From: Methylotenera sp.
GTDB lineage: Bacteria > Pseudomonadota > Gammaproteobacteria > Burkholderiales > Methylophilaceae
Reading direction: 5' to 3'
NCBI GenBank assembly: GCA_030655015.1
Contig: JAURWJ010000115.1
Coordinates: 1 to 64,000 of the forward strand
DNA: 64,000 nt
How positions within the stretch are numbered: position 1 is the stretch's first letter; the number at the start of each line of letters is the position of its first letter. Position numbers and translations under genes: made by a program. The notes beneath the pieces are model-generated. The model was not told the origin of the DNA and did not search any database. It was given only the letters and a program-made list of their open reading frames with translations. Of the stretch, positions 1 to 64,000 are shown piece after piece.

Positions 1-7
1 GGGTATT

Positions 8-83
8 TGGTAGGAGATGGGGGGTTCGAACCCCCGACAAATGGATTAAGAGTCCACTGCTCTACCAACTGAGCTAATCTCCC
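8..83 (-). tRNA. tRNA-Lys (anticodon CTT)
   Basis: Reverse complement GGGAGATTAGCTCAGTTGGTAGAGCAGTGGACTCTTAATCCATTTGTCGGGGGTTCGAACCCCCCATCTCCTACCA folds as a cloverleaf; anticodon loop CTCTTAA; encoded CCA. Confidence 0.95.
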
Positions 84-309
84 GCAAGGGCTTGGATTAT
101 CAAGATAAAGTAGCCCAATGTCAAACAGAAAACCAAATAAATAGCACTGATGAACCCAGATTATCCATTAGACACCTATTCCCTCCCCTTTATAGGGGGA
201 GGGCTAGGGAGGGGGTGAAAATGCCACCTTTCGCTGCATGGGGAAGGAACTAGTTTAGTTCTAATGAACAATCTCGGATCAATTCAGCTCACCGACGCTG
301 TCCATGCCG

Positions 310-1155
310 CTATTCATAACGCTCACGCAAAAAACTTGCAAACCTTGGCTTGCCGCTAGCCGTTTTATCGCGGTAGGTATAGGTAACAAGGCTGCCAATT
401 TTTGGCGGATCTTCGCGTTGCGCATCACTCAAGCCTGTGCCCAGTTTGAAGCGTATGCCTTCAGGGGTTTCTACGACCAGCGCACCAAGCTTGCCTCTAT
501 ATTTTCCGCGCCCTGGTGTATGTGCCACCACGGTGGCCTCAGCATCGTTTTGCAATTTTAATTTTAGTAGCGTATCACTTCGCCCTGTCACATATTGCGC
601 ATCGGCTCGATGTAACATGAGCCCTTCTCCACCAAGAGCTACAACTTGTTTAAGCTGTGCGTTGAGCGCAGCCTCATCTTTAACACGAAGTTGCGTCACG
701 GCTTTTAGGTGTGGGATGTTGACCTGTGTAACGATTTCAACAATGCGTTGCGCGCGTACTTGAAATGCTCCCTGCGCGTTTGGTAACTCAAAAACAAGAT
801 AGGAAATGCCGCGCCACTCTTCATCAATAGGCACGTTTTTCCTCACCGCGCCTGAAAGCATCTCAAACTTGCCGCGTGCAAGCCACAACTCACCATCAAG
901 CGGTGTTGCTGGAAAACCTTGAGTAAACCACGCTGGGGCTGCAATAACGCGCCCAGAACGCGTATGAAAAGTTTTGCCATCCCACACTGCACGTACACCA
1001 TCAAATTTTTCACTCACCAAAAATTGCCGCACATCAATGCCAGACTGGTAAACCTGCGCCAACAATACATTGGACGTCATTTGTTCAGCCAATAATGGTG
1101 AAACAGGCGCACCAGCAATAGCGATTAAAAGTAATAAACGGATGAGCTTCATCAC
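310..1155 (-). CDS. ATP-dependent DNA ligase, LigE-like, with predicted signal peptide
   Basis: SEKFDGVRAVWDG (KxDG nucleotidyltransferase motif), DGELW, GGEGLMLHR; hydrophobic N-terminus MMKLIRLLLLIAIAGAPVSPLLA; compact 281 aa. Confidence 0.85.
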   Translation of the reverse strand: MMKLIRLLLLIAIAGAPVSPLLAEQMTSNVLLAQVYQSGIDVRQFLVSEKFDGVRAVWDGKTFHTRSGRVIAAPAWFTQGFPATPLDGELWLARGKFEMLSGAVRKNVPIDEEWRGISYLVFELPNAQGAFQVRAQRIVEIVTQVNIPHLKAVTQLRVKDEAALNAQLKQVVALGGEGLMLHRADAQYVTGRSDTLLKLKLQNDAEATVVAHTPGRGKYRGKLGALVVETPEGIRFKLGTGLSDAQREDPPKIGSLVTYTYRDKTASGKPRFASFLRERYE

Positions 1156-1261
1156 GTCAGTCTAAAACAATAAGTTAAAACTGTGGCGCAATTTTTTTAA
1201 CTTGCCATTGGCAAGTTGCGAATTCCCGATAGTCAAGGGTGGGCAACTGGTTGCCCACCCT

Positions 1262-1484
1262 TTAATACTCCTTCCCCCTACAAGGGGGAAGGTTGGGATG
1301 GGGGTTCGAAGTTAAAATTAAACTGCATATCACTTGCAACGCTTTACCCCCACCCTAACCCTCCCCCTGAAATGGGGAGGGAATAGTATTGCTTAATTTT
1401 AATTTCAATATTATTGACCCACGTATAGGTCAAACCTTACTGAGTCCCCGACAAAGCCGGGGTTTACCTTATTAAATTAAGCTT
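1262..1484. repeat. dispersed intergenic repeat copy (approximate bounds)
   Basis: Shares the ordered blocks 'ggaaggttgggatggggg', 'ccccaccctaaccctccccct..aggga', 'tttcaatattat', 'gtataggtcaaaccttac' and 'ccccgacaaagccggggtttacct' with 18936-19160. Confidence 0.75.
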
Positions 1485-2338
1485 TACGATACAAACCGAT
1501 GGCGCATCTCATCCAAGTTAAGTTCGTGCAAAATAGCCTCTAAGCGCTGTTGTGCATTTTTGCGTGGCTGGCCTGTATATTTAGCAATAATCAGCTCATT
1601 TTTCATGGAGTGCTCCCAGCCTACCAACTCAGTCACGGTGACACTATAACCTGCGGCTTCTAACTGCAAACAACGCAATACATTGGTAATTTGGCTACCA
1701 AATTCACGCGTATGTATCGGATGGCGCCAAATTTCACTCAATGGCGTTTTGCCGAAACTTTCATTTTTATGCTGCCTTAACACCTCCGCCACCTCCGCCT
1801 GACAGCAGGGCACTAGCACCATGTACTTCGCCTGTTTTTTCAAGCCAAATTGTATTGCATCATCAGTTGCGGTGTTGCAAGCATGCAGCGCTGTCACAAT
1901 ATCTACTTTAGCTGGAATGGCATTTGAAGTTGTAGATTCCTCCACCGTTAAATGCTCAAAACGCATGCGTGTAAAGCCTAATTTCTGTGCCAAGCTTTTG
2001 GATTTTTCTACCAATTCAGCCCGTGTTTCTATGCCAATTACTTCGCCGGCATCCAGTTGTTTTAACAGTAAATCATATAAAATAAAGCCCAGATAAGACT
2101 TGCCTGCGCCATGATCAACCAATACAGGATTAGCGTTGTGCGTTAATACATCGTTAAACAGCGGCTCAATAAAATTGACCAGATGATAAACTTGCTTAAG
2201 CTTGCGCCGACTGTCTTGGTTAAGTTTGCCATCCCGTGTCAGGATATGCAGCGCTTTAAGTAACTCGATGGATTGATTAGGTTTGATTTCAGGGATATTT
2301 TGCATAACGCTATTTTCCATTAAAAATGTCATCTGCAA
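1484..2338 (-). CDS. class I SAM-dependent methyltransferase-like protein
   Basis: VDHGAGKSYLGFILYDLL (motif I-like), IETRAELVEKS, VTALHACNTATDDAI; similar to a conserved SAM-binding methyltransferase family. Confidence 0.7.
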   Translation of the reverse strand: MQMTFLMENSVMQNIPEIKPNQSIELLKALHILTRDGKLNQDSRRKLKQVYHLVNFIEPLFNDVLTHNANPVLVDHGAGKSYLGFILYDLLLKQLDAGEVIGIETRAELVEKSKSLAQKLGFTRMRFEHLTVEESTTSNAIPAKVDIVTALHACNTATDDAIQFGLKKQAKYMVLVPCCQAEVAEVLRQHKNESFGKTPLSEIWRHPIHTREFGSQITNVLRCLQLEAAGYSVTVTELVGWEHSMKNELIIAKYTGQPRKNAQQRLEAILHELNLDEMRHRFVS

Positions 2339-2441
2339 AATGTTTTTTATCAGACAACTCGTTATAGCCCCAGACTATCCATCAGATCTACAAGTAGATG
2401 TGAAATCGCCTAATGGAAAATCCGGGTTGAATATAGCCTGC

Positions 2442-4319
2442 CTAAATATACACTCTTGAACCCAACTCAATCACACTATTATTAGGAATGTTAAAATAAC
2501 TCACCACACTGCCTGCATTGCGAGACATCAGTACAAATAAGTGATCACGCCATTTTGCCATTTTGCCGCCATGCCCTGAAATAACCGTTTCTCGACTGAC
2601 AAAATAGGAAGTTGTAAATGGATCAATAATCACATGCTCTATTTTGCAATCTTCAAGTGCTTTGGGAACATTAGGCGTTTCCATAAATCCGTATTGCAAC
2701 ATCACTTGCCAAAAGCCAGACCCTATTTCCTTGATGTGCAAACGCTGCTCTTTTGCTATGACTGGTACATCTAAAAAAGCCACCGTGAGTATCAAGTTGG
2801 TTTTATGTAAAACTTGATTATGTTTTAAATTGTGCATCAAAGCTTGCGGAACATTATCTGGATTAGCACAGAGGAATACAGCTGTACGTTCTATCCTTGC
2901 TTTAGTTGAACTCGCAATATTTTGCACAAAGTCTTCTAATTTCGGGTCATCTTCATGAATATGTTCAAGTAAAATTTCACGGCCTTGTTTCCATGTCCAC
3001 ATAGCAATCACTAGCAACACACCTAACGCTACGGGGAACCACCCTCCATGGAAAAATTTGACTGAGCATGAAGCTAACAATAATGAATCTAAAATAATAA
3101 ATGTAATAGTGGCACCCAATGCTAACCATATCGGATATTTCCAACTATATCGCAGTACAAAGTAGCTCAAAATAGTAGTAATCAGCATTGTGCCCGTGAC
3201 GGCAATACCATAGGCCGCGGCAATTGCAGAAGAGTTTTGAAACGTAATGGTTGTGATAATGACGGCAATCAGTAAGAACCAATTAATAGCAGGCACATAG
3301 ATTTGTCCAGACTCACCAGCAGACGTATGTAGAATTTGCATTCTAGGTAGAAAGCCTAGCTGTATGGCTTGCTGGGTAATGGAATAGGCACCTGAGATGA
3401 CTGCCTGCGAGGCAATAATAGTGGCTAAGGTAGCAAGTATTACCGCAGGGATTAACAGTTGTTCAGGAAACGACAAATAGAATGGGTTGCTGACGGCCTC
3501 AGGTGTTGATAGCAAGAGTGCACCTTGACCTAAATAATTAAGCGCTAAACCCGGCAATACTAAACATGACCATGCAATGCGGATGGCTGGTTTTCCAAAG
3601 TGCCCCATATCTGCGTAAAGTGCTTCTGCACCAGTGATGGCAAGTACCACCGCACCTACGGCTAAAAATACACCTACGCCACGATCAGCCAAAAAATGAA
3701 ATGCATAAATTGGGTTAAGTGCGTTCAATATCATGGGATTTTGGATGATGTGGTACATGCCGATAGCACCGAGTACCGTGAACCAAACGACGATAATAGG
3801 GCCAAAAAATTTACCTACCACGTTAGTGCCATATTTTTGAAACGCAAATAATGTCACCAGAATGGTGATTGAAACAGGAATAATGAATGTACTAAGCCCG
3901 GGGGTAATAAGCTCAAGACCTTCCACTGCGGAGAGTACAGAAATGGCTGGCGTTAGAATGCTATCGCCATAAAATAGCGCAGCGCCAAATACACCTAAAC
4001 CTAATAATATTTTTTTACGTTTAGGAGCTTCATTAGCTGTAGAAACCGCTAATGCAAGTAAAGCCATAATGCCGCCTTCTCCGCGGTTATCAGCCCGTAG
4101 CACCAAAATGACATATTTAAGCGTCACGACCAGCATTAATGCCCAAAGTACCGCTGAGATTGCACCGGTGATGTTGACTTGAGTCAACGCGATACCGGTT
4201 GATTCACTAAAAATTTCTTTGATGGTGTAAAGCGGACTGGTGCCGATGTCGCCATACACCACGCCAATGGCGCCAAGAGTGAGTGCGGCAACGCTTTTTG
4301 ATTGTGTGTTTGTATTCAT
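2442..4319 (-). CDS. kup: Kup/Trk-type low-affinity potassium uptake protein
   Basis: N-terminal [23 protein letters not shown] signature and [16 protein letters not shown]; 625 aa with many TM segments. Confidence 0.97.
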
Positions 4320-4331
4320 GATTTTTTGAAA

Positions 4332-4363
4332 AATGACCTTGTATAAATGAAGACAAGGTCATT
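4332..4363 (-). promoter_or_regulatory. hairpin in kdpE-kup intergenic region (kup leader)
   Basis: Perfect 11-bp inverted repeat AATGACCTTGT-10nt-ACAAGGTCATT, followed on the minus strand by TTT just before the kup ATG. Confidence 0.6.
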
Positions 4364-4416
4364 AAATCAAGAGGGGTGTATCAATCGCATAAACAAACAT
4401 TGATACGTATAAATTT

Positions 4417-5106
4417 TTAAGTGGCGGCTAACCTGTAACCGATGCCTGCTTCAGTCAGAATATAACGCGGTGCTGCGGGACTTTTTTCCAAACGCGCACG
4501 CAGCCTGCCCATGTGGATGCGTAAGTAATGCGTGTCATCTACATATTCTGGCCCCCAAACTTCGGTGAGTAATTGGCGATGGGTGAATACTTTGCCTGGT
4601 TTTTTAGCCAGCATAAATAAAAGCTTAAACTCGATGGGAGTGAGGTGCACTGGTTGCTTATTTAATAAAACGCTAGCGTTGACAGTGTCTATTTCTAAAT
4701 CATCCAGCTTGAAAACATCATCGCGCAACGACATCATTGCGCTACGTTTCAGCGATACTTTGATGCGTGCGAGCAGCTCGTTTACGCCGAAAGGTTTCGC
4801 TAAATAATCGTCCGCGCCTAAAGTAAAACAATCCACTTTTTCTTGCTCAGATTGGCGCGCTGATAGCACTAAAATTGGCAGGTCAGAGCTGATGCGTACA
4901 TGCTCAATAAAGCTTCTGCCATCGCCATCTGGCAAGTTTAAATCCAATATGACCAGCGTGGGTTTCTGCTCACTAAATATGCGTGTTCCATCGGCAAGCG
5001 TGCGCGCAAGCATGGTGTGATAACCACTCGCTTTCAGGCTGGATTGAAGAAACTGGCTAATCTGCAAGTCGTCTTCAATCATTAATATTTGTGCTTTTTC
5101 AGACAT
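4417..5106 (-). CDS. kdpE: OmpR/KdpE-family response regulator
   Basis: Receiver domain (LVILDLNLPDGDG, LSARQSEQEKVDCFTLGADDYLAKPFG) plus winged helix (YVDDTHYLRIHMGRLRARLE). Confidence 0.9.
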   Translation of the reverse strand: MSEKAQILMIEDDLQISQFLQSSLKASGYHTMLARTLADGTRIFSEQKPTLVILDLNLPDGDGRSFIEHVRISSDLPILVLSARQSEQEKVDCFTLGADDYLAKPFGVNELLARIKVSLKRSAMMSLRDDVFKLDDLEIDTVNASVLLNKQPVHLTPIEFKLLFMLAKKPGKVFTHRQLLTEVWGPEYVDDTHYLRIHMGRLRARLEKSPAAPRYILTEAGIGYRLAAT

Positions 5107-6595
5107 GGCTGGTGTCTACATCTGGCGCATGAAAGCTTAACGTGACGCAAGCACCACCGCCATCTCGGTTGCTGATGGTAAGCGTTGCATCATGTGCTTT
5201 TGCAATCGCTTGCACAATGGACAGACCCAAACCAAAGCCTTTGGCATGACCAGAAGAGAACTTTTTGATTTGTGAGGCATTAAATGCTTCGCCAAAACCA
5301 ACTCCACGGTCTTTAACACTGATATGAATTAGGTTGCCAGTTTTAGTGACCTCAATCAGGATTGGTTCCTGAGTTTGATTAGATGCAGCAAGATAGGCTT
5401 GTTTAGCGTTATCAATCAGGTTCACCAGTGCTTGCGTGAGCAGATTAGCGTTGGCTTTAATTAACAAATCCGGCTCGCTGATTGTTGCCAGCAAATCAAC
5501 GCTGTCGCCACGGCTTTTATAAAGCGCAGTGACAATGCCGATGATTTCTTCGGGCGATTGCATATCCATTGGAATCGCTTTTACGGCGCTGGATTCCAGA
5601 CGTATCAGAGACAATATGTTTTCAGTAGTACTCGCCAAATATTGCGCTTGTGATGCAATGAGCGCCGTTAAATGCGCCGTCTGCTCGGCATCTAAATCGA
5701 CGTCTTTTTGTTGCAATGTAGTTGCCGCGCCTAGAATTGATGTAAGCGGCGTGCGCATGTCATGGGCGATGGAGGCCAGTAGCGCACTTTGTATGGCTTC
5801 CTCTTGTGCCATTAATTCAGCCAGCCGCGCTCTTTCACTGTTAATCAGCCGTTGATAAGCCATTGATACTTGGTCGACACAGGATTTGATCGCGATATAC
5901 ATTTCAATATTGTCATTCGTATCAATATCGCACACCACTAAAATCGGGAGTTGACTTGGTAACCGATTGAATGGCATCAGCCAATATAATGACTCTGGCC
6001 AGTTGCCGGTATGTGGACCAATCGGTTTGCCATTGTTAGCCACCCATTCCAGAGCGCTTTGGTCTGGCAGTTTTATATTATCGGGCGGCGAAGTGATGCT
6101 ATAAGTATTGTTTACATCAGGTTTAGCAATAAAGAATTGCTTATTAAACTCAGCTTTTAACAAGTTGCAGGTATCGTGCAGCATGGTATTGGTATCTTTT
6201 GCCAAGGCGAGATTTTCAGCTAAGGTTCTAGCGAACTCCGCACGTTTTGATGCAAGGAGTGATTGATTGGTTTGAGATTTTAAGCGCTTGGCCAACGAGG
6301 TGATGACGAGCGATACGACCAAAAAGCTCATCAAGCTCACCCAGGATTCAATATGCTCGACTTGGAATGTATAGCGCGGCGTAACAAAAAAATAGTTGAT
6401 TGCAAAAAAAGCAGCAAAGGCCGTGCTAAATGCAATAAAAAAAGTGTAGAAATATGCGGCAGCGACAACTATCAATAGATACGACATAGCGACACCTGTC
6501 GTACTTAATAAATTAAATAATTTATCATTAATGACGGTTATCAATGCCAATAAAACCGTCATGTAAAAACATTGTATAAGTTCTTTTTTCAACAC
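5099..6595 (-). CDS. KdpD-like sensor histidine kinase lacking the N-terminal KdpD/Usp region
   Basis: Four-TM DUF4118-like N-terminus, HisKA (ASIAHDMRTPLTSILGAATTL), HATPase (NLIDNAKQA, DRGVGFG, GFGLGLSIVQAI); only 498 aa. Confidence 0.85.
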   Translation of the reverse strand: MLKKELIQCFYMTVLLALITVINDKLFNLLSTTGVAMSYLLIVVAAAYFYTFFIAFSTAFAAFFAINYFFVTPRYTFQVEHIESWVSLMSFLVVSLVITSLAKRLKSQTNQSLLASKRAEFARTLAENLALAKDTNTMLHDTCNLLKAEFNKQFFIAKPDVNNTYSITSPPDNIKLPDQSALEWVANNGKPIGPHTGNWPESLYWLMPFNRLPSQLPILVVCDIDTNDNIEMYIAIKSCVDQVSMAYQRLINSERARLAELMAQEEAIQSALLASIAHDMRTPLTSILGAATTLQQKDVDLDAEQTAHLTALIASQAQYLASTTENILSLIRLESSAVKAIPMDMQSPEEIIGIVTALYKSRGDSVDLLATISEPDLLIKANANLLTQALVNLIDNAKQAYLAASNQTQEPILIEVTKTGNLIHISVKDRGVGFGEAFNASQIKKFSSGHAKGFGLGLSIVQAIAKAHDATLTISNRDGGGACVTLSFHAPDVDTSHV

Positions 6596-6860
6596 TTGGA
6601 CCCAAATATTTTCATTGAATAAATTATGCTCTAAATATTCCCTAGCAGATAATAATAAAACAAATGAGTCTTTTGAATAAACATTGCATCAATGCAGATA
6701 AAAATTTGAATTGATGCGCTCAATGCTAAAATACTGCCTCACTGAAGCAAACCTCATGTTTTAAAATCAAAAAATACGCGAAGGCGAGCTAAATACAGTG
6801 AGTTTTGTGCGGCAAAGCAATGTCGACAAAGATTTTTTTGCAATTTCAAACGGAGTAAGA

Positions 6861-7817
6861 ATGGCAATTCAATGGTACCCGGGTCACATGACTCAAGCAC
6901 GCAAGAAAGCTGAAGAGACAATGGAGTTTACCGACATGGTCATCGAAGTGCTAGATGCGCGCGTACCTGCCGCCAGTCATAACCCGATGATTGATGAAAT
7001 GCGTTTGTTTCGCCAACGCCCGCAGCTTAAAATTTTGAATAAAGCGGATCTGGCTGACCCAGCGGCCACACAAGCGTGGCTCAATTACTTTAATGCACAA
7101 CCCAACACTAAAGCCGTCGCGCTATCTTGCAAAAAGCCTGGCGATGCTAAAAAGATTCCTGCCATTTGCAGAAAAATAACACCGCATCGCGGTACACATT
7201 TAAAACCGTTACGCATGTTGATTATGGGCATTCCTAACGTGGGTAAATCAACATTGATGAACGCCCTGCTCAACCGCCGCGTGGCAAAAGTTGGCGACGA
7301 GCCCGCTGTGACTAAAAGCCAACAGCGTTTTGATTTAGATGACACCATGAGCATCACCGATACACCAGGGATGATGTGGCCAAAAATCGCTTATGAGTCT
7401 GATGGCTACATGCTGGCAGCGAGCCATGCGATCGGTCGCAACGCTGTGATTGATGAAGATGTTGCACTATTTTTAGCGGATAATTTACTCAAAAACTACC
7501 CAGCCCTACTCAATGCGCGCTACAAGCTAGATACCATGAAACATGATGGCGAGTTTTTGGATGTGCTTAAAATGGATGGTGTTGATTTGATGGAAGCCAT
7601 TGCTAAACGTCGCTCTTACAAACGCCATGATGGCTTGTGGGATACTGAAAAAACTGCAGTGGCTTTTTTAACAGATTACCGCAGTGGCGCCATAGGTCGC
7701 GTGAGTTTAGAAACCCCCGCTTCAAGAGCTGAAATGACATCACAGACAGAAACTAATAAACCAAATACCTCAGAAAGCGATTCAGACACTGACAGCGCGA
7801 CTGACACGCCGCAATAA
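6861..7817 (+). CDS. YlqF/RbgA-family ribosome biogenesis GTPase
   Basis: MAIQWYPGHMTQARKKAEE start preceded by GGAGTAAG; circularly permuted G motifs (LNKADLAD, GIPNVGKSTLMN, DTPG). ORF track start at 6798 is probably too early. Confidence 0.92.
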   Translation: MAIQWYPGHMTQARKKAEETMEFTDMVIEVLDARVPAASHNPMIDEMRLFRQRPQLKILNKADLADPAATQAWLNYFNAQPNTKAVALSCKKPGDAKKIPAICRKITPHRGTHLKPLRMLIMGIPNVGKSTLMNALLNRRVAKVGDEPAVTKSQQRFDLDDTMSITDTPGMMWPKIAYESDGYMLAASHAIGRNAVIDEDVALFLADNLLKNYPALLNARYKLDTMKHDGEFLDVLKMDGVDLMEAIAKRRSYKRHDGLWDTEKTAVAFLTDYRSGAIGRVSLETPASRAEMTSQTETNKPNTSESDSDTDSATDTPQ

Positions 7818-7826
7818 TCCGCTGTA

Positions 7827-9860
7827 ATGCTCAATAACATGAATGTGCCTCAACGTGAGGCGGTAAAATATTTGGACGGCCCGTTACTCGTGCTTGCCGG
7901 CGCTGGCAGTGGAAAAACGCGCGTCATTACACAAAAAATCAGTTATCTGATTAACGAAGCTGGCTACAACCCAAAAGAAATCGCAGCGATTACCTTTACT
8001 AACAAAGCCGCGTTAGAGATGCAAGAACGCGTAGCTAAGCTCATGCAAGGTAAAAATACCAAGGGGTTGACCATTGCCACATTCCATTCACTTGGCTTGC
8101 AAATGTTACGTGCCGAGGCGGCTTTACTCGGTTACAAGCCACAATTTTCCATTTTGGATTCATCAGACAGCTTTAAAATTTTGGCAGATGTACTCGCCAC
8201 TACCGATAAACAACTGTTACGCAAAACGCAATGGCAAATCTCCAACTGGAAGAACTCTTTTATCAATCCAGATCAAGCCAAAGCTACGGCGGATGAAGAA
8301 CTCACCCACGCTGCCGCCAAGGTGTATCAAATCTACCAACAAACATTAAAAGCCTATCAAGCGGTGGATTTTGATGACCTGATCAAGCTGCCTGTTGAGT
8401 TGTTTGAGCAACACGAAGAGGCGCTTAATAAATGGCAACGCAAGCTGCAATACCTGCTCATAGATGAATACCAGGACACCAATGCCTGCCAGTATAAACT
8501 GGTAAAAATGCTCACCGGCGTACGCGGCCAATTTACAGCGGTGGGCGATGACGACCAAGCCATTTACGGCTGGCGCGGCGCGGATGTAGAAAACCTACGC
8601 CAACTCACCACTGACTTTAGCAAATTAAAAGTGATTAAATTAGAGCAAAATTACCGCTCTACCGTGCGTATTTTGCGCGCTGCCAATCAAGTGATTTCAA
8701 ATAATCCTAAGTTATTTGAAAAAAAATTATGGAGCGAGCTGGGCATGGGCGATTTACTGCAAGTGACCGCAGCCATGAGCGAAGAGCATGAAGCTGAGGG
8801 CGTGGTGATGAAGCTACAAGCGCACAAGTTTGAAAACCGCACTTTTTATAAAGATTATGCAATTCTCTATCGTGGCAATCACCAAGCGCGTATCTTCGAG
8901 CAACATTTACGTAATCAAAAAATTCCCTACACCGTCTCTGGTGGACAATCATTTTTTGATAAAGCTGAAATTAAGGATTTAATTAGCTACTTACGTTTAG
9001 TCGCCAATGAAGATGACGACCCTGCGTTTATCCGTGCCGCAACTACGCCTAAAAAAGGCATCGGCAACACCACGCTGGAGCGGCTTGGTGAATATGCCAG
9101 TGCACATAAAATTTCACTGTTCGCCGCCGCGTTTGAAGGTGGCTTTCAAAGTGAAATCGGTAATAAACAGTTAGAAGACCTGCTCAACTTTTGCCAATAC
9201 ATCAATAAACTACAGCACCGCGCAGTACGCGACCCAGCAGGTGACTTACTCAATGATTTACTGGCGACGATTCAATACGAAGCCTTTTTATACGATAGCG
9301 AAGAACCGCGCGCTGCCGAAGTGAAATGGGCAAACGTACTCGATTTTATCGGCTGGCTGACTAAAAAAGGTGAACCAAATACGGAGTATGGCAACGAGTC
9401 TGCAGGCAAAAACCTGCTTGAACTCACGCAAATGGTCTCGCTGATGAGCATGCTGGAAGGCCGCGAAAACGGTGAGCCGGATGCGGTAAAACTCTCGACC
9501 CTGCATGCCGCTAAAGGGCTGGAGTTTGGTCATGTGTTTTTAATAGGTGTTGAAGAAGGCATATTGCCGCATCGCGAAAGTATCGATGCCGGTATTTTAG
9601 ACCCGACAAAAATTGAAGAAGAACGACGTTTGATGTACGTAGGCATTACGCGTGCACAAAAATCACTTAACATCTCATGGTGCAAAAAACGCAAGCGCGC
9701 TGGTGAAATGCAAATGTGCGAACCCAGCCGCTTTATTGCCGAAATCCCCAAAGATGACGTGCGCCACTTTGGCAACCCTTTCAACAAAGACCCCGAAGCC
9801 AGCAAGGATTTTGGTAAATCCAAGATGGCGAACATAAAAGCCATGTTAGGTAAAAATTAG
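7827..9860 (+). CDS. rep: ATP-dependent DNA helicase Rep
   Basis: LAGAGSGKTRVITQKI, AAITFTNKAALEM, LLIDEYQDTNACQ, GDDDQAIYGWRGA, STLHAAKGLEF, EERRLMYVGITRAQ; 677 aa. Confidence 0.96.
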   Translation: MLNNMNVPQREAVKYLDGPLLVLAGAGSGKTRVITQKISYLINEAGYNPKEIAAITFTNKAALEMQERVAKLMQGKNTKGLTIATFHSLGLQMLRAEAALLGYKPQFSILDSSDSFKILADVLATTDKQLLRKTQWQISNWKNSFINPDQAKATADEELTHAAAKVYQIYQQTLKAYQAVDFDDLIKLPVELFEQHEEALNKWQRKLQYLLIDEYQDTNACQYKLVKMLTGVRGQFTAVGDDDQAIYGWRGADVENLRQLTTDFSKLKVIKLEQNYRSTVRILRAANQVISNNPKLFEKKLWSELGMGDLLQVTAAMSEEHEAEGVVMKLQAHKFENRTFYKDYAILYRGNHQARIFEQHLRNQKIPYTVSGGQSFFDKAEIKDLISYLRLVANEDDDPAFIRAATTPKKGIGNTTLERLGEYASAHKISLFAAAFEGGFQSEIGNKQLEDLLNFCQYINKLQHRAVRDPAGDLLNDLLATIQYEAFLYDSEEPRAAEVKWANVLDFIGWLTKKGEPNTEYGNESAGKNLLELTQMVSLMSMLEGRENGEPDAVKLSTLHAAKGLEFGHVFLIGVEEGILPHRESIDAGILDPTKIEEERRLMYVGITRAQKSLNISWCKKRKRAGEMQMCEPSRFIAEIPKDDVRHFGNPFNKDPEASKDFGKSKMANIKAMLGKN

Positions 9861-9932
9861 CACGCGGTTAACTCAACGCATCACCTGTAAACGATTAAAA
9901 TACTCACGTAAAGAAATTTTTGAAAGTCACCT

Positions 9933-11873
9933 ATGCCCTACATCACCCTAGACAACGCCTCTTTAGCTTTTGGTCACCATGCCCTGCTTGATCACGCCTC
10001 ATTTCAGCTCGATGCTGGCGAGCGCGTAGGTTTAATTGGCCGCAACGGTGCAGGTAAATCCAGTTTATTAAAGGCGATTGCCGGCACCATTAAATTAGAT
10101 GATGGCATCGTATGGCGCGAGCCTAATGCACGCGTGGTTTATGTGCCGCAAGAGCCGGAGCTTAACACCCAGCATACCGTGTTTGAAGCCGTGGCAGAAG
10201 GCTTGGGCAACCTGCAACAAATACTGGTAGATTACCACCAAGTGACACACGACATGGGTGAACCTGACGCAGATATCAATGCGCTGATGGAACGCATGCA
10301 ACACTTACAACATGATTTAGATGTGCAAAACGGCTGGGCAGCACAATCGCGTGTTGAGGCGGTATTAAGCCGCCTGAATTTGGATGCAGATGCGCTAATT
10401 AGCACGCTGTCCGGTGGCTGGCGTAAGCGCGTAGCGTTGGGTCGTGCGCTAGTGGCGGAGCCTGAAGTATTACTGTTAGACGAACCCACCAACCACTTGG
10501 ATTTAAGCGCCATTGAATGGCTGGAAGATTTATTACTCGGCTTTAATGGCAGCGTGTTGTTTATTACCCATGATAGACGCTTTTTAGATAAACTCGCCAC
10601 CCGTATTACTGAGTTAGACCGTGGAATACTCACTGACTTTATCGGCAACTTTACCGCTTACCAAGTTAAAAAAGAGGAATTAGTAGCGGTTGAGGAAACC
10701 CACGCTGCCAAGTTTGATAAGATTTTAGCGCAAGAAGAAGTTTGGATAAGACAAGGTATCAAAGCGCGCCGCACCCGTAATGAAGGCCGCGTCAGACGTT
10801 TAGAAGCCTTGCGCTTAGAGCGTGCGGCACGCCGCGAACGCCAAGGTAACGTTAAACTCAATGTAGATACAGGCGAACGTAGCGGCAAACTGGTGGCAGA
10901 ACTTGAGAACGTCAGCAAAGCTTATGGCGATAAAGTGCTGATTAAAAACTTCAGCACCCGCATTTTACGTGGCGATAAAATTGGCTTATTAGGCCCTAAC
11001 GGTATCGGTAAAACTACGCTGCTTAAACTAATTCTAGGAGATATTGAGCCAGATAGCGGCAAAATTGAACGTGGCAGTAAACAAAGCGTCGCTTATTTTG
11101 ACCAAATGCGTGAGCAGCTGGATGAAGAAGCCACGCTGGTCGATACTATTAGCCCAGGTTCAGATTTTATTGAAATCGGTAATGAACGCAAACACGTCAT
11201 TAGTTATTTGGAAGACTTTTTGTTTCCGCCACAACGCTCACGCTCCCCGGTTAAATCACTCTCAGGTGGTGAACGCAATCGCTTATTACTGGCGCGTTTA
11301 TTTGCGCGCCCAGCCAATATATTAGTGCTGGATGAACCCACCAATGATCTGGACATTGATACTTTAGAGCTATTAGAAAACTTATTGCAAGACTTTAATG
11401 GCACCTTGTTTTTAGTTAGCCATGACCGCGCATTTTTAGAAAATACCGTCACGCAAGTGATTGCGTTTGAAGGCAATGGCGTACTGACAGAGTTTGGCGG
11501 TGGTTATGATGATTGGCAACGCTATACGCAACAGCGTTTGCAAGATAACCGTGCCGAAGAAAAACGTTTAGCTGAAGTTGCACAATCGACAAAAAACGAT
11601 ACTAAATCAACCAATGTCGCGCAAAACAAAGCCACCCCGAAACTGAGCTTTAAAGAACAAAAAGAGCTGGATGAAATTCCAGTTAAAATTGAACAACTAG
11701 AAGCCGAGCAGGCCAGTATCAATTTAAAACTTGCCGACAGCACCCTTTACCAAACCGAAGACAAAACAAAAAGCGACGAAATTAAACAACTACAATTAAG
11801 ATTGACTGAAATTGAACCGTTGCTAGAAAGTTTGCTTGCGCGCTGGGAGCTGTTAGACGCAAAGGCCAGTTAA
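9933..11873 (+). CDS. uup: ABC-F family ATPase, Uup-like
   Basis: Two ABC domains (GRNGAGKSSLL, LSGGWRKRVALGRAL; GPNGIGKTTLL, LSGGERNRLLLARL) and a coiled-coil C-terminal tail. Confidence 0.9.
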   Translation: MPYITLDNASLAFGHHALLDHASFQLDAGERVGLIGRNGAGKSSLLKAIAGTIKLDDGIVWREPNARVVYVPQEPELNTQHTVFEAVAEGLGNLQQILVDYHQVTHDMGEPDADINALMERMQHLQHDLDVQNGWAAQSRVEAVLSRLNLDADALISTLSGGWRKRVALGRALVAEPEVLLLDEPTNHLDLSAIEWLEDLLLGFNGSVLFITHDRRFLDKLATRITELDRGILTDFIGNFTAYQVKKEELVAVEETHAAKFDKILAQEEVWIRQGIKARRTRNEGRVRRLEALRLERAARRERQGNVKLNVDTGERSGKLVAELENVSKAYGDKVLIKNFSTRILRGDKIGLLGPNGIGKTTLLKLILGDIEPDSGKIERGSKQSVAYFDQMREQLDEEATLVDTISPGSDFIEIGNERKHVISYLEDFLFPPQRSRSPVKSLSGGERNRLLLARLFARPANILVLDEPTNDLDIDTLELLENLLQDFNGTLFLVSHDRAFLENTVTQVIAFEGNGVLTEFGGGYDDWQRYTQQRLQDNRAEEKRLAEVAQSTKNDTKSTNVAQNKATPKLSFKEQKELDEIPVKIEQLEAEQASINLKLADSTLYQTEDKTKSDEIKQLQLRLTEIEPLLESLLARWELLDAKAS

Positions 11874-12052
11874 TCTGCACAGCTCAAATAAAAACGCATC
11901 TCCAAAGATTTGAGTCTATTTCAATTGTTAATCTATTAGAATCAACTAGTTAGATACATTATTCATTGTAGATATGGAGTTGCCATTCTTTGCTATACTG
12001 TTCGGCTTAAAGCACCTTAACTTGGACCGTAAAACTAAATTTTAGCAATGTA

Positions 12053-15000
12053 TTGACAATGCCCGTTAACGCTATCAAAAATATCCAGAACCTAGTCAGC
12101 CCGCGACTAATGCCGCTAGTGCTGGCTTGCCTCGTGTTGATTGGCGGGCTGAGTACGACTTATGTGCTGTGGCATCAGGCGCAGCAACAACAAGCCATGC
12201 ATCTTCGCAACACATTCGAGTTTGCATCAACACAGGTCACCAGCAATATTATCAGCCGCATTAACAACTACATTGTAGTCATGCGCGGTATTCAAGGATT
12301 TATTCACGGCTCTGATCAAGTCACCAAAAATGAATTCACCATTTATATTCAGGGTTTGCAACTGCAAGAAAAACTCCCCGGGGTACAAGGGGTTGGCCTA
12401 ATCAAAATGGTATTGCATGCCGACAAAAACAAACATATCACAGAGATGCGTCATCAAGGCAATGCAGTCTATAAAATCAACCCTGATGCCGAGCGTGAAC
12501 GCTATGCACCCATCACGCAGATGGAACCATTAACTAAAGAAAACTTTAAAGCAATCGGGCTAGATGTGTTAACAGTACCAGCCGCCGCACTCGCTATGCA
12601 ACAGGCACTAGCACTTAATGATGTCACAATTACTTCAAAAATCACGCTGGTTCAAGATGCTGGCAAAAATGATGTGTTTGGTTTTGTGATGTACCTACCC
12701 CTATACAAAAATACAACCAACCTCAACACCTTGCCTGACAGACAAGCTGCGATTGCTGGTTGGGTCGATGTGCCCTTTCGTATTCAGGATCTCATCACGA
12801 GCCTCCAAAATGAAATTGACCCCGATATTGATCTTGAAATCCATGATGGCGAACCGCAGCTTGCCGATAGCCTGATGTATCACTCTGATCATGTGTCTCA
12901 TCAAAAAAGATTAGCTGACGGCAGGCAGCAGCTCAGCCGTATTATTGAGATTGGCGGTCGTCAGTGGACGCTGCTGATGAGCACCACCCCGGCATTTGAA
13001 GCACGCGCCACCTCAGGTCATCAAACAACTTTGCTTGGACTCACTGGAATAGCGCTCACACTAACACTGAGTTTATTAACATGGTTACTCTCGATAGGCA
13101 AAGAAAACGCGCAAACGCGCTTTCAGCAGCTATTCAATCAGGCAAGTGACGGTGTTTTAATCATGAACCGTGACTATCGCTTTGTTGATGCAAATAACGC
13201 CACGTTAGCGTTGTTGGGCTATACCAGAGACGAACTGTTTAAACTGCACTTACCCGACATTCTGACAAAGCAAGAGTTGCCACGCTTACACCGCGTACTT
13301 TCCAACATTATGTCAGGCACGCCAAACCGTGATGAATGGACGCATGTACGCAGTGATGGCTCTGAATTTCCAGTCGAAGTTAGCACCCACAAATTAGACA
13401 ACGAACGTTTTTTTGCTATTTTGCATGACCTCACCGAGCGCAAAAAGAATGAGCAAATGATCAAAGACTCTGAGGCGCGCTACAAATTACTATTCACCGC
13501 TAACCCAGTGCCAATGTGGGTATATGACATCAACACGCTTGCGTTTATTGCAGTCAATAATGCCGCAATCGTTCAGTATGGCTACACCAATGAAGAGTTC
13601 ATTGGGATGAAAATCAGCGATGTCAGACCAAAAGACGACCTGCAGCACTTGCAAGATAATATCAAAGAAACTGCCGGAAAAACCGACCTATACAACCAGG
13701 CAGGTATCTGGCAACACCGCAAAAAAGATGGCAGCCTAATTTGGGTAGACATTACATGCCATACTTTAACCTTTGAAGGTCGCGCTGCAGAGATAGTTTT
13801 AGCGCAAGATGTCACGGCACGCGTTGAAGCTGAACAGCAATTGCATATTAGCGCGAAAGTATTTGAATCTAGCCATGAAGGGCTAATCATCACCGATGCC
13901 AATACTCTAATTCTTTCTGCGAATCGTGCTTATAGCGAAATGACTGGATACTCACTCAAAGAACTTATCGGCAATACGCCTACCCTTAGTAAATCAAAAG
14001 TTCAAAACAAAGAATTTTACAAATCCATGTGGGCTAGCCTGAGCCATGAACATCACTGGCAAGGTGAAATCTGGAATCAACGTAAGAACGGAGAAATATA
14101 TCCTGTATGGCTCAGCATCACTGCCGTGATTGATGAAGCTGTCAAAGTAAGCAACTACATTGCTTCATTTTCTGACATTTCACAATCTAAAAAAGCCGAA
14201 GAAACTATTCACAACCTTGCTTATTACGATGTACTCACAGGGCTTTCCAACCGCCAACTGCTACGAGAACGTTTGAAACAAATCGTATCGTTTGACTCAG
14301 AACAACAACACCAAGGTGCTATCCTTCACATTGATCTGGATGATTTTAAGTCGCTTAACGACACCAAAGGCCATGATGTGGGCGACCAACTGTTAATCGA
14401 GGTCGCAAAGCGCATTCGTAGTTGCACCTACCCTGATGACACTGTTGCACGTCTGGGTAGCGATGAATTTGCCGTCATGCTCGACTTATTAAACATGGAA
14501 CAAGAGCAAGCCACCAGAGAAGTCGAAAAAATTGCCGAAAGAATTCACAACGCGATCAAGCAACCCTTTGATTTGGGTGGCAGTGAATACCATTGCACCT
14601 CCTGCATAGGCATTAATATCTTCCGCAACGACAAAACCTCGATAGAGGAAATTCTGCGCAAAGCTGATGCAGCAATGTTCCAAGCCAAAAAGTCTGGTCG
14701 AAACAAAATTCACTTTTTTGATGCCAAAATGCAAGCTGCACTTGAACAGCGCGTTAAGCTCGAATCCATGTTACACAATGCAATCCCGGACCAGTTTGTA
14801 CTGCATTACCAGATGCAGGTCGATGATACCGGAAAAATTTTTGGCGCAGAGGCGCTCATCCGCTGGCAGCATCCAGAACAGGGCCTGATTCCACCCGCCG
14901 TTTTTATCCCCTTGGCAGAAGAAACCGGACTGATACTACCCATTGGTCACTGGGTATTAGAGACCGCTTGCAAGCAACTTAAAGCATGGGATCACCATTT

Positions 15001-15514
15001 AAAAACAAAACATTTGCAACTTGCGGTCAATGTGAGCGCCAAACAGTTTCATCAACCTGACTTTGTAGAACAGGTATTAGAGGTACTGGAGCTTACGGGA
15101 GCCGAACCTACACGACTTAAATTGGAGCTCACCGAAAGCCTGCTAGTAGAAAATGTGGACACCGTTATACAAAAAATGACCCAACTAAAAGCCAAAGGCG
15201 TGCATTTTTCACTAGATGACTTTGGCACCGGATTTTCTTCACTTTCTTATCTAAAACGATTACCAATCGACCAATTAAAAATCGACCAATCCTTTGTGCG
15301 CGACATTCTAAATGACCCCAATGATGCCTCTATTGTCCGCACCATTATTACGCTAGGCGAAAGTTTAGGATTATCCGTTATCGCTGAAGGTGTTGAAACG
15401 GAAGCGCAGCGTAAGTTTCTTATCACCAACGGCTGTCACAACTATCAGGGCTACCTATTTAGCCGGCCCGTATCTGTAAGTGAATTTGAACACTTGGTAT
15501 TGCAACAATCTTAA
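12053..15514 (+). CDS. CHASE-PAS-GGDEF-EAL cyclic-di-GMP signalling protein
   Basis: N-terminal TM plus CHASE-like region, several PAS domains, degenerate RLGSDEF and intact EALIRWQHP / LDDFGTGFSSLSYLKRLP / EGVET. Confidence 0.92.
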   Translation: MTMPVNAIKNIQNLVSPRLMPLVLACLVLIGGLSTTYVLWHQAQQQQAMHLRNTFEFASTQVTSNIISRINNYIVVMRGIQGFIHGSDQVTKNEFTIYIQGLQLQEKLPGVQGVGLIKMVLHADKNKHITEMRHQGNAVYKINPDAERERYAPITQMEPLTKENFKAIGLDVLTVPAAALAMQQALALNDVTITSKITLVQDAGKNDVFGFVMYLPLYKNTTNLNTLPDRQAAIAGWVDVPFRIQDLITSLQNEIDPDIDLEIHDGEPQLADSLMYHSDHVSHQKRLADGRQQLSRIIEIGGRQWTLLMSTTPAFEARATSGHQTTLLGLTGIALTLTLSLLTWLLSIGKENAQTRFQQLFNQASDGVLIMNRDYRFVDANNATLALLGYTRDELFKLHLPDILTKQELPRLHRVLSNIMSGTPNRDEWTHVRSDGSEFPVEVSTHKLDNERFFAILHDLTERKKNEQMIKDSEARYKLLFTANPVPMWVYDINTLAFIAVNNAAIVQYGYTNEEFIGMKISDVRPKDDLQHLQDNIKETAGKTDLYNQAGIWQHRKKDGSLIWVDITCHTLTFEGRAAEIVLAQDVTARVEAEQQLHISAKVFESSHEGLIITDANTLILSANRAYSEMTGYSLKELIGNTPTLSKSKVQNKEFYKSMWASLSHEHHWQGEIWNQRKNGEIYPVWLSITAVIDEAVKVSNYIASFSDISQSKKAEETIHNLAYYDVLTGLSNRQLLRERLKQIVSFDSEQQHQGAILHIDLDDFKSLNDTKGHDVGDQLLIEVAKRIRSCTYPDDTVARLGSDEFAVMLDLLNMEQEQATREVEKIAERIHNAIKQPFDLGGSEYHCTSCIGINIFRNDKTSIEEILRKADAAMFQAKKSGRNKIHFFDAKMQAALEQRVKLESMLHNAIPDQFVLHYQMQVDDTGKIFGAEALIRWQHPEQGLIPPAVFIPLAEETGLILPIGHWVLETACKQLKAWDHHLKTKHLQLAVNVSAKQFHQPDFVEQVLEVLELTGAEPTRLKLELTESLLVENVDTVIQKMTQLKAKGVHFSLDDFGTGFSSLSYLKRLPIDQLKIDQSFVRDILNDPNDASIVRTIITLGESLGLSVIAEGVETEAQRKFLITNGCHNYQGYLFSRPVSVSEFEHLVLQQS

Positions 15515-15605
15515 AAAAATCTGCCCAAAACGGAATAATTTATGATGGTTTTAGAATGGTCGAGCAGGTAAGCAAACTGATGAAGTTAGCTTGGATTTAG
15601 CTAGC

Positions 15606-17294
15606 TTACGCTGCAATTCTCACACAATTTCTACCATCATTTTTAGCTGCATATAAAGCACTATCTACTTTTTGAAGCATCGTATCTAAAGTCTCCGGGA
15701 TACGTGGATGATGTACGCCAATACTCACGGTTAAGTGAAATACATGGCCGCCGGATTGCATCACAAGCGTAGCAATTTCTAGACGAATTCGCTCAGCCAC
15801 CATCATCAGGTCATCTTTTGAACAATTAGGCATGAGCATCAGAAACTCTTCCCCACCCCATCTCGCCACATAATCGTAACCTCGTTTTGAAGTCTGCAAC
15901 ACCTTAGCCACTTCACAAAGCGCCAGATCGCCAGCAGCATGTCCAAACGTATCATTCACATTTTTAAACAAATCCAAATCCAGTAGCAACAGCCCCATTG
16001 AACCACCCTGGCGTGCCTGACGTGAAAATTCAGTTTCAAATCGATCCATCATGCCGCGACGGTTCAATAATCCGGTGAGTGGGTCCATCTCTGATAGATG
16101 ATGTAATTCCTCAGTACGCTCACGTACTTTTTGCTCTAATTCATGATTAGTATCAATCACAAAGCGTGCCATACGCTCAAAAGAGCGTGATAAATGCGCT
16201 ATTTCACTAGAGCCTGTTAGCGGTGGATCAATTTCAAAGTCGCCACTACCAATTTTTTCAGTAGACGCGCGCAATGCTGATATAGGCTTAAATATCCAAT
16301 AATGTAGCGCCCAGCCTAATATCACTAATGCCAGCAAAAGTGCCAACCCAAACCACACATGACCTTTTAGAAGCTCATCATGCAAATTCAAGCTTTGATC
16401 GTTCATCAAAGTTAAGTCATACCAACCAATTTCAGGTAAATATGCTACACCTAGTAAATATTGACTGCCTTTATAATCAACCTTAAGTGTTGCCACCTCG
16501 GATGGATTATTTTCTAAGGCAAGCATCACTTGTCTCAGATGCTCAATATCGTCATTATTCTTTAATAGTTTATCGATCTTAATACGCTGACCTACATCTT
16601 TGGCAATCGTCATGTAATCAATAAGTTCAGGATCACTATTTAATTGAATCGCCATACTTTTATCAATAAATAGATTTTCTACACCATGTTGCGAAATACT
16701 CACGGTTTCTTTAATCAAGTCCGACAGGTCTATACCAGTCCCAATAATGCCAAGCGTCTCACTGCCTTTTGTGATGAGTACATTAATCCATGCTTTAGTC
16801 ACATTAAGATGAATATCGGGATCCAAATTCACCTGATATTTACTACCACTGACTAATGTGGCATAAAACCACTTATCTTTTGCGGCAGTTGGCGACAATA
16901 CATAACGCAATTGTTTATCGGCATATTGGTTTTGAGCATCATTAAAATAATAATGACCACTCTTTGCAAAGGCCGCAAAATAGCTATGGTCTCTGAAGTT
17001 AAAGCGATACTTTTCCATGGCGGCGATTCCGCGCTTCTGCACTTCTGGATTCTGTTCATTTAGTGCCATTTCAATAATGGCAGGCTCTGCCGCCATTTGT
17101 CTGGCTAGCGCTATCTCTCTAATAAGCGGTGCCAAAGTACGATACTTATCAAACATCACTTGGCGCTGGGCAAATTGCTCACCCCACTTTTGGTTCAGCT
17201 TATTCATTAAGCGGCCAGACAAAGACCAAGTAATAAAAATAAAGCCGATAAAAATTAGGGCCATCAGCAATAAAAATCTTATTTTTAGTTTCAT
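15606..17294 (-). CDS. membrane diguanylate cyclase (Cache-like sensor, HAMP, GGDEF)
   Basis: N-terminal TM, periplasmic sensor region, HAMP-like segment, DPLTGLLNRRGMMDRF, RWGGEEFLMLMP. Confidence 0.9.
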   Translation of the reverse strand: MKLKIRFLLLMALIFIGFIFITWSLSGRLMNKLNQKWGEQFAQRQVMFDKYRTLAPLIREIALARQMAAEPAIIEMALNEQNPEVQKRGIAAMEKYRFNFRDHSYFAAFAKSGHYYFNDAQNQYADKQLRYVLSPTAAKDKWFYATLVSGSKYQVNLDPDIHLNVTKAWINVLITKGSETLGIIGTGIDLSDLIKETVSISQHGVENLFIDKSMAIQLNSDPELIDYMTIAKDVGQRIKIDKLLKNNDDIEHLRQVMLALENNPSEVATLKVDYKGSQYLLGVAYLPEIGWYDLTLMNDQSLNLHDELLKGHVWFGLALLLALVILGWALHYWIFKPISALRASTEKIGSGDFEIDPPLTGSSEIAHLSRSFERMARFVIDTNHELEQKVRERTEELHHLSEMDPLTGLLNRRGMMDRFETEFSRQARQGGSMGLLLLDLDLFKNVNDTFGHAAGDLALCEVAKVLQTSKRGYDYVARWGGEEFLMLMPNCSKDDLMMVAERIRLEIATLVMQSGGHVFHLTVSIGVHHPRIPETLDTMLQKVDSALYAAKNDGRNCVRIAA

Positions 17295-17500
17295 ATCACA
17301 ACCATTCTAAATCACTTCATCTATTACATAAAATTTAAACTATTAACATTAGTGCTGCTTTCAATTTGTACGTTACAACACAAGTGCAAAGTTTACAGAT
17401 TTAATGTTCGATAATTTGAATCATTAGCGATAATAGTTTGCTTTGGTTTGTTGGTTGATGCTTGAGTTAAGTAAGCTATCAATCCTAAGGGCTATGTTTG

Positions 17501-17599
17501 TGCGGTAATAACAGTCAATTATTACCGCAGATAAAGCGGTGATAATTGACTGCGCGGTCATAACATGTAATGATTACCGCATGAATAGCGGTAATCATT
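17501..17599. promoter_or_regulatory. array of GCGGTAATNATT half-sites / palindromes upstream of and overlapping the fic start
   Basis: 17514-17528 GTCAATTATTACCGC paired with 17536-17550 GCGGTGATAATTGAC (7-nt spacer); 17569-17580 AATGATTACCGC paired perfectly with 17588-17599 GCGGTAATCATT (7-nt spacer containing ATG); further half-site at 17501-17509. Confidence 0.85.
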
Positions 17600-18702
17600 T
17601 AAAATACATCTGGCAGCAAGCTGAATGGCCGCAATGGTCATTTAATTCTGCGGCATTTTCACAACTATTATCACAGGTTAATCTTGAGCGCGGTCGTTTG
17701 CTTGGCGCTATGCAAGCATTAGGCTTTAAGCTGGCTGAAGAGGCTAGCCTTAAAGTATTGACCAGTGAAGTAGTTAAGTCTAGTGAAATAGAGGGCGAGC
17801 GGTTGAATCCTGAAGCGGTGCGCTCATCTATAGCCAGAAGATTAGGCATAGATGCAGGTGGTTTAGTGCCTTCAGATAAACATGTAGATGGTGTGGTTGA
17901 AATGGTAATAGATGCTACACGGAATCATGCCAACCCCTTAACTCAAAATAGGCTATTTGGTTGGCACGCAGCACTTTTCCCTACTGGTCATAGAGGCATG
18001 TTCAAACTCACCGTGGCTGCTTATAGAGATGACGCGGCAGGGGCGATGCAAGTAGTTTCAGGTGGGATAGACCATGAGAAAGTGCATTATGAAGCACCTT
18101 CAGCCGCAGTTATTCAAACTGAGATGACACACTTTTTAGACTGGTTTAATCATGAGCTAGGATTAGACCCTGTAATCAAGGCTGGGTTAGCACACTTGTG
18201 GTTTGTTACCTTGCACCCGTTTGATGATGGTAACGGGCGTATAGGCCGTGCAATATGCGATATGGCTTTAGCTCGCGCTGATGGCTCACCACAAAGGTTT
18301 TATAGTTTATCAGCGCAAATGCAACGTGAGCGTGAAGACTACTACAATAGCTTAGAACAATCGCAAAAAGGCACTTTGGATGTGACTGCTTGGCTGGCGT
18401 GGTTTTTAGGTTGTTTATTACGTACAGTGCAAGCCGCAAATGAAGAACTAAAAAGCGTAGTGTATTTAGCTAATTTAAGTCGTCAATTGCCTAGTGGCAA
18501 GTTAAATGAACGTCAAATGAAAATGCTGAGCATGATGATGCACGGTTTTAATGGCAATCTTACTACGGGTAAGTGGGCGAAGATCGCACAATGCTCTACT
18601 GATACTGCTTTGCGTGATGTGAATGAGCTGGTTGAATTAGGTGTGTTGCTAAAAGCTGGCGAATCAAAACGTGCAGCTCATTATGTTTTAAGTGAGCTTT
18701 AA
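17581..18702 (+). CDS. Fic-family protein with DUF4172-like N-terminus and C-terminal winged helix
   Basis: HPFDDGNGRIGRAICD Fic motif, SSEIEGERL (S/TxxxEG inhibitory motif), NHLKYIWQQAEWPQWSFN N-terminus. Start at 17581 preferred over ORF track 17539. Confidence 0.9.
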   Translation: MNSGNHLKYIWQQAEWPQWSFNSAAFSQLLSQVNLERGRLLGAMQALGFKLAEEASLKVLTSEVVKSSEIEGERLNPEAVRSSIARRLGIDAGGLVPSDKHVDGVVEMVIDATRNHANPLTQNRLFGWHAALFPTGHRGMFKLTVAAYRDDAAGAMQVVSGGIDHEKVHYEAPSAAVIQTEMTHFLDWFNHELGLDPVIKAGLAHLWFVTLHPFDDGNGRIGRAICDMALARADGSPQRFYSLSAQMQREREDYYNSLEQSQKGTLDVTAWLAWFLGCLLRTVQAANEELKSVVYLANLSRQLPSGKLNERQMKMLSMMMHGFNGNLTTGKWAKIAQCSTDTALRDVNELVELGVLLKAGESKRAAHYVLSEL

Positions 18703-18774
18703 TGGCTAGCTGTTTCGTGACTCACTAAATATCTAATTTAAAAAATCAAAAATAATAAAAGAGGTACTTATTAA

Positions 18775-18924
18775 ATGAATTGTATTGCAGAAGGCCGCAT
18801 CGCCTATGGCAGACGCTTTGCCACGGTAGAACCTGTATTTGGTAATATGACACAACGAAATAGCGATGTGAGTGACCATGGCACGTTACAAACACATAGA
18901 CCCCCAGCCCTAGATTTTTATTAA
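18775..18924 (+). pseudogene. transposase C-terminal remnant (IS1182-like)
   Basis: 49-aa ORF MNCIAEGRIAYGRRFATVEPVFGNMTQRNSDVSD...; GR..Y..R..TVEPVFGN is typical of DDE transposase C-termini. Confidence 0.55.
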
Positions 18925-18935
18925 ATCGTGTCTGC

Positions 18936-19160
18936 CCCATCCCAACCTTCCTCAATTAGAGGGAAGGTTGGGATGGGGGTGCGAATGATAAATTGCGCTG
19001 GTTTAAATTCTACCCCACCCTAGCCCTCCCCCTACAAGGGGGAGGGAACAGTATTACTGAATTTTTATTTCAATATTATATGACTGATGTATAGATCAAA
19101 CCTTGCTTAATCCCCGGCAAAGCCGGGGGGGTTACCTCATTTAATTAATTCAATTTCCCC
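18936..19160. repeat. dispersed intergenic repeat copy (approximate bounds)
   Basis: Same ordered blocks as 1262-1484, including CCCCGGCAAAGCCGGGG hairpin and gtatagatcaaacctt. Confidence 0.75.
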
Positions 19161-19214
19161 TAGCTTGTCTTATCAAGGTTTCACTGCGTATAATCAAGTC
19201 TAAAGGGGGACTTA

Positions 19215-20330
19215 ATGACCGCAGCCAGCTTTCGTGTTGCTCAGGATGACCAAGGCCGTCGCCATGTCCGGCTTTTGGGCCAATGGTCATTACGGGAAGC
19301 AACGAATGATTTTGCCAAACTTAAAAAATCACTACAGCCATTTTTTGCAGACACTTTCACAAAATGGGATCTGCAAGAGGTAGAACAACTGGATGCCGCC
19401 GGGGCCTCTACTCTCCTGTCTGGGTGGGGTAACAAACTCGATAGCAACATATCACTCAGGCCAGAACATACAGCGCTTTTCAATACACTGATTGGTTTAG
19501 CAAAACCTCCTGACAAAAAAACTGAACGTGACTGGCTCTCGCCACTTAATAGTTTAGGCAAAGGTGTATTCCACCTCCTGCACCATTTCACTGAGTTTTT
19601 TCGTTTACTCATTTCACTGCTCATCGAAATTGCCTATCTGCTCAGGCACCCGCAAGACTTTCCCTGGTGCGAATTCAGCGCTAACGTATACAAAAGCGGC
19701 GTGAACGCCCTGCCAGTGACAGCATTGCTGGGCTTTATGATTGGCGTTGTCATGGGTTATTTAATGTCCAAGCAACTGCATACGTTCGGTGCCGACATTT
19801 ATATCGTCAATATTTTGGGGCTTAGCATCATTCGTGAACTCGGCCCCGTGCTAATGGCGGTGCTGGTCGCTGGGCGCTCAGGTTCTGCGATGACAGCACA
19901 AATCGGCGTGATGCGTGTAACAGATGAAATCGACGCGCTGACCACCATGGGGATTTCGCGTATTTTACGGGTTGTTCTACCCAAGGTGCTGGGGCTGACT
20001 TTTGTCGCGCCCTTACTGGTGTTATGGACATCTGGCTGGACGCTTGCCGGAGGTGCCTTTGCTTCGAATTTAGAGCTAGGTATCAGCCTACGCTTCTTTT
20101 TTGATTACTTACCGTTGGTTGTTGAACCCATCAACCTCACACTCAGCCTGATCAAGGGGTTGATGTTCGGTTTTGTTGTTGCGCTGGTTGCCTGCCACTT
20201 TGGTTTGCGTATCAAACCAAACACCGAGAGCTTGAGTAATAGTACAACGAGCTCGGTGGTAACCGCGATATCCGGAGTGATTCTGGTCAATGCATGGTTT
20301 GCAATCATGACGCGTGGCATTGGTGTATGA
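19215..20330 (+). CDS. MlaE-family ABC lipid transport permease with N-terminal STAS-like domain
   Basis: MlaE core: IVNILGLSIIRELGPVLMAVLVAGRSGSAMTAQIGVMRVTDEIDALTTMGIS. Confidence 0.93.
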   Translation: MTAASFRVAQDDQGRRHVRLLGQWSLREATNDFAKLKKSLQPFFADTFTKWDLQEVEQLDAAGASTLLSGWGNKLDSNISLRPEHTALFNTLIGLAKPPDKKTERDWLSPLNSLGKGVFHLLHHFTEFFRLLISLLIEIAYLLRHPQDFPWCEFSANVYKSGVNALPVTALLGFMIGVVMGYLMSKQLHTFGADIYIVNILGLSIIRELGPVLMAVLVAGRSGSAMTAQIGVMRVTDEIDALTTMGISRILRVVLPKVLGLTFVAPLLVLWTSGWTLAGGAFASNLELGISLRFFFDYLPLVVEPINLTLSLIKGLMFGFVVALVACHFGLRIKPNTESLSNSTTSSVVTAISGVILVNAWFAIMTRGIGV

Positions 20331-21130
20331 GCGAAAATCTCATTCAAAATACCCCGAGCGAAAGTATTCCTGATCAGGACATCATCTGTGATATACAAAA
20401 TGTCTGTACGGAATTCGGTGACAATATTGTTCACCATAATCTCAACTTAGAAGTCAGACGCGGCGATATCACTGCCCTGGTTGGCAGGTCTGGTTGTGGT
20501 AAAACTACATTATTGCGACACATCATTGGCCTGACCAAACCCCAAAGCGGCAAGGTATTACTGTTCGGAGAAAATCTGCTCGACATGGAACGTGTAACAC
20601 AGCGGCGACTGATGGATCGCTTTGGCGTACTGTTTCAACAAGGCGCATTGTTTTCAGCGCTTTCAGTATTCGATAATATCGCCTTCCCGCTGCGTGAATT
20701 AAAACAGTTTGATGAATCCGTTATCTACCAGTTAGTGATGCATAAACTGGCACTGGTAGAGCTTGATCCGCGCGACGCAAACCTGCTGCCTGCTGAAATT
20801 TCAGGTGGCATGGTTAAACGCGTGGGGCTTGCCCGGGCGCTTGCTCTGGAGCCGGAACTGCTGGTGCTGGACGAACCCACCGCAGGGCTGGACCCTGACC
20901 GCAGCCATAATTTTATTGATCTGGTTAAACAGCTCAAAAAATCATTGGGGTTAACCGTGCTTTTTGTCACTCATGATATGGATACGCTGGCATCGCTCGC
21001 CGAACGTGTGGCTGTACTGGAGGATAAACACATTATTGCAGATTGCCCATTAGCGGAACTGGCTAAAATTGATCACCCCTTTGTAATCAATTTCTTCCAA
21101 AGTATCCGCAGCAGGCTTGAGAAGCTATAA
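20327..21130 (+). CDS. MlaF-like ABC transporter ATP-binding protein
   Basis: GRSGCGKTTLLRHIIGL, EISGGMVKRVGLARALALEPELLVLDEPTAGLDP; ATGA overlap with the upstream gene, so start is 20327. Confidence 0.93.
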   Translation: MSENLIQNTPSESIPDQDIICDIQNVCTEFGDNIVHHNLNLEVRRGDITALVGRSGCGKTTLLRHIIGLTKPQSGKVLLFGENLLDMERVTQRRLMDRFGVLFQQGALFSALSVFDNIAFPLRELKQFDESVIYQLVMHKLALVELDPRDANLLPAEISGGMVKRVGLARALALEPELLVLDEPTAGLDPDRSHNFIDLVKQLKKSLGLTVLFVTHDMDTLASLAERVAVLEDKHIIADCPLAELAKIDHPFVINFFQSIRSRLEKL

Positions 21131-21136
21131 TAAGTT

Positions 21137-22087
21137 ATGGAAAACAGAGCTTACGCAATTGCAGTCGGCATCTTTACCTTAGTACTTGGAATAGGGTTGG
21201 CACTTGCCTATTGGTGGATCAGCGGCTCGCAGCAGGCCCGCACCGAGTACACCGTAAGCTCCCAACTGCCGGTTACCGGCTTAAGCCCGGAAGCTACAGT
21301 TAAATTTCGTGGCGTAGATATCGGCAAAGTAGTAGAAATATCACTAGCCCCCTCCGCTCAAACCACAGTCCTGATTAAGATTGCAGTCGAACAGAACTTA
21401 AAACTCAGTAGTGAAGCTTATGCCGAACTACGCCGGCAAGGTCTAACCGGGCTTGCTTATATCGATTTAAATGATGAAAGCAAAAACGCACCTGCACTGC
21501 CAGCCGGCAGCATCATTCCGCTTCGGCCAACCTTTGTGGATAACCTAATGTCCAAAGCGCCGGAACTGCTTGCTCGAATTGAAGTGCTTCTGCAAAGCAG
21601 TAGCCAGCTTACCGAGTCGGCCAACCGTGTTTTGACCAATATTGATATTCAGAAATTGAATAATTCAATTGCAAATTTTGAGAAGGCATCCGAGAAAGCG
21701 ATACCAGCAATCGATTCCGCAACCAATATGTTCAACAATGCCAATAAAATGGTGTCAGAGAAAAATCAGGCACAACTCGTACAAACATTAGAAAGCGCAC
21801 AACAGACTTTTGACTCTGCAAAACCGCTTATCAACGAGCTGGCTTTAACGACTCAAAAATTCCGCAACACAGCTGAACAGATTGAAATCAGCACAGGCCA
21901 ACTCAGTAACACACTAGAAAATCAAACCTTGCCGCAGCTGCATACGCTGACTCAAAACATGAATCAAAGCGCAATTCATTTCAACCAGTTTATTGATACG
22001 CTGGAAGACAATCCGCAAAGCATCATTTTTGGAAAACCGGTTCCACCGCCAGGGCCAGGTGAAGAAGGCTTCACCATCAAACCATGA
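21137..22087 (+). CDS. MCE (MlaD) domain substrate-binding protein
   Basis: N-terminal TM, MCE domain VTGLSPEATVKFRGVDIGKVVEISL, GLTGLAYIDL. Confidence 0.92.
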   Translation: MENRAYAIAVGIFTLVLGIGLALAYWWISGSQQARTEYTVSSQLPVTGLSPEATVKFRGVDIGKVVEISLAPSAQTTVLIKIAVEQNLKLSSEAYAELRRQGLTGLAYIDLNDESKNAPALPAGSIIPLRPTFVDNLMSKAPELLARIEVLLQSSSQLTESANRVLTNIDIQKLNNSIANFEKASEKAIPAIDSATNMFNNANKMVSEKNQAQLVQTLESAQQTFDSAKPLINELALTTQKFRNTAEQIEISTGQLSNTLENQTLPQLHTLTQNMNQSAIHFNQFIDTLEDNPQSIIFGKPVPPPGPGEEGFTIKP

Positions 22088-22695
22088 GAATCAAAATGCG
22101 CCATTTCATTTTAGTGTTAACCGGCAGCCTGATGATAAGCGGCTTGGCCGCTTGTGTTGGTATCAACAAAACCAAACTAAATATGGCCGTTTACGACTTT
22201 GGTTTATCTGTTTCAAACGAAAACAATCAACAGATCACGTCAAAATTATTGTTTGAAGAACCGATTGCTGCAGAATCTCTCAACCATAATAAAATTCGTT
22301 ACCGTCTTAATTACCAAAATCCTTCGCGCGTTTTTTTCTATACTGAAAGCCGCTGGGCAGCTACTCCACCAGAGCTATTATCAAGCAAGCTGACTAACCT
22401 AGCCCATATAGCAAACACCACTAAAAACTGTAGCTTAAAGCTAAAAATAGAGGTTTTTGACCATGTGTTTCAGAGTGCAACTGCCAGCGAAGGTATCGTT
22501 CAACTGAGCGCACAGCTAGTTGAGAAAAAATCCAAAAAAATCATCCTCACTCAGCTGATTACCGAAAGTGCCCCTTCATCCACACCCAATGCGCAAGGCG
22601 GTGCAGCCGCACTACAAATGGCGAGTGAAAATGCCCTAAAAAAAGCAATCAACTGGGGAAACACAGCTGCTGAAAGCAACTTGCTTTGCCAATAA
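22084..22695 (+). CDS. ABC-type transport auxiliary lipoprotein (PqiC-like)
   Basis: Lipobox-like LAAC; YDFGL near N-terminus, YRLNYQNPSRVFFYTESRWAATPPELL; 4-nt overlap with MCE gene. Confidence 0.8.
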   Translation: MRIKMRHFILVLTGSLMISGLAACVGINKTKLNMAVYDFGLSVSNENNQQITSKLLFEEPIAAESLNHNKIRYRLNYQNPSRVFFYTESRWAATPPELLSSKLTNLAHIANTTKNCSLKLKIEVFDHVFQSATASEGIVQLSAQLVEKKSKKIILTQLITESAPSSTPNAQGGAAALQMASENALKKAINWGNTAAESNLLCQ

Positions 22696-22880
22696 ACACA
22701 TATTCCAGATTTGCTTACCAGAATTACTTAAAGGTGTAAGGTTATATCGTGTATGCTTTTTCTTAACCCAACACGTTTCTCATATCTCCCACCACATTCT
22801 TGCTTGATGCAATTAACACAAGTTTTGAGCTGGCAACCAGCGACGGTGATTGATTAGTAGATTTTATTGAAGGAGTTGTC

Positions 22881-23057
22881 ATGAAAAAATTATTGTTAGT
22901 TTTAAGTTTGGTAGTGATTGGATTGAGTGGCTGCTATATCAGGGGGCACCATGATGAGGGCTACCATAGAGGCCATGACCATGAAAGAGGTCATGATGAA
23001 CATAGAGATAAGCATCGTGATAATCGCCATGGAGATCATTACGATCAACACAGGTAA
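22881..23057 (+). CDS. small His/Asp-rich predicted lipoprotein (58 aa)
   Basis: MKKLLLVLSLVVIGLSGCYIRGHHDEGYHRGHDHERGHDEHRDKHRDNRHGDHYDQHR; RBS-like aggag 6-8 nt upstream; lipobox LSGC. Below the ORF-track length cutoff. Confidence 0.8.
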   Translation: MKKLLLVLSLVVIGLSGCYIRGHHDEGYHRGHDHERGHDEHRDKHRDNRHGDHYDQHR

Positions 23058-23146
23058 GATAGTACATTGAGGGCTGCACTGTTAAGTTTCAAGACAACCA
23101 ATAATTCTTAAATAAATACTAATGTATTGTTTTTAATATATATTCT

Positions 23147-23222
23147 TGGTGCCCCCGACACGAATCGAACGTGTGACCCTCCCCTTAGGAGGGGGATGCT
23201 CTATCCACTGAGCTACGGGGGC
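23147..23222 (-). tRNA. tRNA-Arg (anticodon CCT)
   Basis: Reverse complement GCCCCCGTAGCTCAGTGGATAGAGCATCCCCCTCCTAAGGGGAGGGTCACACGTTCGATTCGTGTCGGGGGCACCA; loop CTCCTAA. Confidence 0.95.
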
Positions 23223-23489
23223 GGCTTACTTTGCAAGGGCTATATTATATAGTTTGTGGGCGCTTTAAATTTACAATTATTTCTGCTATTTTGATATTCT
23301 TCAGCAAAATATACTCAAACTAGACTTTGCAAGTATGTCCTTGCTGCTGAAATTCAGGAATATAATTTGCCAAGGTCATCACATTAAAATGCGTTGCTCT
23401 TACTGTAACTTGCATTATTTATAACGGTCATAGTTTAGTCGAGTAATTGTGCATCATTTGCTAAGCTAGTTTCAGAGGTGAGGTCAGCC

Positions 23490-24269
23490 ATGAATACGCT
23501 ATCTTCTATCAAAGGCATTCTGTTCGATCTGGATGGCGTGCTCTACGTTGGGTCGCACGCGATTGAAGGTGCGGTTGAGGCTGTAGGCAAAATTCAAGCC
23601 AGCGGCATACCATGCCGCTTTGTGACTAACACCAGCACGTTGTCTCTGGTGTCGTTACAACAAAAAATCAATGCATTAGGCTTTACAATCCATATCGATG
23701 AAATTATCAGCGCACCTCAGGCTACCCTACTTTACCTTCAGCGTCAGCACAATCCGGTTTGCCGTTTGCTACTGGCGGATGATGTAAAGAAAGATTTTAA
23801 AGCGTTTCGTCAATCGGATACGGCAGCAGATTACATTGTAGTTGGCGATATTGGCGACGCTTGGTCTTATGCGTTATTGAATGAGGTTTTCAATTGCCTG
23901 ATGCATGGTGCAAAACTCATCGCCATCCATAAAAACCGGTTCTGGCAAACGGAACATGGCTTGCAAATGGATATCGGCGGGTTTGTTGATGCCTTGGAGT
24001 ATGCAAGCGGCATCAAAGCGATGATTATTGGCAAACCTTCGCCTGATTTTTTTAAAATCGCTTTGGATGATATGGGGCTTAAGTCTAGCGAAGTTGCAAT
24101 GATAGGAGATGACATTGACGTGGATGTGGCGGGTGGTCAGCAGGTCGGCTTAAAAGGGGTCTTGGTTAAAACCGGCAAATACCGGCAGAGCTATGCAGAG
24201 GCTTCAACCATCAAGCCGGATTTGCTTATCGACTCGATTGTAGATTTACCTAAAGTGCTTAGGCTTTAA
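23490..24269 (+). CDS. HAD-superfamily subfamily IIA hydrolase
   Basis: GILFDLDGVLYVG, VTNTST, GKPSPDFFKIALDDMG, IGDDIDVDVAGGQQVGLKGVLVKTGKY. Start at second ATG 23490 likely (ORF from 23478). Confidence 0.9.
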   Translation: MNTLSSIKGILFDLDGVLYVGSHAIEGAVEAVGKIQASGIPCRFVTNTSTLSLVSLQQKINALGFTIHIDEIISAPQATLLYLQRQHNPVCRLLLADDVKKDFKAFRQSDTAADYIVVGDIGDAWSYALLNEVFNCLMHGAKLIAIHKNRFWQTEHGLQMDIGGFVDALEYASGIKAMIIGKPSPDFFKIALDDMGLKSSEVAMIGDDIDVDVAGGQQVGLKGVLVKTGKYRQSYAEASTIKPDLLIDSIVDLPKVLRL

Positions 24270-24338
24270 TACTGGTTTGCCAGTAGCTATTCGGTGTATG
24301 TTGAATCATTTACCAAACTGTTAATGAAGGAGTCTGCC

Positions 24339-24545
24339 ATGAACGATGATACTTTTAATATGAGCATCCGCAAGTTCCTGAAAATGGTGGGAGTCTCATC
24401 CCAACACGAGATTGAGCGGGCCGTCGCACAAGCCATTGCGAACGAACAGCTTAAAGGTAACGAGAAGCTGCCGATAAAAATGACACTGACCATTGGTTCA
24501 GCGCAGCTTAATGTCAGCTTCGATGGAATAATTGAGCTGGATTAG
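24339..24545 (+). CDS. small conserved protein (DUF6494-like)
   Basis: MNDDTFNMSIRKFLKMVGVSSQHEIERAVAQAIANEQLKGNEKLPIKMTLTIGSAQLNVSFDGIIELD after gaagga RBS. Confidence 0.65.
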   Translation: MNDDTFNMSIRKFLKMVGVSSQHEIERAVAQAIANEQLKGNEKLPIKMTLTIGSAQLNVSFDGIIELD

Positions 24546-24583
24546 GCGCACAAAAAGACACCCAGCCCAAGAATGGGAGCGCC

Positions 24584-24931
24584 TTAGTGTGCATTTGCCG
24601 CCAGCTCATTGACCTTGGCTGCCATGATGAAGTCATTCTCATGCAGACCGTTGATTTTGTGAGTCAGGAATACTACTTTGGCGTAGCCCCATCCTACGGT
24701 GATATCGGGATGATGCCCTTCTGCTTCACACAGCTCGCCAACTTTCTGCGTAAATGATAGTGCATCCTTAAAGTTGTTGAATTTATAAGTACGCTTCACC
24801 TTTGTGGCATTTTCCAGCAACTCCCAGCCTGGAACATCAGTGATATATCTCTCGGCAATGTCACAACTCATTGGTAGTACACCGCCTTGGCAAGGTGTAC
24901 ATTTCTTTGCGGTTAGGTTCAAATCGTCCAT
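24584..24931 (-). CDS. pterin-4a-carbinolamine dehydratase
   Basis: CDIAERYITDVPGWELLENATKVKRTYKFNNFKDALSFTQKVGELCEAEGHHPDITVGWGYAKVVFLTHKINGLHENDFIMAAKVN. Confidence 0.93.
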   Translation of the reverse strand: MDDLNLTAKKCTPCQGGVLPMSCDIAERYITDVPGWELLENATKVKRTYKFNNFKDALSFTQKVGELCEAEGHHPDITVGWGYAKVVFLTHKINGLHENDFIMAAKVNELAANAH

Positions 24932-25014
24932 GATAATTTCTCCTTAATAGATTATTTCTCTACGACAATATAAAAAGCAAAAAGATTTGCCTAGAATCAC
25001 ATTAATAGTGCCCA

Positions 25015-26193
25015 TTAGTCAGCTATCCGTCCTATCAACGTTGCACGGGAGTGTATGGCTTTTTCCTCAATCAAACGGGTGGCGGCGGCAACCTGCCCCC
25101 AGGTATTCCACAGCAGCACACCGCGTACGCGTCCATCACGCAAATAGTAAAGCACGCCCTTGCGGAAAGGTTCTTTCCAGTCTTCGACAATATCAAGGCT
25201 GGCATCAAGCTCTCCTACGGCTTCAAAGCCCAGATTAAACAGGTCAGAATAAAAGAATGGCAGGTGGCGATAGGCATTGGATTGGCCCGCCATGTTACTA
25301 CCCGCCATTTCGCCCATGACATTGGCGTTGTCTTCATGTTCTACGCGCATGCGTTTATCCAGTGCAGCGCTGTGGAAATTCGCCACATCGCCTGCTGCAT
25401 AAATGTCGGGATTGCTTGTGCGTAGCATTTCATCCACCACAATGCCATTGTCCACCGCGAGGCCGGCTTGCTCGGCCAACTCTGTGTTGGGCTGGATACC
25501 TAACCCGGCCACTACCCCGTCGGTGGTGATTTCTAGGCCTTTGCCAGTAGTCACAATTGTTCTGGCACCAGCCATCCGCACAGATTGGACGGTTTCAGAC
25601 GCAAGCAAGGTGACACCCTTCTTCTGATAATAGGAATTCAGGAACTCCACGAGTGGTTGTGGATAAGCACGCGAGCCGATTCCGTTTGTCGGGAAGATCA
25701 TCGTCACCCGTTTGCCATTCATTGCCAGCGCAGCGGCAATTTCAGAGCCGATGAAGCCGCCGCCAATCACGACAAAATCCGAACCATGATCGCTCAGTTT
25801 ACGCAGATTTTGGTAATCGTCCGCAGTTCTGAAGTAGATTACGCCTTCGTCAGGTTGAGGTAGGCGGCGTGGTGTGCCGCCCGTGGCAAGCAGAAGTTTT
25901 TCATAAGTGTAGATACTTCCAGCAGCATCAATCGCCGTCTTCTTTGCCGGGTCAAGGGTGACTATTTTCCTGCCCAGACGCATGCTGACATTAATGTCAC
26001 CAGTGTTGCGCCAAATGGATTCGAACGGCTTGTCCTTCCATAAGGATTTGGAAAGTGGCGGGCGGTCATAAGGCGGGTATTGCTCATCGCAAATCATGGC
26101 AATAGTACCACTTTGGTCGATTTTGCGGATGCCGCGGACGGCAGAGTCGGCAGTCATTCCGCCGCCGATGATGAGGTATTTGTGATGCTCCAT
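25015..26193 (-). CDS. FAD-dependent pyridine nucleotide-disulphide oxidoreductase (ferredoxin reductase/AIF-like)
   Basis: YLIIGGGMTADSAVRGIRKID, YDRPPLSK, FVVIGGGFIGSEIAAALAMNGKRVTMI, IYAAGDVA. Confidence 0.9.
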   Translation of the reverse strand: MEHHKYLIIGGGMTADSAVRGIRKIDQSGTIAMICDEQYPPYDRPPLSKSLWKDKPFESIWRNTGDINVSMRLGRKIVTLDPAKKTAIDAAGSIYTYEKLLLATGGTPRRLPQPDEGVIYFRTADDYQNLRKLSDHGSDFVVIGGGFIGSEIAAALAMNGKRVTMIFPTNGIGSRAYPQPLVEFLNSYYQKKGVTLLASETVQSVRMAGARTIVTTGKGLEITTDGVVAGLGIQPNTELAEQAGLAVDNGIVVDEMLRTSNPDIYAAGDVANFHSAALDKRMRVEHEDNANVMGEMAGSNMAGQSNAYRHLPFFYSDLFNLGFEAVGELDASLDIVEDWKEPFRKGVLYYLRDGRVRGVLLWNTWGQVAAATRLIEEKAIHSRATLIGRIAD

Positions 26194-26403
26194 AATCTAT
26201 CTCCCTTGACAACATAGCGCGTTGACACACGCTGAAAACCAGCTTACCTGTGCCTGTTGAAATTGCACCAGGTAATTGTACTCTGATAAATTTACCTGTA
26301 TTGATTTTGCAGATTCGCTCATGATTAACTGAAATTACACCTGCGTAAATATATTGTATTGGAACTAATATAGTACAGAATCAGTCCCATTAATGAGCGG
26401 AGA

Positions 26404-26892
26404 ATGATGATGTTACGTATGGGAAAGTTAGCTGATTACGCTACGGTGATTATGACTTATATGGCGTGTGAGCCTGAGCTGGTAGTGAATGCTCAAAAGG
26501 TTGCATCGGCTATTGGGATTGAACTACCTACAGTCAGCAAGATACTCAAGATGCTTACGCAGGGGAAATTATTACGCTCCCAGCGAGGCTCTAAAGGTGG
26601 TTATACATTGGCCCGTACGCCAAATGAGATTTCGGTGGCCGAGATTATCGACATCATGGAAGGCCATCCGATGGGACTGACCGAATGTAGTAGCAGCCCT
26701 GGACTTTGTGCAAGGGAATCTGTATGTGCTATCCGGGGAAATTGGCAACAGATTAGCCAGACTATTCGTGAGGTTCTGGGGCGCATTACGTTGGTGGAAT
26801 TGAGCCGTCCGGCTTTGCAAAATAAAAATATAGATGCCGGTCCGGTTCAAAAAAAGGCAGCTGAGTTTCAAGAAATATATGTAGAAGGCTAA
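26404..26892 (+). CDS. Rrf2-family suf operon regulator
   Basis: RMGKLADYATVIMTYMA, QRGSKGGYTLARTPNEISVAEIIDIMEG, C-x8-C-x6-C cluster-type cysteines; precedes sufB. Confidence 0.9.
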   Translation: MMMLRMGKLADYATVIMTYMACEPELVVNAQKVASAIGIELPTVSKILKMLTQGKLLRSQRGSKGGYTLARTPNEISVAEIIDIMEGHPMGLTECSSSPGLCARESVCAIRGNWQQISQTIREVLGRITLVELSRPALQNKNIDAGPVQKKAAEFQEIYVEG

Positions 26893-26916
26893 ACCAAGGA
26901 GTGAGTAGGAGTAAAT

Positions 26917-28365
26917 ATGACTACTGCGACCAAACAACTGGATGAACTGATTAGCCGTGAGTACAAGCATGGCTTTTACACCCAGCTTGAAGCTGACACT
27001 ATCCCGCGTGGCCTTAACGAAGATACTATCCGGCTGATTTCCGCCAAAAAAAACGAGCCGGAGTTCATGCTGGAATGGCGGCTGAAAGCCTACCGGCACT
27101 GGCTAACCATGACCGAGCCACAATGGGCTAACGTGCATTATCCGCCGATTGATTACCAGAATACATTTTACTATTCCGCACCGAAATCTGAAAAAGACGG
27201 TCCACGCAGTTTGGCTGACATAGACCCTGAACTATTACGCACTTACGAGAAGCTGGGCATTCCGCTGAAGGAACAGCAGATATTGGCTGGCGTGGCAGTG
27301 GATGCGGTATTCGACAGCGTATCAGTGGCAACTACCTTTAAGGCAAAGTTGGCAGAACTCGGCATTATCTTCTGCCCGTTCTCCGAGGCTGTGCAAAAGC
27401 ACCCCGAGCTAGTGCAGCAATACTTGGGCACGGTGGTACCCTATACCGACAACTTCTTTGCCAGCCTCAATTCGGCGGTATTCAGCGACGGCTCGTTCTG
27501 CTACATTCCGCCCGGCGTACGCTGCCCGATGGAGCTTTCTACCTATTTTCGCATCAACGCCAAGAATACGGGGCAGTTCGAGCGCACGCTCATCATTGCA
27601 GATGAGGACGCCTATGTTAGCTATCTGGAAGGCTGCACGGCACCGATGCGCGATGAGAATCAGCTACATGCTGCTGTGGTAGAGTTGATCGCACTGAAAG
27701 GCGCTCGCATCAAGTACGCCACCGTGCAAAACTGGTACCCTGGCGATAAAGAAGGCAAAGGCGGTATTTACAACTTTGTTACCAAGCGCGGAGAATGCCG
27801 TGGTGACAGCTCGCACATTTCCTGGACGCAGGTAGAAACCGGCTCAGCCATTACCTGGAAATACCCGGGCGTAATTTTGCGCGGTGACAATTCAGTGGGC
27901 GAGTTCTATTCAGTCGCCCTCACCAACCATTACCAGCAAGCTGACACCGGCACCAAGATGATCCACATTGGCCGCAATACCAAGAGCACCGTGCTGTCCA
28001 AGGGTATTAGCGCCGGCCACGGCCAGAACTCATATCGCGGACTGATAAAGGTGCTGCCTTCAGCTGAAAACGCGCGCAACTATACACAGTGCGATTCATT
28101 GTTACTCGGCGACAAGTGCGGCGCACACACTTTTCCTTACATCGAGGTAAAAAATCCCAGCGCTAAAGTCGAACACGAAGCCTCCACCTCGCGTATCGGT
28201 GAAGATCAGTTGTTCTATTGCACGCAGCGCGGCATTGCGCCAGAGGATGCGGTGTCGATGATAGTCAGCGGCTTCTGCAAGGCAGTGTTCCAAGAACTAC
28301 CAATGGAGTTCGCGGTGGAAGCACAAAAGCTGCTTGGTGTCAGCCTCGAAGGTGGTACAGGTTAA
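26917..28365 (+). CDS. sufB: Fe-S cluster assembly protein SufB
   Basis: [47 protein letters not shown] and SufB core [30 protein letters not shown]-like C-terminus. Confidence 0.97.
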
Positions 28366-28376
28366 AGGGGGCTAAT

Positions 28377-29156
28377 ATGATGCTCACAGTAAAAAATTTG
28401 CATGTGGCTATAGATGACAACGGTAACGGCAAGGAAATTCTACGCGGTATCGACCTTAATGTAAAAGCCGGGGAAGTACACGCCATCATGGGGCCGAACG
28501 CCTCTGGCAAGAGTACGCTGGCGCAGGTGCTCGCCGGGCGCGAAGGCTATCAAGTGACCGCCGGCAGCGTGCGTTATTCGGGACAAGACCTGTTAGCAAT
28601 GACGCCAGAACAGCGGGCGCGTGAGGGCATATTCCTCGCTTTTCAGTATCCGGTAGAAATCCCTGGTGTAAGCAACGCGCTGTTCCTCAAAACCGCCCTC
28701 AACGCAATACGCAAGCACCACGGACTGCCAGAGCTGGACGCCATGGATTTTCTGAGCCTAGTGCGCAAACAAATGAAGCATGTTGGAATGGACGAGGCCC
28801 TGCTTTCGCGCGCCGTTAATGAAGGCTTCTCTGGTGGAGAAAAGAAGCGCAACGAGATTTTGCAATTAAGCGTGCTGGAACCGAAACTGGCCATTCTCGA
28901 CGAAACTGACTCAGGCTTGGATATAGATGCACTCAAGCTGGTAGCTGACGGCGTAAATGGCATGCGTAGTCCAGAACGAGCCATCGTGCTGGTCACCCAT
29001 TACCAGCGCCTGCTGGATTACATCGTGCCAGATGTTGTGCATGTGCTGTCGCAAGGACGTATCATAAAATCAGGCGGCCCCGAGTTGGCGCGGGAACTAG
29101 AGCGCCACGGCTACGGCTGGGTTGAGGCTGAAAGTACGGCAAGGCAGGTGGCATAG
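28377..29156 (+). CDS. sufC: Fe-S cluster assembly ATPase SufC
   Basis: IMGPNASGKSTLAQVLAGREGYQVTAG, GFSGGEKKRNEILQLSVLEPKLAILDETDSGLDIDAL. True start 28377 rather than 28218. Confidence 0.96.
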   Translation: MMLTVKNLHVAIDDNGNGKEILRGIDLNVKAGEVHAIMGPNASGKSTLAQVLAGREGYQVTAGSVRYSGQDLLAMTPEQRAREGIFLAFQYPVEIPGVSNALFLKTALNAIRKHHGLPELDAMDFLSLVRKQMKHVGMDEALLSRAVNEGFSGGEKKRNEILQLSVLEPKLAILDETDSGLDIDALKLVADGVNGMRSPERAIVLVTHYQRLLDYIVPDVVHVLSQGRIIKSGGPELARELERHGYGWVEAESTARQVA

Positions 29157-29165
29157 GAGCGATAA

Positions 29166-30494
29166 ATGAACACTCAAGCGAAATCTTGGCATAACTTGGA
29201 ACTAGAGCATGTACCTTACGCACTGGCTGGTCATGATGTGCCATGGGTATTGGCGGCGCGCCAGTCAGCATTCGCGCGTTTTGCGGCGCATGGGCTCCCG
29301 ACTCGGCGTGAAGAAGAATGGAAATATACCGATGTGTCGGTGATCGGCAGGCGCACTTCTCTGGCACCTGATCACATTCCGCCCGACCCGTCATCTGAGG
29401 CCAAGTTGCTTGCGTGGACATTAGCGAGCGAAGATATGCATCTTATGGTGTTCGTTAACGGCCATTATGCTCCCGGGTTATCCATGATCGGCGATTTGCC
29501 TGCGGGCGTGCGAATAACAAGCCTGGCTGACACGTTAGATGATGCGGCTGACTTGCCACAGTATTTATTCGATCAGCAGCATGAACATACCATTTTCGCT
29601 GCCCTTAATAACGCTTTTGCTACCGATGGCGCGCTGCTGAATCTAGCACCAGGGACAGTACTGAAAGCACCGATTTACCTGCTGTTTATCGCCAGCGGAC
29701 ACGGTGTGGCGATTTATCCGCGTAATATCGTAGTTGCTGGGGATGGCGCACATGCCACGATAATCGAACATTACATGGGCACGCTGGACGCACACAATTT
29801 CACTAATGTTGTGACGCAAATCAATCTCGGTACTCACGCTGAAATTGAACATTGCAAGTTACTACAGGAAGGTCCTGCCGCCACCCACATTGCCGGCATC
29901 CATGCTGAGCAAGCCGCGGACAGCCATTTTGTTTCGCACGCCTTCTCTCTAGGCGGTCGCCTCGCACGTAATGACATCACAGCGCAACTGTTAGGCAAGG
30001 GTTGCCATTGCACCATGAATGGTTTATATCTACTTGATGACCGTCAGCATATTGATCACCACACTCGTGTTGACCATTTAGGAGCCGAGGGCGTCAGCCG
30101 GGAACATTATCGAGGCATTCTGGATGGGGAGTCGCGCGGCGTATTTAACGGCAAGGTAGTGGTTCACCCCGGAGCCAACAAAACTGATGCTCACCAGGCC
30201 AATCACAACCTGCTACTGTCGCGGCAAGCTGAAGTGGATACCAAGCCACAACTGGAAATTTTTGCTGATGACGTGAAATGTACGCATGGTGCCACGGTCG
30301 GGCAGTTGGATGATGATAGCCTGTTCTACCTGCGTTCGCGTGGAATCGATGCCGAGCTGGCACGTTCAGTGCTGATCTACGGTTTTGCCAATGACATTAT
30401 CGGACGCATTGGCGTGCCGGATCTGCGCACACGCATCGAACATCTGGTGCTAGGACGTTTGCCACAAGGCGACCAGATCAAGGAGTTGCTATGA
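29166..30494 (+). CDS. sufD: Fe-S cluster assembly protein SufD
   Basis: Position; ATTRREEEWKYTDVS-like, DDVKCTHGATVGQLDDDSLFYLRSRGI. Confidence 0.95.
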   Translation: MNTQAKSWHNLELEHVPYALAGHDVPWVLAARQSAFARFAAHGLPTRREEEWKYTDVSVIGRRTSLAPDHIPPDPSSEAKLLAWTLASEDMHLMVFVNGHYAPGLSMIGDLPAGVRITSLADTLDDAADLPQYLFDQQHEHTIFAALNNAFATDGALLNLAPGTVLKAPIYLLFIASGHGVAIYPRNIVVAGDGAHATIIEHYMGTLDAHNFTNVVTQINLGTHAEIEHCKLLQEGPAATHIAGIHAEQAADSHFVSHAFSLGGRLARNDITAQLLGKGCHCTMNGLYLLDDRQHIDHHTRVDHLGAEGVSREHYRGILDGESRGVFNGKVVVHPGANKTDAHQANHNLLLSRQAEVDTKPQLEIFADDVKCTHGATVGQLDDDSLFYLRSRGIDAELARSVLIYGFANDIIGRIGVPDLRTRIEHLVLGRLPQGDQIKELL

Positions 30495-31765
30495 TGATGG
30501 ACCATCTATTTCAACCCTTGGCTTACCGCGACGAAGGTGCAGAGAATCTGGCAGTGCAGCGTTGGCGTACAGATTTTCCTATTCTGGAAACCAATGTCCA
30601 CGGCAAGCCGTTAGTCTATTTAGATAACGCAGCCACCACGCAGAAACCACTAGCGGTGATTGAGGCCGAGAGCCTGTATTACCGTCATGACAATGCTAAC
30701 GTGCATCGCGGCGTGCATGCCCTGAGCCAGCGTGCCACCGATGCCTTTGAAGCGGCGCGAGTCAAAGTACAAGGTCTGATCAACGCTGCCAGTTCCAATG
30801 AGATTATTTTCGTACGCGGCACCACCGAGGCCATCAACCTAGTGGCACAAAGCTACGGGCGTAGCCGTTTCAAAGCTGGTGACGAGATCATCCTGAGCCG
30901 GATGGAGCACCACTCTAACATCGTACCCTGGCAGATATTGTGCCAGCAGACTGGTGCCAGCCTGCGCATTATCCCTATTAACGATGCCGGCGAGCTGGAA
31001 CTGAAAGCTTACGAACAACTGCTTGGTCCGCGCACCAAACTGGTAGCAGTGGCACATGTTTCTAACGCGCTGGGCACAATCAACCCTGTCAGGGCAATGA
31101 TAGACTTGGCTCATGCTCACGGTGTGCCGGTACTGCTCGATGGTGCGCAGGCCATCGCTCACTTGCCAGTCGATGTGCAGGCACTGGATTGCGACTTTTA
31201 CGCATTTTCTGGGCACAAGCTGTATGGTCCCACCGGCGTTGGCGTGCTCTACGGCAAAAACGCTTTGCTTAATGCCATGCCGCCGTACCAAGGCGGCGGC
31301 GATATGATTCGCTCGGTCAGCTTTGATGGCACCACCTACAACACGCTGCCATACAAGTTTGAGGCCGGTACGCCCAATATTGCTGGCGTCATCGGTCTGG
31401 GCGCCGCGGTAGATTACGTGGCCAATATCGGCTTTGATGCGCTTATTGAGCATGAACAAGCATTATTGACTTATGCAACGCAGGCGGTCATTGATATTCC
31501 GGGATTGCGCATCATTGGTAATGCACAGGAAAAAACCGGCATCCTGTCATTCGTGTTAGAGGGTGCGCATCCCCACGATATTGGCACGATACTGGACCGC
31601 CAAGGCGTAGCAATCCGCACTGGGCACCATTGCACAATGCCGCTGATGGAGCATTTCGGCGTATCAGCCACAGCACGCGCCTCGTTCGCCTTGTACAACA
31701 CGAGAGCTGAGGTGGATAAACTGGTAGCGGCAATTTATCAGGTGAAAGAGGTATTTGGACGATGA
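30491..31765 (+). CDS. sufS: cysteine desulfurase SufS
   Basis: YLDNAATTQKPLAVIEAE, RGTTEAINLVAQSYG, FSGHKLYGPTGVGVLYGK, IRTGHHCTMPLMEHFGV (active-site Cys). Confidence 0.96.
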   Translation: MMMDHLFQPLAYRDEGAENLAVQRWRTDFPILETNVHGKPLVYLDNAATTQKPLAVIEAESLYYRHDNANVHRGVHALSQRATDAFEAARVKVQGLINAASSNEIIFVRGTTEAINLVAQSYGRSRFKAGDEIILSRMEHHSNIVPWQILCQQTGASLRIIPINDAGELELKAYEQLLGPRTKLVAVAHVSNALGTINPVRAMIDLAHAHGVPVLLDGAQAIAHLPVDVQALDCDFYAFSGHKLYGPTGVGVLYGKNALLNAMPPYQGGGDMIRSVSFDGTTYNTLPYKFEAGTPNIAGVIGLGAAVDYVANIGFDALIEHEQALLTYATQAVIDIPGLRIIGNAQEKTGILSFVLEGAHPHDIGTILDRQGVAIRTGHHCTMPLMEHFGVSATARASFALYNTRAEVDKLVAAIYQVKEVFGR

Positions 31766-32202
31766 ACGACCTCCGTGAACTCTATCAGGAAACCATCTTT
31801 GACCATTATCGTCAGCCGCGCAACTTTGGCCGACTGCAAGCTGCCAATCGCAGGGCTGAAGGCTACAACCCACTGTGCGGCGACAAAGTAACGTTGTATC
31901 TACAGGTAGAAGACGGCGTAATCAAAGATGCAAGTTTTGAGGGTTCCGGCTGTGCTATTTCTACGGCCTCGGCCTCGCTGATGACAGAAAGTCTTAAGGG
32001 CAAGCGAGTGGAAGAAGCGCTACACCTGATGGATAAGTTTCACAGCATAGTAACCGGCACCGCCACGGCTGACGACTTGGGAAAACTTGCGGTCTTGGCT
32101 GGGGTGCGTGAGTTTCCACAGCGGGTGAAATGTGCAACGCTGGCTTGGCACACAATGCAAGCGGCTTTGGCAAACGTAGAAGAACCAGTAACCACGGAAT
32201 AA
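31762..32202 (+). CDS. sufU: SufU-type Fe-S scaffold/sulfurtransferase
   Basis: FDHYRQPRNFG, NPLCGDKVTLYL, FEGSGCAISTASASLMTE, RVKCATLAW. Confidence 0.93.
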   Translation: MNDLRELYQETIFDHYRQPRNFGRLQAANRRAEGYNPLCGDKVTLYLQVEDGVIKDASFEGSGCAISTASASLMTESLKGKRVEEALHLMDKFHSIVTGTATADDLGKLAVLAGVREFPQRVKCATLAWHTMQAALANVEEPVTTE

Positions 32203-32213
32203 AGTCCATATAA

Positions 32214-32582
32214 ATGGCTAAGAAAATGTTTGATTGGATAAAATTTAGCAAGCAACAACAAGAGCAACCGCCTGGTAAAGACGAGTTAGAAACGCGTGTT
32301 GTTGAGATGCTACGTACTATCTACGACCCGGAAATGCCTGTAAATATTTACGATCTCGGCTTGGTGTACGGTTTGGATGTCGAATCATCAGGGTTGGTAA
32401 ACGTCCGCATGACCCTCACTGCACCCAACTGCCCAGTGGCACAGAGCTTTCCTCAGAATGTGCAGGAAGTATTGATGTGCGTGCCTGGAGTCAGCGAGGT
32501 AAAGGTAGAGTTGGTATGGGAGCCGCCGTGGAGCCGTGAGTGCATGTCAGAGGCAGCGAGGTTGCAACTTGGAATGCTTTAG
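32214..32582 (+). CDS. SufT-like DUF59/MIP18 protein
   Basis: VEMLRTIYDPEMPVNIYDLGLVYGLDV, MTLTAPNCPVAQSFPQNVQE, VELVWEPPWSRECMSEAARLQLGML. Confidence 0.93.
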   Translation: MAKKMFDWIKFSKQQQEQPPGKDELETRVVEMLRTIYDPEMPVNIYDLGLVYGLDVESSGLVNVRMTLTAPNCPVAQSFPQNVQEVLMCVPGVSEVKVELVWEPPWSRECMSEAARLQLGML

Positions 32583-32592
32583 GAGGTGAATC

Positions 32593-32922
32593 ATGAGCGA
32601 CTGGATTGATGTTGTGGCAGTAGAAGACTTTATGCCCAGTACTTGCCGCGTAGTAACGACAGATGAAACCCCTATTCTTGTATTCAACCTTGATGGCCGC
32701 TATTACGCTGTTGAGAATAGATGCACCCACGAGGAAACTGAACTATCCGATGGCGTGCTGGAGGGCGAGGAAATCATTTGCCCACTACATGGCGCACGCT
32801 TCTCAGTTGTGACAGGCGCGGCATTAACCCCGCCAGCTTACGAGAACTTGCGCACCTTTCCCACCCGCGTCACTAATGGCTGGGTAGAGGTGGATGCCGA
32901 AGCGCAATGGAACATCGCATAA
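32593..32922 (+). CDS. Rieske-type [2Fe-2S] ferredoxin
   Basis: CTHEETELSDGVLEGEEIICPLHGARFSVVTG (CxH...CPLHG). Confidence 0.92.
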   Translation: MSDWIDVVAVEDFMPSTCRVVTTDETPILVFNLDGRYYAVENRCTHEETELSDGVLEGEEIICPLHGARFSVVTGAALTPPAYENLRTFPTRVTNGWVEVDAEAQWNIA

Positions 32923-33063
32923 CAACGCGTACACACGTTAATTAGTCCAGCAATTTGCAATCATGGGGTCAATTTGCATCGTCAGATCAAAGCAACTTGT
33001 TTGCCCATTCGTCGTGATTTAAACAACATTTATATTCTTTTTAGTTGTTAAGATATAGCAATT

Positions 33064-33092
33064 AAGTATTTTTTATTGTAAATAAAATACTT
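33064..33092 (+). terminator. AT-rich hairpin downstream of suf operon
   Basis: Inverted repeat AAGTATTTT...AAAATACTT; weak U-tract, so tentative. Confidence 0.35.
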
Positions 33093-33355
33093 TAAAGTGC
33101 ATGTATTCGCAATTTCACTCAATATGAATCGATAACTCAAGCAAGGTTCTAGCTATGGCCCTGCATAAATTGTTTTACGCGAAAATTGAAAAATAAGAAA
33201 GCGTTAGCCTAGGTACATTGAATAGAAATGGCTAATCCAGCTTAACAAACCCAGCAATAATTTTTACAGATTTATCAGAAATAATGGTTAATTTTTAAAA
33301 TACACGCATTGCAAGACAAAATCTGGCACTGCACTTAATCAGGAGTACTCTTATC

Positions 33356-33700
33356 ATGAGTTCAGTATTAATCGTAGGTGGTGACCAAATTGATGGCATC
33401 AAACAAGTGTTATTGAATTATGGTATTGAGCATATCAATCATTGGTCAGGTCGAAAAGTGGGTGACAGCAATAAAGTCATCCCGCAGGATACCAAGATTA
33501 TTGTGTTAATCACCAACTGGATTAGTCACTCCATTACGCATAAAGTAAAACGCAATGCGCTGAAACGCGGCATAAAAGTAATTTATACGCCTAATGGTCC
33601 AAGTGCATTACAAAGCCGATTACAAAAAATCGGGCCTGATTTAGCACTGGAGGCTGATTGTAAATACCCCCATAGCACACACTCACATTTACTGCATTAA
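33356..33700 (+). CDS. DUF2325 domain protein
   Basis: MSSVLIVGGDQIDGIKQVLLNYGIEHINHWSGRK...IVLITNWISHSITHKVKRNALKRGIKVIYT. Confidence 0.8.
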   Translation: MSSVLIVGGDQIDGIKQVLLNYGIEHINHWSGRKVGDSNKVIPQDTKIIVLITNWISHSITHKVKRNALKRGIKVIYTPNGPSALQSRLQKIGPDLALEADCKYPHSTHSHLLH

Positions 33701-33717
33701 CACTAAGGAATAACCAA

Positions 33718-34362
33718 ATGGCCACATTACGCTTAGGCGATACCGCACCTGATTTTGTTCAGGAATCAAGTGCTGGCATCATTGATTTTCATACTTGGTT
33801 AGGAAATAGCTGGGGAATATTATTCTCACACCCTGCTGATTACACCCCTGTATGCACCACTGAACTTGGTGCCACAGCAAAGCTGGCAGATGAGTTTAAA
33901 AAACGCAACGTTAAGGTCATTGCACTGTCAGTTGATCCTGTTGAATCACATTTGGGTTGGATCAAAGACATTAACGAAACACAATCGACTACGGTTAAAT
34001 TTCCTATCTTAGCCGATGCGGATAGAAAAGTTTCGACACTTTATGGGTTGATACACCCAAATGCCAGCAGCACAGCCACTGTGCGCTCAGTATATGTGAT
34101 TGATCCGAACAAGAAGATTCGCCTAACACTGACTTACCCTGCCAGCACAGGTCGGAACTTTAATGAAATTCTGCGCGTGATTGACTCACTGCAATTGACG
34201 GAATATCACAGCGTTGCAACGCCCGCCAATTGGCAGGATGGTGATGATGTGGTGATTGCGCCTTCGATTACCGACCCTGAAGTGCTAAAAAGCAAATTCC
34301 CTAAAGGATTTAATGCCGTTAAACCATACCTACGATTTACGCCTCAGCCAAACAGGCTATAA
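33718..34362 (+). CDS. 1-Cys (Prx6-type) peroxiredoxin
   Basis: LGDTAPDFVQESS, FSHPADYTPVCTTELG, DANRK-like ADADRKVSTLYGLIHPNAS, C-terminal extension. Confidence 0.94.
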   Translation: MATLRLGDTAPDFVQESSAGIIDFHTWLGNSWGILFSHPADYTPVCTTELGATAKLADEFKKRNVKVIALSVDPVESHLGWIKDINETQSTTVKFPILADADRKVSTLYGLIHPNASSTATVRSVYVIDPNKKIRLTLTYPASTGRNFNEILRVIDSLQLTEYHSVATPANWQDGDDVVIAPSITDPEVLKSKFPKGFNAVKPYLRFTPQPNRL

Positions 34363-34463
34363 GCACAAAAACTACAGATAAATCACAGATGTAGTTGATA
34401 CATATTTAAGAAAAGTGGGGGCCGCTTAACACTTTAAACAAAGCGGTGCTCTTCTCCTTAGTT

Positions 34464-34510
34464 GTCCGGCACCTGTATTTAAATTGCGTACAGGTCACCG
34501 GACTTTTTTT
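34464..34510 (+). terminator. rho-independent terminator between convergent peroxiredoxin and desulfurase genes
   Basis: GTCCGG-c-ACCTGTA...TACAGGT-ca-CCGGAC followed by TTTTTTT. Confidence 0.85.
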
Positions 34511-34522
34511 ACTTATCACTAA

Positions 34523-36406
34523 CTAAAGCCCACCTGGCGTTTTATGTGAAGTTAAACGCAGCAAAGCATTTACCATTACATCTACTTCAGCAGGAGTGTT
34601 ATAAAAAGCAAGTGATGGTCTCACTGTAGTTTCTAAACCAAAACGACGCAAAATCGGTTGCGCGCAATGATGTCCCGAACGCACCGCAATACCCTCTTGG
34701 TTTAATGCCGCGCCCACCTCTTCACTCTTATAACCATCCAGCGTGAAAGATAGCACACTCGCTTTTTCTTTAGCAGTGCCCACCAAATGCAAACCTGGTA
34801 CTTTTTGCATGGCAGTTGTTGCATACAATAACAACTCATGCTCATAACGTGCAATATTATCAATGCCTACGCGCTCTACATACTCTAAAGCTGCACCCAA
34901 ACCTACTGCATCGGCAATATTACCCGTACCGGCCTCAAACTTAGATGGCGCTTCATGATAGACGGTTTTATCAAACGTCACATCTTGAATCATATTACCG
35001 CCACCTTGCCATGTTGGCATATCAGCCAGCAACTCAGGCTTACCATATAGTGCGCCAATACCGGTTGGGCCAAATACTTTGTGTCCTGAGAACACAAAAA
35101 AGTCTGCATCTAAAGCCTGTACATCTGAGCGCATGTGTGACACGGATTGCGCACCATCCAGTAGCACTTTAGCACCTGCACGATGCGCCATCTGTATCAT
35201 CTCTGTTGCAGGCGTCACTGTGCCCAACGCATTAGAAACCTGCGTAAATGAAACTAATTTCACCCGTGAAGTAAGTAGCTTTTGATATTCGGCCAGCAAC
35301 ACTTGACCACTATCATCCACAGGCGCAACTTTTAACTTGGCACCTGTTTCTTGGCATAGCTGCTGCCAAGGCACAATATTAGCGTGATGCTCGAGGTGTG
35401 AAATTAGAATTTCATCTCCTTCACCTATGTGCTTTTTGCCCCATGATTTAGCTACCAGATTAATCGCTTCTGTTGTTCCGCGAACAAACACAATGTTATC
35501 TACCGAAGGCGCATTGATAAAACGGCGCACCGTTTCACGAGCACCTTCATAGGCATCGGTTGCACGAGCCGCTAACTCATGTGCTGCACGGTGAATGTTT
35601 GAATTTTCATGCTGGTAAAAGTAGGCAATCCTATCAATTACCGCTTGTGGCTTTTGCGTAGTGGCTGCGTTATCAAACCAAATCAGCGGACGCCCATTCA
35701 CCAACTCGCGTAAAATTGGAAAGTCTTTGCGTACTAAATTAGCATCAAACGGCGGATACGCCGCTGTTGGCAATTGTTCAGATTGGTTAAATGGCGAGTC
35801 CTGTAAAAAATAATATGGGCTGCTACTAAAATTGCTTGTAATAGGGCTACCTGAACCATTATTGCTAGAACCACCAGTTTGCCTACCTGATGAGCTACCA
35901 AGCAAATTTTTCAGCTCGTTTTCATAAGGATTATCAAAACTGCCAAGCAATTGTTCAAGTGCGATATCATTTGTAGCAAATGGACTTGACGCATATTGCA
36001 ATTGCAAAACCTCTACATTTGCAATATCAGGTTTAGTTGATGCAATGCTGGGACTTGCTGACAAAATAGAAGGCGTAGGCGTTTGCACCGCACTTTGCTG
36101 CGTACTTAGCGGTGCACTGGCACTGGGCAAAACAGAATCCGTAGCAATGTGTGATAACGAAGCATTAGAAGGGAAATCCGGTTGCCTTCCTAATGGCGAA
36201 TCCGCAGGAAACCCTTCTGCATAGATTTCATTAACCATACGGCTTAACTCAACCACATCTAAATACCCCGTTTCGCTGGCTTGCCTACCTGATCCTAATG
36301 CCGCCGCCATGCGTGGATGCTCACCTGGCAGTGATACCAAAATAGCTTCTGGTTCAAATGACGATAAATCAGCCAAACTAGATGAAAATGTATTATTTGT
36401 ACTCAT
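34523..36406 (-). CDS. cysteine desulfurase with long N-terminal encapsulin cargo domain (Family 2A CyD)
   Basis: C-terminal SufS-type domain (WFDNAATTQKPQAVIDRIAYF, FSGHKVFGPTGIGALYGK, VRSGHHCAQPILRRFGL) preceded by ~220 aa Ser/Pro-rich low-complexity region; overlaps encapsulin gene by 14 nt. Confidence 0.93.
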   Translation of the reverse strand: MSTNNTFSSSLADLSSFEPEAILVSLPGEHPRMAAALGSGRQASETGYLDVVELSRMVNEIYAEGFPADSPLGRQPDFPSNASLSHIATDSVLPSASAPLSTQQSAVQTPTPSILSASPSIASTKPDIANVEVLQLQYASSPFATNDIALEQLLGSFDNPYENELKNLLGSSSGRQTGGSSNNGSGSPITSNFSSSPYYFLQDSPFNQSEQLPTAAYPPFDANLVRKDFPILRELVNGRPLIWFDNAATTQKPQAVIDRIAYFYQHENSNIHRAAHELAARATDAYEGARETVRRFINAPSVDNIVFVRGTTEAINLVAKSWGKKHIGEGDEILISHLEHHANIVPWQQLCQETGAKLKVAPVDDSGQVLLAEYQKLLTSRVKLVSFTQVSNALGTVTPATEMIQMAHRAGAKVLLDGAQSVSHMRSDVQALDADFFVFSGHKVFGPTGIGALYGKPELLADMPTWQGGGNMIQDVTFDKTVYHEAPSKFEAGTGNIADAVGLGAALEYVERVGIDNIARYEHELLLYATTAMQKVPGLHLVGTAKEKASVLSFTLDGYKSEEVGAALNQEGIAVRSGHHCAQPILRRFGLETTVRPSLAFYNTPAEVDVMVNALLRLTSHKTPGGL

Positions 36407-37310
36407 AGTAGTTGCCTACATCAACGTTTTCAAGCACGGCGATTGCGTCATCAGTTAACACCGCTAGTGAGCAATAGAGTGAAACCAAGTATGATGCAAT
36501 TGCCTTATGGTTAATGCCCATGAAACGTACTGACAAGCCCATGCTTTGTTGGCCGGGCAAGTTTGGCTGATACAAACCAACCACACCTTGACGGCTTTCA
36601 CCTGTACGTAACAATAGAATATTCGTTTTACCTTTGGTAACTCTTAATTTATCACAAGGGATAATCGGCACGCCACGCCATGTAATGAATTGTGAGCCAA
36701 ATAAGGCAACTGTTGGCGGCGGCACGCCACGACGTGTACACTCGCGACCAAATGCTGCAATTGCTTGTGGATGCGCTAAGAAAAATGCAGGTTCTTTCCA
36801 TACTTTTGAAAGCAACTCATCAAAATCATCAGGGGTTGGAGAACCACTGCGTGATTTCACTTTTTGTGCCGCCGCTACATTATGCAATAAACCATATTCT
36901 TTGTTGTTAATAAGCTCGCTTTCTTGGCGTTCTTTTACCGTTTCAATAGAAAGGCGTAATTGCTCTTTAATTTGGTTATGTGGGCTACTGTAAAGATCAG
37001 ACACACGCGTATGCACATCCACCACCGTGTTTACCGCGTTCAAGACATATTCACGCCCCCACTCTTCGTAGTCCACAAAGGTTGCAGGTAAGTCACGCTC
37101 ATCCTTAGCAGAACAATCTACTTCAATGGCATTTGGGTCTTTAGCTTTATTCAGGCGATAAATACCTGCTTCAACAGGCACCCAATGCATTAAATGCACT
37201 AACCAACGTGGCGTAATCGTGCTCAGCATTGGTGTCGATTTGGTTGCATTTGAAAGCGTACGTGCGGCAACGTCACCTAATGCGGTTTGATGATGGTTAA
37301 TATCTGTCAT
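36393..37310 (-). CDS. Family 2A encapsulin shell protein (SrpI-like)
   Basis: LSNATKSTPMLSTITPRWLVHLMHWVPVEAGIYRLNK, FFLAHPQAIAAFGRECTRRGVPPPTVALFGSQFITWRGVPIIPCDKL, LLLRTGESRQGVVGLYQPNLPGQQSMGLSVRFMGIN; adjacency to CyD; RBS AGGAG. Confidence 0.93.
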   Translation of the reverse strand: MTDINHHQTALGDVAARTLSNATKSTPMLSTITPRWLVHLMHWVPVEAGIYRLNKAKDPNAIEVDCSAKDERDLPATFVDYEEWGREYVLNAVNTVVDVHTRVSDLYSSPHNQIKEQLRLSIETVKERQESELINNKEYGLLHNVAAAQKVKSRSGSPTPDDFDELLSKVWKEPAFFLAHPQAIAAFGRECTRRGVPPPTVALFGSQFITWRGVPIIPCDKLRVTKGKTNILLLRTGESRQGVVGLYQPNLPGQQSMGLSVRFMGINHKAIASYLVSLYCSLAVLTDDAIAVLENVDVGNYYEYK

Positions 37311-37353
37311 GTAAATCTCCTAATAAAGTTTAGTGCGAGTAGGTTTTTGGGTT

Positions 37354-38385
37354 TTAATGATGCTGTTGAGTTTCGTGTGTCGGTTTGCCTTCGCTGTTAG
37401 CATTTGTGTGATGCTGACTTGCATCTAATGGCGTAGCCAAGTTTTGCGCTTGGGTAATATTACTGCCAGCAGGCACGCTACGCGTGAGCCACACATTACC
37501 GCCAATTGCAGATCCGCGCCCAATGGTAATGCGCCCTAGTACGGTGGCACCTGCATAAATCACTACGTCATCCTCAACAATAGGGTGGCGCGCATTACCT
37601 TTTATCAAATAGCCATCTTCATCAACAGGAAATCGTTTAGCGCCCAGCGTCACGGCTTGATAAATGCGCACATGTTTGCCAATAATGGTCGTTTCACCAA
37701 TGACGACACCTGTACCGTGGTCGATAAAAAAACTTTCTCCTATATCTGCCCCAGGGTGAATATCAATGCCAGTAACCGAATGTGCAATTTCCGTCATCAT
37801 GCGTGCAATGAGCGGCAAGTTTAAGCCATGCAGTACATGTGCTAACCGATAATGAATCGTCGCCAATATGCCTGGATAACACACCAATACCTCATCAATA
37901 CTTCTGGCGGCAGGGTCGCCCTCAAACGCCGCTTTAATGTCGGTATCCAGCAACAAACGCACGCCAGGCAATTGTTTTGCAAACGCGCGCACAATGTCGA
38001 TAGGTGATTTTGTAACGTCACTCAAAGATTTATTCTGGTTAAACTGATTTTTTGTATCAACGACAAAATTTAATTCCAGTTTTACTTGTGCAATGAGTTC
38101 ACGCAACGCTACATCCAGTGTATGCCCCACAAAGTAATCAATGCCGTCATCTTTTAAGTCTGGCAAGCCTAAGCGGTTTGGAAATAAAGCCGCAGCCAAG
38201 CCTTCAACCACATCTTGCAATGCTTTTCGAGATGGCAACTTAGGTGGCTTATCGCGCCGTTTTCTAGTTTCTAGTGAAGAAAGCCGCAAGTTACGTAACT
38301 GCATCACAATTTGGCTAATGCCTAAATCGCTGGTAATTGCACTGGTAACGACACTTTCATCATCGTTATTTTGGTTAATTTTCAT
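37354..38385 (-). CDS. serine O-acetyltransferase (EpsC/CysE type)
   Basis: Left-handed beta-helix: GIDIHPGADIGESFFIDHGTGVVIGETTIIGKHVRIYQAVTLGAK, IVEDDVVIYAGATVLGRITIGRGSAIGGNVWLTRSVP. Confidence 0.93.
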   Translation of the reverse strand: MKINQNNDDESVVTSAITSDLGISQIVMQLRNLRLSSLETRKRRDKPPKLPSRKALQDVVEGLAAALFPNRLGLPDLKDDGIDYFVGHTLDVALRELIAQVKLELNFVVDTKNQFNQNKSLSDVTKSPIDIVRAFAKQLPGVRLLLDTDIKAAFEGDPAARSIDEVLVCYPGILATIHYRLAHVLHGLNLPLIARMMTEIAHSVTGIDIHPGADIGESFFIDHGTGVVIGETTIIGKHVRIYQAVTLGAKRFPVDEDGYLIKGNARHPIVEDDVVIYAGATVLGRITIGRGSAIGGNVWLTRSVPAGSNITQAQNLATPLDASQHHTNANSEGKPTHETQQHH

Positions 38386-38423
38386 CTTTTTTCACTTTTA
38401 TCACCTAATAATTTCAGTGATTT

Positions 38424-38463
38424 AAAAACGCAAAAAGCCAGCGGTCTCTCGACACGCTGGCTT
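38424..38463 (-). terminator. terminator-like hairpin in the leader of the SAT-encapsulin-desulfurase operon
   Basis: Minus strand AAGCCAGCG-TGTCGAGAGAC-CGCTGGCTTTTTGCGTTTTT: perfect 9-bp stem with U-rich tail, ~40 nt before the SAT start. Confidence 0.75.
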
Positions 38464-38700
38464 CCGGTTGTCCGGTCAGCACACGCTAACTAATTAAAAT
38501 TAAATATTTGACTGGTAAATTTTAAATTACTAACCAACTAATATCTGCAATATACACCACTCTAGTAGGTAAAAAAAGAGCTGCCATAAAATTACTTTTT
38601 ACAATATTTAATTATAAATATATTACTTAACATTCTTTTAAATTATTTATAAAGACGTTTAAGATAACTAACTTCTAAATCTTTATCCTAGAGTAAACCC

Positions 38701-39699
38701 ATGTTTAAAAAATCCATTATTTCAAGTTTGTTTGTAATTTCAAACTTACTGCTAGTACCGAGTGCAAATGCAGATACAACATTGCTAAATGTTTCATATG
38801 ATGTCACCCGCGAGTTTTACAAAGACTTTAACCCCTCTTTTATTAAGCACTGGAAGCTAAAAACAGGCGAAACTATCACCATCAATCAGTCACATGGCGG
38901 CTCTAGTAAACAGGCTAGGTCGGTAGCTGATGGACTTGAAGCTGACATCATCACCATGAATCAAGCACCAGACATTGATATTTTGTATGAGCGCTCAAAG
39001 CTTATTCCTAAAGATTGGCAAAACCGTTTACCTAATGCCAGCGTGCCAACCACTTCAACCACAGTATTTTTGGTACGCAAAGGAAATCCCAAACAAATTA
39101 AAGACTGGGATGATTTAATTAAACTAGGCATTGCTGTGGTGCTTCCCAACCCAAAAACCTCTGGTAACGGCAAATATAGCTACTTGGCTGCCTGGGGTTA
39201 TGTGATTAAAAAAGGGGGCGATGATGCCAAGGCAAAAGAATTTGTCACCAAACTCTTTAAAAACGTACCTGTTTTGGATGCTGGTGGGCGTGGCGCAACC
39301 ACCACCTTCGCTCAGCGTGACATTGGTGATGTATTACTAACCTTTGAAAATGAAGTCAATTTAATCAAAAAAGAACTCGGCGATAAATTTGACGTTGTAT
39401 ATCCTTCAGCAAGTATTCTTGCCGAAAACCCTATTGCGGTGGTTGATAAATATGTAAATAAACATAAAAACCGTACCGTAGCAGAAGCCTATGCACAATA
39501 TCACTACTCTGAGACTGCACAGGAGATCGCAGCGCAGCATTACATCAGACCGAGTTTGGCCTCTGTGGCAGAAAAATACAAAAGCAGATTTAAAGTGCTA
39601 GATTTGTTCAGCGTCGATGAAGTATTCGGTAGCTGGACTAAAGCTCAAAAAACACATTTTGCCGATGGCGGTACGTTTGATCAGATTTATCAAAAGTAG
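38701..39699 (+). CDS. sbp: sulfate ABC transporter substrate-binding protein
   Basis: Signal peptide; LLNVSYDVTREFYKDFNPSFIKHWK, QSHGGSSKQARSVADGLEADIITMN, NPKTSGNGKYSYLAAWGY, DVVYPSASILAENPIAVVD. Confidence 0.95.
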   Translation: MFKKSIISSLFVISNLLLVPSANADTTLLNVSYDVTREFYKDFNPSFIKHWKLKTGETITINQSHGGSSKQARSVADGLEADIITMNQAPDIDILYERSKLIPKDWQNRLPNASVPTTSTTVFLVRKGNPKQIKDWDDLIKLGIAVVLPNPKTSGNGKYSYLAAWGYVIKKGGDDAKAKEFVTKLFKNVPVLDAGGRGATTTFAQRDIGDVLLTFENEVNLIKKELGDKFDVVYPSASILAENPIAVVDKYVNKHKNRTVAEAYAQYHYSETAQEIAAQHYIRPSLASVAEKYKSRFKVLDLFSVDEVFGSWTKAQKTHFADGGTFDQIYQK

Positions 39700-39746
39700 C
39701 GCCTTAACTTAAGGTTCTCTACACTTAAGTTTTTATCAGCAGTATA

Positions 39747-39786
39747 TTAAGTGCCAAGTGAATGCCAGCATTTACTTGGCACTTAA
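39747..39786 (+). terminator. long stem-loop downstream of sbp
   Basis: TTAAGTGCCAAGTGAATG-ccag-CATTTACTTGGCACTTAA, 18 bp with one G-T pair; no strong T-run. Confidence 0.6.
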
Positions 39787-39933
39787 TACATATATAGGAT
39801 TGAAATCCGGTGGTTAATTTGGCTCCATCAATAACTATTAAGCGATTGATTTTATTTAATAAAAATATATTTTTGATGGTTTAAATTTTCCAAAAACGCA
39901 ATAATAACGCATTGATTTCTTGCAAATTTCAGA

Positions 39934-40230
39934 GTGTTTTTATGGACCACAATCGTCATTCTTGCCAATGGTGAACTGTTCCATCAACCGTTGATTGAAC
40001 CCATCAATATGGAACATCCTTTAGTTAAACTCGTCGTGTTGATTGATTGGCAGGTCTTTAAAATGCAATGGGCAGGGTTCTTTCCGTCTAAGACAGAGCG
40101 ACCTACCACACCGCAGCTAATTTCAGGCTTACATACCTTGCCCTCGGCAGTTGCTCATGCGTGCACTCACTACTTGCACACCAAAAGCGGTGTTTGTGGA
40201 TAGAGGCTGGCATCGAGGTTACTAGTGAGA
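39934..40230 (+). pseudogene. IS5-family transposase remnant
   Basis: GELFHQPLIEPINMEHPLVKLVVLIDWQVF...PTTPQLISGLHTL resembles IS5 transposase N-termini; another frame near 40196 encodes FVDRGWHRGY, like the transposase VDRGYRGH motif. Confidence 0.65.
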
Positions 40231-40418
40231 CAATCTGTCGTAGAGAGCCATCCGGCTTTTTTGCATCCAGTGTTTTGTGAGCCAACTGCAATTGTTGATT
40301 GTTGCCATACCACAACTATTACTTATTGCTCAGTTCAATCAGCTAAAAACTGCATGAACTGAGCTATTCAGAATCGACTAACTAGCCTGCCACTGGGTCG
40401 TTCGACGAGAGTTACCCA

Positions 40419-40447
40419 TTTAAGGTAAAATGGCGTTTTACCTTAAA
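40419..40447 (+). promoter_or_regulatory. perfect palindromic hairpin in prfC leader
   Basis: TTTAAGGTAAAA-TGGCG-TTTTACCTTAAA, 12-bp perfect arms, ending 12 nt before ATG 40460. Confidence 0.7.
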
Positions 40448-40459
40448 TCCCTACCGCAC

Positions 40460-42031
40460 ATGTCTCTGCAAGAAGAAATCACCCGCCGTCGCACCTTTGC
40501 TATTATCTCTCACCCTGATGCGGGTAAAACCACGCTCACTGAAAAACTGTTATGGTTTGGTGGCGCGATTCAAGTCGCGGGTGAAGTCCGCGGCCGTAAA
40601 GCCTCGCGCCATGCCACATCAGACTGGATGGAGCTTGAAAAACAACGCGGTATTTCGGTGACGTCTTCCGTCATGCAGTTTCCATACCGTGAGCACATGA
40701 TTAACCTGCTCGATACCCCCGGCCATGATGATTTTTCTGAAGATACCTATCGCACATTAACCGCAGTGGATTCTGCGGTGATGGTGATTGATGCAGTCAA
40801 TGGTGTAGAAGCGCAAACCATCAAACTGCTCAACGTATGCCGCATGCGCGATACGCCTATTATCACGTTTATCAATAAACTAGACCGAGAAAGCCGCCCG
40901 CCGATTGAGTTGCTGGATGAAATTGAAACTACTTTAGGCATGGAATGCGCGCCGATGACGTGGCCGATTGGCATGGGAAAAAGCTTCCGTGGGGTTTATA
41001 ACCTCTATACCGATACTATTTCATTTTTTGATCCGCGTGCCGAAAAAGGCACTTCAGAAATCATTCAGGGCTTGGATAATCCGCGCCTGGACGAATTGCT
41101 AGGGCACTTGGCGGCTGAGTTGCGCATAGACATTGAACTGGTGCGTGGCGCCTCTCACGCGTTTGATAAAACACGTTATTTAAATGGTAAACAAACCCCA
41201 GTTTACTTTGGCTCTGCAATTAACAACTTTGGCGTGCAATCATTGCTGGATGCGGTGGTGGACTTATCCCCTGCCCCGCTTGCACGCAATACGGCAAGCC
41301 GCTTAATTGCGCCCGATGAACCTAAGTTTTCAGGTTTTGTGTTTAAAATTCAAGCCAATATGGACCCGAAACACCGCGATAGAATTGCATTTTTGCGCGT
41401 ATGTTCTGGTCGTTTTGAACGCGGCATGAAGATTAAACAAGTCAGCACGGGCAAATTAATGGCGGTGAACAATGCCATCACCTTTATGGCGCAAGACCGC
41501 ACCACCATGGATGAAGCGTATTCCGGTGACATTATCGGCATCCCCAACCACGGTACGATTAAAGTAGGCGACACCTTCTCTGAGGGCGAAGCGCTAAAAT
41601 TCACTGGCATTCCATCATTTGCCCCTGAGTTTTTCCGCCGTGCGCGCATTAAAAACCCAATGAAAATGAAGCAATTGCAAATCGGCCTGAAACAGCTGGC
41701 AGAAGAAGGTGCGGCGCAATTATTCCGCCCATTGCTTTCAAACGACCTGATTTTAGGCGCGGTAGGGATGCTGCAATTTGAAGTCGTCGCACACCGTTTA
41801 GAACATGAATATAGCGTGGATATGGTGTTTGAACCTTACGACTGCTACACCGCGCGCTGGCTACGCGGTAAAGACGCTGACCTTAAAGCCATTGCCGATA
41901 AATACGGCTTTAACGTGGCACTCGATGGCGCGGATGAATACGTTTACTTAGCGCCTAACCGCGTTAACCTGCAATTGGCACAAGAACGCTACCCAGAGAT
42001 AGAATTTTTAGAAACACGTGAAATCGCTTAA
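40460..42031 (+). CDS. prfC: peptide chain release factor 3
   Basis: [72 protein letters not shown]. Confidence 0.96.
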
Positions 42032-42419
42032 AGCACCTTTAACTAACTGTCTATGTGAAAGCGGCAAGCCTTACCAAGCTTGCTGCAAACCATATCATCT
42101 TGGTACCGCTCCAGCACCCGCCGCCGAAGCGCTTATGCGCTCACGCTACACCGCCTATGTATTGGGGTTAGAAGATTATCTATTAAACACATGGCATCCT
42201 GACACCCGCCCGCAAGCACTTAATCTCGCAGATGACACAGCGATTAAATGGCTGGGCTTGCAGGTAGAGCATGCGGAAATAACTAGCAACAACACTGCAA
42301 CAGTAGCGTTTATAGCGCGTTATAAAATCGGCGGCAAGGCTGAAAAAATGCATGAAGTCAGCCAGTTTGTCCGCATAGAAAACCGTTGGTATTATTTGTC
42401 TGGTGTGCATATCGGTTAA
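42018..42419 (+). CDS. YchJ/UPF0225-family SEC-C motif protein
   Basis: [50 protein letters not shown]. Confidence 0.9.
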
Positions 42420-42437
42420 TCAGTTGCTGTTAAACAT

Positions 42438-42502
42438 TCTCAAACACCTCACATAACTGGCTTAACAATTGCCCGAAAATCGTCGCACTTCGTCCATATC
42501 AT
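42438..42502 (-). pseudogene. 3'-end fragment of a paralogue of the 45626-46195 gene
   Basis: Minus-strand translation IFGQLLSQLCEVFENV* versus IFGQLLSQLCEAFESA*; upstream MDEV also preserved, with a 1-nt frameshift. Confidence 0.8.
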
Positions 42503-42535
42503 TTGGATTCTTTGAAGCATAGGCCAATCGACGCG

Positions 42536-43204
42536 CTACTCACTCCCAGGTAGACTAACCCCCACAATTGAGCCAATGACCTCTTTTGCTGTTCCAGATT
42601 CACTCACAACCAGTTTCAGCTCTTCTCTTACCTGTAGCCAAGCCCCATTTGCCGTTAAAAACCTGTACTCATGTATTAACAAATCACTTGCGTTCATATT
42701 TTGTAAACGCACCATTACATTGGGTAGATCATCTTGATGAATATGCGCATGCCAAAACCCGCTGTGCGCCATGAACTTGTCTTTGTCATAGCCAAATAGT
42801 TGGCTGATATTTTTGCTCACAAAGGTCATCGCGTATTCTGGCATAGGCGTTCTGGCAAAAAAGATAATAGGGATTGTATTCACAATCTCACCGATACGCG
42901 ATTTTTCACGCTCGGACTCCAAAACATCTAAACGGCGCAGCTCTTCATCAATGTCTGTGTATAAATAATTTTGCACATTGCCAGCATGAATCTGCTCTTC
43001 GACAATATGCAGTAACTCATAACTTTTCATATTCATCGCATGTGCAAGACTGCTCACAGTTTTTAAACTGGGCTGTTTAACTCCACGCTCTAACATAGAA
43101 ATAAAAGTACGCTCTAAGCCAGAAAGTGAGGCTAACATTTCTTGTGTAAGACCAAGATCCAAACGAATTTTTTTTATCACTACACTAAATAAAGATTTAT
43201 GCAT
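42536..43204 (-). CDS. XRE-type HTH regulator with C-terminal PAS domain
   Basis: IKKIRLDLGLTQEMLASLSGLERTFISMLERGVKQPSLKTVSSLA HTH; PAS-like FVSKNISQLFGYDKDKFMAHSGFWHAHIHQDD. Confidence 0.85.
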   Translation of the reverse strand: MHKSLFSVVIKKIRLDLGLTQEMLASLSGLERTFISMLERGVKQPSLKTVSSLAHAMNMKSYELLHIVEEQIHAGNVQNYLYTDIDEELRRLDVLESEREKSRIGEIVNTIPIIFFARTPMPEYAMTFVSKNISQLFGYDKDKFMAHSGFWHAHIHQDDLPNVMVRLQNMNASDLLIHEYRFLTANGAWLQVREELKLVVSESGTAKEVIGSIVGVSLPGSE

Positions 43205-43232
43205 GTGCTTCCGTTTTTTTAAGCGTTACTGT

Positions 43233-45320
43233 TTAAGATTGAGTTTGAGCACAAATCGCTGTATTTTTACCGGCACTTTTAGCTTGATATAAGGCATCGT
43301 CAGCACTAGCCACAAGTATTTTTGGGTTATCTCCAGCAATAGAGGATAGTGCAATACCAATACTAGCCGTCACAGATACGGTGCTTTCCAGTAGCATAAT
43401 CGGTTGCGAGATAGATTCTATCAATTTATAGGCAACATCCATCGCCCCAAACTGTTCGGCAATATCTTCTAACACAACAACAAACTCATCGCCACCCAGG
43501 CGGGAAACGGTGTCTTCACCGCGTGTATTGGCTATTAAACGCTCAGCCACAACTTCAAGCACGCGATCACCTGCCTGATGACCATAGTGGTCGTTGATTA
43601 ATTTGAATCCATCCAGATCTATCATTAGCACTGCCACTAAGTCACCAGTGCGCTTGGTACGAGATAAAGAATGACTTAATCGCGCATTAAACAAAAGGCG
43701 GTTTGGCAGTTTGGTTAAAGGATCATGATGCGCTAAAAACTCAAATTCGTCATGCGCTAATTTTGAAGAGGTAATGTCAGCAAACACCGCAATGTAATTC
43801 TTCACCTGCTTTTTAGCATCCAAAATGGCGCTGATTGTTAGCCACTCAGCATAAGTTTCACCACTTTTCCGCCGATTCCACAACTCGCCTTGCCAATAAC
43901 CGCTAGCGTTTAGCGATTCCCACATGCGTCCATAAAAAGCTTTATCTTGCCTACCTGAACTAAGTACACTTGGGTTTCTGCCACGCACTTCATCTTCCTC
44001 ATACCCTGTAATTTTCATAAATGCAGGGTTGACTGACAGAATGTTAGCCTTGGCATCGGTAATAATGATGCCTTCAATGGTATTGTCAAAGATAGAAGCC
44101 GCCTGTTTTAACTTGCGTTCTGAATGTTTCTTTTCAGTTTCATCCTGTATGGTTTGCACAAAACCCAAGAGATTATTGTCTTGATCTTGAATCGGTGCCA
44201 TCCGCACGTGCAGCTCAAACATTTCATCTTTAATCTGATGCGCTAAATCATACTCATAACTCTCGCCAGCTTGCACTTTATCTAAGGCAATCAGTAGATG
44301 ATCCACAGGCATATTTGCCTTGTTAAATAACAACTCAAGTTGTTCACCGCTTATATTTTCATGTGCAATACCAAATAAAGTTGAAGCGGCAGGATTTAAA
44401 TAGCGCACATTTTTTTCCGGGTCTGCAATAATCAAACTCACCCCAAGGGACTCATGCAGCACAGCAGAAAGTACATGCCGTTCATCCAACTCTTTACGGA
44501 TACGCACAATGTCATCCGCTTGTCTTTTAATAATCGTATTCAGCATACGCACATAGTGACTCTCAATTTTTTTCACTACGTCATGTTCAGTCATCAGGCC
44601 TTCTAGCATGCCTTGATCATTCACCACCACCAAAGTGCGTATTTGTTGCTCACGCATGCGCTCTATCGCAAAGTAAATGGATCGCTGACTATGCACAGAA
44701 ATAACTGGTGAAGACATAACATCGGCCAATCGCACACGGCTGTTCGCATGGTCTCGCCCTAACCTCACCAAATCTCGCTCGGTGATTATGCCAATCGGCT
44801 TATCTGACTCAGTAATCACAATGCCGCTGGCTTTGGATTTGACCATCAAAACAATGGCATCATGTAGCGTGTCATCCTTGGTCAGCGTACAAATATCCAG
44901 ACTCATGATATTTTCAACAATTTCCTGACCAGAAAGTACGTCAAACCCCAGCAGCTTCATGAAATCGCTATCTGTAGCGATTCCATATAAATCACCTTCG
45001 CTATCCACCACAATTAAGTGACGTAAATTCTTTTGTGCGCAAAGATGGTACGCCTCAAATAAATCGAGATGTAATGGTGCTACAACAGGCACATCACTCA
45101 TCACACTACTAATTGATGTGGTGGCTGGGTTCAATAATTCAGGAATGATGCGCAAGGCATCTCGCTCAGTAAAAATGCCGATTGGACGTTTACCCTCAAC
45201 CACCACAACCGAGCTGATACGATGACCAGCCATCATTTCCAATACCTCGGCCAATACCGCAGTTTGCGATACGCACGTGGGGTTAGTCGTACAAATTTCT
45301 TTTAACGAAATTGAGGTCAT
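43233..45320 (-). CDS. CBS-PAS-GGDEF protein
   Basis: Two CBS pairs (GIFTERDALRIIPEL, GIITERDLVRLGRDH, GLMTEHDVVKKIE), PAS segments, DPLTKLPNRLLFNARL, RLGGDEFVVVLED. Confidence 0.9.
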   Translation of the reverse strand: MTSISLKEICTTNPTCVSQTAVLAEVLEMMAGHRISSVVVVEGKRPIGIFTERDALRIIPELLNPATTSISSVMSDVPVVAPLHLDLFEAYHLCAQKNLRHLIVVDSEGDLYGIATDSDFMKLLGFDVLSGQEIVENIMSLDICTLTKDDTLHDAIVLMVKSKASGIVITESDKPIGIITERDLVRLGRDHANSRVRLADVMSSPVISVHSQRSIYFAIERMREQQIRTLVVVNDQGMLEGLMTEHDVVKKIESHYVRMLNTIIKRQADDIVRIRKELDERHVLSAVLHESLGVSLIIADPEKNVRYLNPAASTLFGIAHENISGEQLELLFNKANMPVDHLLIALDKVQAGESYEYDLAHQIKDEMFELHVRMAPIQDQDNNLLGFVQTIQDETEKKHSERKLKQAASIFDNTIEGIIITDAKANILSVNPAFMKITGYEEDEVRGRNPSVLSSGRQDKAFYGRMWESLNASGYWQGELWNRRKSGETYAEWLTISAILDAKKQVKNYIAVFADITSSKLAHDEFEFLAHHDPLTKLPNRLLFNARLSHSLSRTKRTGDLVAVLMIDLDGFKLINDHYGHQAGDRVLEVVAERLIANTRGEDTVSRLGGDEFVVVLEDIAEQFGAMDVAYKLIESISQPIMLLESTVSVTASIGIALSSIAGDNPKILVASADDALYQAKSAGKNTAICAQTQS

Positions 45321-45625
45321 AGGGCTTTATTATTTCATCGAAGTTATTTTGACGGATATCAAATATATTTATATCGCGCCCCATTCTATGAGGTTTTGGC
45401 TTAGGGTGCCATAGACTATGGTATACATCATGACTACAGAAAATTAAGATAACGAAACAGAACCAATCTGCCGGCAAAAATAGTGATGGTCAAAGCTATT
45501 TGAATTGATGCTGCCGATGATTACCTTGGCATAGGGAAATAGTCACTATTGGAAACAAGGGGTGAATTCGACTCCCAACTGCAACACTAAAGTGAACCGA
45601 TCTAAATCAGATCAGTTCCAGCTAA

Positions 45626-46195
45626 CTAAGCACTCTCAAATGCCTCACACAACTGGCTTAGCAATTGCCCGAAAATCGGCAACACTTCATCCATGCCATA
45701 CGGACTATCATCATCGGTGCCTGCTATCACAAATGAAATCACTAATTTATCCAGGTTTTCTCTAAACTCGGTCCAATGCTCGACTTCTGTGTCGGCGATC
45801 AGTTGAAATTTATTAAAGCCTGATTCAATAATCTCAATGAGCTCAGCCTCTGGCAGGCCTGCAAATAATGTTTTTGCGATGGTAATTTGCACAGTCTGAA
45901 AGTCTGGCGTTACGCCTTCTTGCACTAATGGCGAGGTAAAAAACGCATAGGCCAGCATGGCGTAGGCTTGATACACGCTCAGCATATCGAAGTTTTCAGT
46001 GCGCTCGGCTAAAGGTGAACGATCAGCGGCCTGAATAGCTTTAAACGTCACATAACAACTTAGATAATCCGCTGCGCTGAGTGGGTCGTATTCATCTAAA
46101 TTGGTGTTAGGTTTTGCTTCATCATCACGCAAAGTTGCCGCTAAACATAAGGCATGCATGAGTGTTAAGCGTTGTGAGTATTGAGTTTCCATCAT
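45626..46195 (-). CDS. conserved hypothetical protein
   Basis: MMETQYSQRLTLMHALCLAATLRDDEAK...; the ORF-track N-terminus beyond 46195 is translated repeat sequence (FDKL, LRQAQGT). Confidence 0.6.
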   Translation of the reverse strand: MMETQYSQRLTLMHALCLAATLRDDEAKPNTNLDEYDPLSAADYLSCYVTFKAIQAADRSPLAERTENFDMLSVYQAYAMLAYAFFTSPLVQEGVTPDFQTVQITIAKTLFAGLPEAELIEIIESGFNKFQLIADTEVEHWTEFRENLDKLVISFVIAGTDDDSPYGMDEVLPIFGQLLSQLCEAFESA

Positions 46196-46260
46196 AAATC
46201 CTATTTTTGAACTTGAATAAAAATGTTTATCTGATTTGCTATTACCTAATACCTGCCGTT

Positions 46261-46341
46261 CCCTGAGCTTGTCGAAGGGGACACTATCCGTCCCCTGAGC
46301 TTGTCGAAGGGTGCAACGTGTTCCCTTCGACAAGCTCAGGG
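46261..46341. repeat. three copies of a REP-like CCCTGAGCTTGTCGAAGGG element
   Basis: 46261-46279 and 46293-46311 direct; 46323-46341 inverted (CCCTTCGACAAGCTCAGGG). Confidence 0.9.
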
Positions 46342-46350
46342 GACGGGTTA

Positions 46351-48252
46351 CTACTCTAGCACTGGCATTGCCTCTAACAACTCGTGCAATGTTAACCAGC
46401 GCTCTTCAGCTGCTTCTAATTTTGTTGCAAACTCCGCTTGCGTTTTTAGTAATTGCTGCAATGCGCTTTTATCAGCGGCGGTATAAAGTGCACCATCATT
46501 TAAGCGTTCATCACAATCTTTTTTACCAGTTTGCCACTGTGCCATGTTGCGCTCAATAAGCTCCAACTCCTTTAGCAACGGACGACGCTCGGCAATTCTA
46601 GCCTGGCGCTCTGCTTTATTAAGCGCACGCTCGTTTTTGTTGGGCTTTTCAAGCACCGCTTGCGTCGCTTGTTTTTCTTTTAAACGTTGTTCATTTAACC
46701 ATCGGCTATAGCCTTCTAAATCGCTATCAAACGGTTCAGCTTTGCCGTCTGCTACTAAAATAAATTCATCACAACTGGCGCGTAATAAGGCTCTGTCGTG
46801 CGATACCAAAATCACACCACCGGCAAAATCTTGCAAGGCCAGCGTGAGTGCATGGCGCATTTCCAAGTCCAGATGGTTAGTTGGCTCATCTAATAATAAC
46901 AAATTTGGGCGCGTCCAAATTAACAAAGCCAACGCTAAACGTGATTTTTCACCGCCTGAAAAGTTCGCGCAAGGTGACCTTGCCATCTCACCTTTAAAAT
47001 CAAAACCGCCTAAGTAATTTAGATGTTCCTGCTCACGTGTTTGTGGGTCTAATTTCATCATGTGCTGTAAGGGCGATTCATCAGGGCGCAACTGCTCTAA
47101 CTGATGCTGTGCAAAATAACCGATATTGAGATCTTTACCTTCTACCCGCTTGCCAGACAACGGCTCTAGCTCATGCGCTAATAATTTGATCAGCGTAGTT
47201 TTACCTGCGCCGTTCCTACCCAATAAGCCAATGCGCTCACCTGGCCTAATCGCCAACTCAATATTGCTAATTAACGCGACACCGCCGTAACCAACACTCA
47301 TGCCATCCAGCACTAGCAGTGGGTCAGGTGCAGCGATTGGCGCTCTAAACTCAAAGTTAAATTGTGAGTCCACATGCGCGGCAGAAATCATTTCCATGCG
47401 TTCGAGTGCTTTAATGCGACTTTGCGCTTGGCGCGCTTTGGTGGCTTGCACCCGAAAACGGTCGATATAACTTTGCAAGTGCGATACTTTGCGTTGCTGC
47501 TTTTCAAACATGGCTTGTTGCAAGGCTAGTTTTTCTGCGCGTTGACGCTCAAAATCTGAATAACCACCACGATAAAGCGTGAGCGTTTGTTGCTCAATAT
47601 GGGCGATATGGTTCACAATCGCATCCAGAAAATCTCTATCATGCGAAATCAATAGCAACGTACCGCGATAGCTTTGCAACCAGCCCTCTAGCCAAATCAC
47701 CGCATCTAAATCCAAGTGATTAGTCGGCTCATCCAGCAACAGTAAATCAGAACGGCACATCAGCGCACGCGCTAAATTGAGGCGCACGCGCCAACCGCCA
47801 GAGAACGTAGAAACGGCTTGTTGCAAATTGGCTTGGCTAAAACCCAAGCCGCTTAACAACTCAGCCGCGCGCGCCTTAGCACTGTAACCCTCAATATCAG
47901 TGAGTCGCTGATGCAGTTCAGCAATCAATTCGCCTTGATGGTTAGTTTCAGCTGACACCAGCTCGGCCTCAATTTCACGTAGCTCGGCATCGCCATCTAA
48001 TACAAACTCGATAGCGGGCATAGCCAACGCGGGGGTTTCTTGCGCTACATGTGCCACCACCCAGCTTGCGGGCATGTCTAAATCGCCTTTTTCAGGGTGC
48101 AGTTCACCACGCAACAAGGCAAAAATGGATGACTTACCCGCGCCATTGGCACCCGTTAAACCTACTTTATGACCAGGGTGTAGCTGCAAGGATGCGTCCT
48201 GAATGAGGATTTTTGAACCGCGCGTGAGTGTGAGTTGTTTAAACTGAATCAA
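46351..48252 (-). CDS. ABC-F family ATPase, YheS-like
   Basis: GANGAGKSSIFALLRGELHPEKGDL, FSGGWRVRLNLARALM, GRNGAGKTTLIKLLA, FSGGEKSRLALALLIWTRPNLLLLDEPTNHLD. Confidence 0.92.
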   Translation of the reverse strand: MIQFKQLTLTRGSKILIQDASLQLHPGHKVGLTGANGAGKSSIFALLRGELHPEKGDLDMPASWVVAHVAQETPALAMPAIEFVLDGDAELREIEAELVSAETNHQGELIAELHQRLTDIEGYSAKARAAELLSGLGFSQANLQQAVSTFSGGWRVRLNLARALMCRSDLLLLDEPTNHLDLDAVIWLEGWLQSYRGTLLLISHDRDFLDAIVNHIAHIEQQTLTLYRGGYSDFERQRAEKLALQQAMFEKQQRKVSHLQSYIDRFRVQATKARQAQSRIKALERMEMISAAHVDSQFNFEFRAPIAAPDPLLVLDGMSVGYGGVALISNIELAIRPGERIGLLGRNGAGKTTLIKLLAHELEPLSGKRVEGKDLNIGYFAQHQLEQLRPDESPLQHMMKLDPQTREQEHLNYLGGFDFKGEMARSPCANFSGGEKSRLALALLIWTRPNLLLLDEPTNHLDLEMRHALTLALQDFAGGVILVSHDRALLRASCDEFILVADGKAEPFDSDLEGYSRWLNEQRLKEKQATQAVLEKPNKNERALNKAERQARIAERRPLLKELELIERNMAQWQTGKKDCDERLNDGALYTAADKSALQQLLKTQAEFATKLEAAEERWLTLHELLEAMPVLE

Positions 48253-48501
48253 GTGATAGTAATCTCAAAAAAATTGTTTGCCCGATTGGTCAACCAATTT
48301 TTGGTTAAGCCAGCTTTTGGCTTGTCCGTAGAATATATGAGCTAAAGCTCATTATTCATACGCCAAAACCGCTATTCTAAATGATTCAGAGAATAGTCTT
48401 TACATCTGTTTAGTTATTACAACCGTAATTTACTTAAAATTACTCAGTTTTACATACGCAATGCCTTGAATATCAATCGTTTTGAGTGATATTGCAGTAA
48501 A

Positions 48502-51500
48502 ATGGTCGCTACTTACACACTAAAAATAAACCCTACTATATCTATGGTCAAAAAATCTCTATTTTGGGTTTACCGCGCAGCGCTCTGGCTCACAAGCGCC
48601 GTGATTACCATTTTGCTTGTAGTCGCATTAAGCCTGCACTTTTGGTTGATGCCCAACATCAATCAATACAAGGAATCCATTGCCACATTTGCCAGCCAAG
48701 CTACTCAACAAAAAGTGGTCATCGGCAATATTAAGGCAGATTGGCGCGGTGTTAATCCACATTTATCACTCAGTAATATTACTATTTTTGATCTCCAAAA
48801 CCGTCCTGCTTTGCAACTTGAACAGTCGGATATTTCTTTGTCGTGGCTCAGCATTCCGTTGCTTGATCCGCGTCTAGCAGAGCTCGTTATCCACACACCA
48901 GAGCTGACGATTCGCCGCGTTGCCAGTGGTGAGATTTTTGTTGCCGGCATCAGCATGCTGGGAGAATCTAAACCTGATTTACCTAACTGGTTATTAAGAC
49001 AAAATAAACTCATCATCAATAACGCTAAAGTGATTTGGCTGGATGAAAAACGTGGCGCACCCGCGTTAAGCTTGGATAAGCTAAATATTGAGGTTGTTAG
49101 CTCGCCATGGAGAAACTTAATTAAAAACCATTTATTCACAGTGAGCGCACAGCCTTCTACTGGTAGCAAACATCCAATTGTCATGCGCGGCAATTTCTAC
49201 GGTAATGATGTCGGCCAGATGGCTACGTGGCGTGGCAATATTGCGGTACAGCTCAAAGACGCCAATTTAGCCGCTTTTAAACCGTGGCTTGATTATCCAT
49301 TAGATTTACAGTCTGGTACTGGTAGCGCTGATGTCAGCATTAAGTTTGCCGGTAATCAAGTGCAATCCATCACGAGTGAGGTCAACCTTATAAATCTGCA
49401 GTTACAACTTAAACCCAGTGCAGCGCCAGTAGCGCTAAGCAAGCTAGCGGGAAAGATTGACTGGAAAAACTTAAACAAACTTAATTTTTCAATGATGCCT
49501 AAAGTAGGCACGGCTAAAAAAAGTTTTGGCCATTCAGTGAGCCTGAATGAACTGACGCTTATTGCAAATAATGGGTTGAATTTACAAAATATCAATGCTG
49601 ACTATGCCCAAACCAACGAGGGTCAACAAACCTTTAACTTAAAGGTGCCTCTGCTTGATTTAGCGCTGATTCAACCCATCCTGTTGCAACTGCCATTACC
49701 AGAAATAATCATACAAAAAATCACTGGAATGGCTTCACAAGGCACACTCAATAACTTAGCAATGCACTGGGGCGCACAAAATAATAAAACAAGCGCATAC
49801 CAGATTGATGCCAAATTTAATCACTTAAGTATTCAGGCATACGAAAAAATACCCGGTTTTACTAACCTATCGGGTGAAATACAAGCAAATGAAAAAGATG
49901 GGCACTTACAGCTAGACTCGCAAAATGCCAAATTAGATATTAAAGGCATACTACGCGGAGCAATTCCTGCAGATAAGCTAAGTGGGCAAATATCCTGGAG
50001 CATCGGCGATAAAATGACCGAGATTAAAGCCAGTAAACTTAGTATTAGCAGCCAGCATCTATCTGGCGTAGTAGATGCCAATTACAAGATGGATGGCATT
50101 AAGGGCGGCTATCTTAATTTACAAGGTAAATTTAGCAATGGCAACGCGAAGTTCGCATCATTTTACTACCCGATCATGCTCGGTGAAACCACGCTGCATT
50201 GGTTGGATACCTCAATCTTGGCCGGGCGCGCCGAAGACATCAACCTCACCGTAAAAGGCCGTTTGGGTGACTTTCCGTTTGTCGATAGTAAAAACAATTT
50301 AGATCCGAAACAAGGTTTATTTAAAGTCACAGCTAAAATAAGCGATGCAGTTTTAGAATATGGGACTGGCTGGCCAGTGATAGAAAAGCTTGGATTAACG
50401 ATGCTGTTTGAAGGCAAGCGCATGGAGTTGAATGCGCATACTGGACGCATCCTTGGCAACCAAATCATTAAGAGTAAAACAACGATTGCACAACTGGATG
50501 CCGACTATCCTATACTCAGCATTGACTCTGAAATTCAAGGTCCAGTGAGTGAAGGTATAAACTTTGTCAATAAAAGCCCGGTACGTGAAGTTACGCAAGG
50601 CTTTACTGACGACCTAAAAACCAGCGGCGCAGGGAAGCTTAACCTGGGTTTAAAAATTCCACTGCAAAATGTAGAGGCGGCTAAATATAAGGGCTTGTAT
50701 CAAATTACTAACGGCACAATGGCGAATGCAAGCATCCCGGCACTCAGTAATATCAACGGCGTATTGGAATTTACCGAAAGCAGCCTTACTGCAAAAAACA
50801 TCAAAGCCACCGCTTTTAGCTCACCAGTGGCCTTTAATTTAACCTCAGGCAAAGATAAATCTATTCGTATAGCAGTAAGAGGTAAACTTAACGACGAAGG
50901 CCTTAAACAAATTTTTAAAGAGCAAAATTTTGCCAAAGCCTCGCAATACATCAGTGGCAATACTGACTGGGTAGGTAATATTTTAATTCAAAAACCTCGC
51001 GTAAATATTGGCATCCGCTCTGATTTAAACGGCATTACCTCTCACCTACCTGCACCCCTTAACAAATCGGCCAGCCAACCCTTTAGTCTGCGTGTAGATA
51101 AAAAGCAAGACGCCAATACCGACACCTTAATTGTCAATATTGATAACAAAATCGGCGCAAAAATAATACACACCGCAAGCAATGGAAAAATGCAGTTGGA
51201 TTACGCCAGTATCAATTTGAATAGCAATGCTGTTAATTTCAGTGAAATTAACAATGAAGCTCGTCAGCCCAAAGGCATTCAAGTGACTGGCAACCTAGAC
51301 TATCTTGACGCAGATGCCTGGCGTGGTGTGTTGCGTAATTTCACAGAGCCATCAAAACCAGCAACAACACTCTCTATTCAAAAAATCGCGCTTAAGGTCA
51401 ATGCGCTCGATATTTTTGACCGACGTTTAAACCAGCTCACCATCACCAACAACCCCTATAAAGAGGGCTTACAAGCAAACATACAAAGTCGTGAAATTAC

Positions 51501-52500
51501 GGGCGACTTGCAATGGAAAAGTCAAAATAACGGCACATTGATTGCACGATTAAGTAACCTGAGCATTCCAGATATCGCGCCGCATAAAATATCAACCAAT
51601 TTGGAGAGTGATACCCTAAATGCGAATTTAAAGCAGTTTGTAAAGCTTGATCAAGACTACCCATCGCTTGATATCGCTGCAGATAACTTTGAACTGGATA
51701 ATAAAAATTTAGGCGCCTTAGAACTCGTTGCTTACCCACAAAACGATAACTGGAATATTCAAAAATTTAAACTCAATACCCCTGAAGGGACAATGAGCGG
51801 TGAAGGACAATGGAACAACTGGGTAAGAAGCCCTAACACCTACCTAAATTTAACTTGGAATATTAAAGATTTAGGTAAAACGCTAAAACGGTTTGGTTAC
51901 CCAGACACCATTAAAGACGGTGAAGGCGAGTTAACTGGTACGCTACATTGGCCGGGCAGTCCGCGTCAATTTGATACGACTCGCTTAAATGGCGAACTGC
52001 AATTTGAAGTACGTAAGGGGCAAGTTTTACAGGCGCAACCAGGTGTTGGTCGCCTACTAGGACTACTTAGCCTACAAAGTTTGCCGCGTCGTTTAACGTT
52101 AGACTTCAGAGATTTATTTAGTAATGGTTTTGCTTTTGACAAAATTAACGCAACCGTTAAAATTAACCAGGGCGTGATGCGCAGTGACGACTTTGCAATG
52201 TCGGGTCCAGCTGCCGACGTTAAAATCAAAGGTGAAACCAATTTAAAAAAAGAAACGCAACATCTTTTTGTTAAGGTGATGCCGCGCATTAGTGACAGCG
52301 TTTCTCTCGCAGCCTTAGCCGGCGGTCCACTGGTTGGCGCTGTGGCATTTTTAGCACAAAAAATATTAAAAGATCCTCTTAATAAAATTGCATCATCTGA
52401 GTATGAAATTACCGGTACATGGGATAATCCTCAAGAGGTAAAATCTACCGGTAGTAATAAAAAGAATCAACAAAGTAACGATATTTCACCACTTAATTAA
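48502..52500 (+). CDS. yhdP: YhdP-family AsmA-like large envelope protein
   Basis: N-terminal TM, 1332 aa, FDKINATVKINQGVMRSDDFAMSGPAADVKIKGETNLKKETQHLFVKVMPRISDSVSLAALAGGPLVGAVAFLAQKIL. Confidence 0.9.
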   Translation: MVATYTLKINPTISMVKKSLFWVYRAALWLTSAVITILLVVALSLHFWLMPNINQYKESIATFASQATQQKVVIGNIKADWRGVNPHLSLSNITIFDLQNRPALQLEQSDISLSWLSIPLLDPRLAELVIHTPELTIRRVASGEIFVAGISMLGESKPDLPNWLLRQNKLIINNAKVIWLDEKRGAPALSLDKLNIEVVSSPWRNLIKNHLFTVSAQPSTGSKHPIVMRGNFYGNDVGQMATWRGNIAVQLKDANLAAFKPWLDYPLDLQSGTGSADVSIKFAGNQVQSITSEVNLINLQLQLKPSAAPVALSKLAGKIDWKNLNKLNFSMMPKVGTAKKSFGHSVSLNELTLIANNGLNLQNINADYAQTNEGQQTFNLKVPLLDLALIQPILLQLPLPEIIIQKITGMASQGTLNNLAMHWGAQNNKTSAYQIDAKFNHLSIQAYEKIPGFTNLSGEIQANEKDGHLQLDSQNAKLDIKGILRGAIPADKLSGQISWSIGDKMTEIKASKLSISSQHLSGVVDANYKMDGIKGGYLNLQGKFSNGNAKFASFYYPIMLGETTLHWLDTSILAGRAEDINLTVKGRLGDFPFVDSKNNLDPKQGLFKVTAKISDAVLEYGTGWPVIEKLGLTMLFEGKRMELNAHTGRILGNQIIKSKTTIAQLDADYPILSIDSEIQGPVSEGINFVNKSPVREVTQGFTDDLKTSGAGKLNLGLKIPLQNVEAAKYKGLYQITNGTMANASIPALSNINGVLEFTESSLTAKNIKATAFSSPVAFNLTSGKDKSIRIAVRGKLNDEGLKQIFKEQNFAKASQYISGNTDWVGNILIQKPRVNIGIRSDLNGITSHLPAPLNKSASQPFSLRVDKKQDANTDTLIVNIDNKIGAKIIHTASNGKMQLDYASINLNSNAVNFSEINNEARQPKGIQVTGNLDYLDADAWRGVLRNFTEPSKPATTLSIQKIALKVNALDIFDRRLNQLTITNNPYKEGLQANIQSREITGDLQWKSQNNGTLIARLSNLSIPDIAPHKISTNLESDTLNANLKQFVKLDQDYPSLDIAADNFELDNKNLGALELVAYPQNDNWNIQKFKLNTPEGTMSGEGQWNNWVRSPNTYLNLTWNIKDLGKTLKRFGYPDTIKDGEGELTGTLHWPGSPRQFDTTRLNGELQFEVRKGQVLQAQPGVGRLLGLLSLQSLPRRLTLDFRDLFSNGFAFDKINATVKINQGVMRSDDFAMSGPAADVKIKGETNLKKETQHLFVKVMPRISDSVSLAALAGGPLVGAVAFLAQKILKDPLNKIASSEYEITGTWDNPQEVKSTGSNKKNQQSNDISPLN

Positions 52501-52521
52501 AAAAAACTATCTGGACTATTC

Positions 52522-53397
52522 ATGGCTATTACTTCCCGCTTAAAAACCACCAAAGCTAAACTAAGCAAACAAGAAATCAATCAAGACATTATCAAATTGG
52601 CGGCCATACAAATGGCCTCTGGCCCTTACGTAGGTGCTAACTTGAGCGAGGCGGAACGACTGATTGAAATTGCAGTGAATCAAGGCGCAAAATTAGTCGT
52701 ATTACCTGAGTATTTTGCCATCATGGGCCTCAAAGAAACCGACAAAGTCGCGGTGCGTGAAGACGACGGCAAAGGACCAATTCAGGAATTTTTAAGCAAA
52801 ATTGCGAAGAAACATAAAATCTGGTTGATCGGCGGCTCAGTTCCGCTAGTGAGTAATTTCCCTAACAAGGTACGCAACAGTTGCTTGGTGTATGACGATA
52901 AAGGTAAACAAGTCGCACGCTATGACAAAATTCATTTGTTTGGCTTAGATTTAGGTAACGAACATTACTATGAAGAAAAAACCATTGAAGCTGGCAATGA
53001 AGTCGTCGTCGTAAAGTCACCTTTTGGCAAAATTGGCTTGTCTATTTGTTACGATTTGCGCTTCCCGGAACTTTATCGCGCCATGGGTGAAGTGGACATT
53101 ATCATCATTCCTGCCGCGTTTACTGACACTACTGGCAAGGCACATTGGGAAAGCTTAATTCGCGCACGCGCGATTGAAAATCTAAGTTACGTCATCGCCC
53201 CGGCACAGGGTGGCTACCATATTTCAGGGCGTGAAACTCACGGCAATAGCATGATTGTTGACCCATGGGGCGTGATTCTTGATAGATTACCACGCGGTTC
53301 AGGGGTTGTAATGGCCACGATGAACCCCAGATACCAAGAGAGCCTCAGAAAAAGTTTACCTGCGCTGAAACATCGCACCATTAAGGTTGTCGGATGA
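52522..53397 (+). CDS. carbon-nitrogen hydrolase (Nit-family amidase)
   Basis: LVVLPEYFAIMG, YDKIHLFGLDL, GLSICYDLRFPELYRAMG, ENLSYVIAPAQGG, HGNSMIVDPWG. Confidence 0.93.
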   Translation: MAITSRLKTTKAKLSKQEINQDIIKLAAIQMASGPYVGANLSEAERLIEIAVNQGAKLVVLPEYFAIMGLKETDKVAVREDDGKGPIQEFLSKIAKKHKIWLIGGSVPLVSNFPNKVRNSCLVYDDKGKQVARYDKIHLFGLDLGNEHYYEEKTIEAGNEVVVVKSPFGKIGLSICYDLRFPELYRAMGEVDIIIIPAAFTDTTGKAHWESLIRARAIENLSYVIAPAQGGYHISGRETHGNSMIVDPWGVILDRLPRGSGVVMATMNPRYQESLRKSLPALKHRTIKVVG

Positions 53398-53539
53398 GTT
53401 AAACATCAATTGAGCTTAAGTTACGCCTTAAATTACGCATGGTTCGACGATCTCACCACGAACGGTATTCATTAAACGCCATTCATCCTGAGCCTGTTGA
53501 AGGACTAACAACTACCAACAATCTGGTTAAAAATTATTC

Positions 53540-55015
53540 ATGAAAACCCAAGAAACTCCAAGTAGTTCAAACCTCATCAAAGGTTCACACTTTGATGCCG
53601 CGACCAAGGCGCTGTTAGCGCCTTCTAACTTAGACGTTGCAAAGTTACAGAATGTACTGAGCGACATGATGTCGCACAAAATTGATTACGCCGACTTGTA
53701 CTTTCAATACAGCCGCAGTGAGAGCTGGGGGCTTGAAGAAGGACAGGTTAAATCCGGGAACTTTTCAATTGACCAAGGCGTAGGCGTTCGTGCCGTAAGC
53801 GGTGAAAAAACCGCATTTGCTTATTCTGACGATATTAACCTGCAGGCGCTGCTAGAAGCCGCTAAAGCAACAAAATCTATCGCCAGCCTGGGTCATGAGC
53901 AGACGGCAAAATCAATTATTACCGCACAGCCAAAACAACTGTATTTGCCACAAGACCCCATCGCCTCATTATCAGCTGAGGCAAAAGTAAAGTTGTTAGA
54001 ACATTTAGAATCTATCGCCAGAAAGCTAGACCCGCGCATTACTCAAGTGACCGCATCAATTGCGGGGGAGTATGAAGTGGTGTTGGTAGCACGCCATGAC
54101 GGTGTGATGGCAGCCGACGTACGCCCCTTGGTGCGCGTCGGTATTAGCGTAATTGCAGAAAGCAACGGACGCCGCGAGCAAGGTTCAGCAGGCGGCGGCG
54201 GGCGTTTTGACTACAGCTACTTTACTGATGAGGTGTTGCAGGATTACGCGCAAAAAGCTGTGCATCAAGCCATTATTAACCTGGATGCACGCCCTGCCCC
54301 CGCAGGCAGCATGACGGTAGTATTAGGTGCCGGTTGGCCTGGCATTTTATTACACGAGGCTATCGGCCATGGCTTAGAAGGTGACTTTAACCGTAAAGGT
54401 AGCTCTGCTTTCAGTAACATGATTGGTCAGCAAGTCGCGGCAAAAGGGATCACTATTGTGGATGACGGCACGATTGCCGATCGCCGCGGCTCGCTTAGCA
54501 TAGATGATGAAGGCAATCCCACCAACAGAACCGTACTGATTGAAGACGGTATTCTACGTGGCTACATTCAAGATACGCTCAACGCACGATTAATGAACAT
54601 GCCGATCACAGGCAACGCGCGCCGCGAAAGTTACGCACATATTCCGATGCCACGCATGACCAATACCTACATGCTCAATGGCACGGTACCACCGGAAGAA
54701 ATCATTAAATCGGTGAAAAAAGGCTTATACGCAGCCAATTTTGGCGGCGGGCAAGTGGATATTACCAGTGGTAAGTTTGTATTTAGTGCCGCAGAAGCTT
54801 ATATGATTGAAGACGGCAAAATCACTTACCCCGTTAAAGGCGCAACACTAATTGGTAACGGCCCAGATGTGCTGAAACGCGTTTCCATGATTGGTAATGA
54901 CATGTCGCTAGACTCTGGCGTGGGCACTTGTGGCAAAGAAGGACAAAGCGTACCAGTGGGTGTTGGGCAACCTACCCTTAAAATTGATGCGCTAACAGTG
55001 GGCGGTACTGCTTAA
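53540..55015 (+). CDS. tldD: TldD-type metalloprotease
   Basis: GILLHEAIGHGLEGDFNRKGSSAF (HExxxH), GVGVRAVSGEKTAFAYSDDI, GGGQVDITSGKFVFSAAEAYMIEDGKIT. Confidence 0.95.
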   Translation: MKTQETPSSSNLIKGSHFDAATKALLAPSNLDVAKLQNVLSDMMSHKIDYADLYFQYSRSESWGLEEGQVKSGNFSIDQGVGVRAVSGEKTAFAYSDDINLQALLEAAKATKSIASLGHEQTAKSIITAQPKQLYLPQDPIASLSAEAKVKLLEHLESIARKLDPRITQVTASIAGEYEVVLVARHDGVMAADVRPLVRVGISVIAESNGRREQGSAGGGGRFDYSYFTDEVLQDYAQKAVHQAIINLDARPAPAGSMTVVLGAGWPGILLHEAIGHGLEGDFNRKGSSAFSNMIGQQVAAKGITIVDDGTIADRRGSLSIDDEGNPTNRTVLIEDGILRGYIQDTLNARLMNMPITGNARRESYAHIPMPRMTNTYMLNGTVPPEEIIKSVKKGLYAANFGGGQVDITSGKFVFSAAEAYMIEDGKITYPVKGATLIGNGPDVLKRVSMIGNDMSLDSGVGTCGKEGQSVPVGVGQPTLKIDALTVGGTA

Positions 55016-55093
55016 AATAACCCGGAATATATAACGGTTGCAGCGTGCTAACCGTTATAATCTTGCCCTTACTCATTGCAACAAACCAAACAC

Positions 55094-58000
55094 ATGACGC
55101 AGACAACCCTGCCAATTCCGAGCCTTGGTCTAGCTAGCCGTTTAGTGCTAAATACCAGCGGTGAAGATGCGTTTGCACTCGCAAACTTAGCCACTCAAAT
55201 CAAGACAAGCAAACCTAGCCAACCGCTAGTGATTATCACGGCCAATGCTTTTGATGCGCAGCGTTTGCTAGAAGAAATTCCCTACTTTGCACCAAGTTTA
55301 AGCGTGCATTTATTACCAGATTGGGAAACGCTGCCTTACGACCAGTTTTCACCGCACCCCGACTTAATTTCAGAACGCCTCACTACCTTGTACCACATTG
55401 CACAAAGTGCCTGCGATGTGATTATTGTGCCATTAGCAACTGCACTCATTCGATTAAGCCCCAAAGTCTATTTGAATGCTAATACTTTTATGCTCAAAAA
55501 AGGGCAAAAACTAGACCTTGAAGCACTTCGACGCCAGTGTGCTGAAGCCGGTTACCATCATGTGACACAAGTCATTAGTCACGGAGAATTTAGCGTGCGC
55601 GGCGGTTTGGTTGATTTGTTCCCCATGGGCTCTGCTCTGCCCTACCGCCTTGATTTATTTGATGATGAAATTGAAACTATCCGCACCTTTGATGTGGATA
55701 CGCAACGTAGCCTTTACCCAGTACCAGAAATCAGGCTGCTGCCTGCGCGCGAATTTCCATTAGATGAAACTGGGATTGCACTGTTTCGCAGCCAATTCCG
55801 CGAAGCATTTGAGGGCGACCCGCAACGGGCAAAAATTTATAAAGATGTCAGCAAAGGTGTCGCCTCTGGCGGTATTGAGTGGTATTTACCGCTATTTTTT
55901 GAACAAACAGCCACCCTGCTCGATTACCTGCCAGCCAACAGCCTGCTTTGCCTGCATGGTGATTTAGACCAAAGTGCGCAACAGTTTTGGCGCGAAGCGC
56001 AATCACGCTACCGCACACTGGCGCATGACGCTGAACGTCCATTATTAGTCCCCGAAAAATTACTGATTAAAACTGAAGATTTTTTCAGCGCCACACACGC
56101 CTTTGCCAGAGTTGCGTTAACTATCAGTAAAAGCGCAAACAACCTGCCCGCGCTGGACATTGAACGCAGGGCAGAACAGCCATTACACAAACTGACAGAC
56201 TTTATCAGCCAATTTAAAGGGCGCATTTTAATTGTGGCAGAAAGCTTAGGTCGTCGTGAAACCATGACACAGCTTTTTACCGAGCATGGACTCAACGTCA
56301 GCATTTGTGAAACTTGGACAGAGTTTCAAGCGAGCAATGCACATGTCATGTTAGGTGTTAGTTCACTGCACGCTGGCGTTGCACTGACTGATAGCGTCCC
56401 GGCCATCGCAATCATTAGCGAAGCCGAACTCTACGCCGCCACAGTACGCCAACAGCGCCGACGCGAAAAAGAAAAAGCGCGTAGCACTGAAGGCATGCTC
56501 AAAGATTTATCCGAGCTACGCATTAACGACCCCGTAGTCCATGAACAGCATGGTGTTGGCCGCTACAAAGGTTTAATCAACCTCGATTTTGGTGAAGGTG
56601 AAACTGAGTTTTTACTGCTGGAATACTTTGGCGACGATAAGTTATACGTGCCGGTTTCACAGCTATTCCTGATTTCACGCTATTCTGGCGGACCGCCGGA
56701 GTCTGCACCATTGCATCGATTAGGCAGTGGTAACTGGGAAAAAGCCAAGAAAAAAGCACTCAAACAGATTCGCGATACCGCGGCTGAACTGCTCAATCTT
56801 TACGCACAACGCGCGGCGCGGCGCGGCCATGCCTTTACCTTGAGCTTGCATGATTACGAAGCGTTCTGTGAAGGTTTCCCATTTGAGGAAACGCCAGACC
56901 AGCTGGAAGCCATTGAAAACGTCATTAAAGACATGCAATCAGGGCGCCCAATGGACCGGTTGGTATGTGGCGATGTAGGCTTTGGTAAAACAGAAGTCGC
57001 CCTGCGTGCCGCATTTGTAGCGGTGATGGGTGGGCGTCAGGTTGCGGTACTGGTACACACTACGCTACTGGCTGAACAGCATTTTAATAACTTTAAAGAT
57101 CGCTTTGCAGAATGGCCGATTAAAATTGCAGAAATCTCACGCTTTAGAACCGCCAAAGAACAAAAAGAAGCGCTGGCAGGTTTAGAGGCTGGGCAAATTG
57201 ACATTATTATCGGCACGCATCGCTTGATTCAAAAAGATGTGAAGTTTAAAAACCTAGGCTTAGTGGTATTGGATGAAGAGCACCGTTTTGGCGTACGCCA
57301 AAAAGAGCAGTTAAAAGCGCTACGCGCTGAAGTCGACGTGCTCACACTCACCGCCACGCCAATTCCACGCACTTTAAGCATGGCAATGGAAGGCTTGCGT
57401 GAGTTTTCTATCATCACCACGCCGCCACAAAAACGGTTGAGTATCAAAACATTCCATACTGATTACTCTGAAGGCATTATCCGTGAAGCCGCCATGCGCG
57501 AGTTCAAACGTGGCGGGCAAGTGTATTTCCTGCATAACGAGGTAGATACCATCCACTCCATGCGCGAGAAACTGGAGCGTATTCTGCCAGATGCCCGCAT
57601 TGCCGTGGCGCATGGACAATTACGCGAACGCGAGCTTGAACATGTGATGCGTGATTTTTACCATCAACGCTACAACCTGCTACTTTGCACGACGATTATT
57701 GAAACAGGCATTGATGTGCCTACCGCCAATACCATTATCATGAACAAAGCCGATATGTTCGGCTTAGCGCAGATGCATCAATTACGTGGTCGCGTCGGGC
57801 GCTCTCATCACCAAGCCTACGCTTACTTGCTCACTGACCCAGACCGTAAAATTACGCCTCAGGCGCAGAAACGTCTGGATGCAATTCAGCTCATGGAAGA
57901 CTTAGGCGCAGGCTTTCACCTTGCCATGCATGATTTGGAAATTCGTGGTGCAGGTGAATTGCTAGGTGACTCACAAAGTGGTGAAATGCAGGAAATTGGC

Positions 58001-58516
58001 TTTCATTTATATTCTGACATGCTCAACCACGCGGTTAAGCAACTTAAAGCAGGTAAAGAACCTGACTTAAACGCACCGCTAAGCGTCACCACAGAAATCA
58101 ATCTGCACACTCCTGCATTACTGACCAATGCTTATTGCCCAGACGTGCATGAGCGCTTGGTGATTTATAAACGCCTCGCCAACTGTGTTGAAGATGATGA
58201 TTTAGATAATCTGCAAGAAGAACTGATAGACCGCTTTGGATTGCTACCCGAGCAAGGCGAAGCTTTAATCGCCTGCCACCGCTTACGCATTGCGGCAAAA
58301 CCATTGGGTATTATTAAAATTGACGCGAGTGATACTGCAATTCAGCTGCAATTTAACCCCAAAGCTGATATCGACCCAATGAAGTTAATTAACCTGTTGC
58401 AACGCGATAGAAGATGCCGCATGAATGGACCGGACAAGTTAAGGGTGACGGTAGGGCTAGAAGCCATTAATCACCGCGCAGACTTTGTAAAAACATTATT
58501 AAAAGAGTTCATCTAA
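55094..58516 (+). CDS. mfd: transcription-repair coupling factor
   Basis: LPDWETLPYDQFSPHPDLISERL, DPVVHEQHGVGRYKGL, CGDVGFGKTEVALRAAFVAV, DEEHRFGVRQKE, LRGRVGRSHHQAYAYLL. ORF track start 55076; 55094 preferred. Confidence 0.96.
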   Translation: MTQTTLPIPSLGLASRLVLNTSGEDAFALANLATQIKTSKPSQPLVIITANAFDAQRLLEEIPYFAPSLSVHLLPDWETLPYDQFSPHPDLISERLTTLYHIAQSACDVIIVPLATALIRLSPKVYLNANTFMLKKGQKLDLEALRRQCAEAGYHHVTQVISHGEFSVRGGLVDLFPMGSALPYRLDLFDDEIETIRTFDVDTQRSLYPVPEIRLLPAREFPLDETGIALFRSQFREAFEGDPQRAKIYKDVSKGVASGGIEWYLPLFFEQTATLLDYLPANSLLCLHGDLDQSAQQFWREAQSRYRTLAHDAERPLLVPEKLLIKTEDFFSATHAFARVALTISKSANNLPALDIERRAEQPLHKLTDFISQFKGRILIVAESLGRRETMTQLFTEHGLNVSICETWTEFQASNAHVMLGVSSLHAGVALTDSVPAIAIISEAELYAATVRQQRRREKEKARSTEGMLKDLSELRINDPVVHEQHGVGRYKGLINLDFGEGETEFLLLEYFGDDKLYVPVSQLFLISRYSGGPPESAPLHRLGSGNWEKAKKKALKQIRDTAAELLNLYAQRAARRGHAFTLSLHDYEAFCEGFPFEETPDQLEAIENVIKDMQSGRPMDRLVCGDVGFGKTEVALRAAFVAVMGGRQVAVLVHTTLLAEQHFNNFKDRFAEWPIKIAEISRFRTAKEQKEALAGLEAGQIDIIIGTHRLIQKDVKFKNLGLVVLDEEHRFGVRQKEQLKALRAEVDVLTLTATPIPRTLSMAMEGLREFSIITTPPQKRLSIKTFHTDYSEGIIREAAMREFKRGGQVYFLHNEVDTIHSMREKLERILPDARIAVAHGQLRERELEHVMRDFYHQRYNLLLCTTIIETGIDVPTANTIIMNKADMFGLAQMHQLRGRVGRSHHQAYAYLLTDPDRKITPQAQKRLDAIQLMEDLGAGFHLAMHDLEIRGAGELLGDSQSGEMQEIGFHLYSDMLNHAVKQLKAGKEPDLNAPLSVTTEINLHTPALLTNAYCPDVHERLVIYKRLANCVEDDDLDNLQEELIDRFGLLPEQGEALIACHRLRIAAKPLGIIKIDASDTAIQLQFNPKADIDPMKLINLLQRDRRCRMNGPDKLRVTVGLEAINHRADFVKTLLKEFI

Positions 58517-58548
58517 ACCATGCCAATTAAATTAGCTGTTAACCGTTT

Positions 58549-61500
58549 ATGCATTGCTCACTAGAAGCTAACATTCGCATTTCGCTTTCCACGCCAATCA
58601 CTACATTGTCGGTGGATGAACATATCTATGCTCTGCTTGGTTTCAATGCAAATGATTTTATTAGCGGCAAAATTAACTTACAAAATCTAATACATCAGGA
58701 TGATCAGGACATTGCCGCTACGTTATTTTCTAGTGAATTACCTACTAAAACCACCACAAATTCACGCAGTTTTAATGTTAGATTAAGGCACGCGGACGGT
58801 CGAATCCGCTGTATTAAAGGTTATTACAAAAAAATCGTGCTTGATAACGTATTGGTACTTGACCTGTTATTGCAAGATGCCAAAAGCCTGTGGCAACCTC
58901 AAAGCGATCAGTCCTTGATGGCTAACTTTAAAGCCATGATGGATAACACTGATGACTACATCTATTTTAAAGATCGTAACCATGTGTTTACAGGGGCTAG
59001 TCAAGCACTGGTAAAAATCACAGAATCGACTCTACACTGGACAGAGTTTCTCGGTCTGACTGATTACGATGTATTTTTAGAAGCGTACGCTGATATTTAT
59101 TACAGCTTAGAGAAAAAAGTATTTTCTGGCGTTGATGTCGCACACGACATACAAGAAACATTATTGCAAGACGGCAGTAAGGGCTGGATTAACAACCGCA
59201 ACTACCCGATAAATAATGAGAATGGCGAAATCGTTGGCTTATTTGGTATTGCTCGAGATATTACCGAAAGCAAACAGGCTGAATTAGCACTGCAGGTGAG
59301 TGAGGCCTATTTAAAAGAATCACAGAAAATCGCAGGACTTGGTAGCTATGTTTTCAATATCCAAGACGGAACATGGCAAAGCTCGGCAATTCTCAATCAA
59401 ATACTAGGGATAGATGACAGCTATGAGCGTAATGAGCAAAGCTGGGATGCGCTGATTCATCCAGATGACCTTATAAAAGCAAAATACTATCTCAGGCGAC
59501 GATTTGCTGCCAAAAGCTCGACCTTCGATAGAGAGTATCGTGTCATTCGCCCCAACGACCACGCTGAGCGATATATTCGCGGTATCGGCAGACTGGTTCT
59601 GGATAAACAAGGACGCCCGCTACAAATGCATGGCACTATTCAGGACATTACCTCAGTAAGACACGAACTTCTGAATGAAAAACGGGCAATTTTAGGCAAT
59701 CAGCTCGTTGGCGCACTTGCATTAAAACAACGCAAAATTATCTGGGCAAATACCGCTTTTGAGACCATGTTGGGTTATGCACCTGGTGAACTGGTAGGCG
59801 TGCCTACGCGTAGGTTTTACATCAACGAAGATGAATACAAATCTGTTGAGATAATTTATGCAGATATCGCAAAAAACAACATAGGACATACCCAGCACGA
59901 ATATGTTCGTAAAGATGGGCGTCGAATTTGGCTGGCAATGAGTGGCGCACAACTGAATAAAGATACTGACGAATCACTTTGGACATTTGTTGACATCACC
60001 CAACAAAAACTTGCAGAGAGTGAATTACGTATTGCCGCAGTTGCATTTGAGTCGCAAGAATCAATGATTATTACAGACGCAAACAACGTGATACTACGTG
60101 TCAATCGCGCCTTTACCGATACTACAGGCTATACAGCAGCAGACGCGATAGGCAACAGCCCTAAAATGCTCAACTCGGGTCGTCATGACCCGTCTTTTTT
60201 TGCTGATATGTGGAATACAATCCAATCCATAGGAACATGGAATGGTGAAGTTTGGAACCGCCGCAAGAATGGTGAACTTTACCCGGAGCATCTCACCATT
60301 ACTGCCGTTAAAAATGCAGTGGGTGAAATCACCAATTATGTTGGTACAGCAACCGACGTTACTACCAGCAAAGCCGCTGCTGCTGAAATTGAAAATCTGG
60401 CATTCTATGACCACCTAACAGGTCTACCCAATCGGCGCTTGTTAGTGGATAGACTCAACCACGCATTATTATATAGTGCAAGGCATGATAAAGATGGCGC
60501 AGTGCTGTTTCTTGATCTGGATCATTTCAAAACCATTAATGATACCCTTGGGCACGATGTAGGCGATGTGCTATTGCAACAAGTCGCCACGCGTCTGACC
60601 AACTGTGTGCGCGAAGGTGACACCGTTGCCCGCTTGGGAGGGGATGAGTTTGTAGTCATGATTGAAGGCTTGAATGAGCAAGGGGCTGAAGCCGCCACCC
60701 AAACAGAAGAGGTTGGTGAAAAAATTCTCTTAGCACTCAACCTGCCTTATCAACTTGTAGGGCAAGAGCACCAAATTGGTTGCAGTATCGGCGTGGCACT
60801 TTTTAGCGACCACAAACAATCCCTCGATGACCTGCTAAAACATGCTGATATCGCCATGTATCAAGCCAAGAAATCTGGCCGAAATGCATTGCGATTCTTT
60901 GACCCCAAAATGCAGGCAAGTATCAACACTCGCGTTGCCTTAGAAGCAGATTTACGCATCGCACTTAAAGAAAAACAATTTAAGCTCTACTTTCAACCTC
61001 AGGTTTATCACAATAGACAAATTACAGGTGCAGAAGTACTCATCCGCTGGCAACACCCTAACCGCGGTCTGGTTTCGCCCTATGATTTTATCCCATTGGC
61101 TGAAGAAACCGGCTTGATATTACCTATCGGGCAGTGGGTATTAGAGACTGCTTGCCAGCAAATCAAAGCTTGGGAGAATAACCTTCTTACCCAACATTTA
61201 CAGTTGGCAGTTAACGTGAGTGCACGGCAGTTTTTTCAGCCCAACTTTGTAGAGCAAGTGCTTCTGGCTATCCATCAAACTAAAATCAACCCCGATAAAC
61301 TCAAGCTTGAGCTCACAGAAAGTTTAGTACTTGATGACATCACTGACACTATCGACAAAATGCATCAACTACAAAAAGTTGGCGTTCGATTCTCTATGGA
61401 TGACTTTGGTACGGGGCAATCATCACTCGCTTATCTAACGCAGTTACCGCTCGATCAACTTAAAATTGATCAGTCATTCACCCGCAACATCGGCGTTAAA

Positions 61501-61689
61501 CGCAGTGATGCGGTGATTGTACAAACCATCATCGGTATGGGGAACAATCTAGGCATGGAAATTATCGCCGAGGGTGTAGAAACAGAAGCTCAGCGTGAAT
61601 TTTTGCAGGCGCATGGATGCCCCGTGTTTCAAGGCTATTTATTTAGCAAACCAGTACCATTAGAAACCTTTGAAAGGATGCTTAAATAA
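58549..61689 (+). CDS. PAS-GGDEF-EAL cyclic-di-GMP signalling protein
   Basis: Multiple PAS/PAC segments, RLGGDEFVVMI, EVLIRWQHP (EVL variant), MDDFGTGQSSLAYLTQLPLDQLKIDQSF, EGVETEAQ. Confidence 0.92.
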   Translation: MHCSLEANIRISLSTPITTLSVDEHIYALLGFNANDFISGKINLQNLIHQDDQDIAATLFSSELPTKTTTNSRSFNVRLRHADGRIRCIKGYYKKIVLDNVLVLDLLLQDAKSLWQPQSDQSLMANFKAMMDNTDDYIYFKDRNHVFTGASQALVKITESTLHWTEFLGLTDYDVFLEAYADIYYSLEKKVFSGVDVAHDIQETLLQDGSKGWINNRNYPINNENGEIVGLFGIARDITESKQAELALQVSEAYLKESQKIAGLGSYVFNIQDGTWQSSAILNQILGIDDSYERNEQSWDALIHPDDLIKAKYYLRRRFAAKSSTFDREYRVIRPNDHAERYIRGIGRLVLDKQGRPLQMHGTIQDITSVRHELLNEKRAILGNQLVGALALKQRKIIWANTAFETMLGYAPGELVGVPTRRFYINEDEYKSVEIIYADIAKNNIGHTQHEYVRKDGRRIWLAMSGAQLNKDTDESLWTFVDITQQKLAESELRIAAVAFESQESMIITDANNVILRVNRAFTDTTGYTAADAIGNSPKMLNSGRHDPSFFADMWNTIQSIGTWNGEVWNRRKNGELYPEHLTITAVKNAVGEITNYVGTATDVTTSKAAAAEIENLAFYDHLTGLPNRRLLVDRLNHALLYSARHDKDGAVLFLDLDHFKTINDTLGHDVGDVLLQQVATRLTNCVREGDTVARLGGDEFVVMIEGLNEQGAEAATQTEEVGEKILLALNLPYQLVGQEHQIGCSIGVALFSDHKQSLDDLLKHADIAMYQAKKSGRNALRFFDPKMQASINTRVALEADLRIALKEKQFKLYFQPQVYHNRQITGAEVLIRWQHPNRGLVSPYDFIPLAEETGLILPIGQWVLETACQQIKAWENNLLTQHLQLAVNVSARQFFQPNFVEQVLLAIHQTKINPDKLKLELTESLVLDDITDTIDKMHQLQKVGVRFSMDDFGTGQSSLAYLTQLPLDQLKIDQSFTRNIGVKRSDAVIVQTIIGMGNNLGMEIIAEGVETEAQREFLQAHGCPVFQGYLFSKPVPLETFERMLK

Positions 61690-61725
61690 AGTTCGTTTAA
61701 GTTAAGTATGGCTTTAAATTAAAAA

Positions 61726-62307
61726 CTACCCATACATTTTAACGGTTACCACAATCGCCACCAAACCTACCGTTACCCAACCGATACGGTCCACGTATTG
61801 ATGCAATGAGGCCTCCATCTTAGCTCCACCCCACTTCATTAATCCTGCCACTATAAAAAAGCGCATGCCACGCCCAATGACAGAGGCTATGGTAAACGGC
61901 AGCAATGCCATCGAGAGCGAACCTGCGGCAATAGTGAACACTTTGTAAGGAATCGGCGAAAAACCTGCAACAAATATCGCCCAAAATCCCCACTGTTCAA
62001 ACCATAACACTGCAGTTTGATAATGCGCCCAGTAACTACTGGTTCTCAGGTGCGGTTCAATCATATCAAACAATGATGCGCCAATAAAATAGCCCAATAA
62101 ACCGCCCAGCACCGAGGCGATGGTGGTAATCAAGGCAAATCGCCATGCGCGTGCAGGGTTTGCCAAACTCATGGGAGCTAACATTACATCAGGCGGAATC
62201 GGGAAAAATGATGATTCAGCAAAACTCAGTGCGCTCAAATACCATGGCGCATTGGGTAACCTTGCCCAGACCATGGCACGTTGATAAAGAAGTGAGAATA
62301 TTTTCAT
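61726..62307 (-). CDS. YqaA/DedA-like membrane protein
   Basis: ESSFFPIPPDVMLAPMSLANPARAWRFALITTIASVLGGLLGYFIG, FSPIPYKVFTIAAG. Confidence 0.88.
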   Translation of the reverse strand: MKIFSLLYQRAMVWARLPNAPWYLSALSFAESSFFPIPPDVMLAPMSLANPARAWRFALITTIASVLGGLLGYFIGASLFDMIEPHLRTSSYWAHYQTAVLWFEQWGFWAIFVAGFSPIPYKVFTIAAGSLSMALLPFTIASVIGRGMRFFIVAGLMKWGGAKMEASLHQYVDRIGWVTVGLVAIVVTVKMYG

Positions 62308-62439
62308 TTATTTTTAACTTTCAAAAGTGGTGTGCAATCGACTGTTGTCCACGAAATACACAAAAACTACAAAAATAAACAGTTTGGAACTGTTCGTGTG
62401 TTGGGTATATTTCGTCGACGGTAGCTTTTTACAACATAA

Positions 62440-64000
62440 TCAATCCAACACCACCAACTTCCCTATCGCCATAAAAAACACCGCACATTTTACCTGTTTA
62501 CTTTCATCTGCAAACAGTGTTGCATAGTTTTTCAGCTGATCCTGATAATTTTTTGCAGTACTTTTTAACGTACTTTCTGGTAAATTTGGTGCTAAATCTA
62601 TCGTTTTATAGTCAATAATCCAGCGTGTGTTCGCTTCAATAAATGTCCGGTCAACAATGTAGTTTTTAACTTCGCCATTTTGCAAGGTCGTGATCGCAAG
62701 CTCCGCCTCACCGCGCGGCTTAAGTAACCATTGGCCATTTTCACTTTCCAAGGTAACTTTGAGCAAGTTTTGCACTTGCCCGCTAGCATTTACCGCCATT
62801 GTTTCTGCATGCCCACGTTGGCGTAGCCAATGTTGCATGGCAGGCTTGAGTGATGCAATACGTGCTATCGACCAAGCCGTTAAGCCCTGCTGCGCGATCA
62901 TTTCCATGTATCGATGTGCCAAAGTACCAATATCAGCGTCTAAGCTCTGTGCAAGGTTTTGCTGACCGGAGAAATTATTTTGTGAAGTTGCAGCTACGGC
63001 ATTTTTTACTTGCAATATCACAGGCACTTGTGGCTGCTTTAAACGCACCAAACGTGGCGTAAAGTTAGCGATATTATCTTCTAAACTTGCTTGTTGCCGA
63101 GGTGGTTCTGCTGATTCATACATCGCGGACAGTGCAGGCCACAGCAAATCCAAATAGGAGTTTTTGGTTGGGTTAATTTCCCCTTTTGCATTTTGATTAG
63201 CAATGCCCACCAAATGCAACTGTCGCTCTGCGCGTGTAGCGGCCACATACAGCACCCTTGCATCTTCATTTGCGTCGCGCGCTTTTTCACGCGATTCTAG
63301 GTAGTCATAAGCGCTGACTTTATCTGTATCCCGTGCACCTTTAGGGATAAACGGCGCCGCCAGCAGCTCATATTGGGCATGGTCATGATGTGGATTAACA
63401 AGGACCTCCTCCCACAATACCAAAGGCTTATCACCATGATTACCACCAGTGCTTGCACCCAGCCCTGGCAAAATGACGGTATCAAATTCCAGCCCTTTAG
63501 ATTTATGTATCGTCATCATTTGCAAATGCTCGCCATGACTATCCGGCGTGGCAAATAATTTGGTAATTTCAGTTTGCATGCGCTCGGGTGAAAACTGATT
63601 GCTACGGTCAAGGTTATCCAAACATGCAAAAAACGCTTGTACATCAATCACGTCAGACTGCTCCCACAGGCAAGCGGTGCCGTTTAACATGAGCCACACG
63701 CCGCGTACCCAGCGACTCACGTTCATGCGCCCCTGTGTAGCAAAGGCCTCAGCAAAAATCTCACGTACATGGCACAAACGCACTTGTCCATCAGCAGATA
63801 AGCCATTCACAATTTCATCATTTTGCATCAGCGTCCATACGCTGCTGTGGTGGTCCTGCCCTGCCAAGGCATGCAAATCATGCAAAGTTAAGCCACACCA
63901 AGGCGCGCGCAATAAGCTAAGCCAATGCACACGGTTTGCTCTATGATGCAACGCATGCGTGAGCGAGAGCAAATCCTGCACAATCTGGCGCCCTTCTAAC
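62440..64000 (-). CDS. UvrD-type ATP-dependent exonuclease/helicase with PD-(D/E)XK nuclease, partial at window edge
   Basis: MMTIHKSKGLEFDTVILPGLG, EDARVLYVAATRAERQLHL, C-terminal FIEANTRWIIDYKT nuclease motif; frame stays open to 64000. Confidence 0.85.
   Translation of the reverse strand, partial: LEGRQIVQDLLSLTHALHHRANRVHWLSLLRAPWCGLTLHDLHALAGQDHHSSVWTLMQNDEIVNGLSADGQVRLCHVREIFAEAFATQGRMNVSRWVRGVWLMLNGTACLWEQSDVIDVQAFFACLDNLDRSNQFSPERMQTEITKLFATPDSHGEHLQMMTIHKSKGLEFDTVILPGLGASTGGNHGDKPLVLWEEVLVNPHHDHAQYELLAAPFIPKGARDTDKVSAYDYLESREKARDANEDARVLYVAATRAERQLHLVGIANQNAKGEINPTKNSYLDLLWPALSAMYESAEPPRQQASLEDNIANFTPRLVRLKQPQVPVILQVKNAVAATSQNNFSGQQNLAQSLDADIGTLAHRYMEMIAQQGLTAWSIARIASLKPAMQHWLRQRGHAETMAVNASGQVQNLLKVTLESENGQWLLKPRGEAELAITTLQNGEVKNYIVDRTFIEANTRWIIDYKTIDLAPNLPESTLKSTAKNYQDQLKNYATLFADESKQVKCAVFFMAIGKLVVLD

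Follow-up and report, generated by a model that had tools for sequence, protein, structure and literature searches.

Among known Family 2A encapsulin systems, the SrpI/CyD pair of Synechococcus elongatus PCC 7942 (L119; PMC8049743) provides the experimental reference for the locus described here. In 2021, the N-terminal extension of the S. elongatus cysteine desulfurase CyD was found to be both necessary and sufficient for cargo loading (PMC8049743). Two conserved motifs, LARLANEFFS and AASPYYFLDG (motifs A and B below), were described in this extension; its first 100 residues loaded a reporter partly, the full-length tail loaded better, and the motif-B peptide alone failed to load (PMC8049743). 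Cargo density was located at the three-fold axis of the shell near F262 and Y273, and density in these 2021 maps was too low for building the cargo (PMC8049743). Extension-driven loading and motifs A and B are already published, and the general claim is known. The additions of this analysis beyond published work are a dissection of the tail into patches, a third motif (motif C) with variable copy number, and a lineage-specific block. Where the question is which residues of Family 2 encapsulin tails meet the shell, the conserved islands described below narrow the search.

We analyzed a 64,000-nucleotide stretch of a Methylotenera contig (the window), in which an operon on the minus strand contains epsC, the encapsulin shell gene, and cyd, in this order (Table 1). 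CyD scored 900.4 bits against the NCBIfam model of Family 2A encapsulin cargo (NF041166), which has a cut-off of 800, and its K443 and C581, the catalytic lysine and cysteine of SufS-type desulfurases, were invariant in a 55-sequence alignment. The shell exceeded the cut-offs of both PF19307 and NF041162; at only 305 residues, it is too short to contain the cNMP domain of 2B shells and falls in the SrpI-like HK97-fold class. Shells 90 to 96% identical to it were found in Methylotenera and related assemblies, with Methylophilaceae as the host family. The S. elongatus operon likewise contains epsC, shell, and CyD genes, with a shell 75% identical to ours, and an EpsC gene was present in 72 of 80 shell loci. 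Shell residues F263 and Y274 correspond to F262 and Y273 at the three-fold axis of SrpI, and this F and Y were kept in 95 of 96 shells. Whereas 234 bases separate shell and cyd in S. elongatus, the 3' end of the shell gene here contains the CyD start in an overlap of 14 bases. In 89 of 96 shell loci, cyd overlapped the end of the shell gene to the same extent and had its ATG in the equivalent position, and this retention suggests that translation of the two genes may be coupled.

Table 1. Positions of the encapsulin locus, the elements of the CyD tail, and the SufS control in the window
Feature	Position	Strand	Sequence	Remarks
suf-operon SufS	30491..31765	+		Without the extension
Cysteine desulfurase CyD ORF	34523-36406	-		627 aa
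SufS-type desulfurase core, residues 218-627	34526..35755	-		SGHK lysine K443 and GHHC cysteine C581
CyD N-terminal extension, residues 1-217	35756..36406	-		No counterpart in SufS
Motif B, residues 195-206	35789..35824	-	SSPYYFLQDSPF	Published as AASPYYFLDG
Motif C, residues 156-170	35897..35941	-	SFDNPYENELKNLLG	Predicted helix 162-169
Residues 141-155	35942..35986	-	SPFATNDIALEQLLG	First half of patch 2
Motif A, residues 48-68	36203..36265	-	YLDVVELSRMVNEIYAEGFPA	Predicted helix 51-64
Lineage block, residues 13-38	36293..36370	-	DLSSFEPEAILVSLPGEHPRMAAALG	Predicted helices 19-24 and 31-46
Family 2A encapsulin shell	36393..37310	-		NF041162, 534 bits (cut-off 380)
Serine O-acetyltransferase EpsC	37354..38385	-		First gene of the operon
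Leader RNA element R1	38427..38480	-	GCUGACCGGACAACCGGAAGCCAG	Followed by terminator hairpin and U run; upstream of epsC-shell-cyd

A first-pass annotation of this DNA had described about 220 residues with low-complexity Ser/Pro/Gln stretches in front of the aminotransferase core. We found an extension of 217 residues, confirming its presence, but the start assigned to it at 35700 lies about 18 residues within the conserved core. Sequence shared with SufS-type desulfurases starts at approximately residues 218 to 220 of CyD, and the class-V aminotransferase core as defined by Pfam starts at residue 242. The low complexity was borne out, with Ser, Pro, and Gln together making up 33% of the extension (Ser, 18%; Pro, 9%; Gln, 6%) versus 13% of the core. 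The extension also carries 21 acidic versus 7 basic residues (net negative 14), and contains all of the patches quoted in the first-pass annotation. The suf-operon SufS of the same genome, which has a homologous desulfurase core 54% identical to that of CyD and is thus a diverged control, lacked both the extension and the motifs and reached 677 bits against the 800-bit cargo cut-off. The DFPIL sequence occurred at residue 28 in SufS versus residue 228 in CyD, about 200 residues earlier, and motifs A and B were absent, in agreement with the suggestion that SufS serves as an internal control.

Searches of Pfam and of PDB sequences with the extension returned zero matches. Disorder prediction, one of the checks that had been proposed, was run with AlphaFold2 on CyD as a single chain with a 55-sequence alignment. 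Most of the core was modeled with high confidence, and pLDDT fell below 50 at residues 1 to 15, 91 to 160, and 168 to 216, as expected for a disordered tail. Helices were predicted in the tail at residues 31 to 46 and 51 to 64, with pLDDT near 70, together with a short helix at 162 to 169. Residues 1 to 90 modeled alone gave the same helices, three in number, at pLDDT values of 54 to 77 and a pTM of 0.35, values too low for a confident domain in this region. We also considered a phage origin or a known fold for residues 1 to 70, and rejected both since PHROG, phage, Pfam, and PDB searches were all without a match. The models suggest that the tail helices probably form on binding and do not constitute a stable domain.

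To define conserved elements of the tail, we gathered CyDs encoded next to 80 shells in public genomes, plus relatives, which yielded 89 distinct tails of about 90 to 331 residues. Every 12-residue window of the CyD tail was scanned against 54 non-redundant tails from outside the Methylophilaceae, each of which was compared with 30 shuffles of itself. Only three clear peaks emerged from this unbiased scan, at motif A (DVVELSRMVNEI; mean z of 5.4, with 87% of the distant tails above 2.5), motif B (SSSPYYFLQDSP; mean z of 3.0), and motif C (PYENELKNLLGS; mean z of 2.4), and all other windows remained at a z of about 1 or lower. The corresponding conserved islands are LDVVELSRMVNEIYAE for A, NPYENELKNLLG for C, and SSPYYFLQDSP for B. 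Motifs A and B were each detected in 30 of 30 Methylophilaceae tails, versus approximately 0.02 occurrences per shuffled tail. N59, Y199, and F200 were invariant in the 55-sequence alignment, and D50, L54, P67, P160, and L201 were at least 90% conserved. Alignment with homologues had been named as a check on the patches quoted in the first-pass annotation, and with three islands conserved, the proposal survives.

We used pN as the measure of constraint, as dN/dS per block is unusable where synonymous sites are saturated, which was the case all along cyd except for the first 12 residues, where it overlaps the shell gene. Values of pN were 0.10 for residues 13 to 38 (0.098) and for motif A, 0.23 for C, 0.20 for B, and 0.05 for the core, versus 0.39 to 0.45 for the linkers and residues 141 to 155. 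By this measure, A, C, and B are more constrained than the linkers, indicative of purifying selection. These data bear on the idea that the islands are remnants or generic features of disorder and that loading is set not by motifs but by the overall composition of the tail and its length. The wide range of tail lengths and the scarcely conserved linkers are consistent with such an idea, but the three islands exceeded composition-preserving shuffles across lineages and are under purifying selection, so that we regard it as very improbable. The 217-residue tail is narrowed to three short islands and one lineage block, with half of one candidate patch dropped. Dissected in this way, the tail predicts which truncations should matter and can serve the mapping of loading sites and the design of short loading tags.

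The lineage block was the most conserved part of the tail within the family, as residues 15 to 37 were 85% conserved and ungapped in 29 Methylophilaceae, and it was undetected in 60 tails outside the Methylophilaceae. The first patch quoted in the first-pass annotation is therefore composite: motif A, with LSRMVNEIYAE at residues 54 to 64 equivalent to the published LARLANEFFS, is pan-family, but SSFEPEAIL..GEHPRMAAAL is conserved in Methylophilaceae only. The tails of Methylovulum and of Alphaproteobacteria contain HPRA stretches, which had raised the idea of GEHPRM as a fourth pan-family motif; we rejected this idea because matches outside the Methylophilaceae were insignificant (best p of 0.037 among 60 tails). 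The second patch was likewise retained in part, with FDNPYENELKNLLG conserved but FATNDIALEQLLG (residues 141 to 155) resembling a linker at 34% conservation and a pN of 0.448.

Motif C follows the consensus P[GFY]ExELxxL[LF] and is spelled NPYENELKNLL here, PLPFEDELRALL in Nitrosomonas, and GLPGEAELQKLF in Methylococcales, with a C-like counterpart, FGLPGDDALRELL, in Burkholderia. Profiles for C trained on one lineage recovered C in others; the Methylococcales profile scored 79% of the nitrosomonad tails and 70% of the Methylophilaceae tails above 95% of their own shuffles. Most tails had the motif order A-(C)n-B with n from 0 to 4, and 39 of 89 were exactly ACB. The Nitrosomonas and Methylococcales CyDs (L041-L100) shared this order, with up to two and up to four C copies, respectively, by the relaxed pattern, and both differed from the Methylotenera CyD in lacking the 13-38 block. 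The CyD of Acinetobacter baumannii (L120), an organism on whose 2A encapsulin later work reportedly exists, shared motif A, FYFL/YYFL B motifs, and a C-like FQLPHGDQLKSLL with ours, and differed in having two B motifs that flank the C-like stretch. The S. elongatus CyD resembles this CyD in its disordered N-terminal domain of about 225 residues with A and B, but contains two A-like stretches, a B-like stretch, and no clear C, and the Methylophilaceae block is absent. The lack of a clear C in S. elongatus CyD implies that C is dispensable for loading in general. Motif C was also weaker than A and B, with the strict form absent from many tails and the relaxed form absent from 20 of 89.

Longer tails had more C copies, both in the full set (Spearman coefficient of 0.51) and in Methylococcales (0.62), with no trend in Methylophilaceae; these correlations are descriptive only, as the relaxed pattern used for counting picks up a few A-like stretches as well as C, and tails from relatives are not independent data points. 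We found no description of motif C in PMC8049743 or PMC8346489, and other papers on 2A encapsulins could have it. As a tentative proposal, to which we assign somewhat less than an even chance, the tails may form a modular A-(C)n-B series in which C is a shell-binding unit multiplied from zero to four times, its copy number would set the strength of loading, and the Methylophilaceae would have added a helical segment. Natural variants with two to four copies of C (PLPFEDELRALL or GLPGEAELQKLF) occurred at L041-L048, L069, L081, L089, and L100, and represent natural material for testing copy number against cargo loading.

Motif B, with SSPYYFLQDS at residues 195 to 204, matched the published AASPYYFLDG and differed from A in its spacing. 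The distance from B to the core had a median of 29 residues (range of 24 to 47; CV of 0.13), versus 16 to 259 residues from A to B (CV of 0.37). Since the B-core spacing is nearly fixed, B may act beside the enzyme, maybe without contacting the shell. The earlier view of all patches as shell-binding candidates holds in that they are conserved, but they appear unequal, given that the first 100 residues of the S. elongatus tail load a reporter and the B peptide alone fails (PMC8049743). One alternative to a shell-binding tail in its entirety is that only the N-terminal part (residues 13 to 68, with A) binds the shell and C and B serve the enzyme, with B binding back to the CyD dimer, or to a partner, close to the active site, for instance to adjust enzyme activity within the shell. 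The fixed B-core spacing and the partial loading by the S. elongatus N-terminal fragment agree with such an arrangement, which we consider possible but rather doubtful, because the full-length S. elongatus tail loads better than its first 100 residues, indicating that the remainder contributes (PMC8049743), and AlphaFold2 gave no confident contact between B and the core.

The tail was also tied to the shell by its distribution. Among 61 genomes (our own and relatives), 18 contained the shell and the same 18 contained a tail-bearing CyD (one as a contig-end fragment), with neither occurring alone, and a tail-bearing CyD followed the shell in 80 of 80 shell loci, two of them cut by contig ends. 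L076 and L079, which we considered as shells lacking CyD, were both cut at contig ends and were rejected as such. Of the 1,861 other ORFs in these loci, only 2 had an A-then-B signature, and these were the two CyDs cut by contig ends. We found no second protein with this tail in the Methylotenera genome, where the tail occurs once, and an apparent free-standing tail gene, an 89-residue frame in G023, proved to be cut by the end of its contig. This exact co-occurrence, along with the loading experiments on the S. elongatus homologue (PMC8049743), makes it hardly credible that the extension is a localization or regulatory domain with no tie to the shell, for which we found no supporting point beyond the absence of a match to a known domain.

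The first-pass description of the extension, as a disordered region that loads a Family 2A CyD as cargo, is thus upheld by the NF041166 score, the AlphaFold2 disorder, and the co-occurrence with the shell, in addition to loading by the S. elongatus homologue (PMC8049743). Family membership, predicted disorder, three islands, motif order, and exact shell co-occurrence are direct support from our own data. We consider it very likely that residues 1 to 217 form a disordered cargo-loading domain, with motif A as the first candidate for docking near the three-fold site, C as a candidate for extra contacts, and B as a putative second anchor; contacts motif by motif and avidity from C we infer. Under this model, CyD would be translated from its start codon within the shell gene, and its tail would present an A-(C)n-B series of short motifs, with variable linkers rich in Ser, Pro, and Gln between them. 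Motif A, which may become an amphipathic helix once bound, would dock on the interior surface of the shell close to F263 and Y274 at the three-fold axis, and in Methylophilaceae, the lineage-specific helical segment 13-47 would prolong it on its N-terminal side. Motif C could supply further weak contacts, and B, held a short fixed distance from the core, could provide a second anchor to either shell or enzyme. The linkers would allow the CyD dimer to hang within the cage.

The leader upstream of epsC folded with a stability z of -4.7 relative to shuffles and contained a 54-base element, R1, with the consensus GCUGACC[GA]GANNNC[CU]GGAAGCCAG followed by a covarying terminator hairpin and a U run. 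R1 exceeded 50 bits in 48 of 80 shell loci (among L021-L100), with 50 copies in total as two loci had two, always in the sense orientation, and a weaker match of 31 bits occurred at L064. The element was also noted at L193, L202, L204, and L208-L215. Its hosts among the shell loci were Methylophilaceae and Methylococcales, and it went undetected in the 13 loci tested from cyanobacteria, Acinetobacter, Burkholderia, Azospirillum, and the like. Nine of 16 pairs changed on both sides; the 41 cells of two-sided changes compare with 8.0 for shuffles and no more than 9 for slid structures. Same-genus matches above 45 bits came from the 16 encapsulin-bearing genomes of the genus and from G034, and in a sample of 399 genomes of the phylum, such matches occurred in G000 and G415 only. 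Some methanotrophs had extra copies of R1 before cysK, the shell gene itself, a cysJ-like gene, or a sigma-54 regulator gene. We found zero matches to R1 in Rfam 15 and no precedent in the literature searched. The obvious reading of these sequence data is that R1 is a candidate sulfur-responsive attenuator or small riboswitch. R1 is probably more novel than the tail findings and possibly the more general discovery, as it would link the expression of the encapsulin in methylotrophs with their sulfur assimilation.

Two copies of R1 occurred in other contexts. In G034 (L221; G034:C294, bases 1-520, minus strand), an intact R1 lies beside a sulfate-binding-protein gene and is followed by a transposase-like fragment, with no encapsulin operon; apparently, the operon was lost through an insertion element or the contig is misassembled. 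In Methylobacillus, L214 (G415, the same genome as L034) has a weaker second copy at 1501-1557 on the minus strand (47.6 bits), which precedes the gene for a predicted outer-membrane-like protein of 424 residues and is off consensus (CCUGA..CAGG). This copy may represent an additional regulon member or may be no more than a terminator.

Two neighbors of the encapsulin operon recurred across shell loci. A sulfate/thiosulfate-binding protein gene (38701-39699, plus strand) is divergent from the operon and has relatives in 39 of 80 shell loci, fitting a role in sulfur supply. Downstream, a gene for a small DUF2325 protein (33356-33700, plus strand) lies close to the operon in convergent orientation; of the 80 shell loci, 24, from Methylophilaceae and Nitrosomonas, encode relatives of this protein, which may act in the same pathway.
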